The position numbers and the translations under genes are program-made. Below the pieces are notes generated by a model, which made no database searches, had not been told where the DNA came from, and was given only the letters and a program-made list of their open reading frames with translations. Positions 1 to 64,000 of a stretch of DNA of 64,000 nt are shown piece after piece (the first letter of the stretch is position 1; each line of letters opens with the position of its first letter). The DNA comes from Paludibacteraceae bacterium (GTDB lineage: Bacteria; Bacteroidota; Bacteroidia; Bacteroidales; Paludibacteraceae): NCBI GenBank assembly GCA_016285885.1, contig JAEERP010000001.1, forward strand, positions 558,001 to 622,000, given 5' to 3'.

Positions 1-294
1 ATCACAAAGAGCACCCCCGAATGGGTGAATGGCTTCGTCCTCCCGCTGAACTACGGGGATATCACCCGACAACCATTCTACCGGAAATATATGCAACTGA
101 ACGATGATGAATACCCGCAATACGCACTCAACTCGCAAGGCAAAATCAAACATGTGGACGAAGTCGGGTGGGGTGACATAAATGATCAACCCACTCACCT
201 CATCGTGAGATTCGCCGCTGGATTCGGTGGCCCCTACATCGGTGCGGTGGGGGATTGCCTATGGATCGACAACGTGGAGTTTATCGAAGAATGA
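1..294 (+). CDS. C-terminal end of a PCMD-like surface protein (partial)
   Basis: The frame is open from the first base of the window, so only the last 97 residues are present and the true start lies outside. The end reads GAVGDCLWIDNVEF, which resembles the closing strand of the putative carbohydrate metabolism domain (PCMD) found at the C-terminus of many Bacteroidales surface lipoproteins. An earlier segment (TPEWVNGFVLPLNYGD) is compatible with the same beta-sandwich. Such proteins usually sit near polysaccharide-use or fimbrial loci. The gene converges on menC with a 2-bp gap and no visible terminator. The family call rests on motif resemblance only; the substrate is unknown. Confidence 0.6.
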   Translation: MTKSTPEWVNGFVLPLNYGDITRQPFYRKYMQLNDDEYPQYALNSQGKIKHVDEVGWGDINDQPTHLIVRFAAGFGGPYIGAVGDCLWIDNVEFIEE

Positions 295-296
295 TT

Positions 297-1310
297 CTAT
301 CCTCTATACCAGAGGTGCTCGCCGACCACCTCGATCGGACGTTCAACATTATTTACATACAGGGCGCCGGTGCCAAGTCCCTGCGGAATCGTTATGCCTA
401 GGGTGGCCGCCCACTGGGCGATGGCGTTGAGCCCCACATTCGACTCCAAGGCGGAGGTGATCCAATAGCCGATGTTTCTTCGCTGAGCCAAAGAAATCCA
501 CTCCTCCGAGCCCCTTATGCCTCCATGCAAAGAGGGTTTTAGGATAATATATTGGGGACGTATCACATCCAACAATCGATTCTTCTCCTCCGTGCCGTTC
601 ACACCGATCAACTCCTCGTCCAATGCGATGGGCAAAGGCGTGCGGGCGCACAGACGGGACATCTCTTCCCACTGTCCCGCCATGATGGGCTGCTCGATGG
701 AGTGGATGTCCAATGCGGCGAGACGCTCCAACCGTTCCATGGCCTCGGCAGGCTTGAACCCACCGTTCGCATCCACACGCAAGGTAATGGTATCCTTGGA
801 AAATCGTCCTCTGATTTTTTTCAGCAGATCCAATTCATCGTCAAATCGTAACGAACCGATTTTCAGTTTAATGCAGGAAAATCCAGCCTTCAGTTTCTCC
901 TCGATTCGTGCGGACATCTCCTCATATGTGCCCATCCATATCAACCCGTTGATCAAGATGCTGCTCTTGCCCTCCGTGAAAGGGCTCTTCCACATCACAC
1001 CCGCATCCGAGTTCAGGTCACGGAGCGCCGTCTCCAAGCCAAAGAGCATCGAAGGGTAATCCCTCATCGCCTCGTAATCGATTGTACCGTCGAACCGATC
1101 GCAGAAACCCTTCAGAACGGCCTCATAATCAGGCAAGTCGTCACAACTCAGCTTCACCAAAGGGGCACACTCGCCCCAACCAACCTTGCCGGGACGCTCC
1201 GTGTCGGTCACCTGCAGATACCACACCTGATGGTCGGTATAGACCCCGCGGGAAGTGCCCGCAGGCTGCTTGAACACTAATGTTTTGGGAATAATGGTTA
1301 CGTGATACAA
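297..1310 (-). CDS. menC: o-Succinylbenzoate synthase MenC
   Basis: Dehydrates SHCHC to o-succinylbenzoate in menaquinone synthesis; member of the enolase superfamily. The 337 residues show the expected catalytic set: the KLK pair (Lys148 and Lys150), metal ligands Asp180 (RVDANGG), Glu206 (SIEQPI) and Asp231 (ALDEE), and Lys258 (ILKPS). The N-terminal motif FKQPAGTSRGVYT is typical of Bacteroidales MenC. It is last in menF-menD-menB-menC on the minus strand, 147 bp after menB. The only plausible start is a TTG at 1310: the frame upstream reaches a stop without an ATG. A repeat begins directly before it, so the original start may have been altered by that insertion. No menE follows. Confidence 0.92.
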   Translation of the reverse strand: MYHVTIIPKTLVFKQPAGTSRGVYTDHQVWYLQVTDTERPGKVGWGECAPLVKLSCDDLPDYEAVLKGFCDRFDGTIDYEAMRDYPSMLFGLETALRDLNSDAGVMWKSPFTEGKSSILINGLIWMGTYEEMSARIEEKLKAGFSCIKLKIGSLRFDDELDLLKKIRGRFSKDTITLRVDANGGFKPAEAMERLERLAALDIHSIEQPIMAGQWEEMSRLCARTPLPIALDEELIGVNGTEEKNRLLDVIRPQYIILKPSLHGGIRGSEEWISLAQRRNIGYWITSALESNVGLNAIAQWAATLGITIPQGLGTGALYVNNVERPIEVVGEHLWYRG

Positions 1311-1318
1311 GATAATTT

Positions 1319-1345
1319 TGAATTTTGAATTATGAATTATGAATT
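1319..1345. repeat. AT-rich dispersed repeat, copy 1
   Basis: A 27-bp segment built from TGAATTTTGAAT followed by two TATGAAT-type units. It is identical over all 27 bases to 60539-60565, directly after the sugar transferase gene. It lies just before the TTG start of menC. Similar AATT-rich tandem units are common between genes in Bacteroidota; their role is unknown. Confidence 0.8.
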
Positions 1346-1360
1346 AATGGTTCGTCCTGT

Positions 1361-1432
1361 AGAGACGCAACATATTGCGTCTCTAACATATTGCGTCTCT
1401 AACGTATCCCATACCTAATGCATTGCGTCTCT
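1361..1432. repeat. TTGCGTCTCT repeat cluster with hairpin
   Basis: The 10-mer TTGCGTCTCT occurs three times in direct orientation (1375-1384, 1391-1400, 1423-1432). One inverted copy, AGAGACGCAA, is at 1361-1370 and makes a perfect 10-bp stem with a 4-base loop. The cluster fills most of the menB-menC gap. It would be transcribed within the men mRNA and could attenuate or process it, or it may be a small mobile repeat. Confidence 0.75.
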
Positions 1433-1457
1433 AACGCAACACCCCCTTAACGCTACA

Positions 1458-2279
1458 TCAAGGGAATTTAGGGTAATCCTTGAAATTAGGCTTGCGTTTC
1501 TCCAAGAAGGCCTTGCCGCCCTCCTGCGCCTCGTCCAGACAATAGTAGAGCATGGTCATGTCGCCCGCGAACTCCTGCAGACCCGCCTCACCGTCCAATT
1601 CGGCATTCAAGCCACGCTTGATCATGCGCAGGGCGAGAGGGGAGTGCTCCATCATCTTCTCCGACCAAGCCACGTATTCGTCCTCCAGCTGGTCGAAAGG
1701 CACCACCTTGTTGATCATACCCATCTCCAGCGCCTCCTGAGCAGTATATTGCTTACAAAGGAACCATATCTCACGCGCCTTCTTCTGACCCACCAAACGA
1801 GCCAGATAGGAGGATCCGAAACCTGCGTCGAAGCTGCCCACCTTAGGGCCCGTCTGACCGAACTTAGCGTTCTCTGATGCGATCGTCAGGTCACAGACCA
1901 CCTGCAACACATTACCGCCACCGATGGCATAGCCGTTCACCGCAGCGATCACAGGCTTAGGCAAGGAGCGGATCTGCTTCTGCACATCCAAGACAGAGAG
2001 CCTTGGCACACCCTCCTCGTCGATATAACCGCCACGACCCTTCACATGCATGTCACCACCGCTGCAGAAGGCCATGTCGCCCGCACCCGTGAAGACCACC
2101 ACCTGGATGCGCTGGTCCTCCCTGCAACGCAAGAGCGCGTCGCTCATCTCGGCCGTCGTGGTAGGTGTGAAAGCGTTCCTGTAACGGGGACGGTTGATCG
2201 TGATACGGGCAATGCCGTTATAAAAATCAAAGAGAATCTCCTTGTACTCCTTGATCGTTTCCCAATTTCTTGTCTGCAT
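1458..2279 (-). CDS. menB: 1,4-Dihydroxy-2-naphthoyl-CoA synthase MenB
   Basis: Crotonase-fold enzyme that closes the second ring of the naphthoquinone from o-succinylbenzoyl-CoA. At 273 residues it has the usual length. The oxyanion-hole segment FCSGGDMH (residues 71-78), the glycine-rich helix start [10 protein letters not shown] (117-125) and the MenB signature [21 protein letters not shown] (141-161) are all present. The ATG at 2279 is preceded by a short gap to menD, so the two are almost surely cotranscribed. The C-terminal YPKFP ending is typical of MenB. Function is clear from sequence alone. Confidence 0.96.
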
Positions 2280-2303
2280 AATATCTTTCGTATAAATTTT
2301 TAA

Positions 2304-3947
2304 TCATTCAAATTGACGATAGAAGAGCTGATGCGCCTGCTCGTCGGTCTGGGCGTCCGTGAAGACCTCCATCACCTTAGGTTGGTCTCCCTTGTCCAGG
2401 AAGACGTCCACCTCCCGCAGGAAATCCGCCTCGTCGAAGACAGGGTAGTAAGCGCAGCCGATCGACTCCACCCAGCCCTTGGCAGAAGCGTGGTGCGTGG
2501 CCATCACATACGTTTGCGTTGCATCCGTGTCCTTCAAGCCCTTGAGATTCCTGAAGATTCCACCCCCTCCGTTGTTGAGCAACAGGATGTGGAGATTGGC
2601 GGGCAGATGGTTGTTCCACAAAGCGTTCATATCGTAGAAGAAGCTCAAATCGCCTATGAGCAAAAAGACCTCTTGGGAAGGATCCGCCGAGGCGATTCCC
2701 ACTGCGGAGGAGAGCGAACCATCTATACCATTCACCCCTCGGTTACAATAAACGGTGACCCCTTGCGGCATATCCGCCAACTGGGCGTACCGCACAGCCG
2801 AACTGTTCGCCAAGACCAAGACGGACGGGTAGGGTAGCCTCGAACAGAAGTTCATGGATACGCTGACGGAGGAGTAGAGCGACGGGGCGATCCGCTTCGA
2901 AAGCGTCACACGTTCAGCCGCCTCCCACTTCGTCCGATACTCCTCTTGCGCAACAGATACCTTGCCCGCCAGCGTGCCTATGAACGTAACGATATCCGCC
3001 ACGATCACATCCGTCAGACATTGGAAGGTATCCGCCACAGCGCCCTCAGGGGAGAGCCGCCAGCATTGGTTCGGACGAAACGAACGCAGCCATAGCTTTA
3101 GGCGTTTGGAGACCAGATGACCGCCGACGTAGAGAACCAAGTCAGGCGCTAAAGCCCTACGGCTGGCATCGGATATCAGGGTCAGGTCGAAGTTTCGGAT
3201 CAAGTGATCGCCACGCAGATTGGACAATGATTCGCACAGAACCGGACAAGGCAGCTCTGCCAATACAGCAGAGAGTCGCTCGGCAGTAGCGTTATCCAGT
3301 TGGCCCACAACCAGCAGAGGAGCCTTTGCCGATTGCCATGCACGGATCAGTTCCTCACCATCCAGCGCCCCCTTGCGTAAACGGATCACACGCTCCTCCG
3401 GCAAGTCCGTCGCCGAGCAGTCGAAGAAAGGCTCCGTGATAGGCACATTGATATGGACAGGACCCTTCGCCCCTGCGGTGAGGGCGATCAGCGCCTCGTT
3501 GATCAGACGATTGTTGTACCAGCGTTGCGTGTCATCGGACGGTTCACAGAGGTTCGCCTCCATCCGCACCAGCGTACCGAACACGCCCGTCTGCGGCAAC
3601 GTCTGGCCATCCATCTGACCGATCCAAGCCTGCGGACGGTCCGCCGAGATCACCAACAAAGGGATCTGCTGGTAATAAGCCTCCGAAACGGCTGAAGCCA
3701 AATTGAGCAGGGCGGAACCCGAGGTGACACAAACCGCCACCGGCGCATTCCTGCGTTGGGCAATCCCCAAGGCAAAGAAACCAGCGCTCCGCTCATCCGT
3801 CACAGGATAGCAACGCATCTCATCCATGCAAGCGAACGTCTGGGCCAAAGGCATATTGCGCGACCCAGGAGAGATGACCACATCCTGGATGCCATGCTGA
3901 AGCATCAGCGCCGCGAGTTGTCTTATGTTATATTTTACAGAATACAT
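2304..3947 (-). CDS. menD: SEPHCHC synthase MenD
   Basis: Thiamine-diphosphate enzyme that joins 2-oxoglutarate-derived succinyl semialdehyde to isochorismate, the first committed step to menaquinone. The 547 residues contain the N-terminal pyrimidine-binding domain (VISPGSRNMPLAQ near residue 24, with the ThDP-activating Glu in TDERSAGFFALG), a central domain, and the C-terminal diphosphate and metal site (GDLSFFYDMNALWNN...LLLNNGGGGIF). Its ATG overlaps nothing but lies one base from the menF stop, indicating translational coupling. Length and motifs match the family fully. Confidence 0.96.
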   Translation of the reverse strand: MYSVKYNIRQLAALMLQHGIQDVVISPGSRNMPLAQTFACMDEMRCYPVTDERSAGFFALGIAQRRNAPVAVCVTSGSALLNLASAVSEAYYQQIPLLVISADRPQAWIGQMDGQTLPQTGVFGTLVRMEANLCEPSDDTQRWYNNRLINEALIALTAGAKGPVHINVPITEPFFDCSATDLPEERVIRLRKGALDGEELIRAWQSAKAPLLVVGQLDNATAERLSAVLAELPCPVLCESLSNLRGDHLIRNFDLTLISDASRRALAPDLVLYVGGHLVSKRLKLWLRSFRPNQCWRLSPEGAVADTFQCLTDVIVADIVTFIGTLAGKVSVAQEEYRTKWEAAERVTLSKRIAPSLYSSVSVSMNFCSRLPYPSVLVLANSSAVRYAQLADMPQGVTVYCNRGVNGIDGSLSSAVGIASADPSQEVFLLIGDLSFFYDMNALWNNHLPANLHILLLNNGGGGIFRNLKGLKDTDATQTYVMATHHASAKGWVESIGCAYYPVFDEADFLREVDVFLDKGDQPKVMEVFTDAQTDEQAHQLFYRQFE

Positions 3948-3948
3948 A

Positions 3949-5007
3949 TCAATCCAATAGAAGACGTTTCATGGTAGCCATCTTCTCCTCCGTCTCCATC
4001 CATTCAGACTGGAGATCCGATGAGGCGAGGATCCCCCCGCCGGCGAAGAAGTGCGCCATGGAGCCCACCAACTTCATGCAACGGATATTCACATAAAGGT
4101 GCATCTTGCCGTTTTCGTCCGTCCAGCCCATAAAGCCCGAATAATATTCCCTGTCGTACCCCTCATTGTCTAGGATAAAGCGCAGGGATGACTCCTTGGG
4201 AAGACCACAGACTGCCGGAGTAGGATGGATGGCGGTGATGAAGTCAGAACGACGCTCCTGCTCCATGAAGAAGTAGAAATCGGTTCGGAGGTGGGAGACG
4301 TGTCCCGCCGAGACTGGATAGGGTCCCCATTCATCCTTCAGCGTGCCGAAACACGAGATGCAACCACGGATATAATCCACCACGATGCTCTGCTCCAAGC
4401 GTTCCTTATCGCCCCATTCGGAGAGCGCGACCGGAGCGTCATCCCGATTGCGCATCGTGCCCGCCAAGGCCACCGTGCGCAGCTGAGCGTCATCTCCCGT
4501 CAAAAGCAACTCAGGCGAGGCGCCCATCCAATCGCCCGTCTCGGAAGAGTGGAAGAGGTAAACCATCGCATCCGGGTTCTCCGCACAAGCCCTGAGGAAA
4601 AGCGACAGAGGCTCTTGGGGAGGGACAAGGCAACTTGAGGTACGGGACAAGACCAACTTCTCGAAGGCACCCCCACGCACTGCGGAAACAAACTTATCGA
4701 AAGCCTCACAATAGGCAGACGTGGGATGAGACGGTTGAGCCTCCGCCTTCAAAGGGGATCGAGACGAATCGTCATCCAGTTCGAAAAAGTGCAAATTCTT
4801 CGATGAAATCGATAAAATTGGATGATTACCCAATGAAAAAGGGAACATCAGGAACGAATTCTTCAACTGCTCTAACGAAGAGGGGAAAGCTTCAGACACA
4901 TCCGTGTGGTCAGAAACGATAAGACGTCCCATCTTTTCGTTCGGCAAACGGAACAACACATAATTTTCACTCGTCCGCAAAAAAGTTCGTACCTCGTTCA
5001 AAGTCAT
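3949..5007 (-). CDS. menF: Isochorismate synthase MenF
   Basis: Converts chorismate to isochorismate, feeding MenD. The chorismate-binding fold shows LVLSRTSS, GDWMGASPELLL, LAGTMRN, AIHPTPAVCGLPK, and the C-terminal metal and substrate motif GFMGW...LYVNIRC. The frame can be read from a TTG at 5031, but the ATG at 5007 (MTLNEVR) is preferred. A TAnnTTTG box at 5029-5036 would place the transcript start near 5022, inside the longer version. This gives 352 residues and a leader of about 15 nt. It is first in the men operon. A siderophore-type isochorismate synthase is unlikely given menD next door. Confidence 0.94.
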   Translation of the reverse strand: MTLNEVRTFLRTSENYVLFRLPNEKMGRLIVSDHTDVSEAFPSSLEQLKNSFLMFPFSLGNHPILSISSKNLHFFELDDDSSRSPLKAEAQPSHPTSAYCEAFDKFVSAVRGGAFEKLVLSRTSSCLVPPQEPLSLFLRACAENPDAMVYLFHSSETGDWMGASPELLLTGDDAQLRTVALAGTMRNRDDAPVALSEWGDKERLEQSIVVDYIRGCISCFGTLKDEWGPYPVSAGHVSHLRTDFYFFMEQERRSDFITAIHPTPAVCGLPKESSLRFILDNEGYDREYYSGFMGWTDENGKMHLYVNIRCMKLVGSMAHFFAGGGILASSDLQSEWMETEEKMATMKRLLLD

Positions 5008-5028
5008 CGCATAACAGAAATTACCCCA

Positions 5029-5036
5029 CAAAGATA
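5029..5036 (-). promoter_or_regulatory. Promoter -7 box for the men operon
   Basis: Reads TATCTTTG on the minus strand, an exact TAnnTTTG box, 22 nt before the chosen menF ATG. No clear TTG -33 element was found. It is divergent with a second TATCTTTG at 5060-5067. Confidence 0.65.
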
Positions 5037-5059
5037 GTCTAAATAAATAAAAATTGTGT

Positions 5060-5067
5060 TATCTTTG
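5060..5067 (+). promoter_or_regulatory. Promoter -7 box for the transglycosylase gene
   Basis: TATCTTTG on the plus strand, about 78 nt before the ATG at 5145. The two divergent boxes are only 23 bp apart, so a factor bound here could affect both men and the transglycosylase. Confidence 0.55.
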
Positions 5068-5144
5068 TTTGTGCAACCGTGAAAAACAAACTGAGACGAA
5101 TGTTAATCACACAAGTTGACTCTTTATGGGATAAATAAGACGAG

Positions 5145-6518
5145 ATGAATAGACACCATATCATATGGATATTGGTACCATTGTTGCTAACATGTATCTC
5201 GAAGAGCGACAAAGGTACGGACTGCTCGGATTTGGAGAAGATCTTGGCGGAAGATACCTTGCGGGTGGTTACTCTTTCTCGTTCCACATCCTATTTCGAC
5301 TACAAAGGGGAGGAGATGGGCTTCGAATTCGAACTGGCCCAACGCTTCGCCCAATCGCTAGGCGTCAACCTAAAGGTGATCACCGCGAAAGACGAGCCGG
5401 AAATGATCCAAAAGCTAATAGACAAAGAGGTGGATCTAGTGGCCTATCCTGTTGTGATCTCCAATGAGAACAAAAAGAAAGTTGCCTTTGTCAACCATAC
5501 CTTCAACACCAACCAGGTGCTCGTGCAACGGAAGAAAAAAAATAAATTCGAGCAAATCAACGATGTGGTCGACCTGATAGACAAGGAAGTGGTTGTCGTG
5601 GAAAACTCCAAATACCATAAACGATTGTTGAACCTGGACGACGAAGTGGGGGGCGGTATCGGCATCACATTGGTCTCCAACGAAGAGGATGAGGAGTCAC
5701 TCATCGAAAAAGTATCCACCAAAGAGATTGATTACACGATTGCGGACGATAACATCGCAAAAGTGAACAAGACTTACTTCAAAAATATTGACGTAAGCAT
5801 GCGAATGAGTTTTACACAAAGGTCCGCATGGGTACTTCGCAAGAACTCGGAAGAATTGGAAAGCACTATAAATAAGTGGTTTGAGACATCAAACGGCGAT
5901 TACACCTGCCAATACCTCCACCATAAGTATTTCGAGCAGGAAAAGAAGTATTCCAAGGAGAAACCCAAGTATATCAACAACAAAAAGATATCCGAATACG
6001 ACGCTTATTTCAGACGATATTCGAAGGATCTTGAGTGGGACTGGAAATTGCTCGCCTCCGTGGCGTACCAAGAGTCTCGGTTCAATCCGAACGCGAAATC
6101 ATGGGCGGGCGCCGTGGGACTGATGCAGTTGATGCCTAGCACGGCAAAGAAGCTGGGAACCGACAGCTTGTCCATGCGGAAACCGGAGGTGAGCGTCAAA
6201 ACTGCCGCCATCTACCTGAAGCGGGTGGATAACATCTTCAATTTCATCGAGGACAAAAACGAGAGGACTAAATTCGTCCTGGCCAGCTACAATGCGGGCG
6301 TCGGACATATCCGCGACGCGATGGCCCTGGCTGAAAAGAACGGGAAGAGCCCCAACCGATGGTCGGATGTGAAAGTCTTTGTGTTACTGAAAGCTAGGCC
6401 AGAATTCTTCAATGACCCAGTGGTCCGCCACGGATACCTGAGAGGCGAGGAAGTTTACAATTTTGTGGAAGAAATTATGGTGCGTTATCAAGAATATGTC
6501 GATGTGATTATAGATTGA
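5145..6518 (+). CDS. MltF-like membrane-bound lytic murein transglycosylase
   Basis: Predicted envelope lipoprotein that cleaves peptidoglycan glycan strands non-hydrolytically. The N-terminus (IIWILVPLLLTC) has a hydrophobic stretch ending in a lipobox-like LLTC with Cys17. Residues about 35-260 form a solute-binding-protein family 3 domain (LRVVTLSRSTSYFDYKGEEMGFEFELA). Residues about 285-450 form an SLT domain with catalytic Glu310 in YQESRFNP, followed by GAVGLMQLMPSTA and LASYNAGVGHI. This SBP plus SLT order is that of MltF, in which the first domain regulates the second. The 457 residues match the family. It stands alone behind its own promoter. Confidence 0.9.
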   Translation: MNRHHIIWILVPLLLTCISKSDKGTDCSDLEKILAEDTLRVVTLSRSTSYFDYKGEEMGFEFELAQRFAQSLGVNLKVITAKDEPEMIQKLIDKEVDLVAYPVVISNENKKKVAFVNHTFNTNQVLVQRKKKNKFEQINDVVDLIDKEVVVVENSKYHKRLLNLDDEVGGGIGITLVSNEEDEESLIEKVSTKEIDYTIADDNIAKVNKTYFKNIDVSMRMSFTQRSAWVLRKNSEELESTINKWFETSNGDYTCQYLHHKYFEQEKKYSKEKPKYINNKKISEYDAYFRRYSKDLEWDWKLLASVAYQESRFNPNAKSWAGAVGLMQLMPSTAKKLGTDSLSMRKPEVSVKTAAIYLKRVDNIFNFIEDKNERTKFVLASYNAGVGHIRDAMALAEKNGKSPNRWSDVKVFVLLKARPEFFNDPVVRHGYLRGEEVYNFVEEIMVRYQEYVDVIID

Positions 6519-6547
6519 TTGCTACCTACAAGATACGGTAAGTTGAG

Positions 6548-7330
6548 ATGAGTGATTTGATTTTTTACAGTATGGCCACTGGAAGCAGTGGTAATAGTTA
6601 TTACTTCGGGGATTCCGAATGCGGATTTCTGGTGGATGTGGGCATACCTTTCCGCACCATCCGCAAAAGGATGGAGCAGATTGGCGTACCGATGACCCGA
6701 ATCAAGGCTGTATTAGTCACCCACGACCACTTCGACCACGTACGTTCCGTAGGTTTCTTCAGCGAAAAACAGCACATACCAATCTATGCCACAGAGGCCT
6801 CCCATATCGGCATCGACACCAACTACGGAATCACCGAGAAGGTCTCGCCTTGGAACCAAAGGATCCTGACGAGGGGCGTACCGTTGCAGATGGGCAGATT
6901 CTCCATCACGCCCTTCTCCATCCCCCATGACAGCAAGGACAACAACGGTTTCTTCATCAAGCATGGAGAGGTCCGCTTCACCCTTGCGACAGACATCGGA
7001 TGCATCACGGACGATCTGAGGAACTACATCTCCATATCCGACTACCTGGTCATCGAGGCCAACCACGACGAGGAGATGCTTAAGACAGGGCCCTACAACC
7101 CCAAACTCAAGGTACGCATCATGGGAAGCGGGGGACATATCAACAACCAACAGGCGGCGGACGTCGTGGCCCAATGCGCATCCCCCTTCCTGAAAAAAGT
7201 GTTCCTCTGCCACCTCAGCAAAACGAATAACACGCCCGAAATAGCCTTGGAAACCGTAAAGAAAACCATTAAGACGGAAACAGAAGTTATTGTCCTGAAA
7301 CGAAACGAGGGAATGTTATTCAACCTATAA
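6548..7330 (+). CDS. MBL-fold metallohydrolase, WalJ/YycJ type
   Basis: Metallo-beta-lactamase-fold protein of 260 residues with the zinc motif HDHFDH (His59, His61, Asp63, His64), an N-terminal GSSGNSYYF segment typical of the YycJ/WalJ subfamily, and later metal-ligand candidates SIPHDS, LATDIG and SGGHINN. Homologues are proposed to act on nucleic acids or to influence cell-wall regulation; the substrate here cannot be read from sequence. It begins 29 bp after the transglycosylase gene on the same strand and may be cotranscribed with it. Confidence 0.85.
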   Translation: MSDLIFYSMATGSSGNSYYFGDSECGFLVDVGIPFRTIRKRMEQIGVPMTRIKAVLVTHDHFDHVRSVGFFSEKQHIPIYATEASHIGIDTNYGITEKVSPWNQRILTRGVPLQMGRFSITPFSIPHDSKDNNGFFIKHGEVRFTLATDIGCITDDLRNYISISDYLVIEANHDEEMLKTGPYNPKLKVRIMGSGGHINNQQAADVVAQCASPFLKKVFLCHLSKTNNTPEIALETVKKTIKTETEVIVLKRNEGMLFNL

Positions 7331-7409
7331 CCAGCTAGATGGTTTTTCATCGGGGGGTGTGCGGACCATACACCCAAAGTTGTTATATATTCATTTCATT
7401 TTCAGTAAC

Positions 7410-8234
7410 ATGGAAAAAGAAAACATTGTCCTTCTGACAGGAGGAAGCGCCGGTCTAGGAAAAGCGACCGCCGAATTATTAATGAAGAACGGCTATACGA
7501 TATACTCGGCCTCCCGCAGGTTGGCGAAGGAGCAGGAGGATGCGGCCAGCCATGGCAAAATCATCCCCTTGCAGATGGACGTGACGAATGTGCCCAGCAT
7601 CGAGCAGGCGGTTGCGCGCATCATGGAGGAGCAGGGTAGGATAGACGTACTTATCTGCAACGCAGGTAACGGTATCGCAGGGGCGATCGAGGAGACAGAT
7701 GAGGAGGAGGCTCACTTCCAGTTCGAAACCAACTTCTTCGGCACTGTCAACGTAGTCCATGCCGTGCTGCCCATCATGAGAAAGCAGAGAAAGGGAAAAA
7801 TCATCACCACCTCATCCGTGGCGGGATTCATCCCCATCCCTTACCAAGGCTACTATTCCGCCAGCAAGGCAGCGGTCAAAATCTTCACACAAACGCTAGC
7901 CATAGAGGTGAAACAGTTCAACGTGCAATGCTGCTGCGTGCTACCAGGAGACGCCAAGACAGAATTCACCCAATCCAGGAAGTTCACCAAAGCGTCCCAA
8001 TCCCCCGAATCGGTCTACACGAAAAAACGTGAGAAGGCGGTCAGCATCATGGCCCACGATGAGCAAAACGGCATGCAGCCCATCGAAATATCAAAGGCGA
8101 TTTTAGCGCAGATCAACAAGGAAAAAATGTCGGTCGTCACCATTCCTGGAGCGAAATATAAACTGATTGCCCTCGCATTTAGACTGGTTCCAAATCGATT
8201 TGTTTTATATGTTGTAGATAAATTATATTCATAA
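7410..8234 (+). CDS. Short-chain dehydrogenase/reductase
   Basis: Classical SDR of 274 residues: cofactor loop TGGSAGLG near residue 10, NAG motif (ICNAGNG), catalytic Ser in TTSSVAG, and YSASK with the Tyr-x-x-x-Lys pair. The frame is open from 7359, but the ATG at 7410 puts the Rossmann strand at the usual distance from the N-terminus, so the extra 17 codons are left out. The C-terminus (FRLVPNRFVLYVVDKLY) is hydrophobic and may touch the membrane. Substrate unknown. A hydroxysteroid or sugar-alcohol role is possible, but nothing here decides it. Confidence 0.85.
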   Translation: MEKENIVLLTGGSAGLGKATAELLMKNGYTIYSASRRLAKEQEDAASHGKIIPLQMDVTNVPSIEQAVARIMEEQGRIDVLICNAGNGIAGAIEETDEEEAHFQFETNFFGTVNVVHAVLPIMRKQRKGKIITTSSVAGFIPIPYQGYYSASKAAVKIFTQTLAIEVKQFNVQCCCVLPGDAKTEFTQSRKFTKASQSPESVYTKKREKAVSIMAHDEQNGMQPIEISKAILAQINKEKMSVVTIPGAKYKLIALAFRLVPNRFVLYVVDKLYS

Positions 8235-8362
8235 AAAATAGGCATATAACAATCGTACAATCAATTAATTATAAAAATCGTCCATGCATTTTGTCCATGC
8301 GAATTGATTAAATTGTCCATATAATTGGGAAAATATTACATGTAAAAAATATGCACTGCCCC

Positions 8363-8370
8363 TATCTTTG
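8363..8370 (+). promoter_or_regulatory. Putative -7 box of a small RNA
   Basis: TATCTTTG in the gap between the SDR and pseudouridine synthase genes, with no convincing -33 TTG. It is about 155 bp ahead of a good terminator and no coding frame lies between. Confidence 0.45.
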
Positions 8371-8376
8371 CAATAG

Positions 8377-8556
8377 CAATCGGGAAGAACAAATAGTCGC
8401 AACAAGCGAAAGAGTTCCTCGATGGCGGAACGGATAAAGAATTTATGAAAACTATATATTGAATAACTTTTAGAAAACCACGTAACTAAACTTTTAATTA
8501 TGTAATTTCGATGGTTAGTTTGCAAAAAAGAGGGGTTGTAAAACTCCTTTTTTTTT
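8377..8556 (+). ncRNA. Candidate small RNA of about 180 nt
   Basis: The region between the TATCTTTG box and the hairpin at 8524-8555 has no convincing reading frame but is less AT-biased than its flanks. It holds a small stem (GTTCC 8414-8418 with GGAAC 8427-8431). Size and layout (own promoter, own terminator, 650-bp gap) suit a housekeeping RNA such as 6S, but I could not fit it to a known fold. An unprocessed leader of the downstream gene is less likely because that gene has its own promoter at 8712-8739. Confidence 0.4.
8524..8556 (+). terminator. Intrinsic terminator
   Basis: AAAAAAGAGGGG (8524-8535) pairs with CTCCTTTTTTTT (8544-8555) over 12 positions with two G-T wobbles and an 8-base loop. 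The T-run is contiguous with the stem. Confidence 0.7.
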
Positions 8557-8711
8557 GCCCTAAACGCAGCTGCCCCTCCCTTGAGGGGAATGGCTCCGTT
8601 TCCCGCGAGGATGACCGTTTCTACCGATAATGGACTACCCGTTCAAGATAAAATTTTTCAGTTGTCATACAAAAACAAAGAAAAAGCAAATAAAAAAACC
8701 TACAAAAAGTA

Positions 8712-8739
8712 TTGCATTACTAAAAATTTAGTAAATTTG
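8712..8739 (+). promoter_or_regulatory. Promoter of the pseudouridine synthase/purA unit
   Basis: TTG at 8712-8714, 17-nt spacer, TAAATTTG at 8732-8739. It predicts a transcript start near 8746 and a leader of about 139 nt, long for this genome, which leaves room for post-transcriptional control. Confidence 0.65.
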
Positions 8740-8884
8740 CCGGGCTTGTGAAGAAGCGAGAATATAAATAAGTGGAGAGAATCGGGGCGTAATATAGATG
8801 AAATAGCCATAAAAACCCCGTAGAGAGCCAAAGTATAAATTATATTTTTGTGTATTTATTTGTTTTTTTATTTAATTTTTGATT

Positions 8885-10288
8885 ATGTATCCTAACGAAG
8901 AAGAATGGCAAAAAGATTCCGGGAGGAACTACAGTGCCGAGAACAATGAGGGGGAACCTCAAAGAGAGAGAAAAAGTTTCAACCCTAACTTTAACAACGA
9001 GAATCGGGTAGTAAGAAACAACGCTGATCCTGGGGCAAAACGTCCAAGAAGAAGGATTGGTGAATCCACCCGTTACAACATGGAGAACGACGGAGAATAT
9101 CAGAACACGCGTCCTTACCGTCCTAACAACCGATACAACAATAACGGTGGCTACAACAATGGTGGTGGTTATAACAACGGCGGCTACAACAATCGTGGCG
9201 GAGGTTATAACAACAACCGTGGCGGAGGTTACAACAACGGAGGTGGATATAACAACGGCAACTACAATAATTACCGCGACAACGACAACCAAGGAAACGG
9301 CAATTATGAAGGTGATTACCGTCCTAACAACAACCGTGGCGGCTACAACAACAACCGTGGCGGCGGTTATAACAACAATCGTGGCGGTGGTTACAACAAC
9401 AACCGTGGCGGCTACAACAACAACCGTGGCGGCGGTTATAACAACAACCGCGGTGGCGGTTACAACAATAACAACAACCGCGGCGGTGGATTCAAGAAGG
9501 GTGGTAACAACAAACAATTCAAGAATATCACCAGACCAATCGAATACCGCTCCATCGTGGAGGATCCGAACGAGCAGATCCGTCTGAACAAGTTCCTCGC
9601 CAATGCGGGTATCTGTTCACGTCGTGAGGCTGACGAACTGATCCAAGCTGGTGTTGTGACGGTTAACGGTGTGACTGTCAGCGAATTGGGAACAAAGATT
9701 CTCCGTGGCGACAAGGTCATGATCCACGACCAATTGGTTTCCCCGGACAAGAGAATTTACCTCTTGCTGAACAAACCAAAGGATTGCGTCACCTCTAACG
9801 ATGATCCATACGCAAAATTAACAGTGTTGGACATCGTGAAGAACGCATGCCACGAACGTATCTACCCTGTAGGTCGTCTCGATAGAAACACGACAGGTGT
9901 GTTACTCCTCACCAACGACGGTGACTTGGCTGCCAAATTGACGCACCCTAAGTACAATAAGAAGAAGATTTACCAAGTAACGCTGGATAAGGGTCTCGCT
10001 CAGGATGACTACGACAAGATTATGTCAGGTATCATGTTGGAGGACGGAGAGATCAAGGCCGACGAGATCAGCTTCTTGGACGAGGACGAGCACAGAAAGA
10101 TCGGTATCGAGATCCACTCGGGAAGAAACCGTATCGTCCGCAGAATCTTCGAGCACTTGGGCTACAAGGTGGTTCGCCTGGATAGGGTCTACTTCGCAGG
10201 TTTGACGAAGAAGAACCTCAAACGCGGGCAATGGAGATTCCTCTCCGAAAAGGAAGTGAATATGTTGCGCATGGGCGCATTCGAGTAA
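8885..10288 (+). CDS. 23S rRNA pseudouridine synthase (RsuA/RluB family) with long Gly-Tyr-Asn-Arg repeat region
   Basis: Isomerises a specific uridine in ribosomal RNA. From residue 230 onward it is ordinary: an S4 RNA-binding domain (IRLNKFLANAGICSRREAD), then the synthase domain with GRLDRNTTGVLLLTNDG and catalytic Asp333. What is unusual is the first 230 residues. After a charged stretch, residues about 79-207 repeat GGYNNNRG-type units more than a dozen times, giving an uncharged-to-basic RGG-like tail likely to bind RNA or self-associate. The ATG at 8885 is used; a TTG two codons earlier is ignored. It is followed 17 bp later by purA. RluB is the likely ortholog, but RsuA and RluF cannot be excluded. 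Confidence 0.9.
   Translation: MYPNEEEWQKDSGRNYSAENNEGEPQRERKSFNPNFNNENRVVRNNADPGAKRPRRRIGESTRYNMENDGEYQNTRPYRPNNRYNNNGGYNNGGGYNNGGYNNRGGGYNNNRGGGYNNGGGYNNGNYNNYRDNDNQGNGNYEGDYRPNNNRGGYNNNRGGGYNNNRGGGYNNNRGGYNNNRGGGYNNNRGGGYNNNNNRGGGFKKGGNNKQFKNITRPIEYRSIVEDPNEQIRLNKFLANAGICSRREADELIQAGVVTVNGVTVSELGTKILRGDKVMIHDQLVSPDKRIYLLLNKPKDCVTSNDDPYAKLTVLDIVKNACHERIYPVGRLDRNTTGVLLLTNDGDLAAKLTHPKYNKKKIYQVTLDKGLAQDDYDKIMSGIMLEDGEIKADEISFLDEDEHRKIGIEIHSGRNRIVRRIFEHLGYKVVRLDRVYFAGLTKKNLKRGQWRFLSEKEVNMLRMGAFE
9121..9500 (+). repeat. Tandem GGYNNNRG-coding repeat
   Basis: In-frame degenerate tandem units of 21-27 bp (for example GGCGGTTATAACAACAACCGT-like, with variable third bases) encode the repeat tail. 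Units at 9340-9490 are the most regular. Such tracts vary in copy number by slippage. Confidence 0.85.
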
Positions 10289-10305
10289 AATAAATTGCAT
10301 ATCAA

Positions 10306-11583
10306 ATGAAAGTTGACGTATTGTTAGGTCTTCAATGGGGAGACGAGGGTAAGGGAAAAGTGGTTGACGTGTTGACACCCAGCTACGACGTCGTTACTCG
10401 TTTCCAAGGAGGACCAAATGCCGGACATACTCTCGAATTCGAAGGTCAGAAGTATGTGTTGCGCTCGATTCCGTCTGGTATCTTCCAAGGCGGAAAGGTG
10501 AATGTGATCGGTAATGGTGTGGTGCTCGACCCTGCACTCTTCAAGAAAGAGGTGGAGGAGTTGGAGAAATCTGGCCATGACCTGAAAAGCAGATTGTACA
10601 TCTCCAAGAAGGCGCACTTGATTTTACCGACCCACCGTCTGCTGGACGCCGCCTACGAATCCGCCAAGGGTTCCTCTAAGATCGGCACCACCGGCAAGGG
10701 TATCGGACCTACTTACACGGACAAGATCAGCAGAAACGGTCTCCGCGTGGGCGACCTGCTGAATAACTTCGAGGAGAAGTACAACAAGGCTATATCAAGA
10801 CATAAGGAGATCCTAAGCCATTACGATTTCCAATACGACTTGGCTCCAATCGAGAAGGATTGGTTCGAGGGCGTACAGAAACTGAAGGAGTTCCAATTCA
10901 TCGACAGCGAATATGAATTGAACGGCATGCTCGCCGAAGGAAAGACCATCCTCGCGGAGGGTGCCCAGGGTACCATGCTGGACGTGGACTTCGGTTCTTA
11001 CCCGTTCGTGACCTCCTCCAACACGATCTGCGCAGGCGCTTGCACAGGCTTGGGCGTCGCTCCGAACAAGATCGGTGATGTCTTCGGTATCTTCAAGGCT
11101 TACTGCACACGCGTGGGCTCGGGTCCGTTCCCTACCGAATTGTTCGACGAGACCGGAAAGACGATCCGTGACCTCGGACATGAGTACGGAGCAGTGACGG
11201 GTCGTGAGCGTCGTTGTGGTTGGATCGACCTCGTCGCCCTGAAGTATGCGGTCATGATCAATGGTGTGACCAAACTGATCATGATGAAGAGCGATGTGTT
11301 GGATGGCTTCGATAAAATCAAGGCTTGCGTGGCCTACAAGGTGAATGGTGTCGAGACCGACGAGTTTCCTTTCGATGTGACGGAGGGCTCGGTGGAACCG
11401 ATCTACCAAGAGATGGACGGATGGAAGACTAAAATGTCTGCCATGAAGAGTGAAAACGAATTCCCTGAAGAATTCAACGCTTACCTCGATTTCTTGGAGG
11501 ATTACCTTGAAGTGCCTATCAAAATCGTCTCCGTCGGTCCAGACCGCGAACAGACAATCATCCGATACCGCGACTTTGAATAA
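10306..11583 (+). CDS. purA: Adenylosuccinate synthetase
   Basis: Makes adenylosuccinate from IMP, aspartate and GTP on the AMP branch of purine synthesis. The 425 residues begin with the GTP-binding loop GLQWGDEGKGK (8-18). They continue with GGPNAGHT, the IMP-site segment GTTGKGIGPTY, EGAQGTMLDVDFG, the GRERRCGW loop and the C-terminal VGPDREQT. It follows the pseudouridine synthase with a 17-bp gap, suggesting a shared mRNA. A palindromic repeat 42 bp after its stop may act as its terminator. Confidence 0.97.
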   Translation: MKVDVLLGLQWGDEGKGKVVDVLTPSYDVVTRFQGGPNAGHTLEFEGQKYVLRSIPSGIFQGGKVNVIGNGVVLDPALFKKEVEELEKSGHDLKSRLYISKKAHLILPTHRLLDAAYESAKGSSKIGTTGKGIGPTYTDKISRNGLRVGDLLNNFEEKYNKAISRHKEILSHYDFQYDLAPIEKDWFEGVQKLKEFQFIDSEYELNGMLAEGKTILAEGAQGTMLDVDFGSYPFVTSSNTICAGACTGLGVAPNKIGDVFGIFKAYCTRVGSGPFPTELFDETGKTIRDLGHEYGAVTGRERRCGWIDLVALKYAVMINGVTKLIMMKSDVLDGFDKIKACVAYKVNGVETDEFPFDVTEGSVEPIYQEMDGWKTKMSAMKSENEFPEEFNAYLDFLEDYLEVPIKIVSVGPDREQTIIRYRDFE

Positions 11584-11625
11584 TAGGTACGGTTGGAACG
11601 AAAGATCTTTCTGTACGATACCATC

Positions 11626-11681
11626 GTAGGGGCGAAAAATTTTTCGCCCCTACATTTTTAAAACATAATAGATACATCTAT
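11626..11681. repeat. 55-bp repeat with 28-bp perfect palindrome, copy 1
   Basis: The arm GTAGGGGCGAAAAA is followed at once by its exact reverse complement (11626-11653), then by a non-palindromic tail of 28 bases ending GATACATCTAT that runs into the ATG of the transporter gene. Copy 2 lies at 13398-13452. The palindrome could terminate purA in either direction. Confidence 0.85.
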
Positions 11682-13344
11682 GGAATTCATCATCAATCTT
11701 TTTGCGGGAACAAACATTGCCTCGACATTGATCTACCTATGTATCACCGCCTTTTTAGGTCTGACATTAGGCAAGATATCCATCAAGGGCATTCGTTTGG
11801 GCATCGCTGGCGTTCTGTTCGTAGGAATATTCCTGGCCCACGCCAAGGGATTCTTCGGCACCACGCCGCTCGATGCGCAGATATTAGGCTTCGTAAAGGA
11901 ATTCGGACTGATACTCTTCGTTTATTCCATCGGTATAGACGTGGGTCCTCGCTTCGCGGGCTCATTCAAGAACGATGGCATGAAACTGAACCTGCTGGCC
12001 GTCGGCTACATCGTCGCGGGTGTGATCGCCACGATCTGCGTCTACTACGCGACGGGGCTGGACAAATCCGTGATCGTGGGTATCCTCTCCGGAGCCGTCA
12101 CCAACACGCCTAGCTTGGGCGCCGCGCAACAGGCTCTCGGCACGGACGCCTTGGGCATCGAGCAATCGGGTATGGCTTACGCGATGGCTTATCCTTTCGG
12201 CGTGATCGGTATCATATCGACCATGCTCCTCATCAGGGCGATCTTCAAGGTGAAGGTCAAGGACGAGGCCGACAAATATACCGAGCAAATAGCCAACAAC
12301 AAACGTGGCAAACTGGAAAGCGTGCAGGTGAAGGTCACCAACACCAACCTGATCGGCAGGACCATAGGCGACTTCAAAAACATGTTCGGCCAAAACTTCG
12401 TGCTCTCCCGCGTGTTGCACAACGACCGCTTCGACATACTGCACGACGACGATGTGCTGCAGGAGGGCGACGTCCTCTTCGGTGTCTCCAACAAGGACTA
12501 CGTGCCTAGCTTGGAGATGGCGGTGGGTCCTGTGGAACTGGGCATGAAACGTGAGGTAGACGGGGCGCTGGCCATGTTCGAGGTGTTGGTCACCAACAGA
12601 AAGATCGCAGGAAGGACCATCGAGCAGATCGGTATCTACAGACGCTACGAAGCCAATATCACCCGTATTTTCCGCGCTGGCATGGAGATCTTGCCTACAC
12701 TGGATACCACGGTCGAACTGGGTGATACCGTGCGCGTGGTGGGAAAGAAAACGTTGTTGCCTGAGATCCAAAAGGAGATAGGCAACTCGCTCCAACAATT
12801 GGCCGTTCCGAACGTCGTGGCCATCTTCTTAGGCATCTTCCTCGGTATCCTGCTGGGAAGCATTCCGTTCGCTATTCCAGGGCTTCCAGCCTCGGCCAAA
12901 CTGGGCTTAGCGGGCGGTCCACTCATCGTGGCGCTGATCCTCGGACATAAGGGTAGGGTGTTCGACATCAATTTCTACATGACCCCAGGCGCGAACGCGT
13001 TGATGAAGGAATTGGGCATCATCCTCTTCCTGGGTAGCGTGGGACTCTCCTCTGGTACCAATTTCGTGGAGACATTCTCCAACGGAGGCTACGTTTGGAT
13101 GCTCTACGGTATGATCATCACCTTCGTGCCTGCGATGCTCATCTCGGTCACCGCACGCATCATGAAGATCAATTACCTGAAGATCTGCGGACTCCTCTCC
13201 GGTGTGACCACCAATCCACCGGCCTTGGAGTATGCCAACTCCATCGCACCCGTGCAGGCGCAATCCACCGCCTACGCCACGGTATATCCGTTGACGATGT
13301 TCCTGCGCATACTATCCGCACAGATATTGGTTTTGATTCTGTAG
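11680..13344 (+). CDS. AspT/YidE-type putative membrane transporter
   Basis: Inner-membrane protein of 554 residues with two copies of the Asp-Ala exchanger membrane domain. The first covers about residues 1-190 and includes GAVTNTPSLGAAQQALG. The second covers about 370-554 and includes the matching GVTTNPPALEYANS. Two TrkA-C regulatory domains lie between them at about 205-375. This is the layout of the aspartate-alanine antiporter family and of E. coli YidE and YbjL, whose substrates are mostly unknown. The cytosolic RCK-type domains suggest ligand gating. Its start codon lies inside the end of repeat copy 1, and repeat copy 2 begins about 50 bp after its stop, so the gene is bracketed by direct repeats. 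Confidence 0.88.
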   Translation: MEFIINLFAGTNIASTLIYLCITAFLGLTLGKISIKGIRLGIAGVLFVGIFLAHAKGFFGTTPLDAQILGFVKEFGLILFVYSIGIDVGPRFAGSFKNDGMKLNLLAVGYIVAGVIATICVYYATGLDKSVIVGILSGAVTNTPSLGAAQQALGTDALGIEQSGMAYAMAYPFGVIGIISTMLLIRAIFKVKVKDEADKYTEQIANNKRGKLESVQVKVTNTNLIGRTIGDFKNMFGQNFVLSRVLHNDRFDILHDDDVLQEGDVLFGVSNKDYVPSLEMAVGPVELGMKREVDGALAMFEVLVTNRKIAGRTIEQIGIYRRYEANITRIFRAGMEILPTLDTTVELGDTVRVVGKKTLLPEIQKEIGNSLQQLAVPNVVAIFLGIFLGILLGSIPFAIPGLPASAKLGLAGGPLIVALILGHKGRVFDINFYMTPGANALMKELGIILFLGSVGLSSGTNFVETFSNGGYVWMLYGMIITFVPAMLISVTARIMKINYLKICGLLSGVTTNPPALEYANSIAPVQAQSTAYATVYPLTMFLRILSAQILVLIL

Positions 13345-13397
13345 GGAAGGTAAATATTTAATCATACAATTAGGGACAAAAAATAGGGACGAAAAAT

Positions 13398-13452
13398 GTA
13401 GGGGCGAAAAATTTTTCGCCCCTACATTTTTAAACATAATTGATACATCTAT
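13398..13452. repeat. 55-bp repeat, copy 2
   Basis: Same 28-bp palindrome (13398-13425) and same tail as 11626-11681. It differs only by one missing A in the A-run and one A-to-T change. Its last bases supply the stop codon of the minus-strand gene that ends at 13449. Confidence 0.85.
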
Positions 13453-14015
13453 TTTTTCTTCTTTGAGAAATCCCGCAAAAGCCATTCCACATTTTTCCAT
13501 TGAACATCCTGCTCGATCTTATATTCCATCTCACGGGGATATTTTTTCCCTTGGATGATAGATTGCAAATATTGGTGAACAGGCTCAGGGTCATACACCT
13601 GCCAATATACGTTCAAAAACCCGTCATACGTTTCCCTAGCCAGGAAAAGAGCATTGGGGTGTTCCGAATCACCCTTAATGGCTGAATCTAGTTGATTAAA
13701 CCAATTGTACACAAAATCGGACTCTTCCGACGTTGGCATGCCATTGTTAGCCAAATCCTTGAACTCAATCGAAAGAGAGCATGTCCAACTGAACACATCC
13801 TTATTCTTAAAGCCCCGCAAACTACTATTTACAACAACAATCGAGGGTTTGCCCTCATACATGCCTTCCATGACAGAAAATTTTTCTTCCGGAATCGCAA
13901 CACTAACCAGCTCCGGATCCTTTAAAGACGATTTCTTGCTCTTATTCGCATAACCATAGGAAAGGCAAACGAACAACAGTAAGCAAGCAATAACTATGAC
14001 CAATACATTATTCAT
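13449..14015 (-). CDS. Hypothetical membrane-anchored protein
   Basis: I do not recognise this 188-residue protein. Residues 3-22 (NVLVIVIACLLLFVCLSYGY) form one membrane segment or uncleaved signal, followed by a soluble domain of about 165 residues with mixed charge and a Lys-rich tail (FSKKKK). The stop codon lies in repeat copy 2, so the last residues may have been set by that insertion. Base composition is clearly more AT-rich than in the flanking housekeeping genes. Together with the frameshifted lipoprotein downstream it forms an accessory patch. Confidence 0.7.
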   Translation of the reverse strand: MNNVLVIVIACLLLFVCLSYGYANKSKKSSLKDPELVSVAIPEEKFSVMEGMYEGKPSIVVVNSSLRGFKNKDVFSWTCSLSIEFKDLANNGMPTSEESDFVYNWFNQLDSAIKGDSEHPNALFLARETYDGFLNVYWQVYDPEPVHQYLQSIIQGKKYPREMEYKIEQDVQWKNVEWLLRDFSKKKK

Positions 14016-14103
14016 CTCTCTAAAGTTTTATGTAATTATTTATATTCAACATCTTGTAAATTTACATTCTTCTCAACAAGGATTGATGAGGGTTTGGATA
14101 ATC

Positions 14104-14451
14104 CTAGCCTAGCCTTTGTTTTTTTAATATAATTGAATCATCTGCAGAATTAAATTCAGAATTATGGTTACGTAAATAAATAGACATATAGTCTAAAATT
14201 TCATAAATAGACTTGTCTTCAGTTGACTTCCAAATATACTGATCTTGTTTATTTTTATAAATATATCCAATATTTCTACCGGGAGCGATTAAATTATTTG
14301 TTTGAGTATAAAGGAAAACACTATCGGCATCCCCACCTGCTGATATTACGAAATCAATAACCGTATCATTTATATAAATTTTTATGCTATCAGACATTAT
14401 ATCCAATCGTAATTCTTTTTTTATTGAATCAAATTCTCCATCATTTTTTGG
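14104..14451 (-). pseudogene. Displaced C-terminal part of the frameshifted lipoprotein gene
   Basis: This frame is open upstream of its nominal TTG start at 14406 and overlaps the end of the 14421-15068 gene. Read through, it continues PKNDGEFDSIKKELRLD and then about 100 further residues to a TAG at 14104. The sequence is protein-like and echoes the first half of the upstream gene (short aromatic strand, then a DSI-containing strand). A single-base slip in the C4-A6 run at 14444-14453 joins the two frames. It is most likely one gene split by a frameshift; a separate small gene starting at TTG is less likely. Confidence 0.6.
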
Positions 14452-15068
14452 GGCCTTACATAATGAATATCAGCGTTGTACGAACCTATCCATTGATCTT
14501 TATATGCTGAATCTATCACGTTCATTGTTCTCCATACAGCAGCTGTCATAGAATCTACATATCTATCATACTCTTTATATTCAAGTAAGATATGAGGTTC
14601 CCCTTGGGGCCCAAGAAGATAGAAGTCGCTATTCCATACTATTTTTTTCCCTTCTTCTTCAATTGATAACACTCCGAAATCTTTATTTAAAATATCATCA
14701 GTCACATCTTCTCTTAAATCTTTAAGACCTATTAGTTTTATTTTACCAGGACCTAAATACTTTGAATAAAACAGATAAGTTCCTGTTATGCATAGACATC
14801 TAAAAATAATACTATCTTTTTTTATAGTTAACGAATATTCGTTATTTTCCTCATGCAATTCATCTTCAAAATCCTCTCGCCCGTAATACACCCCTTCCCA
14901 ATTATATAGGGTATCAAATTCCGACACATAAGAAGCTAAACTATCCGAAGCATCGGCATTGTCAGAATTTTGATTGGCATGTCCGCAACTGTTCATAATC
15001 CAAAGAGACAAAATAACAACTATACAGGTTGTTAGATATTTGTTTGAATTGGATTGTTTTTCCTTCAT
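14421..15068 (-). CDS. Lipoprotein of unknown function, probably truncated by frameshift
   Basis: The 215 residues start with a basic N-terminus, a hydrophobic core (YLTTCIVVILSLWIMNSC) and a lipobox with Cys28, so the product is probably a membrane-anchored lipoprotein. The rest is a beta-rich domain (WEGVYYGREDF...YSLTIKKDSIIFRC) that I cannot assign with confidence; it recalls small Bacteroidota lipoproteins of unknown function. The frame ends prematurely just after a C4-A6 run, and the sequence continues in the next frame to 14104. The region is AT-rich. Either the gene is broken, the assembly has one missing base, or the run supports programmed -1 slippage. Confidence 0.65.
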   Translation of the reverse strand: MKEKQSNSNKYLTTCIVVILSLWIMNSCGHANQNSDNADASDSLASYVSEFDTLYNWEGVYYGREDFEDELHEENNEYSLTIKKDSIIFRCLCITGTYLFYSKYLGPGKIKLIGLKDLREDVTDDILNKDFGVLSIEEEGKKIVWNSDFYLLGPQGEPHILLEYKEYDRYVDSMTAAVWRTMNVIDSAYKDQWIGSYNADIHYVRPQKMMENLIQ

Positions 15069-15107
15069 CTTATTTACCGTTTCGTATTAGGATAATTGAA
15101 AAACATA

Positions 15108-18100
15108 TCACCGAACGATCTTCTGTCCATTCACCACATAGACGCCCGACTGAATTGGCTTCACGACACGCATACCGGCCTGCATATAGAACTGATCCAC
15201 CAACAGACCACGCATATCGTAAACCGTCACCCATTGCGCCTTGCCCACCGTCTCGAAGCAGAAGCCCTCCTCCACATTGTAGACAAGCAGGGAAGTGGTC
15301 TCGTTCCGCAGTTCATCCACCGCCGTCAAATCACCCGCCAATGCCTTCACTTCGGCCTTGGAAAGGATGATCCACCTTTGCTGGCTCGCAGAGTTCTGGT
15401 GGTCGAATCGAGCGGCGGAAATACTGTTGTTCGCGGAGGATAAGGCCATCGGACGGTTCGTTCCGTCGGCGAAGACCATCCAATAGGACTTCAGATTGAA
15501 ATACTGGTTCGTGACATTCTGGCGGGAACCCATCAGCTGCACCGCATATTTCTCCTGCGAGCCCAAGGAGAGCCTTGAATTGGCGCAGGAGAGCGATTTA
15601 TCCTCCGAAACGTTCCGGAAATCATACAACTGCGTTTCAGGCTCGAAATGGATCTTCCAGGCGTAGGCGTTCTCCTTCAACAACGTTTTCCAATCCGTGG
15701 CCTTCACCGAAAGATTGCCGTTCTCCAACCGTAAAGAGGTCGGCGTGCTTACATTCTGAGCAGCGGACAAAAGGTAATAGGTCTCGTAATCCTCCTGCGT
15801 GAACGTGTAGGCTGGGGAAGCGAAGGCACCTGACACCGGCGGCAGGTTATCCTCGCCCAACGCTTGGATAATCAGCGCATTGGCGTAATAAAGGATACGT
15901 GTGCCGTCATCCTCATGCGCCCCATTGATACCATACGGCCAGAAGTGCGTGTTATCGCCCTTCAATTGGGCGGAGTTGTCATTCTCCAGGAAATGCAGGA
16001 TCTGGTCCGTGCGTTCGCCCAACCAGAAGCCTTTGGTCGTCTCCTGACGGTAGACAGAGGAGTTCATCCAATTATCCGTCGTGCCGACACCCGCAGCGTG
16101 GCACATCTCATGCTGGATCGTACCCGTACGCTGGTAGCTGGCGTTCGGTCCGACCCTCATCCAGCCTCCATAGCTACAATCCGCAGTCTGGGTGCTCGCC
16201 CCGTACGAAACGGTCAGATGCAAGCCCCGGATGCTCGTGATGTTGTTCCAGACATCACACGCGTCCGCCACAGCCTCGTTGATACGCTTGTTCTCCTCGT
16301 CGGAGCCTCCGTTGTTGTACGACCAGGTGATGTCACCCTTCGGCAAGGTGCAGATCTTGATGCGCTCGCCATAGCCCACTGCATTCGACTTCGTGATCGC
16401 ATAAGGGCGGATATAATAGACCGTGGAAGGGGTCAAGCCTGTCATGACATAGATGGACCCGTTGTTACTGTAGGATAGGGAAGAGCGGTCGTCCAACACC
16501 GTCGGGTTGGAGGAGGTGGACCAGCAGAAGCCCCGCTCCGTGATATTATTGCCTGAGAACGTGGCGCGTCCGAAGGCCATCGTCGCACCCGTCGCATGAC
16601 GAGGATCCGTCACGACCGTAGGGATATCCCCCGACGCATTCGCCACCTGAAACGTGAATATAGCGTCGTCGAGTCGCTTCACACACCCGTCAAGGTCATC
16701 CACACCCATCGACTCATTGCCTAAATACCTCTTCGCCTCGTCTATGGCCGCCTGCAGCTCTGCGCTACCATTCTTTCCCTCCTGATAGGTGTTCTCAGCC
16801 AAGGCTATCTCCTCCGCAAGACGCTGGAACGCCGCAGCCGACAAACCCGCCAGCTCGGTATACTGACGAAGACGTGTCGCGATGGAGGAGAGATCCTTCT
16901 CGTTCGGACTTCCCAACCACTCCTTCGCCTTGGTTACCTCAGCCTCCAATTGGGTACGGTAAGCCTTGTAGATTGTTCCACTCAACAGATTCTCAGCCAC
17001 TTCCACACGTCGCTGAATCTCCGCTTCGTAGTCGTCCATGCTAGCCGCACTGTACAATAGCCTGAAATTATCTACCGACAGCCAGTTGCCGGAAGCGTTT
17101 TTGGCCACAAAACCTATTGAAAAACTCTCCTCCATGTGGGTGAATTGTAGGGTATATTCCTTCTTCTCGGATACCGCCACACTGTCACCGCCCGCGATAA
17201 TCCATGCGCCTGTCTGACCACTCCTTCCGTCCTGCGTGTTCTGCGCCGACACCTTCAGCGTATAGACACCGTTGGGAGCCTCCTGACCAACCTCTTGGAC
17301 AACACTCGCGCTGCCCACCTTAGATCCTGCGGAAACCCATTTCTCCGCATAGTAGTTGCCTGATTTCAGCGAGAACGACGTGTTAGACTGCGTCTGTAGG
17401 CCTGACACGCTCCATCCCTCGAAACCATCCTCAAAGCTTGGGTTCACGATGAAACGGGTCATGTCTGAAGGATGATCCGAGGAGGAATTGGCCCAACCAT
17501 ACACCTCCAACTGCGCCTTCAACGCCTCGTCCGCCCTGTATAGGTCCGCATAGGAAGCGCTCTCATCGTCGCACACACGCTGCACCTCGTCCATCGCAGC
17601 CTTCAGATCGGCCGCACCGTTCCCCGTACCGCTACCATAGGTGGTGCTGGCGGTGGAGAGGGTGGTCCGCAGTGTGGAACGCATCCCGGCGATCAAGGTG
17701 CTATTATCGCCCACCAAATAGAGTCTCACGAAATCGACCACCACCTTGGCGGAATTGGCCGAACCGTTCGCCACGCCCTTGAAACCGATCTGCACCTTTC
17801 CCTCCTTCTCCGACGAAAGGGTAAAGGTGACCTCATCCAGCGTCCAATTCATGGGGAAAGAGGAGAGGCGGGAAAGGGAAGAGGATCCGTTGTCCGGAAT
17901 CCATCCCAAAAGGCTATATCCATTGGTGGAGTTGCTACCGTTGTAGAAGGCGGCCTGCAGCTTGTACGAACCCGCCGGCAAGGTGATTTTCTGATAATAC
18001 TTCAAAGACTCCTCCCAGCCCGTGCTGAGCACCAGACAGCCACCCTTCGAGCCCTGATAGCCCGACGAAGGAACCTTTCCGTTGGTGTTGAACGTCTTGC

Positions 18101-18338
18101 CCGTCCCCAACTCATAGACACCCGTCACGGTGTAATCCACACCGATATCCTTGCTCCAGCCGTAGACAGGGAGGATCTCCTGCGCCACGTTCCCTTGCTC
18201 ATTCGCCTTATAATCAAAGTGTTCCGAGTCGTCGAAACCGTAGTTCTGCAGATATAACTCCGAGATGTCAATATCAGCCCACGCCGAAGCGCAGAAGGCC
18301 AAAGAGAACGTAATAATGGATAATAAACGTGTTTTCAT
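15108..18338 (-). CDS. T9SS-exported putative metalloprotease with FIVAR-like and lectin-like regions
   Basis: Large secreted protein, 1076 residues from the ATG at 18338. Earlier in-frame starts would put 49 residues before an obvious signal peptide (MKTRLLSIITFSLAFCASAWA) and are rejected. In order: beta-sandwich modules that may bind carbohydrate, FIVAR-like helical bundles (AAMDEVQRVCDD..., AAIDEAKRYLGN...), an Fn3-like module (STVYYIRPYA), and a protease-like core with HEMCHAAGVG near residue 743. That motif resembles HExxHxxGxx zinc-binding motifs. A ricin-like region follows (SQQRWIIL), then a C-terminal tail ending SGVYVVNGQKIVR, a type A T9SS sorting signal. Likely anchored on or released from the outer surface; substrate unknown. 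Confidence 0.8.
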   Translation of the reverse strand: MKTRLLSIITFSLAFCASAWADIDISELYLQNYGFDDSEHFDYKANEQGNVAQEILPVYGWSKDIGVDYTVTGVYELGTGKTFNTNGKVPSSGYQGSKGGCLVLSTGWEESLKYYQKITLPAGSYKLQAAFYNGSNSTNGYSLLGWIPDNGSSSLSRLSSFPMNWTLDEVTFTLSSEKEGKVQIGFKGVANGSANSAKVVVDFVRLYLVGDNSTLIAGMRSTLRTTLSTASTTYGSGTGNGAADLKAAMDEVQRVCDDESASYADLYRADEALKAQLEVYGWANSSSDHPSDMTRFIVNPSFEDGFEGWSVSGLQTQSNTSFSLKSGNYYAEKWVSAGSKVGSASVVQEVGQEAPNGVYTLKVSAQNTQDGRSGQTGAWIIAGGDSVAVSEKKEYTLQFTHMEESFSIGFVAKNASGNWLSVDNFRLLYSAASMDDYEAEIQRRVEVAENLLSGTIYKAYRTQLEAEVTKAKEWLGSPNEKDLSSIATRLRQYTELAGLSAAAFQRLAEEIALAENTYQEGKNGSAELQAAIDEAKRYLGNESMGVDDLDGCVKRLDDAIFTFQVANASGDIPTVVTDPRHATGATMAFGRATFSGNNITERGFCWSTSSNPTVLDDRSSLSYSNNGSIYVMTGLTPSTVYYIRPYAITKSNAVGYGERIKICTLPKGDITWSYNNGGSDEENKRINEAVADACDVWNNITSIRGLHLTVSYGASTQTADCSYGGWMRVGPNASYQRTGTIQHEMCHAAGVGTTDNWMNSSVYRQETTKGFWLGERTDQILHFLENDNSAQLKGDNTHFWPYGINGAHEDDGTRILYYANALIIQALGEDNLPPVSGAFASPAYTFTQEDYETYYLLSAAQNVSTPTSLRLENGNLSVKATDWKTLLKENAYAWKIHFEPETQLYDFRNVSEDKSLSCANSRLSLGSQEKYAVQLMGSRQNVTNQYFNLKSYWMVFADGTNRPMALSSANNSISAARFDHQNSASQQRWIILSKAEVKALAGDLTAVDELRNETTSLLVYNVEEGFCFETVGKAQWVTVYDMRGLLVDQFYMQAGMRVVKPIQSGVYVVNGQKIVR

Positions 18339-18407
18339 GATATGTACAATATAAAGGGCAAATGCAAGACGCATCGGCCTCGCATCTCCCCAACGTTCAG
18401 TATAGCG

Positions 18408-18415
18408 CAAATGTA
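18408..18415 (-). promoter_or_regulatory. Putative -7 box for the T9SS protein gene
   Basis: TACATTTG on the minus strand, 70 nt before the ATG at 18338. No clear -33 element. Confidence 0.45.
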
Positions 18416-18533
18416 AAATAAAAATCCCTAAATGACGAAGAATCCGCTGAATTTTATGGGAAGGGCAACCCATGCCATGCCCCATCCAACGCTAACGGAA
18501 GAATCATGTAACATATTGAGATAGAGTAGGGTA

Positions 18534-18551
18534 ATGTCCTTTTTCGGACAT
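18534..18551 (-). terminator. Weak hairpin after trkA
   Basis: ATGTCC pairs with GGACAT around a 6-base loop, immediately downstream of the trkA stop. There is no T-run on the minus-strand transcript, so termination is uncertain. Confidence 0.3.
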
Positions 18552-18554
18552 CCC

Positions 18555-19886
18555 CTAATTGAATAACTTATCCAGTTTTTGTATGCTGGAGGACAAACAG
18601 AAGACGATCACGTCGTCGCCCGGCTGGATATGGGTATTACCGTTTGCGATTTCCCCCTTGCCGTCACGTATCACACCTCCTATGAAGATGTCGCGCGGTA
18701 TCTTGAGTCCCTTGATCTCCGCCTTGGTGATGTAGGCGCCCTCCTTAGGCGTCAGTTCGACAACCTGCGCGTCCACGTGAGTCAGACCCTTCACGTTCCT
18801 GACGTCGGCGTCCAGCGTGTATTGGTAGATATAGCTGGCGGCGATCAGTTTCTTGTTGATGACCGTACCAATGTCCAAGTTCTCCGCCAACGGTATGTAG
18901 TCTATGTTCTCCACCTCCGAAATAGTCTTCCGAAGACCGAATCTCTTAGCGGAGATGCAAGCCAATATATTAGCCTCCGAGTTGTCCGTCAAGGCGACGA
19001 AAGCGTCCACGTCCTCGATGCCCTCCTCGCGTAGCAGCTCCAAGTTCGTGGCGTCGCCTAAGATGACCAACGCATTGTCCATCTTCTCCGCCAGTTTCAT
19101 GATCTTGCTCTTATCCTTCTCGAGGACCTTCACATGGATATCGTCATGGAGCATATCGACGGTACGTTGCGTGATGTTTCCGCCTCCCATGATCATCAGA
19201 TCCTTCACTTGGATCACCTCCTTACCCGCCTGTTCACGCACATTGGCGATGAAGTCGCGCGTCGTGATGAAGTAAACAATATCGTTCGCCAAGATCTCGT
19301 CATCACCCTTAGGGATGATGGTGGACAAGTCTCGACGGATGGCTACGACACGATAGAACTCGCTGTGTTTCAAATCCTTCAGCGGTTGGTTGATGATAGG
19401 AGCGTTACTCCGCACCTTCATACCGATCAGGGTCAATTCACCGTCGCTGAACTCCATCCATTGGCGGACCCAGTTCATTCTGAGCGAGTTGACGATCTCC
19501 TTAGCGGCCAGCACCTCAGGATAAATCAGGGAATCGATACCCAGATCCTTAAATCTAGCGGTATTTTTAGGAGAAAGATATTCGTAATTATTGATTCGCG
19601 CCACCGTCTTTTTAGCGCCCATGTTATGGGCCAGTATGCACGAAGTGATATTCTGGCTCTCGTAAGGTGTAACACCGATAAACAAATCTGCCTGGGAAAC
19701 ATTCGCCTCTTCCAAATCCTTGATGGACGTGGTACAGCCCGTGACCGTCATCAGGTCATAATTGGACTCCATCCTTTGCAGTTTCTCCTCATCATCATCC
19801 AAAAGGATGATGTCATGGTTCTCCCTCGACAACATCTTCGCCAAGTGAGTACCCACTTCTCCAGCACCTGCAATAATTATTTTCAT
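18555..19886 (-). CDS. trkA: Trk potassium uptake regulatory subunit TrkA
   Basis: Cytosolic NAD-binding regulator of the TrkH/TrkG potassium channel. The 443 residues contain two KTN-type Rossmann domains, each followed by a TrkA-C domain. The first starts GAGEVGTHLAKML (residues 6-18). The second has a GGGNITQRTVDML nucleotide loop. The acidic strand end (IILLDDDEEKL) is typical for NAD. A trkH gene often follows in relatives, but the next gene downstream is the T9SS protein, so the channel subunit must be encoded elsewhere. It appears to be a single-gene unit. Confidence 0.93.
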   Translation of the reverse strand: MKIIIAGAGEVGTHLAKMLSRENHDIILLDDDEEKLQRMESNYDLMTVTGCTTSIKDLEEANVSQADLFIGVTPYESQNITSCILAHNMGAKKTVARINNYEYLSPKNTARFKDLGIDSLIYPEVLAAKEIVNSLRMNWVRQWMEFSDGELTLIGMKVRSNAPIINQPLKDLKHSEFYRVVAIRRDLSTIIPKGDDEILANDIVYFITTRDFIANVREQAGKEVIQVKDLMIMGGGNITQRTVDMLHDDIHVKVLEKDKSKIMKLAEKMDNALVILGDATNLELLREEGIEDVDAFVALTDNSEANILACISAKRFGLRKTISEVENIDYIPLAENLDIGTVINKKLIAASYIYQYTLDADVRNVKGLTHVDAQVVELTPKEGAYITKAEIKGLKIPRDIFIGGVIRDGKGEIANGNTHIQPGDDVIVFCLSSSIQKLDKLFN

Positions 19887-19970
19887 AAATTCTAATTTGT
19901 ATCCCGCGAATTTAATGAAAAATATGATAGGTGTACCATAGAATCGTTTACAAGCGCTTTTTCAGGGAAA

Positions 19971-20918
19971 CTACAACGTATGTATTCCCTCCCTGAACGT
20001 CGGGTATTTCAGCTTGGGGAGGAGTTCCGCCCTCATGCGGCTCGTGTCCCCATAATAAGGCACTTTCCCGATGGTGATGAAGTCCTGCGTCAATGGCGCT
20101 CGGCAGCCCGTAAGACTGGAAACCGTCTCGAACACCCATGCGGCGGTGCGGATCATCCACATCGGCATCACCCACGGACGGCAGGTTCCCCATTCCTTCG
20201 CCGCCTCGTCCAAGAACTCCTTCAGCGTCTGCACCCCTTCGTCGCCAAGATGATATATGCCCGATGCGGTCGGGGAGAGGATGGCCGCCTTCGTCGCCGC
20301 CACATAATCGTCCTTGGAAATCAAGTGGATATAGTTCGGTTCCTTCCAAATGCCCAATAGGCAATGGCGGGAGAACCAGTGCGCGGCGTCTATCATCAGG
20401 ATGCCCTTTCCATAGACCATTCCGCAACGTAATATCACTTTTTCAAAGCCAGTCTCCGCCAATAAGAGCTTCTCCTCCTCCAGACGGGTCTTCGCATGCA
20501 CCGAATTGGGCGTGCCGTCCAACCTGCCTGTCGCAGGGTGCTCAGGGGTGGTATCCCCCTCCACATGCGGGAAACTGAACAGGATCACCTTCTTCACACC
20601 GGCGGTCTTCGCCGCACGGAGCAGGTTCGAGAAATATTGCGTGTTGGTGGTCGGAAGAAACTTCTCAGGATTTCCTTTGAACAGGATGCCTGCGAAATGA
20701 ATCACCGTGTCCACACCTTTCAGTGAATCGAGCAGGGAGTTCTCATCCTGCAAATCCACTTGGAAGGGCTTCACCTTCTCATGATTCAGCAACGACTCCG
20801 GCAGAGGATTCTTATGCCATAGAAGATGCAACTCGACCTCGTCGGAGAGGAGCCCCTCAGCCAATAGACCACCCAAGTTACCAGCCGCTCCGGTTATCGC
20901 TACAACTTGTTTTTCCAT
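19971..20918 (-). CDS. NAD(P)-dependent epimerase/dehydratase-like (atypical SDR)
   Basis: A 315-residue extended-SDR fold. The N-terminal cofactor loop TGAAGNLGG (9-17), VDTVIHFAG and FSFPHVEGD are visible. The usual Tyr-x-x-x-Lys pair is not: the corresponding stretch reads NSVHAKTRLEEEKL with no Tyr. That suggests an atypical SDR with a changed or lost redox step, possibly a binding or regulatory role. It sits 60 bp downstream of the metallophosphatase gene on the same strand and may be cotranscribed with it. Substrate unknown. Confidence 0.8.
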   Translation of the reverse strand: MEKQVVAITGAAGNLGGLLAEGLLSDEVELHLLWHKNPLPESLLNHEKVKPFQVDLQDENSLLDSLKGVDTVIHFAGILFKGNPEKFLPTTNTQYFSNLLRAAKTAGVKKVILFSFPHVEGDTTPEHPATGRLDGTPNSVHAKTRLEEEKLLLAETGFEKVILRCGMVYGKGILMIDAAHWFSRHCLLGIWKEPNYIHLISKDDYVAATKAAILSPTASGIYHLGDEGVQTLKEFLDEAAKEWGTCRPWVMPMWMIRTAAWVFETVSSLTGCRAPLTQDFITIGKVPYYGDTSRMRAELLPKLKYPTFREGIHTL

Positions 20919-20978
20919 ACCTGCTTAATTTTTAGAGTTAATAGATTTTACACAATGTGCAATGCGGACAAAAATGCG

Positions 20979-21644
20979 TCACTTCGAAGGAATCTCCAGC
21001 GTCAGAAGAGGGTAGGCGACCTCCTTCATGTTATTGCAACGGCTCACGTTATAGAGGGTCATTCCCCTCCATTTCACCCTTTTATGATTGCCTTGGTGGA
21101 TATGTCCGCAAAAAACGTAACGTATCTTACGAGACTCAAGCGCAGCCGTCAGCTCCGGACTTCCCACATCCAGACCATCCTCCACACCCGCCAATCCACC
21201 GACCTCGAACGGTGCGGCATGGACGATCAGGACATCACACCTTTCGGGTATCTTCTGGAACGTCTCCATCAACTGCGCCGACTCCTCGCTGAAGGCGATG
21301 TTACGCTTCGGGGGCAGGGTATTGGGCGTCCCGTAGAAACGAAGGCCTTCCAATGTCATCGAATTATTGCACAATATCTTCAGTTTGGACGAGGAGAGCG
21401 AAGTGAGCCGCTTCCCCTTGTAGAGCTCCTCGAAATAGTAATCATGGTTGCCTGGCACTAAGATAACATATTTGCAGGGCAGGGCACGTACCCATGGCTC
21501 GAAATAGTCATAGAACCAATTTTCCTGCGCAGGGATATCCCTATCCATCTCCTTGGGGAATACGTCCCCCCCGATAATTACAATGTCACATGCACTGATA
21601 TTCGGCAAATGACCATGTATGTCCGATGTTACAGTAAACTTCAT
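20979..21644 (-). CDS. Calcineurin-like metallophosphatase
   Basis: Binuclear-metal phosphoesterase of about 221 residues. Metal motifs in order: SDIHGH, GGDVF, GNHDYYF, VHAAP and GHIHQGNH. The frame extends to 21659 (MMRERM...), but a TACCTTTG box at 21665-21672 would start the RNA near 21658, so the ATG at 21644 (MKFTVTSDIHG) is preferred. That also places the first metal motif at residue 7, as is usual. Such small proteins are phosphodiesterases or nucleotide phosphatases; the substrate is not predictable. Confidence 0.88.
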   Translation of the reverse strand: MKFTVTSDIHGHLPNISACDIVIIGGDVFPKEMDRDIPAQENWFYDYFEPWVRALPCKYVILVPGNHDYYFEELYKGKRLTSLSSSKLKILCNNSMTLEGLRFYGTPNTLPPKRNIAFSEESAQLMETFQKIPERCDVLIVHAAPFEVGGLAGVEDGLDVGSPELTAALESRKIRYVFCGHIHQGNHKRVKWRGMTLYNVSRCNNMKEVAYPLLTLEIPSK

Positions 21645-21664
21645 ACGCTCTCTCATCATTCACA

Positions 21665-21672
21665 CAAAGGTA
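21665..21672 (-). promoter_or_regulatory. Promoter -7 box for the metallophosphatase
   Basis: TACCTTTG on the minus strand, 20 nt before the ATG at 21644. It decides the start of that gene. Confidence 0.55.
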
Positions 21673-21913
21673 ACAATTGTTCACCATTGAAATAGACATT
21701 TTCTCCATATTTAAATCGTTTTTCCATCCATTTTTAGCCTAAAATACTCCCCTCTGAAACGCTCGTTAAAGAATTTTTCTCCGAACCCGCTACTTTCAAC
21801 TATTCCAAACCATTTTGACTTTATCATAATCAACTATAAATCAACACATAAACACTATCATTTATCTAACAATTCCCCACTACGTTAAACATTGTTAAAT
21901 ACCTATTTGATTA

Positions 21914-21944
21914 TTGCATAATTATGTTTTATAACATATTTTTG
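21914..21944 (+). promoter_or_regulatory. Canonical Bacteroidota promoter of a short transcript
   Basis: TTG at 21914-21916, 20-nt spacer, TATTTTTG at 21937-21944. The same TTG-N20-box layout precedes clpC and the RNA at 48.5 kb. It predicts a start near 21951. Confidence 0.7.
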
Positions 21945-21990
21945 CAACATCAAAACAAAAGGATAGTTAAACATAAAAATATTAGACAAA

Positions 21991-22047
21991 ATGGTTTGCT
22001 TGAACATGCTCGTCATCGCCTTGATTAAGAAATACAAGAAGTTCTAA
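21991..22047 (+). CDS. Putative 18-residue peptide
   Basis: ATG to TAA encodes MVCLNMLVIALIKKYKKF: a hydrophobic half followed by a strongly basic, aromatic tail, the pattern of small membrane-active or membrane-associated peptides. It lies 40 nt into a predicted transcript of about 185 nt that has its own promoter and a 17-bp terminator hairpin. No family is known to me. A type I toxin-like peptide, a regulatory leader peptide, or a chance frame within a small RNA are all possible. It is called because every element of a gene is present. Confidence 0.45.
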   Translation: MVCLNMLVIALIKKYKKF

Positions 22048-22094
22048 TCACAGACGAAAAGAAAAATTCTTCATTTTAAGGTTATTAAATTGTA

Positions 22095-22140
22095 AAAGCA
22101 CACTCGATGAATCTTCTTCATTGGGTGTGCTTTATTTTGG
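22095..22140 (+). terminator. Strong hairpin terminator
   Basis: A 17-bp stem (22095-22111 with 22117-22133, two G-T wobbles) closes a 5-base loop and is followed by ATTTT. It begins 48 nt after the stop of the 18-codon frame. The symmetric A and T flanks mean it could also stop transcription from the minus strand. Confidence 0.8.
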
Positions 22141-22204
22141 GTCCAAGGGAGAATAAAAAAAGGCGACACTATGGCCGCCTTATCAATGGTATCAATTTAA
22201 CCGA

Positions 22205-23074
22205 TTAATTTACCTCTGATTGAAGAACCGGACCCGGGACAATCGTACCCGCATCGCTGGTTTTGAACTTCTTAACATAAGGGAAGAGACCTTCATTCTT
22301 TTGAGGCTCAGTGATGGACCAAACTTGATAAATCGTATTTGGTTTCAGCTTAGCGAAAGAGTAGAAACCATTGTCATCCACCCTGCAATCGTCCACCAAC
22401 ACGCCATTCTCTTCTCTGATATAAACCCTTTGATCCACACCAGGTATGAAATCCATGCCCTTGAAAGATGCCTCCAAATAACCGATCACCCCGCAAAGAT
22501 TAGCGTTCTTACCATCATTGAGGTAAAAATCACCGCCATAGACTTGTCCACCGTCCACATAGACATCAAAAGCGACTGGCTCTTTTCCGTCCACATTGTC
22601 ATTATAGGCAAAGATTTTATATTTACCATCGTTGAGATAATTGAAGCGATAGGAGCCATCAAAGGAGGTATTCACCTTGTCATCGCACCCGAAATCATGA
22701 TTCCCGTATACAATAAAGACATCCTCATCACAACCGACGATCGTGTCCTTCCCGAAATGGAACTTCCTATTCACTTTCCGAATATAAGAGGAAGACTCAG
22801 CCATCAAGGACTCCAAATCCGAACTGGAAGGGGCCTTTTTGCCATATAACTTACTCAACACTAAATTGTTTGAATTAATAATGGACAACAATTCTTCCGC
22901 TTCCTTTGAATTGCTATTGAAAGCCGAATTATTACAATAGATAGCACCATCATCAATAACTTTGAAAACCTTGCCGACGATAGAACCGTCACCACCTTCT
23001 CCCTCCTCCTTCTCGCATGAGGAGAAGAAAGACATAAGCATTAATCCTGCTAAAAAAATATATGTGCTTCTCAT
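22205..23074 (-). CDS. Lipoprotein of unknown function with Ig-like modules
   Basis: The 289 residues begin with a type II signal peptide (YIFLAGLMLMSFFSSC, Cys20 followed by EKEEGEGGDG), an export signal seen on many Bacteroidota surface lipoproteins. The body has short beta-sandwich stretches similar to carboxypeptidase-regulatory or SdrD-like modules (GSYRFNYLNDGKYKIFAYND; DDNGFYSFAKLKPNTIYQVWS). No catalytic motif is seen. It is a single gene behind a TAAATTTG box, next to the patatin gene. A role in surface structure is inference only. Confidence 0.75.
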   Translation of the reverse strand: MRSTYIFLAGLMLMSFFSSCEKEEGEGGDGSIVGKVFKVIDDGAIYCNNSAFNSNSKEAEELLSIINSNNLVLSKLYGKKAPSSSDLESLMAESSSYIRKVNRKFHFGKDTIVGCDEDVFIVYGNHDFGCDDKVNTSFDGSYRFNYLNDGKYKIFAYNDNVDGKEPVAFDVYVDGGQVYGGDFYLNDGKNANLCGVIGYLEASFKGMDFIPGVDQRVYIREENGVLVDDCRVDDNGFYSFAKLKPNTIYQVWSITEPQKNEGLFPYVKKFKTSDAGTIVPGPVLQSEVN

Positions 23075-23091
23075 ATTTTATAAAATAAGTT

Positions 23092-23099
23092 CAAATTTA
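23092..23099 (-). promoter_or_regulatory. Putative -7 box for the lipoprotein gene
   Basis: TAAATTTG on the minus strand, 17 nt before the ATG at 23074. No -33 TTG at the expected distance. Confidence 0.45.
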
Positions 23100-23183
23100 T
23101 TTCTGATCCAAAAATACAGATTCTGCCAAACATACCAAAAACTTTTTCAACAAAAGAAAACAATTATACCCAAAAGAGCACCG

Positions 23184-25556
23184 TCACTTTTCAATCATGC
23201 GCTCATGGAAAAGTAGATATCCGATGTTCAGACCAACATTCCAATTCTTCTCCGGATAGGAGTACCGATTCACATAGAACGCGGCGGAAATGAATTTCAA
23301 GTTTGCCACAAACGTCAATTCATTAAAGAAATAGAGTTTGGACAAAACCGGTCGATAATCGGTGCCGTAACTACCTGTGAGCGCAAACGCCCTATAGGGT
23401 AAATACGCATAATTCTCGAACCTCAAATGAAACACTTTGTTGAACTTATAGATAGGGCCCAAACCACCCGCCCAATAGGTACTGGAGCAAAATGCCGAGT
23501 TGAAAACGAACTTATTGTGCTTTGAAGGAGTGAACATAGGGGAAATCAACAAAGTCTGCATATAGTTGTCCATCATAGGGACCATGGAGAAGACCCCATC
23601 GAAATAGACACCCAAGGAAAAACGCTTCCCTAAATCAAAATAGTTGTCACTGTTGTAGGAGAATTGAACCCAATGCAAGCCTTCCTCCGCAGTTCGATTC
23701 AACTCCATGATGTCATTCTCGTCCTTTTTGTACTTTTTGGTCCACTGGCTTCCAAAAATATATTGGGCGGTTATGCTGATGCGCATTCCGTCCACAGGAT
23801 ACTGCTTGTGGGACAATGAATTATGCTTGTATTGCAACAATGCGATACCCAAGTTATAATTCGTCTCGTTCCATTTATTCTTTTCATCCGGCAAATAGTG
23901 GTAATGGTCATCCTTGTGGCCATACCCGAAACCGATGTCCATCTTTCCCTTCAGATTGAACGGCACCATCATCTTGACCTTACCGTAAAACTCGGAAGTA
24001 TATGCCTCTGTCGATATATTATTTTTTATATCATTCTCATAAAAGGGTTCCTGCTTATTAAGATAGTTGATGTGACAATAATCCGCCATCACCTTCAAGC
24101 CTATCGGCAGGCGACCAGGACGGTCCAGACGCGCCTGCATGTGGACATCCTTATACAACGAGCCTATCTGTCCGTCCAACGCCACATTATAGCCAAAATG
24201 GTGGACACCTCGCTTTTGTATTCCCAAAAAGAGATTATTAGCGGCCGTCGAAGAGATATTTCCGCCAAATAACACCTCAAAGTCACTGTTCATCTTGACG
24301 TCAAGGTGGAGGTCATAATTCCCTAACGAATCATTGTAATACGCATGTGGTATGATCTCTGATATCTTTTCGTCCGACAACAACTTATAATAAACCTTCT
24401 GGAAACTGTTCAAGTCCAACACGGAATCCTTTTTACTCGGACTAAAGTTATGCAACAGATAGTTGCGCTGGACGGAATTGACGCCACGGATATTCACCGA
24501 ACCAAACACAAGTTCCTTCTCCTTTCGCATAAAATCCTCGCGACGTTTTTCCACCTCGCTCAATTCAACCCGACGTGGCACACGCTCCCTAATACGCTGG
24601 ATCATCGCTTTGGTGGAGTCATATCCCAACTTCTCCAACTCCTTCATTCTGTTGAAGTCAAGCAGTCCAACGTCCGTGAAATGAAAATCTATCAAGATAC
24701 CTTTCTCTTCCGGAATCTCATAGTTGGTCTCGTCCATGATCAGTTTTTCGAGCAAAGCCACCGGACTAGAAGGGTTCTTGGCGTCAAGGGAAGGATTGTC
24801 ACTCACCGCACAACCAATAATAAAGTCAGGATGGAAATCCTTCTCCATCACATCCACAGGAAAATTATTGTAAATGCCACCATCCAACATCAGCAATCCG
24901 TTCACCTGTATCGGTCTGAAAACAAAAGGGAAAGACATGGATGTACGCACGGCGTCGCCCAAATCTCCATTCCGATGGACATAAGCACATTTATGCGCCA
25001 CGTCGGACGCCACGCAGCGGAATGGAACAAACAAACTGTCAAAGTTTCCCCTGCAGGCAGCATTGGCCTTGGAGAATAGATCCATAAAAGCGATATTCAA
25101 CTGATCGGGAGGCAGTACACTGCTTGGAATCAGGAAGTTGGCACCTGTCTTGGAAGAATCGCGCACATTGACCTTGAAACTGATAAACTCCGGAGTGGGG
25201 TCGTCCCGCTTGAAAAAGAAGAGATTCCGCTCATCTATATTTCCACTTTGCCAACGCATGAACTTGTCGGAAAGGATCAACGAAGCCATCTCATCAGGCG
25301 AATAACCCATCGCATACAGGGAACTGACAATGGCTCCCATGGAGGTACCCGCCACATAGTCGATAGGAATGCCTTCCTCCTCCAAGGCGCGAATCACACC
25401 GATATGGGTACAACCTTTCGCACCTCCTCCGCTAAGGACTAAGCCAACCTTTTGGGCGGAAAGGCCCATCCAGCCGCCCCAAAGCAGAAGGAGACAAACG
25501 ATCAATAGCCGACAAACAAAACCTCTCCGCATATAATTATTTTTCTTGGACATCAA
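23184..25556 (-). CDS. Patatin-like phospholipase fused to outer-membrane barrel
   Basis: After a signal peptide (RLLIVCLLLLWGGWMGLSAQ), residues 36 to about 320 form a patatin domain: oxyanion loop GGGAKG, nucleophile Ser72 in GTSMG and catalytic Asp in LDGGIYNNFP. A POTRA-like segment follows (about 345-425, VFGSVNIRGVNSVQRNYLL), then a C-terminal region rich in amphipathic strands, consistent with a 16-strand Omp85-type barrel. This order is that of type Vd autotransporters such as PlpD, so the lipase probably faces outward or the periplasm. The frame can start at 25556, overlapping the clpC end by 20 bp, or at an ATG at 25532 just after it. Likely coupled to clpC. Confidence 0.88.
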   Translation of the reverse strand: MMSKKNNYMRRGFVCRLLIVCLLLLWGGWMGLSAQKVGLVLSGGGAKGCTHIGVIRALEEEGIPIDYVAGTSMGAIVSSLYAMGYSPDEMASLILSDKFMRWQSGNIDERNLFFFKRDDPTPEFISFKVNVRDSSKTGANFLIPSSVLPPDQLNIAFMDLFSKANAACRGNFDSLFVPFRCVASDVAHKCAYVHRNGDLGDAVRTSMSFPFVFRPIQVNGLLMLDGGIYNNFPVDVMEKDFHPDFIIGCAVSDNPSLDAKNPSSPVALLEKLIMDETNYEIPEEKGILIDFHFTDVGLLDFNRMKELEKLGYDSTKAMIQRIRERVPRRVELSEVEKRREDFMRKEKELVFGSVNIRGVNSVQRNYLLHNFSPSKKDSVLDLNSFQKVYYKLLSDEKISEIIPHAYYNDSLGNYDLHLDVKMNSDFEVLFGGNISSTAANNLFLGIQKRGVHHFGYNVALDGQIGSLYKDVHMQARLDRPGRLPIGLKVMADYCHINYLNKQEPFYENDIKNNISTEAYTSEFYGKVKMMVPFNLKGKMDIGFGYGHKDDHYHYLPDEKNKWNETNYNLGIALLQYKHNSLSHKQYPVDGMRISITAQYIFGSQWTKKYKKDENDIMELNRTAEEGLHWVQFSYNSDNYFDLGKRFSLGVYFDGVFSMVPMMDNYMQTLLISPMFTPSKHNKFVFNSAFCSSTYWAGGLGPIYKFNKVFHLRFENYAYLPYRAFALTGSYGTDYRPVLSKLYFFNELTFVANLKFISAAFYVNRYSYPEKNWNVGLNIGYLLFHERMIEK

Positions 25557-28104
25557 CGGTACATTCCGTCGTGTTCTTTTCCCTATTCAACACAATAGTA
25601 AGCCGATCACCCGCTTTTGGAGCATGACCTAATATCGCCTCCGCCACAGGATCCTCCACATACTTCTGCAAGGCACGCTTCATCGGACGGGCACCATATT
25701 GAGGGTCATACCCTTGCTCCGCGATAAACGACTTCGCATCCTCCGCCAACGTAAGGGTGAACCCTAGATCCTCCATCCGCTTGTAGATGTGGGAAAGCTC
25801 CAGGTCAATAATCTTCAGAATCGATTCCTTGTCCAACTGATCGAACATAATCACATCATCGACCCTATTCAGGAACTCAGGAGAAAAGGTCTTGTTCAAA
25901 GCCTTCATGATCACGCCTTGCGCCAACTTCTTATCCCCAGCCTGACTCGTCATAGAGAAACCGATTCCCTTGCCAAACTCCTTCAATTGACGGGTTCCCG
26001 CATTCGAAGTCATGATAATCACCGTGTTGCGGAAATCTATATGACGTCCCGTGCTATCCGTCAATCGGCCTTCGTCCAACACCTGCAACAACATATTGAA
26101 AACGTCCGGATGAGCCTTCTCCAACTCGTCGAACAAAACGATAGAGTAGGGTTTACGTCTCACTTGCTCGGTCAGTTGTCCGCCTTCCTCATATCCCACG
26201 TATCCCGGAGGCGCACCATTCAGTCTGGAAACGGAATACTTATCCATGTATTCGCTCATATCCACACGGATCAGAGCATCCGCGCTACCGAACATCTCCT
26301 TCGCCAATGTCTTCGCCAAGTAGGTCTTACCCACACCCGTCGGGCCTAAGAAAATGAACGAGCCGACCGGTCTGTTAGGGTCCCTCAACCCGATTCGGTT
26401 GCGTTGTATCGCCTTCACCGTCTTATCCACCGCCTCGTCCTGACCAATGATCATCGACTTCAGCACAGTGTTCATCCTCACCAGTTGCTCACCCTCCGAA
26501 CGGGCCATACGCTGGACAGGGATGCCGGACATTCTCGAAACCACCTTCGTCACATCATCCGCCGACACAAGGAGACGGTTCTCCTTTTGCTCTTCCAACC
26601 ATGCCTTACGCTCCGCCACCAATTGGGCGGAAAGGGACTTCTCCTTGTCTCGATAGTCAGCCGCCAACTCGAACTGCTGCGAAGTGACATATTGCAGTTT
26701 CATCTGCTTCACAGACTCGATCTCCGCCTCAAGGTTCAATATGTTCTCCGGCACAGAGATGTTCGCTATATGCATAGCCGAACCGACCTCATCCATGGCG
26801 TCAATCGCCTTGTCCGGAAAACAACGGTCCGTGATGTAGCGGCCCGTCAGGCGCACACACGCCTCCAAAGCCTCCTCCGAGTAGGTCACGTTATGATGGT
26901 CCTCGTAACGTTCCTTCACGTTCTTCAATATCTGCAATGTATCTTCTGGAGAAGTAGGCTCGACGAGTATTTTCTGGAAACGACGCTCCAAGGCGCCATC
27001 CTTCTCGATCTTCGTGCGGTACTCGTCTAACGTCGTGGAACCGATGCATTGGATCTCGCCCCTCGCCAAAGCAGGCTTCAGCATATTGGCGGCATCCAAA
27101 GAGCCCTGCGTGCCACCCGCACCCACCATGGTATGTATCTCGTCAATGAACAATATGATGTTCGGATTCTTGGACAACTCGTTCAGAATCGCCTTGATAC
27201 GCTCCTCGAACTGACCACGGTACTTCGTGCCAGCCACAACGGAACCTAAATCAAGCGATATGAGACGCTTATCATGCAAAATCCTCGAAACATTCTTATT
27301 TACGATCCGGGTCGCCAAACCCTCCACTATGGCAGTTTTACCCACACCAGGTTCGCCAATCAGTATCGGATTATTTTTCTTCCTACGGCACAGGATCTGC
27401 GCCAAACGCTCCGTCTCGTCCTCCCGTCCCACAACAGGGTCAAGTTTTCCCTCCTCGGCGGCCTTCGTCAGATCGACGCCGAAGTTATTCAGCACAGGCG
27501 TGTCAGTCCCAGATAGTCCCGAGTCGAAAGACTTCTTCGTTGCGTTCGAATAGACTGGCGCACCCTCATCATTCGCATGCGCCTTGCCGTTCGACATCGC
27601 ACCACCATACATCTGGTCATCCAAATCATCGTCATCGTCGTCCATCTGGTCCGGTTTGATGGCGAAGTCAAACTCATCCTTGTTCACCAGCGCCAGAACC
27701 TGTTCATACGTGACGTTCTGTTGGCGAAGAGCCTCCGCCGCCAAACTCGTGTTCTCACGCATGATGGCCAGCAACAGATGATCCGTTCCTAGCTCGTCGC
27801 AATGGAGCATACGAGTCTCCAGACTAGCGTATTTCAATATTTTTTCAGTCGATTTCAAAAGAGGCAAATCACTATCGATAGCCACCTCATTAACCTGACG
27901 TAGCCTATCTTCCAAAAAATCCTTGACAGCCTTGACATCCACGCTCAAAAGCGTCAGCAAGCGATTCGCAGGGCCCGTGCCATCCCGCAGGATACCCAGG
28001 AGCAAATGCTCAGGAGCGATACAAGAATCTCCCAATCTTTGCGCCTCCTCTCTGCTGTAAGATAACACATCCTTTACATTTTGTGAATATTTATATAGAG
28101 CCAT
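25537..28104 (-). CDS. clpC: ClpC-type AAA+ unfoldase of the Clp protease
   Basis: Hexameric ATPase that unfolds proteins, usually for ClpP. The 855 residues show an N-terminal double Clp_N repeat (1-150), a linker rich in Asp (DDDDDLDD), the first AAA module with [13 protein letters not shown] and IDEIHT, and a UVR-like middle segment ([17 protein letters not shown]). The second AAA module has [14 protein letters not shown], followed by the small C-terminal domain. The short middle region separates it from ClpB. It is transcribed away from gyrA from a TTG-N20-TATATTTG promoter and followed by the patatin gene. Confidence 0.95.
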
Positions 28105-28125
28105 TTTTCATTCCAGTTTATTCGG

Positions 28126-28156
28126 CAAATATAGCAAAACGAATGCACCCATACAA
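28126..28156 (-). promoter_or_regulatory. Promoter of clpC
   Basis: On the minus strand TTG (28156-28154), 20-nt spacer, TATATTTG (28133-28126), 22 nt before the clpC ATG. It is an excellent match to the Bacteroidota housekeeping promoter. Confidence 0.75.
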
Positions 28157-28303
28157 TATAAAAAGGTGGTTCGGCGTCAAAAAAAGCAACGTTATTCATT
28201 TTTTAACCAAAAAAGCGCAAAAATAGTTCAATGGCTTTGCTCCGTTCTGTTTTTTTTTGTAATTTTACGATATTTTTACAGAGTAGAATAAAGTTGAAAA
28301 TAA

Positions 28304-30826
28304 ATGGTTGATCAAGACAGAATTATCCAAATCGACATTGACAAGGAGATGCGCTCCTCGTACATCGACTATTCAATGTCAGTGATTGTGTCCCGTGCGT
28401 TGCCAGACGTCAGGGATGGCTTTAAGCCAGTTCATCGCCGCGTCTTATTCGGTATGAGCGAATTGGGTTTAGTATCCAACAAGCCGACAAAAAAATCAGC
28501 AAGAATCGTAGGAGAGGTTTTAGGAAAGTACCACCCGCATGGAGACTCCTCCGTGTATGGGACCTTGGTACGTTTGGCCCAAGACTGGACATTGCGTTAC
28601 CCGCTCGTCTATGGTCAGGGAAACTTCGGATCCATCGACGGAGACTCTGCCGCAGCGATGCGTTACACAGAGGCTCGCCTGCAGAAGATAACGGAGGATA
28701 TTCTGGTTGATTTGGATAAGGACACTGTCGACTTCCAAGACAACTTCGACGGTGAGCATCAAGAGCCTACGGTTTTACCGACCCGCATCCCGCAATTGCT
28801 GGTGAACGGTGCTTCCGGTATCGCCGTCGGTATGGCGACCAACATGCCACCCCACAACCTTTCCGACACAATCGACGCCTGCGTGGCTTACGTGGAGGAT
28901 AAGAACGTCGACATCGAAACATTGATCAAACTGATCAAGGCGCCTGACTTCCCGACGGGTGGTACCATCTACGGCTACTCTGGCGTGCGCGACGCTTACC
29001 TGACTGGCCGTGGCCGCGTGGTCATCCGCTCTAAAGTGGAGATCGAAAACGAGAACGGTCGCGAGAAGATCGTCGTTCGCGAAATCCCTTACCTGGTGAA
29101 CCGCGCCGAGATGATCAAGGATATCGCTAACATGGTGGCCGAAAAGAAGCTGGAGGGCATCTCCAATATCAACGACGAATCGGACCGCGAGGGTATGCGT
29201 ATCGTGATCGACGTGAAACGTGACGCCAACTCAAACGTGTTGCTGAACAAGCTATACAAATATACAGCACTCCAGTCTTCCTTCAGCGTGAACAATATCG
29301 CATTGGTTCACGGAAGACCTAAATTATTGAATCTAAAAGAATTAATCGCTGAATTCATCGACCACCGCCACGAAGTTGTGGTTCGTAGAACTAAATACGA
29401 GTTGGCAGAGGCCGAGAAGAAAGCGCACATCTTGGAAGCACTAATCATCGCTGTGGACAACATCGACGAGGTGATCCGCATCATCCGCGCCTCCAAGAAC
29501 CCAGCCGAGGCGAAGGAGAACTTGATGAAACGCTTCGGATTCGACGAGGAGCAGGCGAAGGCGATCGTCGAAATGCGCCTCGGTGCATTGACCCAACTCT
29601 CCATCGACGAATTGAGGGCTAAGTACGATGACCTCATGAAGCTCATCCATCACTTGAAGGATATCCTCGCTAGCGAAGACCTCCAAATGCAAGTGGTGAA
29701 GGAGGAACTGCTCGACGTGAAGGCTAAGTACGGCGACGAAAGACGTACAGAGATTAAATATACTTCGGAGGAATTCAATCCTGAGGACTTCTATTCGGAC
29801 GATCAGATGGTCATCACCATCTCCCACCTCGGCTACATCAAGCGTACTCCGCTCGACGAATTCAAGGCACAAGGCCGTGGCGGCGTGGGATCCAAAGGAA
29901 GCAGTTCGCGCGACGAGGATTTCATCGAATACATCTATCCGGCGTCTATGCACAATACGATGTTGTTCTTCACCCAAAAGGGTCGTTGCTACTGGTTGAA
30001 AGTATATGACATCCCTGAGGGAAGCAAGACGACCAAAGGCCGCGCCATCCAGAACATGCTCAACATCGACGCAGACGACAAGGTGAACGCATTCATCAAG
30101 ATCAAGTCGCTGAACGACGAAGAGTTCTGTAAATCACACTACTTGATGTTCTGCACCAAACGCGGTATCGTGAAGAAGACCTCTCTGGAGGCTTATTCCC
30201 GTCCTCGCGCTAACGGTGTCAACGCCATCACCATCAGGGAGGACGACCAAGTCATCCAAGTAAGACAGACAACAGGAAATAGTGAAATCATCTTGGCGAA
30301 CCGCAACGGACGCGCCATCCGCTTCAACGAAACGAAAGTGAGGGAAATGGGTAGGACAGCGACCGGTGTACGAGGCATGACGCTCGATGGTCCGGACGAC
30401 GAGGTAGTAGGAATGATCACCATCAACGATCCTCAGACGGAGACGGTGATGGTCGTATCCGAACAAGGCTACGGAAAACGCAGCGACATCGAAGACTACC
30501 GCATCACCAATAGGGGCGGTAAGGGTGTCAAAACGATGAATATCACGGACAAAACGGGTCTTTTGGTCGCTATCAAGAGCGTGACGGACGAAAACGACCT
30601 GATGATCATTAACAAGTCCGGCATCACCATCAGACTGAAGGTGACCGACGTCCGCGTGATGGGCCGCGCCACCCAAGGCGTCCGTCTCATCAACCTCACC
30701 AAGAAAAACGACCAAATCGCATCCGTATGTAAGGTTCTTTCCCAGCCAGACGAGGAAGAGGAATTGGAGGGTGAGGAAAGCCAACAAGAATCAGGAGATG
30801 AGAACAATATTAACGAACAAAACTAA
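28304..30826 (+). CDS. gyrA: DNA gyrase subunit A
   Basis: Breaks and rejoins DNA in the A2B2 gyrase that introduces negative supercoils. The 840 residues contain the winged-helix and tower core with catalytic Tyr121 ([10 protein letters not shown]), and a C-terminal DNA-wrapping beta-pinwheel with GyrA-box-like [10 protein letters not shown] and NRGGKGVKT. In the quinolone-binding helix ([12 protein letters not shown]) the Ser equivalent to E. coli Ser83 is kept, but the position of E. coli Asp87 is Gly86. The tail is acidic ([10 protein letters not shown]). It is divergent from clpC, with a TPR gene 12 bp downstream. Confidence 0.97.
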
Positions 30827-30838
30827 TTATTAAATATC

Positions 30839-32068
30839 ATGAAGAAAATAACAATCACAGTATTTGCACTGGCCTTGTCCATGTGCGGATTTGCGCAAAA
30901 GAAATTGGTCAGAAGCGCAGAGGGATGTTTGTACGAACAACCAATCAACTTCGACCAAGCGATTAAGGATATTGAAACTGCCATGAAGGATCCGTCTTCT
31001 AGCAAGATGGCATACACCTACGACGTGGCTGGTCAGATCTATTATAAGATATATGAGACAGAAGCCGTGAAGAGGGATGGTAAGATGCAGTACGACCAAG
31101 ATAAGATGAGCGAAAACTTGGTGAAAGCAATCGACGCATACCTGAAGTGCGGTGAGTTGGACCAATTGCCAGATGAGAAGGGAAAGGTTAAGCCTAAATA
31201 TCTGAAGGACGTAAAGAAAAACGTCTCTACTTATGCAAATTACCTATTGGGAGAGGCTCAACAACACCAAAGCAAAAACGAGATCGACAAGGCGTTCAAT
31301 CTTTATAACAAATATCTGAGCTTGCCTTCTAACAGCATCATGAAGGACCAAGGCATCGAGAAGAGCGAATATTACAATGACGTTAAGTTCCTCGCTGTCA
31401 ATTTGGCCGCCCAAGACGAGCAAAAACGTCCGATCATGATCAAATACATGGAAGACCTCAAAAGCATCTCTTTCAAAGAGGAGACCATGTACGAGTGGCT
31501 TTGCGACGCTTACAGCAAAGACAAACAAGACGATAAGATGATCGCCACGATCAACGAAGGTTTGAAAAAATACCCTTCCAACAAGTATCTTATCGGTAAT
31601 TTGATCAACTATTACTTGAATAACAACAAGAAAGAGGATGCGATCAAGTACTTGAACGAGGCAATCGCCAAGGATCCAAACAATAACCAATACTACAAGA
31701 TCAAAGGTATGATGTACCTCAAAGACGAGAACTTTGACGAGGCTATCGTATGTCTCTCCAAGGCTGTCGAGTTGACTCCTAATGATTTCGACGCTCAATT
31801 CGAGTGCGGTTTGGCTTATGAAAAGAAAGGTGAGAAGATCATCGAAAAGGCCAACAGCATAAAAGACATCAAGAAATACAATGCGGAGAGAAGCAAAGGT
31901 AGCGCAGAGTTGAAGAAAGCTTTGCCTTACTTCGAGAAAGCCCGCGAAATCAACGGAGAAGACTTGGATAACCTCCAATTCCTTCGTTCTGTATACTACA
32001 AGTTGAGCATGAGCGACAAGTACAAGGAGGTAAACAAGAAATACGAAGAGGTTAAGGCTAAAAAATAA
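30839..32068 (+). CDS. Exported TPR protein
   Basis: Signal peptide (MKKITITVFALALSMCGFAQ), then 389 residues of helical repeats with clear TPR units in the second half (SNKYLIGNLINYYLNNNKKEDAIKYLNEAI; NQYYKIKGMMYLKDENFDEAIVCLSKAVEL). Highly charged and lysine-rich, probably a periplasmic scaffold. It starts 12 bp after gyrA and likely shares its transcript, ending at the terminator at 32091. The partner is unknown. Confidence 0.85.
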   Translation: MKKITITVFALALSMCGFAQKKLVRSAEGCLYEQPINFDQAIKDIETAMKDPSSSKMAYTYDVAGQIYYKIYETEAVKRDGKMQYDQDKMSENLVKAIDAYLKCGELDQLPDEKGKVKPKYLKDVKKNVSTYANYLLGEAQQHQSKNEIDKAFNLYNKYLSLPSNSIMKDQGIEKSEYYNDVKFLAVNLAAQDEQKRPIMIKYMEDLKSISFKEETMYEWLCDAYSKDKQDDKMIATINEGLKKYPSNKYLIGNLINYYLNNNKKEDAIKYLNEAIAKDPNNNQYYKIKGMMYLKDENFDEAIVCLSKAVELTPNDFDAQFECGLAYEKKGEKIIEKANSIKDIKKYNAERSKGSAELKKALPYFEKAREINGEDLDNLQFLRSVYYKLSMSDKYKEVNKKYEEVKAKK

Positions 32069-32090
32069 GATTAAATCTCTTCAATAGATT

Positions 32091-32118
32091 AAAGGCGGGC
32101 TAATTGGTCCGCCTTTTT
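32091..32118 (+). terminator. Intrinsic terminator of the gyrA-TPR unit
   Basis: AAAGGCGGGC (32091-32100) pairs with GTCCGCCTTT (32107-32116), with one G-T pair and a 6-base loop, and runs into T6. Confidence 0.85.
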
Positions 32119-32194
32119 TGTTTTATTCATCATTATTTCGCAGGAAATATTGCGATTTTCACTTTTTTTTTCTTATATTCGTTAGAAAGGATAT

Positions 32195-33046
32195 ATGGAT
32201 ATGAAAAAGGTGACGATCATAATAGTCGGCTACAACTCTTGGCACTATCTGCAAGAGAATCTCGCCTCGCTTGAATTCCTGAAGGAAGACAAGGATGTGG
32301 AGATTTTGTATGTCGACAATGGATCCACCGATGAGACAATATCCGCCATCGAATACTCCTATCCCAACGTCAGAATGATCTGCTGCATGGACAATAACGG
32401 TGTGGCCGCAGCGAAAAACATAGGGATTGTCAATGCGCTCCCTAGCGAATACCTACTCTTCCTCGATTCCGACACAGTGTTTAACCAATCCGCCTATGAA
32501 GCGATGATCGCTTATATGGACGAAAATCCCGATGTCGGATTGTGTAGCTGCAAACTGAGGGGACAAAGCGGGGAGATCCAACAAAGCTGCAGACGCTTTC
32601 CTCGTATTCGTCACATCGTGAAGGCCTACATACACGACGTCTCGCTGCGTTGCAACATGGAGCTGTTCAAGAAAGACTACCAAGCCACCATTTACGACAT
32701 GAACCAAACAGAACCGTTTGAGGTGGACTACACGATCGGTGCATGCCACCTCATCAGACGTACCGCCCAAATCGCAGTGGGATTCTGGGACGAGAAATTC
32801 TTCTTCGGTCTCGACGACGCGGATTTCTGCTTCAGGATGAAAAGGGAAGGCTATAAAGTAGTTTGCATACCTCAAGTATGCATCCAACACGCCTATGAGT
32901 ACAACACAACCACCACGCAAAAATTCTTCTCCATGCAGACGTGGAAAAAGATCTGTGGCTTCTGCCATTACTTCAAAAAGGTTCGCCTAAAGAAGTACGC
33001 CGCCATAAAACATAAAATCCATCTCCCGTTGAGAAAAAAAAGCTAA
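32195..33046 (+). CDS. Family 2 glycosyltransferase
   Basis: A GT-A fold of 283 residues: VTIIIVGYNSW at the nucleotide site, DNGSTDE, the metal motif FLDSDT, then YTIGACHLIRRTA and FFFGLDDADFCFRMKREGYK. These are hallmarks of rhamnosyl- or glucosyl-type transferases that use a nucleotide-sugar donor. The C-terminus is basic (KKVRLKKYAAIKHKIHLPLRKKS) and may sit at the membrane. It stands alone between gyrA-TPR and aspS, not in a polysaccharide cluster, so the acceptor cannot be guessed. The start could be either of two nearby ATGs (32195 or 32201). Confidence 0.88.
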   Translation: MDMKKVTIIIVGYNSWHYLQENLASLEFLKEDKDVEILYVDNGSTDETISAIEYSYPNVRMICCMDNNGVAAAKNIGIVNALPSEYLLFLDSDTVFNQSAYEAMIAYMDENPDVGLCSCKLRGQSGEIQQSCRRFPRIRHIVKAYIHDVSLRCNMELFKKDYQATIYDMNQTEPFEVDYTIGACHLIRRTAQIAVGFWDEKFFFGLDDADFCFRMKREGYKVVCIPQVCIQHAYEYNTTTTQKFFSMQTWKKICGFCHYFKKVRLKKYAAIKHKIHLPLRKKS

Positions 33047-33075
33047 AAATCCATCCTTCAATCACAAAAAAAATG

Positions 33076-33083
33076 TAATTTTG
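33076..33083 (+). promoter_or_regulatory. Putative -7 box for aspS
   Basis: TAATTTTG, 22 nt ahead of the aspS ATG. No -33 TTG at the usual spacing. Confidence 0.45.
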
Positions 33084-33105
33084 TGGCAAGTAAACGTGTA
33101 TCGAT

Positions 33106-34857
33106 ATGTACAGGACAAGAACATGCGGAGAGTTGAATATTGCTAATGTAAACGAGACTGTCACATTAGCGGGGTGGGTACAAAAAGTGCGGAAAATGGG
33201 GGGTATGACCTTTGTCGACATTCGAGACCGTTACGGAATCACACAAATAGTTTTCAACGAAGATGTCAATACCGAATTATGCGGCCAAGCCAATAAATTG
33301 GGTAGGGAATGGGTGATTCGTGTAAACGGTAAAGTGGCCGAAAGAAGCAGCAAGAACAAAAATATCCCTACGGGCGAAATAGAAATCATCGCCGAAGGTC
33401 TGGAGGTCTTGAATGCGGCTGAAGTTCCACCATTTACCATCGAAGACAACACTGACGGAGGAGATGACCTCCGTATGCAATATAGATATTTGGACTTGCG
33501 TCGTAATTGTGTCCGCTCAAACATCGAGCTCAGACATAAGATCGCCTTCGAAGTCCGCCGTTTCCTTGACGAACAACACTTCCTAGAGGTTGAAACCCCT
33601 GTGTTGATCAAATCAACCCCAGAGGGTGCCAGGGACTTCGTTGTTCCTTCCAGAATGAATCCAGGACAATTCTACGCCTTGCCACAATCTCCTCAACAAT
33701 TCAAACAGTTGTTGATGGTCGCTGGCTTTGACAGGTATTTCCAAATCGTCAAATGCTTCAGGGATGAGGATTTGCGTGCGGACCGCCAACCTGAGTTCAC
33801 TCAAATAGACTGCGAAATGTCTTTCGTGGAGCAAGAGGATGTGCTCAACATCTTCGAGGCCATGATTAAACATATCTTCAAGTATGTGAAGGGTATCGAC
33901 TTCAAAGAGCCTTTCCCTCGCATGACATGGCACGAATGTATGCGTCTTTACGGTTCGGACAAACCGGACTTGCGCTTCGGCATGACTTTCGTCGAGCTGA
34001 AAGACTTGACGGAAGGACACGGCTTCAGCGTATTCGACAACGCCAAGATCGTTGTGGGTATCTGCGCAGAGGGTTGTGCCGAATATACCCGCAAACAGTT
34101 GGATCAGCTGACAGATTTCGTCAAGAGACCTCAAGTGGGCGCCAAGGGATTGGTTTACGTTAAATACGAAAAGGACGGTTCGCTGAAATCCAGCGTGGAT
34201 AAATTCTATTCGAAAGAGGATCTGCAAAAATGGGCGGAGCGCTTCAACGCAAAACCAGGCGATTTGATGCTGATCCTTTGCGGTGACGACGAAAACAAGA
34301 CCCGCAAGCAGATGAACGAACTCCGCCTCGAAATGGGAGAGAGACTCGGTCTGAGGGATAAGAACAAATTCGCGCCATTGTGGGTCATCGATTTCCCTCT
34401 CTTCGAGTGGAGCGAGGAGGATCAACGTTTCTACGCAATGCACCACCCATTCACAAGCCCGAAACTGGAGGATGTCCAATATTTGGATAGCGATCCAGGT
34501 CGTGTGCGCGCAAATGCCTATGACTTAGCGATGAACGGTGTGGAATTGGGTGGGGGATCCATTCGTATCCACGACTCTAAATTGCAAAACAAGATGTTCC
34601 AACTGCTCGGATTCACGCCTGAAAAAGCGATGGATCAGTTTGGTTGTCTAATTAACGCCTTCAAATATGGCGCACCGCCTCATGGTGGACTCGCATTCGG
34701 TCTAGACCGCGTGGTTTCCATGCTCGCCGGATTGGATTCCATCCGCGACTGCATCGCATTCCCTAAGAACAATGCGGGAAGGGACGTGATGATCGACTCC
34801 CCTTCATCCATAGACGAAACCCAATTGAAGGAACTTTGCTTAAAAGTCGAATTATAA
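33106..34857 (+). CDS. aspS: Aspartyl-tRNA synthetase
   Basis: Class II synthetase of 583 residues. An N-terminal OB fold binds the anticodon ([28 protein letters not shown]). Catalytic motifs are [18 protein letters not shown] (motif 2) and GLAFGLDRV (motif 3), with the bacterial GAD insertion between. Bacterial-type length and motifs make the call firm. Whether it charges only tRNA-Asp or also tRNA-Asn depends on whether AsnRS or GatCAB exists elsewhere. A terminator follows at 34894. Confidence 0.97.
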
Positions 34858-34893
34858 GTATTTTCCATATATTCATAGTTTTATTATTTCATC

Positions 34894-34928
34894 AAGACAC
34901 TGCTTCGTGAGAAACGGTGTCTTTTTTT
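34894..34928 (+). terminator. Intrinsic terminator of aspS
   Basis: AAGACACTG (34894-34902) pairs with CGGTGTCTT (34915-34923) around a 12-base loop and is followed by T-rich sequence. Confidence 0.8.
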
Positions 34929-34975
34929 GTGGATAACTTAAATCCTATTCCCTTAGGAAAAAACAAAATCTTTAT

Positions 34976-34983
34976 TATCTTTG
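34976..34983 (+). promoter_or_regulatory. -7 box for the nucleoside phosphorylase
   Basis: TATCTTTG, 35 nt before the ATG at 35019. It shows that the in-frame codons from 34917 are not translated. Confidence 0.55.
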
Positions 34984-35018
34984 GTAAGATTCAAGTTGTA
35001 CATCAAAAACAGATTGTC

Positions 35019-35891
35019 ATGTCAAATAGAATTATACCACCATCCGAACTGATCATCAATGAGGACGGATCCATCTTTCACCTTCATCTCAAGCCAGAGC
35101 AGCTGGCGGATACGGTGATTTTAGTCGGAGATCCAGACAGAGTCAATATGGTCGCCTCCTTCTTCGATAAGATAGAATGTGACGTCCAAAGTCGCGAATT
35201 CCATACGATCACAGGAACCCTCAACGGAAAGAGGATCTCCTGCGTCTCACATGGTATCGGCACAGATAATATCGATATAGTCGTCACAGAGCTGGATGCG
35301 CTTAAAAACATAGACTTCCAGACCAGGTGCGTAAAGGCGCAACATACCACACTGACATTGGTTAGAATCGGCACATCTGGCGGACTGCAGGATTTCACGC
35401 CAGTAGGCTCATACGTGGTCTCTAAGCGTTCTATCGGCTTCGATGGCATGCTTCGGTTCTACGACCTCCCGAAAGGCACTACAGACGAGGATTTCGAGTC
35501 CAAATTCTGCGAACACACCCAATGGAACCCTAAACTCTGCGTTCCATACGTTGTTTCGGCAGACGAAAGCCTAGTGGAACGAATCGGGAAAGACATGGTA
35601 ATGGGCGTTACCATCTCAGCTCCCGGATTCTATGGCCCCCAAGGAAGACATGTGCGCATCTCCCCGGCCGATCCCAACTTGAACCAAAAAATCATGTCGT
35701 TCGACTACCATGGCGAGAAAATAACCAACTACGAAATGGAAAGCTCCGCTGTCGCGGGTCTGGCCAAACTTCTAGGCCATAAAGCCATGACGGTCTGTTG
35801 CATCATCGCCGGACGAGTCGACAAAAGCATGAACACCTCATACAAAGGTACAATGGAAGGTCTCATTAAAACTGTCTTAGAAAGAATTTGA
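35019..35891 (+). CDS. Nucleoside phosphorylase, uridine phosphorylase-like
   Basis: PNP/UDP family 1 fold, 290 residues from the ATG at 35019 (MSNRIIPPSEL). The longer frame from 34917 overlaps the aspS terminator and the promoter and is rejected. Seen: ILVGDPDRV phosphate-site start, SHGIGTDNIDIVVTELDA, RIGTSGGLQ and YEMESSAVAGL, which positions ribose and base in the family. It would salvage nucleosides by phosphorolysis. Uridine is the likely substrate from the overall pattern, but purines cannot be excluded. It is followed 13 bp later by tilS. Confidence 0.87.
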   Translation: MSNRIIPPSELIINEDGSIFHLHLKPEQLADTVILVGDPDRVNMVASFFDKIECDVQSREFHTITGTLNGKRISCVSHGIGTDNIDIVVTELDALKNIDFQTRCVKAQHTTLTLVRIGTSGGLQDFTPVGSYVVSKRSIGFDGMLRFYDLPKGTTDEDFESKFCEHTQWNPKLCVPYVVSADESLVERIGKDMVMGVTISAPGFYGPQGRHVRISPADPNLNQKIMSFDYHGEKITNYEMESSAVAGLAKLLGHKAMTVCCIIAGRVDKSMNTSYKGTMEGLIKTVLERI

Positions 35892-35904
35892 AAGAGAAAG
35901 AAGA

Positions 35905-37215
35905 ATGGGTAAAATAGCTGAATGTTCCTTTGAGGACCTCATCCCTAAAGGGGCAAAAATAATAGTCGGATTGAGCGGTGGAGCCGACTCTATCACACTA
36001 TTAGATTCGTTGCACAAAAAGGGTTATATGTGCATTGCAGCACATTGCAACTTCCACATTCGCAACGAAGAGGCTAATCGTGATTCTAAATTTGCACATT
36101 CGCAAGCAAGTGTGCGAAAAATACCCTTCTATCAGATCGATTTCAACACCAACGAATACGCAGCCATCCGAGGAATATCCACCGAAATGGCAGCACGGGA
36201 TTTACGTTACCAATGGTTCGCGGAACTAAAAATGAGGGAGAAGGCGGACTTCATCGCAGTCGCCCATCATGCGGACGATAGCATAGAAACCTTCCTCATC
36301 AACCTTTCCAGGGGAACCGGACTGAAGGGATTGAGTGGCATAAAATTTCGGCAGGGGGATATCATCAGACCTCTGCTACAATTCACCCGAAAAGAGATTC
36401 TGGAATACATCGAAGAGCAACACCTAACGTATGTCGATGACTCCACCAACTTTGAAAACGTCTATTTGCGCAATAAATTCAGAAACCAGGTCATTCCCTT
36501 ATTGGAGGAGATCAATCCCTCTTTCCGCCAGAATATGATGCATACCATGGCTCATCTGCGGGAGGCGGAGCAATTTGTCTCGCACCAATTATCCTCCGTC
36601 ACAAAGCGTTCATTGAAGAATGGAGGATGGACCATCTCGAAAGAGGAGGTATTTTCATCACCTGACAGCCACTTCATACTATTCGAGGCTCTAAATCCGT
36701 TGGGGTTTTCGAACGATGTGGTGAACGACCTGATCCATTTGGGGATGAACGGCACGGGTAAACATTTCTTTTCCGACCAATATGAATTGCGCTGCGAACG
36801 AAAAGAGTGGGAGATAGTCCCCATCCAAAAAAAGAGGGAATCCATTTACGAGATCAAGGGAATCGAAGATGTCCAAAACTTGCCGATTCGGCTCAAAATC
36901 AGCTTGGTTCCGACCGAAAAAATCACCTTTCAGAGGGATAATCGGACTTGTTATGTGGATTTTGACAAAATAGCCTTCCCATTAACACTAAGAAATTGCA
37001 AATCAGGAGATTATCTCTATCCTTTCGGCATGAAAGGACGTAAGAAGACCAGTGATTTCTTTATCGACAACCACTATTCGCAGTCAAAAAAGGAGAATAC
37101 GTGGGTTTTAACCACCTCGAACGACGAGATCATATGGATAATCGGGGAGAGGGCAGACAACAGGTTCAAAATAGAGGAATCATCACGGCAGGCCTACCTC
37201 TTCAGGCTCGAATAA
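35905..37215 (+). CDS. tilS: tRNA(Ile)-lysidine synthetase
   Basis: Modifies C34 of the CAU-anticodon tRNA-Ile so that it reads AUA. The 436 residues open with the PP-loop SGGADS (24-29) and contain AHCNFHIRNEEANRD, VAHHADDSIETFLINLSRGTGLKGLSG, and a C-terminal substrate-binding domain (FPLTLRNCKSGDYLYPFGMKGRKKTSDFF). Essential in most bacteria. Probably cotranscribed with the phosphorylase. It is convergent with the HAD gene, with 4 bp between stops. Confidence 0.95.
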   Translation: MGKIAECSFEDLIPKGAKIIVGLSGGADSITLLDSLHKKGYMCIAAHCNFHIRNEEANRDSKFAHSQASVRKIPFYQIDFNTNEYAAIRGISTEMAARDLRYQWFAELKMREKADFIAVAHHADDSIETFLINLSRGTGLKGLSGIKFRQGDIIRPLLQFTRKEILEYIEEQHLTYVDDSTNFENVYLRNKFRNQVIPLLEEINPSFRQNMMHTMAHLREAEQFVSHQLSSVTKRSLKNGGWTISKEEVFSSPDSHFILFEALNPLGFSNDVVNDLIHLGMNGTGKHFFSDQYELRCERKEWEIVPIQKKRESIYEIKGIEDVQNLPIRLKISLVPTEKITFQRDNRTCYVDFDKIAFPLTLRNCKSGDYLYPFGMKGRKKTSDFFIDNHYSQSKKENTWVLTTSNDEIIWIIGERADNRFKIEESSRQAYLFRLE

Positions 37216-37219
37216 TCAA

Positions 37220-37690
37220 CTACCTTTTCCGAGCTTCGACCTCCTGTCTGACCTTTTCGATCCACTCGCCGAAACGTATAAAGATATTCTTAGGACGAGC
37301 AGACGATTTCTCTCGCTCAGGAAGAATTGGAGAGAAAGCATTGCCGGATTTCACCTGACGATAGATGGTGGTCCAATCCGGCACACCGCCTATATTACGG
37401 TCGTCAATAAAGAGATGAGCATTCACCTTGTGGGAAAAATCCTCGACAGGAAACGATTCACCATCCTCCAAATAATGCTCATTCACGGCATCAAACACCA
37501 AACCACGCTCCTCGCACCACCGCAAGGCCTCTTCCAAATAGGCACCGTTCCTAACAGTCCAAAGGATCAGCACATGATGCTCCTCCTCCCTGAACTTCTT
37601 AAGCACTTCTACCGCAAATGGACGTTCCTCACCAATTTCCGGGAAGCAATTCTCGACGATCGTTCCGTCAAAATCTACCGCTATTCGCAT
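37220..37690 (-). CDS. HAD-superfamily hydrolase
   Basis: Small HAD-like phosphatase of 156 residues with motif I DFDGT (6-10), a motif II-like LILWTVRNG and HLFIDDRNIGG near the end as motif IV. It lacks a large cap, a pattern found in a Bacteroidota-rich family whose substrate is not known to me. The start overlaps the end of the membrane-protein gene by 10 bp, so translation is coupled. The tail is basic (KVRQEVEARKR). Order of the unit: recR, membrane protein, HAD. Confidence 0.82.
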   Translation of the reverse strand: MRIAVDFDGTIVENCFPEIGEERPFAVEVLKKFREEEHHVLILWTVRNGAYLEEALRWCEERGLVFDAVNEHYLEDGESFPVEDFSHKVNAHLFIDDRNIGGVPDWTTIYRQVKSGNAFSPILPEREKSSARPKNIFIRFGEWIEKVRQEVEARKR

Positions 37691-38139
37691 GTTTTCTCCT
37701 CATGATCGGTTTTCAACAAAAATGTCAGGTCATTCCGATTGGGTTTACAGAAAAACACCAGGAAGACCAAACAGATGATCACACATAAAAAGGCGGATTG
37801 AGAGCCGAAGACCACATAGGCGATGAAATTCAGCACTAAAGCGACCAACACGATACCGATACGCAACAAAAACCACTTGACGATATGCTGGATCATACGT
37901 TTCTCATCCTTCTCACTAGGCAATTTCTCCCTCGTATAGACATGATAGAGTTTTAGAGAGATAGGAATGCCCAAAAGCATGGTAAGAATCGCTATGGACT
38001 CCCCAATCGTCCTATCAGACTGGTCGTACAGGAACATCCGGCTGTTGCTCCAATAAAAAGCAAAGGCCACTAGGAGAAATACAATCCCGACAATGACCCA
38101 ATAGGTGATCGTCAGCTTTTTAATCCAATCGGTTTTCAT
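37681..38139 (-). CDS. Four-segment membrane protein
   Basis: Unrecognised protein of 152 residues with about four membrane segments: YWVIVGIVFLLVAFAFYW, IAILTMLLGIPISLKLY, IGIVLVALVLNFIAYVVF and FLCVIICLVFLVFFC. A basic loop lies between segments two and three (REKLPSEKDEKRM). It lies between recR and the HAD gene, with a 19-bp gap before and a 10-bp overlap after, so it is part of that operon. No transport motif is visible; function unknown. Confidence 0.78.
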   Translation of the reverse strand: MKTDWIKKLTITYWVIVGIVFLLVAFAFYWSNSRMFLYDQSDRTIGESIAILTMLLGIPISLKLYHVYTREKLPSEKDEKRMIQHIVKWFLLRIGIVLVALVLNFIAYVVFGSQSAFLCVIICLVFLVFFCKPNRNDLTFLLKTDHEEKTCE

Positions 38140-38158
38140 GGTATCTAATTATAAACTA

Positions 38159-38770
38159 TCACATCTTATAGGGCGTACGATTGACGATGGAGCGTCCCAG
38201 CGTCATCTCATCCGCATATTCCAACTCATCTCCAATAGAGACGCCACGTGCTATCGTAGAGATATCTATCTCATACTTAGACAATTTCTTATAGAGATAA
38301 AAGTTTGTCGTGTCGCCCTCCATCGTGGGACTTAGGGCTAAAATCACCTCTTTCACGCCTCCTGCCTCTATTCTGGCAAGCAATTCGTCAATCGCCAAAT
38401 CAGATGGTCCCACTCCGTCCATCGGAGAAATAACGCCACCTAGGACATGATACAAACCATGGAATTGCTGGGTGTTCTCGATCGAGATCACCTCATTGAT
38501 GCTCTCGACCACACAGATCAGAGAAGGGTCGCGCCGCTCATCCGAACAAATGCCACAGATCTCCGAATCCGATATGTTACGGCAAACCTTACAATATTGG
38601 ATACCATTGCGCAGGTCGATGAGAGCGTTTCCAAACCGCTCCACATCCTCACGACTCTGACGTAATAAATGCAACACCAACCGTAAAGAGGTCTTCTTAC
38701 CGATACCCGGCAACTTAGAAAACTCTTTAACCGCATTTTCCAAAAGGATCGAAGAACTTTGGTTGTCCAT
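38159..38770 (-). CDS. recR: Recombination mediator RecR
   Basis: Works with RecO (and RecF) to load RecA on gapped DNA. The 203 residues contain the helix-hairpin-helix ([17 protein letters not shown]), a C4 zinc finger ([16 protein letters not shown]), and a Toprim domain ([33 protein letters not shown]). Length is normal. First gene of the recR-membrane protein-HAD unit, with a TAAATTTG box at 38805-38812. Confidence 0.96.
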
Positions 38771-38804
38771 TTATTTCGTTACACTAAACTTTTATACACT
38801 ACCG

Positions 38805-38812
38805 CAAATTTA
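38805..38812 (-). promoter_or_regulatory. -7 box for recR
   Basis: TAAATTTG on the minus strand, 35 nt before the recR ATG. Confidence 0.5.
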
Positions 38813-38839
38813 CAAAAAAGGGACACTCTAAAAAAATAT

Positions 38840-38865
38840 TTAACTCCTCGAGAGTCGAATATTTG
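38840..38865. repeat. 26-bp direct repeat, copy 1
   Basis: TTAACTCC, then TCGAGAG, then TCGAATATTTG. Copy 2 at 38926-38951 is the same at 24 of 26 positions (ACGAGAA in the middle). The centre of each copy is palindromic (CTCGAGAG-like). It is unrelated to the ACATTTGTAA dyads. Confidence 0.75.
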
Positions 38866-38925
38866 ATAGGGAGATCCATTCATAAGCCAAATTCACAAAA
38901 TCCACATAGGTATAGACCCTAAAAG

Positions 38926-38951
38926 TTAACTCCACGAGAATCGAATATTTG
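38926..38951. repeat. 26-bp direct repeat, copy 2
   Basis: See 38840-38865; the spacing between starts is 86 bp. No function known. Confidence 0.75.
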
Positions 38952-39052
38952 CGCACAATTCGAATCATTGCCCGAAATATTCAATTTTTTAAAAATAGGG
39001 GAATCCATGTTTTAATCGGAATTTTTTCCAAAAATAACACGACCATAAAAAT

Positions 39053-39321
39053 ATACATTTGTAAACATGTAAATTTACCAAAATAATATATTACAAATGT
39101 AAAATACAGAAAATTTAACAGCATTTACAAAATAAAAACGGGACTTCATACGAAATTCAAGCCTAAGAATTGAACATTTGTAAAATTTTACAAGTAAGAA
39201 AAAAGCAAGCGCATACGGTCTATTATGTATCTATTTTTGTTCATTTAATAATCTACAAATCAGTATTTTATGTATAAATACATGAATTTAAACTTTAATG
39301 AAAAGATTTTTACTTGTAAAA
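39053..39321. promoter_or_regulatory. Dyad cluster A (operator-like)
   Basis: Holds exact ACATTTGTAA at 39055-39064, its reverse complement at 39091-39100, and another copy at 39174-39183. Also here are a perfect 16-bp palindrome (39178-39193, TTGTAAAATTTTACAA), the palindrome GTAAATTTAC (39069-39078), and TTTTACTTGTAAAA (39308-39321), the exact reverse complement of the element next to the regulator start. Confidence 0.65.
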
Positions 39322-39430
39322 AATAGAAAACAAGCTATTTATTCGATCAATCTTTATACTATCAAAAAAATATATAATACTATATTTCAGCGTTTTAATA
39401 AATTAAAGTTTCAGTAGAACTTTAAAACAG

Positions 39431-39655
39431 CTAAAAACAAGGGATTATAGGGTCAATTGAGGCGGTTTCGAAAACAATCCGGAGCGAAAACTGCCATAAC
39501 CAGGCTATACAAACAAATGAAAAACGGCAGAATAGAGCATCTACAAACCATTTTCCGACACGAGGGCGATCCTCAATACATTTAGGTGAAGATGCGGCCA
39601 GGAAACCTATAAAATGCGCTTTCTGGGCAAAAACTGATGGCTTAGCGATGTACAT
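39431..39655 (-). CDS. Doubtful 74-codon frame
   Basis: Open from an ATG at 39655 to a stop at 39431 inside a GC-richer island of the AT-rich region. The product is rich in Phe, Cys and Trp with hydrophobic stretches (IGFLAASSP; FSFVCIAWLWQFSLRIVF). There is no promoter box close by and no family I recognise. It may be the remnant of an older gene or a conserved non-coding element. Confidence 0.2.
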   Translation of the reverse strand: MYIAKPSVFAQKAHFIGFLAASSPKCIEDRPRVGKWFVDALFCRFSFVCIAWLWQFSLRIVFETASIDPIIPCF

Positions 39656-39805
39656 CCGTAAACGGACGGCAAAGGTTCACACTCTAAGAGATTTAAGAGC
39701 AACTGTTAGATCCGCATATCGGGCAGGTGGAAAGATAAAGTGCCACTTCTACCAACCGATTCTTTCTTTACTTTAAATACGTTTACACTTTAACTGCATG
39801 CATTG

Positions 39806-39927
39806 GTTACATCTGTAAACACATACTATGAGTTTTACATTTGTAATTTTACAAATATTAAACAGTATTTTACATCTATAAAAAAAAAGTTTATTACATT
39901 TGTAAAGTGAACATTTTACAAGTAAAA
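39806..39927 (+). promoter_or_regulatory. Dyad cluster B overlapping the regulator promoter
   Basis: GTTACATCTGTAAAC (39806-39820), ACATTTGTAA (39837-39846 and 39896-39905) and TTTTACAAGTAAAA (39914-39927). The copy at 39896 contains a perfect -7 box, TACATTTG (39895-39902), so the dyad and the promoter coincide. The last palindrome ends one base before the ATG. This is the layout expected for an autorepressed gene. Confidence 0.65.
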
Positions 39928-39928
39928 T

Positions 39929-40528
39929 ATGTATAATCGCATCGCAGAAATCATAAAAAAGGAAAATTTGAGCAATTCTCAGTTCGCTCAGCTCGTAGGT
40001 ATACAACCATCGGCTGTTACTCACCTATTGAATGGTAGAAATGAGCCCAGTATACAGGTTACGAAGAAGATTCTTGACACATTTCGAGGAATTAATCCAG
40101 AATGGTTCCTTTTTGGCGTTGGCGAAATGTATAGAAAAGCACCGGAACAAACTGAAAATAAACAAGATACGACTAAAAAGCCTGTAAGTTATCCTTATCA
40201 GCAGTCGTTATTTCCTGAGATTCCGATACCTCCACAGGAATTTGGCAAGGAAAACGAGTTAAGTGAGAAAGAGGAAACTGAGGCAATTTTAGGAAATCAA
40301 TCAACGTACGAACGACAAGTGCCCCTTCAGGAAAATTATCCTCAGAGCGGAATGAACAACATCCATTCACAGCCAGCGGCAACATCATCTGCTCCGGTAA
40401 GTCACCCTTATGAAGAAAAAAGGGAGAAACCGGAACCAACTCCGGTCACTCCCCGTATCGTCAAAAAGATCATCGTATTCTATTCGGACAACACCTACGA
40501 AGAATACGGTGCTCAACTGAACAACTAA
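39929..40528 (+). CDS. XRE-family helix-turn-helix regulator
   Basis: The 199 residues start with an HTH_3 domain (residues about 3-65: IIKKENLSNSQFAQLVGIQPSAVTHLLNGRNEPS, then INPEWFLFGVGEMY). A long Pro, Glu and Gln-rich, probably disordered stretch (about 70-170) follows. The end is a short ordered segment (RIVKKIIVFYSDNTYEEYG) that may mediate dimer or partner contact. The gene is preceded by an array of dyads, the last touching its start codon, so it probably represses itself. Its stop abuts the dnaJ stop from the other strand. Targets beyond its own region are unknown. Confidence 0.85.
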   Translation: MYNRIAEIIKKENLSNSQFAQLVGIQPSAVTHLLNGRNEPSIQVTKKILDTFRGINPEWFLFGVGEMYRKAPEQTENKQDTTKKPVSYPYQQSLFPEIPIPPQEFGKENELSEKEETEAILGNQSTYERQVPLQENYPQSGMNNIHSQPAATSSAPVSHPYEEKREKPEPTPVTPRIVKKIIVFYSDNTYEEYGAQLNN

Positions 40529-41692
40529 TTAGTTAAACATACTCTTAAACCTAGACAAGAAGCTACGTTTCGCACTTTCCGTCGGAACCATATTATCGGA
40601 CTTGCCCAGCTCCTCGAAGATCTTCTTCTCCTCCTTAGAGAGGTGCTCTGGAATATAGACGCCGATGTTCACCAACAAGTCACCATTCCCATAGCCATTC
40701 ACGGAAGGCAGACCCTTACCTTTCAGGCGCAACACCTTACCAGGCTGCGTTCCCGCCTCGATTTTCACCTTCACCTTGGAATCCACAGAAGGAATCTCAG
40801 CCGTACCACCGTTCACCAACATCGGAACAGAGAAGAGCGCGTTGTAAATAAGGTCGTTTTCGTCGCGTATAAGCTCACTATCCGGTTCCTCCTCAATTAG
40901 TACCTGCAAATCACCGTCAATGCCGCCATTTCGAGCCGCATTGCCCTTTCCTCGCACGCTGAAATACATTCCATCCGCCACACCGGCAGGTATCTTTACA
41001 GGGATAACCTCTTCCTCCTGGACAATACCGGTTCCGCCACAATGCTTACACTTCTTCGTGATCGTCGTACCCATTCCATTACAGTTAGGGCATTCCGACT
41101 GAACCTGCATGGCACCGAAAAGAGAGTTGGTGACACGATTCACCACGCCAGCGCCACCACATGTGGAGCATTTAACGACAGAATTGCTGTCTTCCGCACC
41201 GCTACCATTACATGCGGCACACTTGACATATCGTTTCACCTTCAGTTTCTTTTCCACGCCAGAAGCAACCTCTTTGAGGGTGACTTTCACACGGACACGC
41301 AAATCTGATCCCTTGCGAACACGCTGACCACCGCCACCGCCGCCGAAGCCGCTGAAACCACCGAATCCGCCACCGAAATGGCCGCCGAATATATTTCCGA
41401 ACTGAGCGAAGATATCCTCCATGGACATGCCGCCGCCGTCGAAACCGCCGCCACCGCCGCCGAAGCCATCCAAACCAGCATGACCGAAGCGGTCGTAACG
41501 GGCACGTTTGTCGGCGTTACTAAGAACATCATACGCCTCAGCAGCCTCCTTAAACTTCTCCTCCGCACTCTTATCACCCGGGTTCTTGTCCGGATGATAC
41601 TGAATGGCCAACTTACGGTAAGCCTTCTTTATCTCGTCGGCAGAAGCATCCTTGGAAACTCCTAACACCTCATAGTAATCTCTCTTTGCCAT
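40529..41692 (-). CDS. dnaJ: Chaperone DnaJ
   Basis: Hsp40 co-chaperone that stimulates DnaK. In order: J domain with HPD ([10 protein letters not shown]), Gly/Phe-rich linker ([12 protein letters not shown]), four zinc-finger repeats ([32 protein letters not shown]) and the C-terminal substrate domain. The 387 residues match type I DnaJ. It lies 11 bp after grpE on the same strand. No dnaK is in the window. Confidence 0.96.
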
Positions 41693-41703
41693 AACCTAAA
41701 ATA

Positions 41704-42321
41704 TTATTGTCCCACAACAACTTTAGCAAAACGGAGCACCTTATCCTTCAACATGTACCCCTTCTGCGTGCAGTCGACAACCTTGCCCTTCAGATCCTCT
41801 GACGGAGCAGGAATCATCGTGATAGCCTCATGGAAATCAACATTGAAATCAGCCCCTTGCGTCTCGATCGGAGTGACGCCATTCTGCGCCAGGAAAGCAT
41901 TGAACTTGTTGTATATCAGATCGACACCCTCCTTCACCGAAGAGACCTCCGTAGCGTTCTCCATGGCCTTCATCGCGCGTTCGAAATCATCCACAAGCGG
42001 AAGCATATTCGCGAAAATGCCTTCTCCCGCGGATTTGATCAGCTCCGCACGAGCCTTCAGGGACTGCTTCTTGTAGTTCTCAAAGTCCGCATAGAGGTGA
42101 ATGTACTCGTCGTGTAACTTGGCGCACTTCTCCTCCAACTCTTTCACCTTGTCCTCCTCGGAGCCCGATTCAGATGCGGTGTTCCCCGCATCGGCCGTCG
42201 CTGACCCAGCGGATTCCGCATTCGCAGTCTCTTCCGCCTGATTAGCCACCGTCTCCTCAGCCTTTATTTCTTCGTTCTCAATCGGCTGTGATTGATTGTC
42301 CATTGTTGTATTCTCTTCCAT
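41704..42321 (-). CDS. grpE: Nucleotide exchange factor GrpE
   Basis: Releases ADP from DnaK. The 205 residues have a disordered acidic N-terminus (about 1-55, rich in Glu, Ala and Asn), a long coiled coil (DKVKELEEKCAKLHDEYIHLYADFENYKKQS), and the beta domain ending KDKVLRFAKVVVG. The start at 42321 (MEENTTMDNQ) is followed by a second possible ATG six codons on. First gene of a grpE-dnaJ pair. No CIRCE-type inverted repeat was seen in the 155 bp upstream. Confidence 0.95.
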   Translation of the reverse strand: MEENTTMDNQSQPIENEEIKAEETVANQAEETANAESAGSATADAGNTASESGSEEDKVKELEEKCAKLHDEYIHLYADFENYKKQSLKARAELIKSAGEGIFANMLPLVDDFERAMKAMENATEVSSVKEGVDLIYNKFNAFLAQNGVTPIETQGADFNVDFHEAITMIPAPSEDLKGKVVDCTQKGYMLKDKVLRFAKVVVGQ

Positions 42322-42476
42322 CGTATATTAAATTTTCATATTAGCGTAAACATATAGTGTCTCATAAAATAATCTACAAAAAATCTGCCACATGCGTCGG
42401 TCCGCATAGTTTTATGACACAGTGACACGACAACAGACATTCTGTCGGATTCCACCGAGCCATTTATGACAAAAAA

Positions 42477-44876
42477 TCATTTGCCGAGGTTCTTCAGGCG
42501 CGCAAATTTCAAAAGTATGTTCTTCTCTCCTTCGTTATGGAATTTGATTGTCAGTCTAGTGTCTCCACCAGTTCCCTCGATTTTGAGGACTGTTCCGCGC
42601 CCGAACTTCTCGTGCTCTACCCAAGAGCCCACCTCGATGTCACCCACACTCGATGTCACCTTAGTTGGATTCACGGACGAACTATCGACGCTGGACGACA
42701 CCTTTGGAAGCGGTTTTAAATTCCTCGGCGCCACGTATGTAGTAGAGCGGGGCATAGGCTCCGGATCCGCATAATCAATTGATTTTCTGTATACATTTCT
42801 TCCTCCACCATACGAGCGGGAGGATGAAAAGCCCTCCTCATCATCCCACAAGGATGAATTCCTGCCAAATGTGAAATTCCTGTTGGTATTCGGACGAGCC
42901 AGCAATTCCGCCGGCAAATCCATCAGGTCTTTGTCGATATCCTTTGTGATGAAACGGCTAGGCAAGGTACTATTCGTGACACCATTTCTGAACCTGGATT
43001 TCGCATAGCTGATGATGCAATTCTCCTCCGCACGCGTGATCGCCACATAGAACAACCGGCGCTCCTCCTCGACACCATCCTCACTCATCAGCGCCATATC
43101 CGAAGGGAAAAGTTCTTCCTCAACACCTACAATAAAAACATTCTTGAACTCCAATCCTTTAGCTGAATGAACCGTCATCAGCGTCACCTTATTCTCCGCA
43201 TCATCCGCATTGTCATCAATATCAGACATCAAAGAGACTTTCTGCAAGAAGTCTGAGATAGTAGCCTTCTCGCCCGTCTCCTCCCAACTAGAGTCGCAGA
43301 ACTCATGAATACTATTCAACAACTCATCCAAGTTCTCCAGTTTACTCAGGCCCTCCGCCGACTTGTCAGACTCCAGATCCGCACGGATGCCCGCACTATC
43401 AACCACCTTCTTAGTGAAATCATAAGCGTTGGTCGAATCGACCACTTCGCTCAAGCCCTGAATCAAGCCCCGGAAACTCGCCAATTTAGTGGACGTACCC
43501 GCATTCACCGGCAAGTTATATTGCAATGGATCAGAAATTACCGTCCAATAGGAGATGCCAAACTGCAAGGCCACATCAGAGATCTTGCCCATGGTCGTGT
43601 TGCCGATTCCCCTCGCAGGATAGTTGATGATACGACGGAAAGCCTCCTCGTCATCTAAGTTGAGGATCAGCCTGAAATAAGCCAAGACATCCTTGATCTC
43701 CTTGCGTTGGTAAAAAGAGTGTCCCCCATGGATCGTGTAGGGTATGGAGCGTTTCCGCAAAGCCTCCTCGAAGACACGCGACTGGGAATTCGTGCGATAC
43801 AACACCGCAATATCCTTGTAGTCATACTTGCCAGATGAGACGAAACGATCAATTTGGGCAACAACAGAACTTGCCTCGTCAAGATCCGAATAGGAGCTGA
43901 ACACCTTCACCTTGCTGCCCTCCTTCTGCTCGGAATAGACATTCTTCGGCAATTGCTTCTTATTCTTCTCGATCAAACTATTCGCCACCTTAACTATATT
44001 GGGGGTCGAACGATAATTACGCTCCAGTTTAAAGACCCTGCAATCAGGGAACACCTCCCTGAATTTCAATATATTATCAATATTCGCACCCCTAAATGAA
44101 TAGATGCTCTGCGCATCGTCGCCCACCACGCAGACATGATGATGATGCGCCGCCAATTTCTTCACCACCAGATGTTGGGCGAAGTTAGTATCTTGGTACT
44201 CATCCACCAAAATGAACTGGAACCACTCCTGGTACTGCCCAAGCACCTCAGGAAAATCACGGAACAAGATGTTCGTATAGAGCAAGATATCGTCGAAATC
44301 CATCGCACAAGCCTTATAGCAACGGGCGAAATAGAGCGAATAGATCTCCGACAAGCGAGGAATCCTCGCATAAGCGTCGTTCTTCTGCAAATCCGCACGA
44401 TTACGGTAGACATCAGGCGTGATAAGACTATTCTTTAGTTGGGAGATACGGGAGAGGACCGCCTTAGGCGTATATTTCTTCTCGTCCAACTCCAGTTCCT
44501 TGACAATGCTTTTCACCAAACTCTTCGAATCAGAAGTGTCATAAATAGAAAAGTTAGGCTTATAGCCGATCTTTTCAGCCTGTTGGCGAAGAATCCTCGC
44601 GAAAATCGAGTGGAAGGTACCCATCCACAACCGCCTGGAGACACCAGCACCCACGATATCGTCGATGCGGACCTTCATCTCGTCCGCCGCCTTATTCGTG
44701 AAAGTCAGCGCCAAGATACGCCCAGGATCATACCCGGACTTCAACAAACCAGCGATCTTGAAGGTCAGAACACGGGTCTTTCCAGAACCGGCGCCCGCCA
44801 CCACCAAGGAAGGTCCATCATTATACAGTACAGCATCCCTCTGATTCTCATTTAGTTGCTTTAAAATATCATCCAT
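42477..44876 (-). CDS. UvrD/PcrA-family DNA helicase
   Basis: Superfamily 1A 3'-5' helicase of 799 residues. Motifs: LNENQRDAV, Walker A GAGSGKT, VDEYQDTN (Walker B), GDDAQSIYSFRGA, NYRSTPNIV, VTLMTVHSAKGLEF and VAITRAEE. The frame runs from 44981, but the ATG at 44876 (MDDILKQLNENQ) matches the family N-terminus, and a near-consensus TATCTTCG box just upstream supports it. The C-terminus has a Tudor-like segment (VGSWVEHEKFGRGTVLKIEG), as in PcrA. Role: repair and clearing of RNA polymerase or RecA. It lies 155 bp downstream of nothing on its strand and is divergent from maf. Confidence 0.93.
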   Translation of the reverse strand: MDDILKQLNENQRDAVLYNDGPSLVVAGAGSGKTRVLTFKIAGLLKSGYDPGRILALTFTNKAADEMKVRIDDIVGAGVSRRLWMGTFHSIFARILRQQAEKIGYKPNFSIYDTSDSKSLVKSIVKELELDEKKYTPKAVLSRISQLKNSLITPDVYRNRADLQKNDAYARIPRLSEIYSLYFARCYKACAMDFDDILLYTNILFRDFPEVLGQYQEWFQFILVDEYQDTNFAQHLVVKKLAAHHHHVCVVGDDAQSIYSFRGANIDNILKFREVFPDCRVFKLERNYRSTPNIVKVANSLIEKNKKQLPKNVYSEQKEGSKVKVFSSYSDLDEASSVVAQIDRFVSSGKYDYKDIAVLYRTNSQSRVFEEALRKRSIPYTIHGGHSFYQRKEIKDVLAYFRLILNLDDEEAFRRIINYPARGIGNTTMGKISDVALQFGISYWTVISDPLQYNLPVNAGTSTKLASFRGLIQGLSEVVDSTNAYDFTKKVVDSAGIRADLESDKSAEGLSKLENLDELLNSIHEFCDSSWEETGEKATISDFLQKVSLMSDIDDNADDAENKVTLMTVHSAKGLEFKNVFIVGVEEELFPSDMALMSEDGVEEERRLFYVAITRAEENCIISYAKSRFRNGVTNSTLPSRFITKDIDKDLMDLPAELLARPNTNRNFTFGRNSSLWDDEEGFSSSRSYGGGRNVYRKSIDYADPEPMPRSTTYVAPRNLKPLPKVSSSVDSSSVNPTKVTSSVGDIEVGSWVEHEKFGRGTVLKIEGTGGDTRLTIKFHNEGEKNILLKFARLKNLGK

Positions 44877-44963
44877 ACGATTATATCTCACATTGTACAC
44901 TGCGAAGATACGGAAATTTCTCTTAATTTCGCGTACGATAAAAACCGATACTAAAAAACGACT

Positions 44964-45536
44964 ATGCTGGAACAATATCATGTTATTTTAGCGTCCAATT
45001 CGCCCCGCAGGAAAGAGTTGCTGGCAGGATTGGAGATTGATTTCGAGGTCAAAACCATCAAAGGGTTGGAGGAACACTATCCCAACAATCTGAGAGAGGG
45101 AGAGATTCCCTTGTATTTGGCGCAACAAAAGATGAGGGCATACACACCCCTCATAAGCAGTAATGAGCTGATCATCACCGCCGACACCATCGTATGGCTT
45201 GGCACCGAGGTGATGGGTAAACCCAAAAGCAAGGAAGGAGCCATAGAGATGCTCCGCAAGCTCTCAGGCAACACACATCAGGTATTCACCGGCGTATGCG
45301 TGAAGAGCAAGGAGAAGGAGATCTCCTTCACCGCCCAATCAGATGTGCAGTTCGCCACCTTAACAGACGAAGAAATAAGCCATTACGTAGAGCGCTACCA
45401 ACCCTTCGACAAAGCAGGTTCATACGGGGTTCAAGAATGGATCGGCTACATAGGGGTGGAGCATATCGACGGTAGCTTCTACAACATCATGGGGCTTCCT
45501 GTACAAAAGCTCTACAATGTGTTGAAGCAGTTTTAA
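44964..45536 (+). CDS. maf: Maf-type nucleoside triphosphate pyrophosphatase
   Basis: House-cleaning enzyme that hydrolyses dTTP, UTP or modified nucleotides. The 190 residues show the family signature SNSPRRKELLAGL (residues 10-22), ITADTIVWLG (catalytic Asp) and the closing GSYGVQEW...IMGLPVQKLY. Length is normal. It is convergent with the patatin gene 23 bp away. The exact nucleotide preference (YhdE or YceF type) cannot be fixed by eye. Confidence 0.93.
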   Translation: MLEQYHVILASNSPRRKELLAGLEIDFEVKTIKGLEEHYPNNLREGEIPLYLAQQKMRAYTPLISSNELIITADTIVWLGTEVMGKPKSKEGAIEMLRKLSGNTHQVFTGVCVKSKEKEISFTAQSDVQFATLTDEEISHYVERYQPFDKAGSYGVQEWIGYIGVEHIDGSFYNIMGLPVQKLYNVLKQF

Positions 45537-45559
45537 CGCTATAAGACAAACACTTAGGG

Positions 45560-46375
45560 TTACAAACGCTTGTATTTGGAAGAGACTCTGACGCTCATCA
45601 TCAACTCATCCCAGTCCACCGCATCCAATGCGGCGGCGGCGTCCTCATAGCCGATTTGGAAGACCTCTTCGGCCTTGGAAGCATCGAACATACCGTATGC
45701 GCGAGCGCGGAATGTCTCGATCAGGATGTCACATTCCTTTTTCTGCTCTATGGTATTGCCATTCACGCAGAGGTGGAAGACACGCTCAGAAACGTCCCTT
45801 ATCCCCTCGAATTTGTCCTCATGGGTAATAGGGTTGACATGCACACCTATCACGATGTCACAACCCTTCTTACGAAGGATTTTAGCAGGCAGATTACAGA
45901 ACAAACCACCATCCACATATAATTTTCCGCCAATGCGCATCGGCTTAAAGAAAATAGGCACGGAAGCGGAAGCAATGACACAATCGAGGAGAGGCCCCTT
46001 GTCGAAGTATACATTCTTGCCGTCATTCAGTTCCGTAGCGTTGACAACCAACGGTATACGTAGATCCTCGAAAGTCTCAGCCTTGATTTTATCCTTGATG
46101 AACTTACCGAACTGGTCCATTCGGGTTATACCGCCATGACGAGGCATGGTCAAGGAGAGCATGTGGTACATGTCACTCTTTTTAATGTATTGGCAGATAT
46201 CCTCAGGCGAATTACCATCCGCATACAACGCACCCATAATGGCGCCCGCACTCACGCCAGACAAGAAATCAACCTTTATACCACGCTCCTCAAGCAACTT
46301 CAAAACACCCAAATGAGCGATACCCTTCGCACCGCCACCGCTCAACGCCAAACCAACCTTATAGCCGTCAATCAT
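45560..46375 (-). CDS. Soluble patatin-like phospholipase
   Basis: Second patatin of the window, 271 residues and no signal peptide or barrel, so probably cytoplasmic or peripheral. Seen: GGGAKGIAHLG, nucleophile in GVSAGA (an Ala follows the Ser) and DGGLFCNLP. Resembles RssA/YchK-like bacterial esterases. Its N-terminal half aligns by eye with the barrel-fused patatin at 23-25 kb, suggesting paralogy. Substrate unknown. Confidence 0.88.
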   Translation of the reverse strand: MIDGYKVGLALSGGGAKGIAHLGVLKLLEERGIKVDFLSGVSAGAIMGALYADGNSPEDICQYIKKSDMYHMLSLTMPRHGGITRMDQFGKFIKDKIKAETFEDLRIPLVVNATELNDGKNVYFDKGPLLDCVIASASVPIFFKPMRIGGKLYVDGGLFCNLPAKILRKKGCDIVIGVHVNPITHEDKFEGIRDVSERVFHLCVNGNTIEQKKECDILIETFRARAYGMFDASKAEEVFQIGYEDAAAALDAVDWDELMMSVRVSSKYKRL

Positions 46376-46444
46376 AACTGATAATAATCCAACTTATAAT
46401 TAAAAAAAGAATATAAATCTCCGTAAAATTACGAAAAATTTGGA

Positions 46445-47683
46445 TTAATAGCCTTTCTTTTTATTATTTTCTAGTTCCTCCAACAATGCGTCAGGGATAG
46501 ACTCCTTCCCGCTTTTCAGAAGGCATTGATGGCAAGCCATTTCCCTCGAATACATACGACCGATGCAATAGTTGGAATGGTCGCACAAGACACGCGCATG
46601 CTCATCCTCCTTCATGTCATTCACAAAATGAGGGTTGTTGAGCAGGGCCCTCGCCATCGCCACGAAGTCAAAGCCATCGTCCAGTACCTCATCGATCTTT
46701 TCACGGGAGACCAATCCGCCGACATAACAAAGCGGCATCTTGAGCGCTTGGCGGAACCTCATCGCATCCTCCAGGAAGAAAGCCTCTTTAAACTTAACGG
46801 AAGGAATCAATCGAGAGCCAAACAGACGTACCAGGGAAGACATCAGCTTCTGATTCATGTAATAGGACATTGTACGAATCGGCATTGCGCCACGCATCAC
46901 AGCCATCGGTGCGCTGCTAACGAATCCACTACTCAGCACCAAGCAATGCACACCACTATTTTCCAGCGTCTTAGCCACTTCCAGACACTCATCTGTCTCC
47001 ATGCCATGGCGGCAGCCGTCACGCATGTTCATCTTCACCAACACCGCCATATCACCCTTGGCGGACTTCAGCACCTCGTCCACCGACATCTTCATAAAGC
47101 GCATACGATTCTCCAACGATCCACCGAACTCATCCTTTCTATGGTTCGTGGAGGGAGAAAGGAACTGGCTGATCAAATAGCCATGTCCCGCATGCAGTTC
47201 GACCGCATCGAAACCAGCCTCACGAGCCAATTCGACCCCTTTCCCGAACGCTTTCGCGCTATTCTCGATCTCACTCTTCCGCATGCCCCGCACAAAGGTA
47301 GGAGCGTAGAGGTTAAAACCGGTTGAGGCGGAGACCGGCATACAGCCACAAACACCCCTGTGCGACATATTCCCACAATGGCCAATTTGGATGCTCGCCG
47401 CAGCGCCCTCCTTATGGATGGCATCCGTTATTTTCCGCAAATAAGGGACATTCTCCTCCTTCAACCACAGTTGATGAGGGAAAGACAATCCACTCTGTTC
47501 GACAGCCGCATAGGCGAGGGTAGTCATCCCCACACCTCCGGCAGCGACGGAGACATGATAATCATACAGCATGCGAGACGGCACATTGCCAGGGCACATG
47601 CCCTCAAAGGCGGCAGATCGTATCGTCCGATTCCTCAACGTTAATGGCCCGATTTTTCCGGGCGTGAATAACATAGAAGCCAT
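46445..47683 (-). CDS. Old Yellow Enzyme-like NADH:flavin oxidoreductase
   Basis: FMN-binding TIM barrel of 412 residues: FTPGKIGPLTLRNR at the start, IQIGHCGNMSHRGV, substrate-site ELHAGHGYLISQFLSPSTNHR and GGSLENRMRF. After the barrel come four Cys (CDHSNYC...CHQC, about residues 378-400) that could hold an iron-sulfur cluster, but the FAD domain of larger 2-enoate reductases is absent. It lies 25 bp downstream of the steroid 5-alpha-reductase-like gene on the same strand, so the two are probably cotranscribed. In that context a 3-oxo-delta-4-steroid 5-beta-reductase is a reasonable guess; a general enoate reductase is the alternative. Confidence 0.85.
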   Translation of the reverse strand: MASMLFTPGKIGPLTLRNRTIRSAAFEGMCPGNVPSRMLYDYHVSVAAGGVGMTTLAYAAVEQSGLSFPHQLWLKEENVPYLRKITDAIHKEGAAASIQIGHCGNMSHRGVCGCMPVSASTGFNLYAPTFVRGMRKSEIENSAKAFGKGVELAREAGFDAVELHAGHGYLISQFLSPSTNHRKDEFGGSLENRMRFMKMSVDEVLKSAKGDMAVLVKMNMRDGCRHGMETDECLEVAKTLENSGVHCLVLSSGFVSSAPMAVMRGAMPIRTMSYYMNQKLMSSLVRLFGSRLIPSVKFKEAFFLEDAMRFRQALKMPLCYVGGLVSREKIDEVLDDGFDFVAMARALLNNPHFVNDMKEDEHARVLCDHSNYCIGRMYSREMACHQCLLKSGKESIPDALLEELENNKKKGY

Positions 47684-47708
47684 ACCAATTCGTTTTTCAG
47701 TGCTATTT

Positions 47709-48494
47709 TCAATAAATAAAAGGAATAATCCTTTTTAAATGTAATCCGCTCATCTCAGGAAACATAGATCTATATTTCCGGTGAATAGTGTTCGCGCGAG
47801 GAGCCAAATTGGCGAATGTCCAAAGGGCAAATACAGCGCCAGCCCAAGACCACGTCATAATGGCGAATCCGACCCATTCCATCAACTCGCCCAAATAATT
47901 GGCGGAAGTGACATAGTTGAACATTCCACCCTTGGGTAAATAGTGACGAGTGTCGCCCGGCTTCCGAAGATGACGGACAATGTAGTCGGAATGAAGGTTT
48001 ACAACCATCCCCGCTCCAAAAAGAAACACCCCAGCAATAAATTGCGGCTTTGTCAGCCAAGCGATATCATAGAGCCCATCTGGAGAGACGTAGAAAATCC
48101 AACCGCCTTGCATAAGACCATTCAACGTATTGAAAATCACGCCCATAATCACGATCAGAATAGGCATCCGACTCTTCCCGCGCAATAAGAAGGGGAATAT
48201 GAAAGATCGCTGAAAATAGTGTATTTGGAGAAATAGGAAGAAGAGGAACGGAACCAGTTCATAAGTGCGTTCGGAGAACCACCAACAAGCCGTCATGACG
48301 AAAAACACTGGGGATTCCATCATAACCCATCCCAACTTATTGTTCACCGACATTCCCCATTTCCCATCATACGAAATGCCATAACCCGCATCCACATAAT
48401 AGAGGGAGACGAAAACTATCACGGCAACAATCGCCATCATCGCCAGGAACATGTTAAAGAATGGCAACGTGAACAAATACATACCATTTTTCAA
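47709..48494 (-). CDS. Steroid 5-alpha-reductase family membrane protein
   Basis: Polytopic protein of 261 residues that aligns by eye with animal SRD5A enzymes. LGWVMMESPVF matches the human LGWFLQELPSF with catalytic Glu (here Glu60). IHYFQRSFIFP matches LHYFHRTFVY with catalytic Tyr (here Tyr93). NGLMQGGWIFY and the C-terminal ANYLGELMEWVGFAIMTWS...NLAPRANTIHRKYRSMFPE carry the NADPH-site residues. Both catalytic residues are therefore kept. It would reduce the delta-4 bond of a 3-oxo-steroid. Adjacent to an OYE-like gene, it resembles a bile-acid or steroid reductase pair known from gut Bacteroidales. Confidence 0.88.
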   Translation of the reverse strand: MKNGMYLFTLPFFNMFLAMMAIVAVIVFVSLYYVDAGYGISYDGKWGMSVNNKLGWVMMESPVFFVMTACWWFSERTYELVPFLFFLFLQIHYFQRSFIFPFLLRGKSRMPILIVIMGVIFNTLNGLMQGGWIFYVSPDGLYDIAWLTKPQFIAGVFLFGAGMVVNLHSDYIVRHLRKPGDTRHYLPKGGMFNYVTSANYLGELMEWVGFAIMTWSWAGAVFALWTFANLAPRANTIHRKYRSMFPEMSGLHLKRIIPFIY

Positions 48495-48502
48495 AAAACA
48501 AC

Positions 48503-48533
48503 TTGCGAATATAGTATATATTGATTACATTTG
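48503..48533 (+). promoter_or_regulatory. Canonical promoter of a small RNA
   Basis: TTG at 48503-48505, 20-nt spacer, TACATTTG at 48526-48533. Predicted start near 48540. Confidence 0.7.
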
Positions 48534-48539
48534 CATGAA

Positions 48540-48710
48540 AAATGGTTAATTTTTTTTTAAAATTACGCCTTCAACCTATGAAACGGGACAGAAAAGTCCC
48601 CTTAAACTGAAAAATTGTCTGACTGTTGTCAGACGCGCATCCCTAGAATGTTTGCAAAAGATCTAGGGAGCAAAGAGATGCCAGCGGAATCCTTTCGTTG
48701 GCATTTTTTT
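48540..48710 (+). ncRNA. Candidate structured small RNA of about 170 nt
   Basis: Bounded by a canonical promoter and a strong terminator, with no reading frame. Four hairpins follow each other: GGGAC/GTCCC (48585-48600), GTCTGAC/GTCAGAC with a 4-base loop (48617-48634), TCCCTAGA/TCTAGGGA (48640-48669), and the terminator stem (48678-48704). Stems two and three are perfect. I could not match it to a known RNA family by eye. It might also be a leader for era, but the terminator and a separate era promoter make an independent RNA more likely. Confidence 0.6.
48678..48710 (+). terminator. Intrinsic terminator of the small RNA
   Basis: ATGCCAGCG pairs with CGTTGGCAT (one G-T) around a 9-base loop, followed by T7. 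Confidence 0.85.
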
Positions 48711-48811
48711 CACACACAAACCCTAACGGACGATACTTCTCCGCAAAGAGAGACACCAAGCCCCGTCCTGAGGCTCCCGTAAAAATATTTTTCTGTTGAG
48801 CGAAAATTCCT

Positions 48812-48819
48812 TAACTTTG
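48812..48819 (+). promoter_or_regulatory. -7 box for era
   Basis: TAACTTTG, 16 nt before the era ATG, giving a leader of about 10 nt. The same box precedes ftsK at 51259. Confidence 0.55.
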
Positions 48820-48835
48820 CAAAAAATAATCTCTC

Positions 48836-49717
48836 ATGCATAAATCAGGTTTTGTAAATATCGTGGGCAACCCTAATGTCGGCAAATCGACACTGATGAA
48901 CGCACTGGTGGGTGAGAAAATCTCCATCATCACATCGAAGGCGCAGACCACTCGACATAGAATATTGGGCATCGTGAATGGCGAGGATTTCCAAATCGTC
49001 TACTCGGATACCCCAGGTGTTCTAAAACCCAACTATAAGCTGCAGGAATCCATGCTGAACTTCTCCACCAGCGCACTAACGGACGCCGACGTATTGCTCT
49101 ACGTCACGGATGTCGTGGAGAATGCCGAAAAGAACGCTGATTTCATCGAGAAGGTGAAGAAGCAGAAGGCTCCCGTATTGCTCATAATCAACAAAATAGA
49201 CCTAACCGACCAACCCAAACTGGTCGAATTGGTGGAGAAATGGAAAGCCATCTTGCCGGATGCGGAGATCATCCCCATATCAGCCAAAAACGACTTCAAC
49301 CTCGATTATGTGCTGAAGAGAATCAAGAGCCTTTTGCCTGACTCCCCGCCATTCTTCGAGAAGGATGCCCTGACGGACAAACCGGCCAGGTTCTTCGTCA
49401 CGGAAATCATCCGGGAGAAGATACTCACCAACTACGACAAAGAGATTCCTTACGCAGTGGAAGTGGTGGTGGAGAGTTTCAAGGAAGACGATAAACTCAT
49501 CCGAATCAACGCTGTCATCTATGTTGAACGAGACTCCCAAAAGGGTATCATCATCGGACAAGGCGGTAAAATGCTGAAAAAGGTCGGCATAGAAGCCCGA
49601 AAAGATATCGAAGCCTTCTTCGACAAGAAGGTGTTCCTCGAATTGTTCGTCAAGGTGGAGAAGGATTGGAGGAACAAGGATAAAGACTTGAAGGATTTTG
49701 GTTATCAGCTCGATTAA
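48836..49717 (+). CDS. era: GTPase Era
   Basis: Ribosome-assembly GTPase that binds the 3' end of 16S rRNA. The 293 residues have G1 GNPNVGKS, G3 DTPG and G4 NKID, then a C-terminal KH domain ([25 protein letters not shown]-type, with the GxxG loop). Single-residue motifs and length are canonical. It is followed 39 bp later by der, another ribosome GTPase; the pair forms a unit ended by the terminator at 51095. Confidence 0.97.
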   Translation: [293 protein letters not shown]

Positions 49718-49756
49718 CGAGAGCCGACCAACCGTAACACAAACAAAGAGAAGAAA

Positions 49757-51070
49757 ATGAGTAACTTAGTAGCCATAGTAGGCCGCCCGAACGTGGGCAA
49801 GTCTACACTTTTCAACAGATTGACCCAAACCCATCGCGCCATCGTAAACGAAGAGGCCGGCACCACCCGCGACCGTCAATACGGGAAGGTGGAGTGGAAC
49901 GGTGTGGAATTCTCCATCGTCGACACTGGTGGTTGGGTGGTGAATTCAGACGATATATTCGAGGAGGAAATCCGCAAACAGGTGAAGATAGCCATAGAAG
50001 AGGCCGACGTCATCCTTTTCGTCGTGGACGTAAGCAGTGGCCTGACCGACCTTGACGAGCAGGTGGGACAGATCCTCAGAAAAAACAAAAAACCAGTCAT
50101 ATTACTATGCAATAAGGTGGATAACAACGAATTGCGTTACGACTCGGCGGAGTTCTACAAACTCGGATTGGGCGATCCACAATGCATATCCTCCATGTCA
50201 GGTGCAGGCACAGGTGACCTGCTGGATCTGATCCTTGAGAAACTTCCGAAGAAGAAGGAGGAAGAGATGGACGAGGACCTTCCTCGCATCGCCATCGTCG
50301 GCAGGCCAAACGCAGGCAAATCATCCATCATCAACGCCTTCATCGGGGAAGACAGGTATATCGTGACGGACATAGCAGGAACCACACGCGACAGCATACA
50401 CACCCGCTACACGAAATATGGCTACGACTTCTATCTCGTAGACACGGCGGGTATCCGCAAAAAGGGGAAAGTGACGGAAGACCTCGAGTACTTCTCGGTC
50501 ATCCGCTCCATCCGCTCCATCGAGGACGCTGACGTCTGCATCCTCATGATCGACGCGACCAGAGGCATAGAGGCGCAAGACATGAACATCGTGCAACTCA
50601 TCCAAAAGAACAAGAAGGGCATCGTGGTCTGCGTCAACAAATGGGACCTCATCAAGGAGAAAGACTCTAAATCCACCCTTACGATGGAGAAGGCCATCAG
50701 GGAGCGTTTGGCACCATTCGACGACTTCCCGATCATCTTCACCTCAGCACTTACCAAACAGCGCATTTTCAAAGTGATAGAGGCCGCCATGGAGGTATAC
50801 GGCAACAAGAAGAGAAAGATATCGACCAGCAAGCTGAACGAGTTCTTCCTGCCGCTCATCGAGAACTATCCGCCACCAGCGACGAAGGGCAAATATATCA
50901 AGATCAAGTATGTGACGCAATTGCCGAACACACAAATACCATCCTTCGTTTTCTACGCGAACCTTCCCCAGTACGTGAAGGATCCGTACAAACGATTCCT
51001 CGAAAACAAGATGCGGGAGGAGTGGGAACTCTCCGGCACACCAATCAACATCTTCATCAGGCAGAAATAA
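49757..51070 (+). CDS. der: GTPase Der (EngA)
   Basis: Double GTPase needed for 50S subunit maturation. Two G domains in tandem (GRPNVGKS near residue 8 and GRPNAGKS near 182) are joined by an acidic linker ([10 protein letters not shown]) and followed by a C-terminal KH-like domain ([18 protein letters not shown]). The 437 residues are normal. It shares a transcript with era. Confidence 0.97.
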
Positions 51071-51094
51071 AAGAGCGGAGAGAATAAGCGACAC

Positions 51095-51128
51095 AATCCC
51101 GACGTTGGAATCATCGTCGGGATTTTCT
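51095..51128 (+). terminator. Intrinsic terminator of era-der
   Basis: AATCCCGACG (51095-51104) pairs perfectly with CGTCGGGATT (51115-51124) around a 10-base loop, followed by TTCTTTT. Confidence 0.85.
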
Positions 51129-51258
51129 TTTCCCTCTTCTGCATAGCACAAAAGCCACCACACGACTTCCCCTCCGCAAGACTTTGAAAATCTGTTAAAA
51201 CACGCAAAAAATCGACGAAGGTTTTCCCCCTCATGATGGTTTATGACTCTTTTTTAAT

Positions 51259-51266
51259 TAACTTTG
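51259..51266 (+). promoter_or_regulatory. -7 box for ftsK
   Basis: TAACTTTG, 23 nt before the ATG at 51290. It places the transcript start downstream of the alternative in-frame ATGs at 51233, which are therefore rejected. Confidence 0.6.
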
Positions 51267-51289
51267 CAGAGAAAGAAAACAAATATAGA

Positions 51290-53920
51290 ATGGGCAAAAA
51301 AGAGCAAAATAAGAAAGAGGGCACGGATGTAAACAAAGAAGAAGAGGGTAGAGGTGGCTTATATCCATGGTTCAAGAAGATGAAGGACGAGCGTGTGCAG
51401 ACGGCCATCGGACTGGTGCTGCTGACGTTTGGCCTCTATTTGGCATTGGCTTTCGTCTCATTCTTTTTCACAGGATGGCAGGACCAAAGCCTTCTGCAGA
51501 ACACAGAAGGATTCACGCTTGACTACATCAACGAGAACGTAAGGAACTGGGCGGGCCTAAGAGGTGCCAAAATGGCTGACTTCTTCATCAACCGGACCTT
51601 CGGCATATCATGTCTGCTCTATCTTTTCTACTATTTCCTCTGCGCTTTGTGGCTGATGCACATCCATCCATTCCGCATGTGCCGCACCTTCCTGATCTGC
51701 TCATTCTTTCTGGTGTGGCTATCCCTATTCTTCGGGTTCTTCTTCGTGAACAACTACGAATCAACCCATCTATTCTGGGGAGGCGAGCACGGCTATTTCA
51801 TGTCATTGTGGCTACGCTCCAACGTGGGTGTGGCAGGGACCTCTCTGCTACTGCTTTTGGCGCTGATTCTATTTGTTATATGTGCCTATAAAACAGCCCT
51901 TTCCAGAATGAAGAGCGCCGGCATCACCATTGTCTCCAAGATCAAGAAACTGGACGACGGGACAGATCCCAACCTGGCCAATGCGGAGGGTACACCAACC
52001 CCTGACGAGAATCCGAAGACGGACGAAAATAATCCAGGAGAGAACGACGGCAATAACCTCTCAGGAGAGAACAACCCAGGAAAGGAGGGAGAGGAGAACG
52101 GTCAAGACCACCCAGAGAAAGAGGTCGATCCTAATACCATCGTCTTCACAAGCACAGAATCCAGCGAGGGAGAAGTAAAGAGCAACACCGTCTCCACGCA
52201 AGAGGGAGAACCTGAATTCATCATCAACCAACAGCCTGATAACAAGGGAGACGAACCATCCACCACACAGACGGATGGACCTACAGGTGTTGAGGGAGAG
52301 GACAAACCAGACCCGACAAAAAACTCCTCAAACGGAGAGCCTGATGAGATAGATTTCCAGATCAATCCAAACGAAGGAGACGACTTTGTCGCAGGGGACA
52401 ATATCGAGTTGTATGACCCTACCAAGGAATTGAGTTTCTACAAGAAACCTACCACGGATCTATTCGACGAATCCGTGGTGAGTGGTCCTACCATCAACAT
52501 GGAGGAACAGACGCAGAACAAGAATAAAATCGTGGAGGTGTTGAAGAGCTTCGGTGTCGAAATATCCTCCATCAAAGCAACGGTGGGTCCGACCGTGACC
52601 CTATACGAGGTGACACCGGCCACGGGCGTCCGCATCAACCGAATCAGGAGTCTGGGAGACGATATAGCCCTCTGCATCGCAGCCAAGGGGATCCGTATCA
52701 TCGCCCCAATTCCAGGCAAAGGAACCATCGGTATCGAGGTGCCGAACAACAAGCCACAAACCGTACCGATGGCAGATATCATCAACAGCAAGAAATTCCA
52801 AGAATCTAAATTTGAGTTGCCGATAGCGATCGGTAAGACCATCACCAACGAGGTCTATATGGTGGACCTCTGCAAGATGCCTCACGTTTTGGTGGCAGGT
52901 GCGACCGGACAAGGAAAATCCGTAGGTTTGAATGCCATCATCACCTCCATCCTCTACAAGAAACACCCTTCGGAAGTGAAGTTCGTCATGGTGGACCCTA
53001 AGATGGTGGAATTCAGCATGTACGCTCCGATAGAGAAGCACTTCTTAGCGAAAATCGCAGACGCAGAGGATGCCATCATCACAGATGTGACCAAGGTGGT
53101 GGAGACATTGAAGTCATTGTGCGTCGAGATGGACGACCGATACACGTTGCTGAAAGAGGCCAACGTGCGTCAGGTGAAGGAATATAACGAGAAGTTCATC
53201 AACAGACGATTGAACCCTAACAAAGGGCATCATTTCATGCCATACATCGTGGTCATCATCGATGAGTTCGCCGATTTGATCATGCAGGTCGGCAAAGAGG
53301 TGGAGCAACCGATCGCCCGCATCGCCCAAAAGGCCCGTGCCGTGGGTATCCACATGATCCTAGCGACACAAAGGCCATCCGCCAACATCATCACGGGTGT
53401 GATCCGAGCCAATTTCCCTGCCCGGTTCGCCTTCCGCGTATCGACAGGCTTGGAATCGCGCGTCATATTAGACCAAAACGGAGCCGAACAACTGATCGGA
53501 CGAGGCGACATGCTCATCAGCCAAGGCAACGATTTCGAACGTGTGCAATGCGCATTCGTCGACACGCCAGAGGTAGAGCGCATCACCAAGTTCATCTCCG
53601 AACAACAAGGATATCAGGAGGCTTATCCATTGCCAGAACCTCCATCCGAGGGGGATGTCGACGGACCAAAAGACGTGGATCTGACCAAGCTCGACCCAAG
53701 ATTCGAAGAGGCGGCTGCACTGATCGTCTCCACGCAACAAGGCTCCACATCCATGATCCAAAGGAAATTATCATTGGGCTACAACCGCGCGGGAAGATTG
53801 ATGGACCAACTAGAGGTGGCAGGCATCGTCGGACCGCAGGAAGGCAGCAAGCCACGGGAGGTCAAGATAACCGACTTGGATCAATTAGACATGATAATCA
53901 ACAAATTGAAGAACCAATAA
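51290..53920 (+). CDS. ftsK: DNA translocase FtsK
   Basis: Septal DNA pump that moves chromosome ends and supports dimer resolution. 876 residues: four membrane segments (about 45-205), an acidic Asn/Pro/Glu-rich linker with repeated GENNPG-like phrases (about 230-380), then the alpha and beta motor domains (GATGQGKSVGLNA Walker A, VVIIDEFADLIM Walker B) and the C-terminal winged-helix gamma domain (TSMIQRKLSLGYNRAGRLMDQLE), which reads KOPS-like DNA sites. The ATG at 51290 is chosen on the promoter position. lolA follows 20 bp later, as in many Gram-negatives. Confidence 0.95.
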   Translation: MGKKEQNKKEGTDVNKEEEGRGGLYPWFKKMKDERVQTAIGLVLLTFGLYLALAFVSFFFTGWQDQSLLQNTEGFTLDYINENVRNWAGLRGAKMADFFINRTFGISCLLYLFYYFLCALWLMHIHPFRMCRTFLICSFFLVWLSLFFGFFFVNNYESTHLFWGGEHGYFMSLWLRSNVGVAGTSLLLLLALILFVICAYKTALSRMKSAGITIVSKIKKLDDGTDPNLANAEGTPTPDENPKTDENNPGENDGNNLSGENNPGKEGEENGQDHPEKEVDPNTIVFTSTESSEGEVKSNTVSTQEGEPEFIINQQPDNKGDEPSTTQTDGPTGVEGEDKPDPTKNSSNGEPDEIDFQINPNEGDDFVAGDNIELYDPTKELSFYKKPTTDLFDESVVSGPTINMEEQTQNKNKIVEVLKSFGVEISSIKATVGPTVTLYEVTPATGVRINRIRSLGDDIALCIAAKGIRIIAPIPGKGTIGIEVPNNKPQTVPMADIINSKKFQESKFELPIAIGKTITNEVYMVDLCKMPHVLVAGATGQGKSVGLNAIITSILYKKHPSEVKFVMVDPKMVEFSMYAPIEKHFLAKIADAEDAIITDVTKVVETLKSLCVEMDDRYTLLKEANVRQVKEYNEKFINRRLNPNKGHHFMPYIVVIIDEFADLIMQVGKEVEQPIARIAQKARAVGIHMILATQRPSANIITGVIRANFPARFAFRVSTGLESRVILDQNGAEQLIGRGDMLISQGNDFERVQCAFVDTPEVERITKFISEQQGYQEAYPLPEPPSEGDVDGPKDVDLTKLDPRFEEAAALIVSTQQGSTSMIQRKLSLGYNRAGRLMDQLEVAGIVGPQEGSKPREVKITDLDQLDMIINKLKNQ

Positions 53921-53940
53921 ACACCAAACAGCACGAAAAA

Positions 53941-54594
53941 ATGAAGAAGCTATTATTACTTATATGCGCCTGTGTGACCACCTTCTTCGCGGTCGCGCAA
54001 AAGGAAGAGAGCGTCGATCCTAAGGCGAAAGCCTTGTTGGACAAGGCGCTAGGCGTAATGGAGAATAAGAAAGGGATGGAGATACAATTCACCATCAAAG
54101 TAGATAACGTACGCGACTCAAAATCAGAGTCCTTCAAAGGGAGCGCCATCCTAAAAGGAGAGAAGTTCAAGATGTCCCTGAAAGATGTGGATACCTATTT
54201 CGACGGAAAAACGCAGGCCGTGCACATGGTGAAGGAGAAGGAAGTGACCATCACCACACCCGACAAGGAGGACCTGAAGGATATAAACCCTCTTCTGCTG
54301 ATGAAGTCATACAAAACAGACTACAAGATGCGATACATGGGTACTTCAACGGTCAACGGCAAGGTTTGTGAGGAGGTGGAGTTATATCCAAACGATTTGA
54401 ATAGCCCCTATTCAATCATCCACCTCATCTTTGAGAAAAACACACTCTTATTGGAAAACATCGCACTTCGAGGCAAAGGTGGAATCCACACCTACTTTAA
54501 TGTCACGAAGATAATCCCAAAGGAGTTCAAAGATGCAGATTTTGTGTTCGATGCGAAACAACACCCTGGTGTTGAAGTGGTCAATTTACAATAA
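53941..54594 (+). CDS. lolA: LolA-like outer-membrane lipoprotein carrier
   Basis: Periplasmic chaperone that carries lipoproteins to the outer membrane. The 217 residues have a cleavable signal peptide (KLLLLICACVTTFFAVAQ) without a lipobox, a half-barrel of strands (GMEIQFTIKVDN...GSAILKGEKFKMSL...DTYFDGKTQAVHM) and the closing helix region. The frame is open back to 53548 within ftsK, but the ATG at 53941 with its signal peptide is the start. The position after ftsK supports the call; sequence identity within this family is low, hence the lower score. Confidence 0.82.
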   Translation: MKKLLLLICACVTTFFAVAQKEESVDPKAKALLDKALGVMENKKGMEIQFTIKVDNVRDSKSESFKGSAILKGEKFKMSLKDVDTYFDGKTQAVHMVKEKEVTITTPDKEDLKDINPLLLMKSYKTDYKMRYMGTSTVNGKVCEEVELYPNDLNSPYSIIHLIFEKNTLLLENIALRGKGGIHTYFNVTKIIPKEFKDADFVFDAKQHPGVEVVNLQ

Positions 54595-54622
54595 CGAAGA
54601 GAACAATATAGACAGATAAGAC

Positions 54623-55561
54623 ATGGATAAAGTACGTTGCTTAATCATTGGATCAGGTCCGGCAGGATACACCGCCGCGATCTACGCCGCACGCGCGAAC
54701 CTTTCACCCGTATTGTACGAAGGATCAATGCCCGGGGGACAGTTGACAACCACGACGGAGATTGAGAATTTCCCAGGTTATCCTGACGGCATATCGGGTG
54801 CGCAAATGATGGAAGATCTCCGCAAACAAGCGATCCGCTTCGGAGCGGACATACGTGTCGGCATCGCCACCAAAGCGATACTCAAGCCGAACGAGAACAT
54901 CATCACCATTGACGGGGAGAAAGAGATCCAAGCTAGCACCGTGATCATCTCGACAGGAGCCTCCGCCAAGTACTTGGGGTTACCTGACGAGAAGAAATAC
55001 GCCGGCATGGGAGTTTCCGCCTGCGCCACCTGCGACGGGTTCTTCTACCGCAACAAGACTGTAATCGTCGTGGGCGGTGGAGATACGGCCTGCGAAGATG
55101 CGCTTTATCTTTCCAGTCTTTGCAAAAAAGTATACCTGGCCGTGCGGAAAAGCTCCCTACGGGCCTCCAAAGTGATGCAGGAGAGGGTATTGAACAACGA
55201 GAAGATTGAGATATTGTTCAAGCACGAAGTGATCGGTCTCTTCGGCGAGGACGGCGTCGAGGGCGCCACACTCATGAAAAACAGAGGAGAAGCGAGTGAG
55301 CAAGAATACAAAATCGACATAGATGGTCTATTCATAGCGATTGGCCACCATCCCAACTCCACATTGTTCGAGCAATACTTGGAATTGGACAAGTTCGGGT
55401 ACATCAAGACATTCCACTGCACACAACAGACCAACATACCAGGTGTGTTCGCTGCGGGAGATGTGGCCGATCCACGCTATCGACAAGCGATCACGGCCGC
55501 CGCAAGCGGTTGTAAGGCAGCGATTGACTGCGAGCATTATTTAATCGAAAACGGATTGTAG
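54623..55561 (+). CDS. trxB: Thioredoxin reductase
   Basis: FAD enzyme that reduces thioredoxin with NADPH. The 312 residues show the N-terminal FAD loop GSGPAGYTAAIYAARA (11-26), the redox-active CATC near 136, the NADPH loop GGGDTACEDAL and the C-terminal FAD motif GVFAAGDVADPRYRQAITAA. Length and motif order are standard for the low-molecular-weight bacterial enzyme. It is followed after 3 bp by a 47-codon gene. Confidence 0.96.
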   Translation: MDKVRCLIIGSGPAGYTAAIYAARANLSPVLYEGSMPGGQLTTTTEIENFPGYPDGISGAQMMEDLRKQAIRFGADIRVGIATKAILKPNENIITIDGEKEIQASTVIISTGASAKYLGLPDEKKYAGMGVSACATCDGFFYRNKTVIVVGGGDTACEDALYLSSLCKKVYLAVRKSSLRASKVMQERVLNNEKIEILFKHEVIGLFGEDGVEGATLMKNRGEASEQEYKIDIDGLFIAIGHHPNSTLFEQYLELDKFGYIKTFHCTQQTNIPGVFAAGDVADPRYRQAITAAASGCKAAIDCEHYLIENGL

Positions 55562-55564
55562 GCG

Positions 55565-55708
55565 ATGGCTGACAACTATCTGGAAAGGAAGTATGAGGAG
55601 TATGAACAGAAGAAGGCTCTATTCCTCAAAAGGAAGAAGCTGGGGCTCATCAAAAAGAGTTCAACACCTTCCGATCAGAAGAAGATAGAACAGCCACGTG
55701 AAAAATAG
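55565..55708 (+). CDS. Small basic coiled-coil protein, 47 residues
   Basis: ATG to TAG, starting MADNYLERKYEEYEQKK and ending QKKIEQPREK. About half of the residues are Lys, Glu or Arg, with a heptad-like helix in the first 30. Small proteins that open with the same MADNYLE motif occur in other Bacteroidota, sometimes labelled dehydrogenase; I know no proven function. It fits exactly between trxB (3 bp before) and uvrA (5 bp after), which supports translation. Possible roles are RNA or ribosome binding. Confidence 0.7.
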   Translation: MADNYLERKYEEYEQKKALFLKRKKLGLIKKSSTPSDQKKIEQPREK

Positions 55709-55713
55709 AGTAT

Positions 55714-58524
55714 ATGTCTGACACGGGTGAAATAAGCGTAAAGAACGCTCATATCCACAATTTAAAGGGGATAGACATTGTCATCCCAAGGAATAAGTTT
55801 GTCGTAATCACAGGTTTGTCTGGCTCAGGAAAATCCTCCTTGGCCTTCGACACCTTATACGCCGAGGGGCAACGCAGATACGTGGAGAGCCTCTCCGCCT
55901 ACGCTAGACAGTTCTTGGGCAGGATGTCCAAACCGGAAGTGGACTACATCAAGGGGTTGCCGCCCGCCATCGCTATTGAGCAGAAGGTGAACACCCGCAA
56001 CCCTCGCTCCACAGTAGGCACCTCCACGGAGATATACGAATACCTGAAACTGCTGTTCGCCAGAGTGGGGAAGACCTACTCCCCGATTTCAGGATGTGAG
56101 GTGAAAAAGCACACGGTGAGCGATGTGATCGACTTCATCTACACGAAGCCTGAAGGGACAAGAGGCATCCTATTCGCCCCCATCATACTGCCTAAGGGAC
56201 GTACCTTGCCCCAACAAATCGAGGTGTTCCGCATGCAGGGCTATAGCCGCATGGAAATCAATGGCGAGATGCTCAAGATGGAGGAGGCAGCCACACGGGT
56301 TGAGGAACTGAAAGGAGATGTCGATCAGGCAAATCTTGTGGTGGACCGTTTCTCCGTACACGACGACCCGGACACCCGCACACGTCTGGCCGATTCAATC
56401 CAAACAGCCTTCCTGGAGGGCGGCGATAACTGTTTTGTCCGTTTCTACGAGTCGGACGGAGAAAAAACCGAACGTTTCTCGAAGCAATTCGAGGCGGATG
56501 GTATGCAGTTCGAGGAGCCTTCCGAACTGATGTTCAGCTTCAACAGCCCCTACGGCGCATGTCCCACCTGCGAAGGATTCGGCAAGGTGATGGGCATCGA
56601 CGAGGATCTTGTGATCCCTGACCAGTCCCGCTCCGTGTACGACGGTGCCGTCATCTGCTGGCGGGGGGAAAAGATGTCCGAATGGCTGAACGAACTGGTC
56701 TACAACGCATCGAAGGTCCATTTCCCCATCCATACGCCTTATGCGGACCTCACTCAGGAAGAGAAACGGATGCTGTGGAAGGGAACGCCCTATTTCCATG
56801 GCATAGATGATTTCTTCGAATTCGTAAAAGAGAATCAATATAAAATACAATACCGCGTCATGCTGGCCCGCTTCAGGGGCAAGACAACTTGTCCCACCTG
56901 TGGAGGAAGCAGGCTGAAGGAGTCCGCAAAATACGTGAAAGTCGGCGGGAAAAACATCACGGAGCTGGTTTCCCTGTCCGTATTGGAACTGAAAGCGTTC
57001 TTTGAGTCGCTTGTGCTGACGGAAGGCGAAATGAATGTCGCCAAACGATTGCTGACAGAGATCAAACTACGTCTGGAGTGTTTGGTGGATGTCGGATTGG
57101 GGTACCTGACCATGGACCGATTGTCCAACTCCCTCTCGGGCGGTGAGAGCCAGCGCATCAATCTAGTCACCTCATTGAGCAGCAGCCTCGTAGGATCCCT
57201 TTACATCTTGGACGAGCCCAGCATCGGACTACATCCAAGGGACACCCATAGGCTCATATCCGTACTGCGCAAACTACAGCAGCTTGGCAATACGGTGGTC
57301 GTGGTGGAGCATGACGAAGAGTTCATGCGCGCGGCGGATTACCTCATCGACATCGGTCCGGATGCGGGGCGACTGGGTGGTAACGTCGTGTTTCAAGGAA
57401 TACTATCCGACAAGTTGTTAAGTGACAAATCACTACAAGAGAAGAGCTATACCGTCCGTTATCTTTTGGGAACAGAAAAGATTGAAGTGCCAACACTCCG
57501 CAGAAAATGGAGCAATTACATCGAGGTGGTGGGCGCCCGACAGAACAACCTAAAGGGAATTGACGTGAAATTTCCGCTGAATGTGATTACGGTAGTGACG
57601 GGCGTCAGCGGATCAGGCAAATCCTCCCTCGTGCAGGACGTCTTCTACAACGCCTTGAAAAGGGCGATGGACGGTGTGGCGGACAAACCAGGACTCCACT
57701 CCGCACTGCGAGGGAGCATAAACCTCATCCATGATGTCGAATTCGTCGATCAGAACCCGATAGGGAAATCCTCACGATCCAACCCTGTCACCTACATCAA
57801 GGCCTACGACGAGATCCGTAAACTCTTCGCTGACCAGCCCCTTTCGAAGCAGATGGGGTACACGGCAGCCACCTTTTCCTTCAACGTGGAGGGAGGACGC
57901 TGTGACGAGTGCCAAGGCGAAGGAACGGTCACGGTCGAGATGCAGTTCATGGCAGACCTGGTTTTAGAGTGCGAATCATGTCACGGCAAGCGCTTCAAGC
58001 CAGATGTGCTGGAGGTACTCTACCGAGGCAAAAACGTATTCGACGTGCTGGACATGACCGTCAATCAAGCTGTGGAATTCTTTTCCGAGCAACAAGGCAC
58101 CATCGAAAAGAAGATCGTAAAGAAGCTAAAGACCCTACAGGATGTCGGTTTGGGCTACGTGAAACTAGGGCAATCGTCCAACACGCTCTCCGGCGGCGAG
58201 AGCCAACGTGTGAAGCTGGCGGAGATCCTAGGCACGGAGAAGCCGGAACCAATGATCTTCATCTTCGACGAGCCTACGACAGGACTCCATTTCCACGATA
58301 TAAAGACACTGATGAAAGCATTCAACGCATTGGTGGCGAACGGCCACACGGTCATCATCATCGAGCACGATTTGGATGTGATCAAATGTGCGGACCATAT
58401 CATCGACATCGGTCCTGAAGGTGGAGACGCAGGAGGAAACCTCGTGTTCGAGGGCACACCGGAAGAGTTAGTGAAATGTGAAAATTCATACACCGCAAGG
58501 TTTCTTAGAAACAAAATGAACTGA
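55714..58524 (+). CDS. uvrA: Excinuclease ABC subunit A
   Basis: Damage-recognition ATPase of nucleotide excision repair. The 936 residues have two ABC ATPase modules (GLSGSGKSSLAFDTLYAEGQRRYVESLSAYARQFLG; VTGVSGSGKSSLVQ), two CxxC-type zinc modules (CPTCEGFG...CPTCGGSR; CDECQGEG...CESCHGKR), signature LSGGESQR twice, and DEPTTGLH. Normal length. It is followed one base later by the YrdC-family gene. This is UvrA1, not the shorter UvrA2 or drug-resistance forms. Confidence 0.97.
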   Translation: MSDTGEISVKNAHIHNLKGIDIVIPRNKFVVITGLSGSGKSSLAFDTLYAEGQRRYVESLSAYARQFLGRMSKPEVDYIKGLPPAIAIEQKVNTRNPRSTVGTSTEIYEYLKLLFARVGKTYSPISGCEVKKHTVSDVIDFIYTKPEGTRGILFAPIILPKGRTLPQQIEVFRMQGYSRMEINGEMLKMEEAATRVEELKGDVDQANLVVDRFSVHDDPDTRTRLADSIQTAFLEGGDNCFVRFYESDGEKTERFSKQFEADGMQFEEPSELMFSFNSPYGACPTCEGFGKVMGIDEDLVIPDQSRSVYDGAVICWRGEKMSEWLNELVYNASKVHFPIHTPYADLTQEEKRMLWKGTPYFHGIDDFFEFVKENQYKIQYRVMLARFRGKTTCPTCGGSRLKESAKYVKVGGKNITELVSLSVLELKAFFESLVLTEGEMNVAKRLLTEIKLRLECLVDVGLGYLTMDRLSNSLSGGESQRINLVTSLSSSLVGSLYILDEPSIGLHPRDTHRLISVLRKLQQLGNTVVVVEHDEEFMRAADYLIDIGPDAGRLGGNVVFQGILSDKLLSDKSLQEKSYTVRYLLGTEKIEVPTLRRKWSNYIEVVGARQNNLKGIDVKFPLNVITVVTGVSGSGKSSLVQDVFYNALKRAMDGVADKPGLHSALRGSINLIHDVEFVDQNPIGKSSRSNPVTYIKAYDEIRKLFADQPLSKQMGYTAATFSFNVEGGRCDECQGEGTVTVEMQFMADLVLECESCHGKRFKPDVLEVLYRGKNVFDVLDMTVNQAVEFFSEQQGTIEKKIVKKLKTLQDVGLGYVKLGQSSNTLSGGESQRVKLAEILGTEKPEPMIFIFDEPTTGLHFHDIKTLMKAFNALVANGHTVIIIEHDLDVIKCADHIIDIGPEGGDAGGNLVFEGTPEELVKCENSYTARFLRNKMN

Positions 58525-58525
58525 C

Positions 58526-59098
58526 ATGGAAGATTTCAAAGAAGATATAAAGAAAGCCATCCAAACGCTGAAGGCCGGAGGAATCATCTTGTATCCGACC
58601 GACACGATATGGGGTCTTGGCTGCGATGCGACAAACGAAGCCGCCGTGAAAAAGATATTCGAGCTGAAACACCGCTCAGACGCTAAATCCATGCTGGTGC
58701 TGACCGATAGCATCATGAAGGTGGAACGTGTCGTGAGCGAGGTGCCAGACGTCGCCTACGACCTCGTGGAGTGCGCAGACAAGCCGCTGACCATCATCTA
58801 CGACGGAGCGAAGAACTTGGCGCCTAATTTGCTCGCTGAGGACGGAAGCGTAGGCATACGCATCACACAAGAGGCGTTCTCGAAGAAATTGTGCGAGGAA
58901 TTCCGCATCCCGATCGTCTCCACCTCCGCCAACATCAGCGGAGAACCCTCTCCCCGCAACTTTTCTGAAATAAGCGAGGTCATCAAAGCTGGCGTCGACT
59001 ACATCGTATCTTACCGCCAAGACGAGACAGCAACGGCGGCACCATCCTCCATCATCAAACTAGGCAAGGGTGGTGTAGTCACCATTATCCGACAATAA
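58526..59098 (+). CDS. L-threonylcarbamoyladenylate synthase, Sua5/YrdC family
   Basis: Makes threonylcarbamoyl-AMP for the t6A37 tRNA modification. The 190 residues open with ALKAGGIILYPTDTIWGLGCDA, the family hallmark that binds threonine and ATP, with KHRSDAKSMLVL and a closing STSANISGEPSP. There is no C-terminal Sua5 extension, so it is the YrdC-only form. It starts one base after the uvrA stop; a translationally coupled unit is likely. Confidence 0.93.
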   Translation: MEDFKEDIKKAIQTLKAGGIILYPTDTIWGLGCDATNEAAVKKIFELKHRSDAKSMLVLTDSIMKVERVVSEVPDVAYDLVECADKPLTIIYDGAKNLAPNLLAEDGSVGIRITQEAFSKKLCEEFRIPIVSTSANISGEPSPRNFSEISEVIKAGVDYIVSYRQDETATAAPSSIIKLGKGGVVTIIRQ

Positions 59099-59100
59099 GA

Positions 59101-60531
59101 ATGGAACAGAGACTGACGAACCATACCAACAAGAAGACTCAGCGCATCAAATATATCCTATTCGATGTGGTGGCCATTTTATTGGCATGGGCATCCTTCC
59201 TCATTTTCCGAAGGATTGAGATCGAGTCGAACGTTTTTCATGAAATTCAACTATTCTCGCCCATCTACAATTTAGAGAAATTGTTCATAGGCATTCCATT
59301 CTTTTGGCTATTTATATTCTGGCTTTCAGGGTATTACAATACACCGTTTTTAAAATCACGACTCTCCGAGTTCGCGCAGACCTTCCTCAGCACACTGATC
59401 GGATCCACCATCCTCTTCTTCATTCTGTTGCTGAACGACCCTGTCGCCAACTATCATGACTACTATTTAGCCTTCATCGTGCAATTCCTCATCTACTTCA
59501 CAGTGGTCTATTTCTTCCGCTACATGATCACGAGGAAAACGACGGAGAAGATCCACAACCGCATCATCGGTTTTAACACCATCATCATCGGATCAGGAGA
59601 GAAGGCCCAGCAGATATACGACCAACTACAATCGATGAAACAATCGTCCGGCAACTTCATTGTCGGATTCATATCCCATGAAGGGAAATCTGAGGTGGAT
59701 TCCTCCTTGATCATAGGCGGGATGGACCAGTTAGGCGACATCATTGAATCCCAACACATTGAAGAGGTGATCATTGCCATAGACAATGATGACAGAAACG
59801 CCCTGATGCCAATATTCAACATACTTTACAACCATGATGTCAACGTCAGGGTGACACCTCAACTATACGATTACATAATCGGAGGTGTGCGTATGACCTC
59901 CATCTTCGGCGCACCGCTCGTGAAAGCCATGGATGTACGCCTGAATGAATTCGAGAAGAATGTCAAAAGACTCTTCGACATCCTATTTTCCTGCCTTGTC
60001 ATCGTGTTAATAGCCCCGTTGTGTGTTCCATTAGCCCTCATTATAAAACTCACGTCAGAGGGCCCTATATTCTACAAACAGGAGCGGGTAGGGTTGCATG
60101 GCAAGTTGTTCCATATCCTGAAATTCAGGACCATGGTGTGCAATGCGGAGGAGGCGGGACCTCAATTGGCCTCACAAAACGATCTACGTATCACTAAGAT
60201 CGGTCATATCCTCCGGAAATACCGAATCGACGAGCTTCCTCAATTCATCAATGTCATCAAGGGTGAGATGTCCATCATAGGCCCTCGTCCTGAACGTCTC
60301 TTCTACGAGCGTCAAATCGCTGAGAAGGTGCCTTACTACGGAATCGTGCACAAGGTAAAACCAGGCATCACTTCCTGGGGAATGGTCAAATATGGATATG
60401 CGACAGACGTGAACAAGATGATCGAACGTCTGCGATACGAAATCATCTACTTGGAAAACATATCGCTCCTCGTAGACCTTAAGATATTGATTTACACTGT
60501 GAAGACAGTTGTTTCGGGGAGGGGAATGTAG
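59101..60531 (+). CDS. Polyprenyl-phosphate hexose-1-phosphate transferase (initiating sugar transferase)
   Basis: First enzyme of surface polysaccharide repeat-unit synthesis. The 476 residues have about four N-terminal membrane segments (1-150), a CoA-binding-like domain (FNTIIIGSGEKAQQIYDQL) and the C-terminal catalytic domain (KRLFDILFSCLVIVLIAPL, KFRTM, DELPQFINVIKGEMSIIGPRPE). This is the WcaJ/WbaP type. It is preceded directly by the YrdC-family gene and has no other polysaccharide genes near it, so it may serve a distant locus. The 27-bp repeat follows its stop. Confidence 0.9.
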   Translation: MEQRLTNHTNKKTQRIKYILFDVVAILLAWASFLIFRRIEIESNVFHEIQLFSPIYNLEKLFIGIPFFWLFIFWLSGYYNTPFLKSRLSEFAQTFLSTLIGSTILFFILLLNDPVANYHDYYLAFIVQFLIYFTVVYFFRYMITRKTTEKIHNRIIGFNTIIIGSGEKAQQIYDQLQSMKQSSGNFIVGFISHEGKSEVDSSLIIGGMDQLGDIIESQHIEEVIIAIDNDDRNALMPIFNILYNHDVNVRVTPQLYDYIIGGVRMTSIFGAPLVKAMDVRLNEFEKNVKRLFDILFSCLVIVLIAPLCVPLALIIKLTSEGPIFYKQERVGLHGKLFHILKFRTMVCNAEEAGPQLASQNDLRITKIGHILRKYRIDELPQFINVIKGEMSIIGPRPERLFYERQIAEKVPYYGIVHKVKPGITSWGMVKYGYATDVNKMIERLRYEIIYLENISLLVDLKILIYTVKTVVSGRGM

Positions 60532-60538
60532 GGAATTA

Positions 60539-60565
60539 TGAATTTTGAATTATGAATTATGAATT
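60539..60565. repeat. AT-rich dispersed repeat, copy 2
   Basis: Identical to 1319-1345, starting about 8 bp after the sugar transferase stop. Both copies abut a gene end in the same orientation on the plus strand. Confidence 0.8.
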
Positions 60566-60614
60566 TGATGGGAATTCTATCTGTATTCTAAGACCTATAC
60601 TTATTCCTTATTCC

Positions 60615-61991
60615 TTATTCCTTAGTCCTGATTAGGCTGACTGTACCCTTTCTCAGATAATCCACACCATCTGTTCCCTTTGCCTTAATCACGTAATAAT
60701 AAGCGCCGATGGAGGCTCTGTCTCCTCTGAACGTACCATCCCAACCCTTTGTGATATCATCGGATTGATAGACTCTTCTTCCCCATTGGTCGTAGATGGA
60801 TATCTCGAACGATGCGATAGAGCGGTAACCCACTCTGAATTCGTCATTTATGTTGTCACCATTAGGAGTGAAGGCATTCGGAACATATAACTGGGAGACA
60901 CCGATATTCATGCAAGCATAAGAGCGGTGCTCACAGACACTATCATTACGGATATTGCTCACCGTGAGTTCGATGCAATGCAAGGAAGGTTCAGTGATCT
61001 CAAACGAGTTGACATCCTTTCCGAAATAGGTATATGCACCCTGGAAATCACCCGTTTTCGCCTTGTCGCCTGATACGAAGGCCCACTCGAAATGATTAGA
61101 CATATCATTAGCATAACTATATAGATTCAAGAAGAGAGGCGCAGACTGGCGGAATTTGGTCGCATTCTCCTTGGCCTCCTCGAACGTGGCGTAGAAATGA
61201 AGCGTGCTGTCCGTACCCTCATCACCTTCATGCTCGATCTTACCGGTTGTCTCCATATATGGGTAGGCCACCACAGCCTGCGTATAGAACGAATCAGTGA
61301 CGAATGGTTGCACATCCATCTTCAGTTCATTCTTTGCGGTTAGGTCCGTCACCTCAAACGTAGTGTTCACATAAGGCATAATCTCCAAAGTGACGGAGTT
61401 GTCGCCCTCCACCTCAGCGGTCACCTCCTCCACGGAAGGGAACTCACCCTTTAGTAGAAAACTTTTATACTTCACAGAGAGCGCCCTGTCTATCATCTTC
61501 TCATTTCCATACTCGTTAAAATAGGTCATCGTCGGCTCGATCGTCAGTTCCAAATCACTACAAATAACCGTATCCGTAGGGAACGTGACGGCACTCACCG
61601 GCTGGTACTCCACCACGCACGAAAAAGCTTGTGTTTCCAGCGGATCACCATACGAATAATCCAAGTACGATATCAAATATCCTGTATTCGCATCTAAATC
61701 ATTAAACGTCACAGTCTGAGAATCAGCGGATAACGTATATTCGCTCGCGGCAAGGAGCAAAGAATCCAATTTTCCCTCCTTCAAAGTGATTTTATAGCAT
61801 TTCAAACCCCTAAGTGCGATGCTGTCAGCCGAAAACGAGAAAGATCCTTCCCCTACTTTTTCGAAAAGCATATAATCAGCCTTCTTTCCACTTACCACAC
61901 CATTGCCTCCGGCGACGGAGAATGTACCCGAGAAGCTGTTCGAAACAGCAAAAAACGAAATCAACAAAAATAGAATCCTACGTTTCATCAT
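60615..61991 (-). CDS. T9SS type B sorted surface protein (gliding motility-like C-terminal domain)
   Basis: The 458 residues begin with a signal peptide (MKRRILFLLISFFAVSNSFS). The middle is beta-rich, with PKD- or Ig-like stretches and no enzyme motif. The C-terminal 85 residues (YVPNAFTPNGDNINDEFRV...IYDQWGRRVYQS...WDGTFRG...GAYYYVIKAKG) are the type B T9SS sorting domain, as in SprB-like exported proteins. It would be secreted or tethered at the cell surface. A different exported protein (15-18 kb) bears a type A tail, so the organism uses both kinds. Confidence 0.9.
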   Translation of the reverse strand: MMKRRILFLLISFFAVSNSFSGTFSVAGGNGVVSGKKADYMLFEKVGEGSFSFSADSIALRGLKCYKITLKEGKLDSLLLAASEYTLSADSQTVTFNDLDANTGYLISYLDYSYGDPLETQAFSCVVEYQPVSAVTFPTDTVICSDLELTIEPTMTYFNEYGNEKMIDRALSVKYKSFLLKGEFPSVEEVTAEVEGDNSVTLEIMPYVNTTFEVTDLTAKNELKMDVQPFVTDSFYTQAVVAYPYMETTGKIEHEGDEGTDSTLHFYATFEEAKENATKFRQSAPLFLNLYSYANDMSNHFEWAFVSGDKAKTGDFQGAYTYFGKDVNSFEITEPSLHCIELTVSNIRNDSVCEHRSYACMNIGVSQLYVPNAFTPNGDNINDEFRVGYRSIASFEISIYDQWGRRVYQSDDITKGWDGTFRGDRASIGAYYYVIKAKGTDGVDYLRKGTVSLIRTKE

Positions 61992-62052
61992 TTATCATTT
62001 ACAAATTGAGTGCAATATTACAAATATTCAAGGGAAATTTGAAATAATTATG

Positions 62053-62060
62053 TAAATTTG
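62053..62060 (+). promoter_or_regulatory. -7 box for the LysM gene
   Basis: TAAATTTG, 22 nt before the ATG at 62082. No TTG at the usual distance. Confidence 0.5.
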
Positions 62061-62081
62061 CAACTCAAGTTTTAAGATATT

Positions 62082-64000
62082 ATGAGGAAATTTTTATGTA
62101 GTGTAGTCGCTTGCTCATCCATGGTCATTTCAGCATGGTCTGTAGACTTGAATTATCCCAAGAAGGAGATAAACGGCAAGCAGTATTACGAGTATGTGGT
62201 GCAAAAAAGCGAAGGCTTTTATTCCATAACGAAGAAATTCGGCGTGACTGAAGAGGAAATCAAATCGGTCAATCCAGGGACCGAGAATGGATTGACGCTA
62301 AACGCAACCATCTTAATCCCCGTGAAGGCGGATTCCTACACCACACACGTAGTGGACAAGAAAGAGACGTTATACTCGTTGTCGAAGAAGTACGACGTCA
62401 CCTACGATGATTTATATGCCCTCAATCCGTCACTGAAGAGTGATGGGTTAAAATATGGCACAGAGATAAAGATTCCTACCAAGAAGACCATTTCCGGGCA
62501 AAACATGACGGTGAGCGACACGCTGCCTAAAGTGAAAAAGGAGGTGAAACCCTCTTTTGTGATCCGCGAGGTGAAAAAGGGTGAGACGCTATATGGCATT
62601 TGCCGCGAGTATGGCATCACTTCCGAGGAGATCATCCGTCTAAACCCCGACGTGAAGGATGGTGTGAAGACGGGTCAAAAGTTGATCATTCCGCCTGTGC
62701 ACGCCAACACAGCCCTCACGGAGAGCTCCGTTGAGAACAAAGTTCCCAAGGCGTTCAAATATCACAACGTGAAGAAGGGAGAGACGCTGTTCGGCATCTG
62801 CCAAGAATACGGCGTGACCCAAGAGGAGGTGACCCGTTTGAATCCCAAACTGGCGGATGGACTGAAAGTCAATACGGTTTTGATCATCCCGCCAAGCGTC
62901 AACGGTCCGGCGAACAAGGCTCAAACAGAAGGTTCCAACCTTGCAGAAAATGATTCGATTGCCGTGGATTCGGCCCCAGCGATCGTCTTCGTGCCTCAAA
63001 CCACTCCTAAAAAAGAGATCAACACGGCTATCATATTGCCTTTCCAACTCAAGAAATACTCCGAATCGGCTCCAATCGACGGAAACATGGATAAGTTCCT
63101 CGAGTTCTACCAGGGTGCCTTGTTGGCCATGGATAGCCTACGAAAGGCGGGCATATCCTTCAACATGAACATCTACGACTCGGGCGAGACAGAAGCCGAC
63201 ATGAACAAATTGTTGGAGAACCGTGAAATCGAGAAACTGGACTTCATGATGGGTCCAGCCTACACGGGACAGATCAAGGCCATGTCTGATTACACCAAGA
63301 TGCACGACGTGAAGATGGTGATTCCTTTCTCTTCCAAATCGGAAGAGACGGTCGCCAACCCGAACATTTTCCAAGTCAATACGCCGATCGACCAGCTGAG
63401 CTATCTGATGGCGGACATATTCATCAAGAACTTCTCGAACAAGAACATAGTTTTGGTCCGCTTCAACAACGCCAAAAACGACAAGAATGAATTCGGCGAC
63501 ACCTTGGCTTTCATGCTGAAGGAGCGTGGCGTAAGCTTCAGCCAGGTCAATTTCAGCACCTTATCCGCAATCAGGACGCAATTGGTTTCGAACAAGGAGA
63601 ACATCGTGGTGCCTTTAACCGCCAACCAGGTATCCCTGAGTCAGGTACTTCCTATGATCAACATGATGAATACGGATAAGAAGGAGGTCTCCATATTCGG
63701 ATTCTCCGAGTGGATGAATTACCCTAGCATCGCAAAGGATCTGTTCATCTTGGACACTTATATCATCACTCCGTTCTACACGGACTTCGAGAACCCACAG
63801 GTGGTGAACTACCTCAAGCAATTCAGGAAATACTATAACGCCGAGCCTGTCAATAGCCAACCTCAATATGGCATGTTGGGCTATGACATCGTGATGTACC
63901 TGACGGAGGCGATCTCCAAGTACGGACATGACTTCGAGCATGGCATGAATAAGATTCGCTACAACGGACTACAATCGCACTTCTTCTTCAACAAATTCGA
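62082..64000 (+). CDS. LysM and periplasmic-binding-fold hybrid (partial)
   Basis: Runs off the window after 639 complete codons. The signal peptide is MRKFLCSVVACSSMVISAWS. Four LysM repeats (about 35-85, 90-136, 161-207 and 225-272), with units like VKKGETLYGICREYGITSEEI and N-P-x-L ends, would bind peptidoglycan. From about residue 305, a type I periplasmic-binding fold (INTAIILPFQLKK...FYQGALLAMDSLRKAGISFNM...FMMGPAYTG...MVIPFSS) resembles leucine/isoleucine-binding proteins. Together this suggests a wall-anchored sensor or scaffold. The C-terminal end is outside the window. Confidence 0.88.
   Translation, partial: MRKFLCSVVACSSMVISAWSVDLNYPKKEINGKQYYEYVVQKSEGFYSITKKFGVTEEEIKSVNPGTENGLTLNATILIPVKADSYTTHVVDKKETLYSLSKKYDVTYDDLYALNPSLKSDGLKYGTEIKIPTKKTISGQNMTVSDTLPKVKKEVKPSFVIREVKKGETLYGICREYGITSEEIIRLNPDVKDGVKTGQKLIIPPVHANTALTESSVENKVPKAFKYHNVKKGETLFGICQEYGVTQEEVTRLNPKLADGLKVNTVLIIPPSVNGPANKAQTEGSNLAENDSIAVDSAPAIVFVPQTTPKKEINTAIILPFQLKKYSESAPIDGNMDKFLEFYQGALLAMDSLRKAGISFNMNIYDSGETEADMNKLLENREIEKLDFMMGPAYTGQIKAMSDYTKMHDVKMVIPFSSKSEETVANPNIFQVNTPIDQLSYLMADIFIKNFSNKNIVLVRFNNAKNDKNEFGDTLAFMLKERGVSFSQVNFSTLSAIRTQLVSNKENIVVPLTANQVSLSQVLPMINMMNTDKKEVSIFGFSEWMNYPSIAKDLFILDTYIITPFYTDFENPQVVNYLKQFRKYYNAEPVNSQPQYGMLGYDIVMYLTEAISKYGHDFEHGMNKIRYNGLQSHFFFNKF

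What the first reader, a model, noticed from the sequence alone, without database searches (positions are those of the whole stretch)
39053..39927. Array of repeated dyads upstream of an XRE regulator, with the -7 box inside a dyad
The 10-mer ACATTTGTAA occurs five times within 850 bp (39055, 39091 inverted, 39174, 39837, 39896), and TTTTACAAGTAAAA-like palindromes occur three times (39186 with one mismatch, 39308 inverted, 39914). Two ACATTTGTAA copies in front of the gene extend to TACATTTG, which is the Bacteroidota -7 box, and the last palindrome ends one base before the regulator ATG. This looks like strong cooperative autorepression by an HTH protein with a long disordered tail. The size of the array (over 850 bp) is larger than needed for one promoter, so a looping, nucleoid-organising or segregation role is possible.
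Basis: partly seen in the sequence, partly recalled or inferred. Interest (0 to 1): 0.75.

Follow-up and report, generated by a model that had tools for sequence, protein, structure and literature searches.

The report
Conserved self-control array of one regulator
In front of the gene for a small DNA-binding protein lies a string of about ten copies of what is probably that protein's own binding site, one of them covering the promoter core, and relatives of this gene in many other bacteria carry a similar string, so the protein most likely limits its own amount; what else it does is unknown.

Summary
All five ACATTTGTAA copies lie where stated; the other 6 of the genome's 11 are scattered. Both exact TTTTACNNGTAAAA palindromes of the 3.75 Mb genome lie here. 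The conserved unit is TTTACAWWTGTAAA: ten sites, in clusters at -124 to -37 and -878 to -759 from the XRE start, plus a lone one at -281. Positions recur in eight related species. A matrix trained on these nine loci finds 131 sites against 6.8 expected in 21 further loci, all 21 enriched, and 69 before 17 relatives from other orders, but none before 12 weaker XRE hits. Where a site lies close to the start, 32 of 38 carry a forward TAnnTTTG -7 box, and spacings follow the DNA helix. Best reading: an old repressor that binds its own promoter cooperatively, perhaps looping to the distal cluster. In 14 of 17 other-order loci the distal cluster faces a divergent gene, an M14 peptidase in both proteins scanned; the window's genus lacks it yet keeps the cluster. 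No second array was found; an origin role is unlikely. Binding, repression and looping are inferred.

The parts
39929..40528 (+). XRE-type regulator, 199 aa: HTH (about residues 3-66), low-confidence middle, conserved C-terminal KKIIVFYSDNTYEEY
   Evidence: HTH_3 E 6.3e-9, 36.2 bits against cutoff 23; ortholog alignment; AlphaFold2 mean pLDDT 55.7, below 50 at 64-85, 87-90 and 105-162, strands 179-184 and 190-195
39892..39907 (+). start-proximal site (-37), TATTACATTTGTAAAG, with the -7-type box TACATTTG at 39895-39902
   Evidence: 12 of 12 core columns invariant in 8 aligned species; forward TAnnTTTG in 32 of 38 loci with such a site
39868..39883 (.). proximal site (-61)
   Evidence: score 11.2
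39847..39862 (.). weak proximal site (-82)
   Evidence: score 8.0, below the threshold of 9 used for most counts; 0 of 12 core columns invariant
39833..39848 (.). proximal site (-96)
   Evidence: score 16.0
39805..39820 (.). proximal site (-124)
   Evidence: score 13.7
39914..39921 (+). conserved half-site TTTTACAA next to the start codon; the full palindrome TTTTACAAGTAAAA (39914-39927) is particular to the window
   Evidence: 9 of 12 columns around it invariant; alignment
39648..39663 (.). lone middle site (-281) inside the GC-richer spacer
   Evidence: score 12.5; a site within -281 to -276 in 7 of 9 loci at score >7 (all but L036 and L009)
39430..39788 (.). GC-richer, fast-changing spacer between the clusters
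   Evidence: about 40-48% G+C in 200-base windows against 20-27% beside it; mean consensus share per column 0.56 against 0.67-0.69 in neighbouring distal and middle non-site DNA
39170..39185 (.). distal site (-759)
   Evidence: score 12.3
39089..39104 (-). distal site (-840), read leftwards it holds TACATTTG (39101-39094), a possible divergent promoter
   Evidence: 11 of 12 core columns invariant in 8 species
39059..39074 (.). distal site (-870), overlapping the next
   Evidence: score 10.2
39051..39066 (.). distal site (-878)
   Evidence: score 15.7

Best explanation
The array is the operator set of the XRE protein encoded right behind it. The protein binds TTTACAWWTGTAAA dyads. The start-proximal dyad covers the -7 box, so binding there should shut out RNA polymerase and repress the gene. 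Four more proximal dyads, spaced on one face of the helix, let dimers bind cooperatively and make the response steep. The distal dyads 640-760 bp further upstream probably hold more protein next to the promoter by looping, as the left and right operators of phage lambda do, and may also cover a second, leftward promoter. Shown by comparison: the sites, their gene association, conserved positions, the -7 overlap, the helical spacing. Inferred: binding by this protein, repression, cooperativity, looping, any inducing signal.
For: Sites at matching positions in nine loci of the genus, 10-14 per locus against shuffled means of 0.38-0.64 (training set). Held-out test: 131 sites in the last 1 kb against 6.8 expected from local dinucleotide shuffles, 21 of 21 loci p <= 0.01; at the stricter cutoff 70 against 1.2, 19 of 21 loci p < 0.05. 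Other orders: 69 sites before 17 relatives, 0 before 12 weaker XRE hits, 3.6 expected for all 29. The module keeps its sites beside different neighbours: recR/dnaJ, gyrA (L020), pyrK or pyrD, a divergent M14-type gene. Centre TT in 33 of 38 start-proximal sites against 77 of 260 others, Fisher p 1.5e-11. One locus per genus: 64 gaps below 80 bp, vector length 0.50 at 10.5 bp, 0 of 2000 random sets reach it, 15 gaps exactly 24 bp. Own genome: no second cluster among exact ACATTTGTAA, TTACN4GTAA or one-mismatch TTTACAWWTGTAAA matches.
Against: No binding or expression data. 8 of 46 loci have no site within -65 to -15. L114 has one site and L028 none at the strict cutoff. The -33 box TTTG is not at the recalled spacing of 19-21; where TTTG or TTGG is present it lies about 15-16 bases before the -7 box (read by eye). 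Distance between the two invariant sites is 803, 756, 813 or 816 bp in different species, not a fixed helical phase (positions). The counts treat related loci as independent; only one search used one locus per genus.
Confidence: 0.72

Rival explanations
1. The distal cluster is a second, leftward promoter with its own operators, co-repressed with the XRE gene. In other orders it serves a divergent M14-type peptidase gene; in Bacteroidales it would serve recR or an unannotated RNA. This can be true together with looping.
For: In 14 of 17 other-order loci the upstream gene is divergent; both of the proteins scanned are Peptidase_M14, the rest resemble them in their first 60 residues only by eye. 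In 10 of those 14 the outermost distal site holds a reversed TAnnTTTG and lies near the divergent start. Reversed against forward boxes at sites beyond -200: 12 to 4, 20 to 10 and 12 to 7 in the three groups. The -840 site of the genus, reversed -7 box, is nearly invariant.
Against: None of the three reversed-to-forward ratios is significant alone (p 0.077, 0.099, 0.36). In 6 of 6 same-genus genomes of another subclade the upstream gene is convergent, leaving 1-2.2 kb without a long annotated-looking gene. No Rfam family, no shared reading frame, no consistent folding signal.
Confidence: 0.4
2. The distal cluster in Bacteroidales is a relic of the promoter of the lost peptidase gene.
For: 0 of 16 genomes of the genus and 6 of 61 relatives have a match to the peptidase at E <= 1e-10, yet the cluster is there.
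Against: Site cores are kept at fixed positions while the DNA between them is not (11 of 12 invariant columns at -840, 0.67 mean outside). Which state is ancestral was not tested with a tree.
Confidence: 0.08
3. The protein is an autoactivator or dual regulator rather than a repressor.
For: Many sites lie upstream of the promoter, where activators sit.
Against: The most conserved site covers the -7 box itself, the usual place of a repressor.
Confidence: 0.1
4. The array is a nucleoid-organising, segregation or replication element that happens to lie before its gene.
For: Size over 850 bp, two clusters, high A+T, deep conservation.
Against: No second cluster in the genome by pattern; in complete relative G016 the gene at 0.885 Mb lies far from the skew minimum at about 2.3-2.7 Mb (40 stretches of 20 kb, 800 kb of 3.69 Mb). 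It lies about 0.2 Mb from the skew maximum, so a terminus link is not excluded. Neighbours differ between genera.
Confidence: 0.07

Closest known systems
Phage lambda CI and its operators OR and OL (recalled, no call)
   Same: HTH repressor of its own promoter, several dyad operators in two clusters hundreds to thousands of bases apart, cooperative spacing
   Different: Here a chromosomal gene present in 51 of 61 relatives searched, no lysogeny genes seen beside it, more sites, and a different protein tail
EspR of Mycobacterium tuberculosis (PMC3315491: abstract and passages)
   Same: HTH protein that needs a C-terminal part to multimerise, sites far upstream, autoregulation, a repression loop proposed
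   Different: EspR binds at least 165 loci; here strong sites cluster at one place
CopR/CopY operator TACANNTGTA (PMC7253601: listing and start of abstract)
   Same: The same inner palindrome
   Different: The window protein is HTH_3, whereas CopY is of another fold (recalled); no copper gene here
P2-type C protein and other XRE repressors of known structure
   Same: HTH region matches, best usable PDB matches E 2.6e-5 to 0.008
   Different: Only the HTH matches; nothing matched the C-terminal segment

Membership tests
Autoregulated XRE/CI-type repressor | HTH_3-type DNA-binding domain | tested here: met
   PF01381 E 6.3e-9, 36.2 bits against 23
Autoregulated XRE/CI-type repressor | Dyad operators at its own promoter | tested here: met
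   as sequence; binding itself not tested
Autoregulated XRE/CI-type repressor | Cooperative binding | tested here: inconclusive
   Helical spacing of sites only
Autoregulated XRE/CI-type repressor | Represses its own transcription | not testable with these tools
   -7 box inside the dyad is suggestive
Nucleoid-associated protein (EspR-like) | Many binding regions across the genome | tested here: not met
Chromosomal replication origin | At the minimum of cumulative GC skew | tested here: not met
   One complete relative, sampled; no sign change at the locus in the window; DnaA boxes not tested
Toxin-antitoxin pair | Toxin gene in the same operon | tested here: not met
   Convergent dnaJ begins right behind the XRE gene and divergent recR lies in front
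Known anti-phage defence system | Match to a defence family beyond the HTH | tested here: not met
   Four weak PADLOC matches within residues 3-64, best E 2.8e-4; only the XRE protein was scanned

The most novel reading that the evidence does not exclude
The array with its protein is a class-wide, self-contained nucleoprotein switch: two operator clusters that loop, covering a forward promoter for the regulator and a leftward promoter for a so far unseen RNA that replaced an ancestral peptidase gene in Bacteroidales, so that one old regulator counts its own copies and links this count to an unknown output.
Probability: 0.15. Interest if true: 0.75.

Novelty: new variant of a known kind. Interest (0 to 1): 0.5.

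Why it matters
Bacteroidia are dominant gut bacteria, and few of their regulators have known operators outside sugar-use genes (general knowledge). Here is a regulator with relatives in 51 of 61 genomes searched, a clear operator, an internal control (0 sites before 12 weaker XRE hits) and a predicted promoter, so its role can be tested directly. If the two clusters loop, it would be a lambda-like switch kept as an ordinary chromosomal gene; if the distal promoter is real, it points to a new RNA.

Tried and rejected
Chance in A+T-rich DNA: rejected by held-out counts and local shuffles, unrelated-XRE control and genome counts.

Structured RNA in the spacer: Rfam gave nothing at gathering score (one sub-threshold sR2 match E 0.4 and one tRNA in L023); folding z-scores of -500 to -140 ran from -2.5 to 0.7 on + and -2.7 to 1.3 on -, below -2 in 2 of 9 and 1 of 9 loci. 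Protein in the spacer: reading frames of 35 aa or more differ between species. A replaced cassette in the spacer: spacers of L032, L035, L036 and of L033, L034 still align at about 0.55-0.78 per 50 bases, so fast change is enough there; in L010 and L012 they do not align from about -728 to -232.

Origin of replication. Second regulated gene: off-array matches in the own genome were single sites (5 of 7 fetched stretches with one matrix site, 2 with none). A shared site before a Crp-like gene in three species (L088-L090) is kept as a note.

Structure model: mean pLDDT 55.7, so no fold search was run. PDB by sequence: none for the protein alone, six HTH matches for the profile.

Literature: searches listed no paper on this regulator or this motif in Bacteroidetes; the library lacks most subscription papers.

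Limits of the counts: one search matched 51 of 61 genomes but only the 30 best loci were fetched, so weaker relatives were not examined. Six of the 21 held-out loci are of the window's genus; the other 15 are of 15 further genera. For L010, L012, L020, L024, L025, L027, L030 the start used was approximate by roughly 6-33 bases (compare). L105 was dropped because its start could not be placed; its C-terminal motif was not seen, nor was that of L126 among the weaker hits. One search used mononucleotide block shuffles.

Full report
What is there. The window belongs to a 3.75 Mb genome in 46 contigs. Named close relatives are MAGs labelled Paludibacteraceae or Bacteroidales, most from rumen. Between recR (38159-38770, leftward) and the XRE gene (39929-40528, rightward) lie 1158 bases without a gene; dnaJ and grpE follow, convergent. 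The order tilS, two small genes, recR, XRE, dnaJ, grpE, uvrD is kept in six named relatives, L031-L036, as far as their flanks reach.

The observation. All five ACATTTGTAA copies are at the stated places, and the genome has 11 in all. The only two exact TTTTACNNGTAAAA palindromes of the genome are at 39308 and 39914. An alignment of eight species and a matrix built from nine loci show that the conserved unit is TTTACAWWTGTAAA. In the window there are ten sites at score above 7: -878, -870, -840, -759, -281, -124, -96, -82, -61, -37 from the ATG. Relatives have sites at -37 and -61 in 9 of 9, at -124 in 9 of 9, at -95/-96 in 9 of 9, and a distal cluster at about -690 to -960. The -37 core is invariant in 12 of 12 columns and the -840 core in 11 of 12, while other columns outside sites average 0.56-0.69.

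Beyond the genus. One search found the protein in 51 of 61 relatives at E <= 0.001, 40 of them with a single match; the 30 best loci were fetched. In the 21 of these that did not train the matrix, the last 1 kb before the start holds 131 sites against 6.8 expected, and each locus is enriched (p <= 0.01); at the stricter cutoff 70 against 1.2, 19 of 21 loci. In a draw of 148 genomes from the phylum, 25 had a match at E <= 1e-8, one of them the own genome. Seventeen of the other 24 hold a strong match (E <= 8.7e-23), all in the same class but other orders; 16 of the 17 show the C-terminal motif, the other could not be translated. All 17 have at least one site, 69 in all. Twelve weaker XRE hits have none. 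The control is natural: same kind of gene, other family, no array.

The -7 box. Sigma-A promoters of Bacteroidetes have TAnnTTTG at -7 and TTTG near -33 in B. fragilis; the -33 element was not seen in Flavobacterium johnsoniae (PMC7366714, passages). Of 46 loci, 38 have a site within -65 to -15. Of these 33 have TT in the centre, against 77 of 260 other sites, and 32 read as forward TAnnTTTG, 1 as reverse. So the box sits inside the dyad and in the right direction. Loci are related, so the p value of 1.5e-11 is optimistic.

Spacing. With one locus per genus (26 loci), the 64 gaps below 80 bp cluster at about 13-18, 24, 34-35, 44-47, 55-57 and 65-67 bp; the vector length at 10.5 bp is 0.50 and 0 of 2000 sets of uniform random gaps reach it. 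This is what dimers touching each other on one face of the helix would give. Uniform gaps were the only control.

The distal cluster. In 14 of 17 other-order loci the upstream gene is divergent and both proteins scanned are Peptidase_M14. In ten of them the outermost distal site holds a reversed -7 box and lies close to that gene's start (L113's predicted start is farther). So there the array serves two promoters. The window's genus has no match to the peptidase (0 of 16 genomes), recR stands divergent in nine loci, and in six further genomes of the genus the upstream gene is convergent; the cluster persists in all of them. Reversed boxes outnumber forward ones in the distal part in each group but never significantly. 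Hence two readings remain: a loop back to the XRE promoter, or a leftward promoter for something not annotated. They do not exclude each other.

The spacer between the clusters is richer in G+C and changes faster than its neighbours. No shared reading frame, no RNA family, no steady folding signal was found. Its role, if any, may be distance.

The protein. HTH of about 66 residues, a low-confidence middle, and a C-terminal segment such as KKIIVFYSDNTYEEY kept across orders. AlphaFold2 gives two strands there at modest confidence with only seven sequences. I infer that this segment mediates oligomerisation; nothing tests it.

What it is not. There is no second array among the patterns searched in the own genome, so an EspR-like global role is unlikely, though weak sites could not be scanned. 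In complete relative G016 (its size suggests Paludibacter propionicigenes, recalled) the gene is far from the skew minimum, and in a sample of 800 kb the only three-site cluster was at this gene.

Verdict. A real, deeply conserved operator array of a probable autorepressor. The kind is known (multi-operator HTH autorepressors); the size, the two-cluster plan and its persistence across a class with changing neighbours make it a new variant. Interest 0.5: a clean, testable lead on an uncharacterised widespread regulator, without a known output.

Noticed in passing
window 38842-38865 and 38928-38951: A second, unrelated conserved element, AACTCCACGAGAATCGAATATTTG, two direct copies (one with changes). 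20 of 24 columns are invariant in 8 species. With up to one mismatch its core is in 16 of 61 relatives, mostly once per genome, backwards control 0; it stands beside the XRE locus in nine genomes of the genus and in G026, elsewhere in others. Function unknown.
   Followed up: partly
L135:1501-1545 and L134/L147: In G018 that element lies next to GTTCCACGTGGAAC, which looks like a parS-type palindrome (recalled); in G035 it stands near contig ends in a repeated stretch with an inverted partner.
   Followed up: no
window 39403-39425: Inverted repeat TTAAAGT-N9-ACTTTAA at the left edge of the spacer; TTAAAGT is invariant in 8 aligned species.
   Followed up: partly
L088:2021, L089:2071, L090:2025: In three species of the genus a single TTACATTTGTAA-type site stands about 25-40 bases before a gene that looks Crp/Fnr-like by its sequence; possibly a second target or only a promoter.
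   Followed up: no
L017, L018, L025, L029 and L022, L023: In other Bacteroidales the regulator lies directly before pyrK-like (4 loci) or pyrD-like (2 loci) genes; one of each was checked by Pfam.
   Followed up: partly
window 28304-30826 and L020: gyrA lies about 9 kb before the regulator in the window and directly behind it in G026.
   Followed up: no
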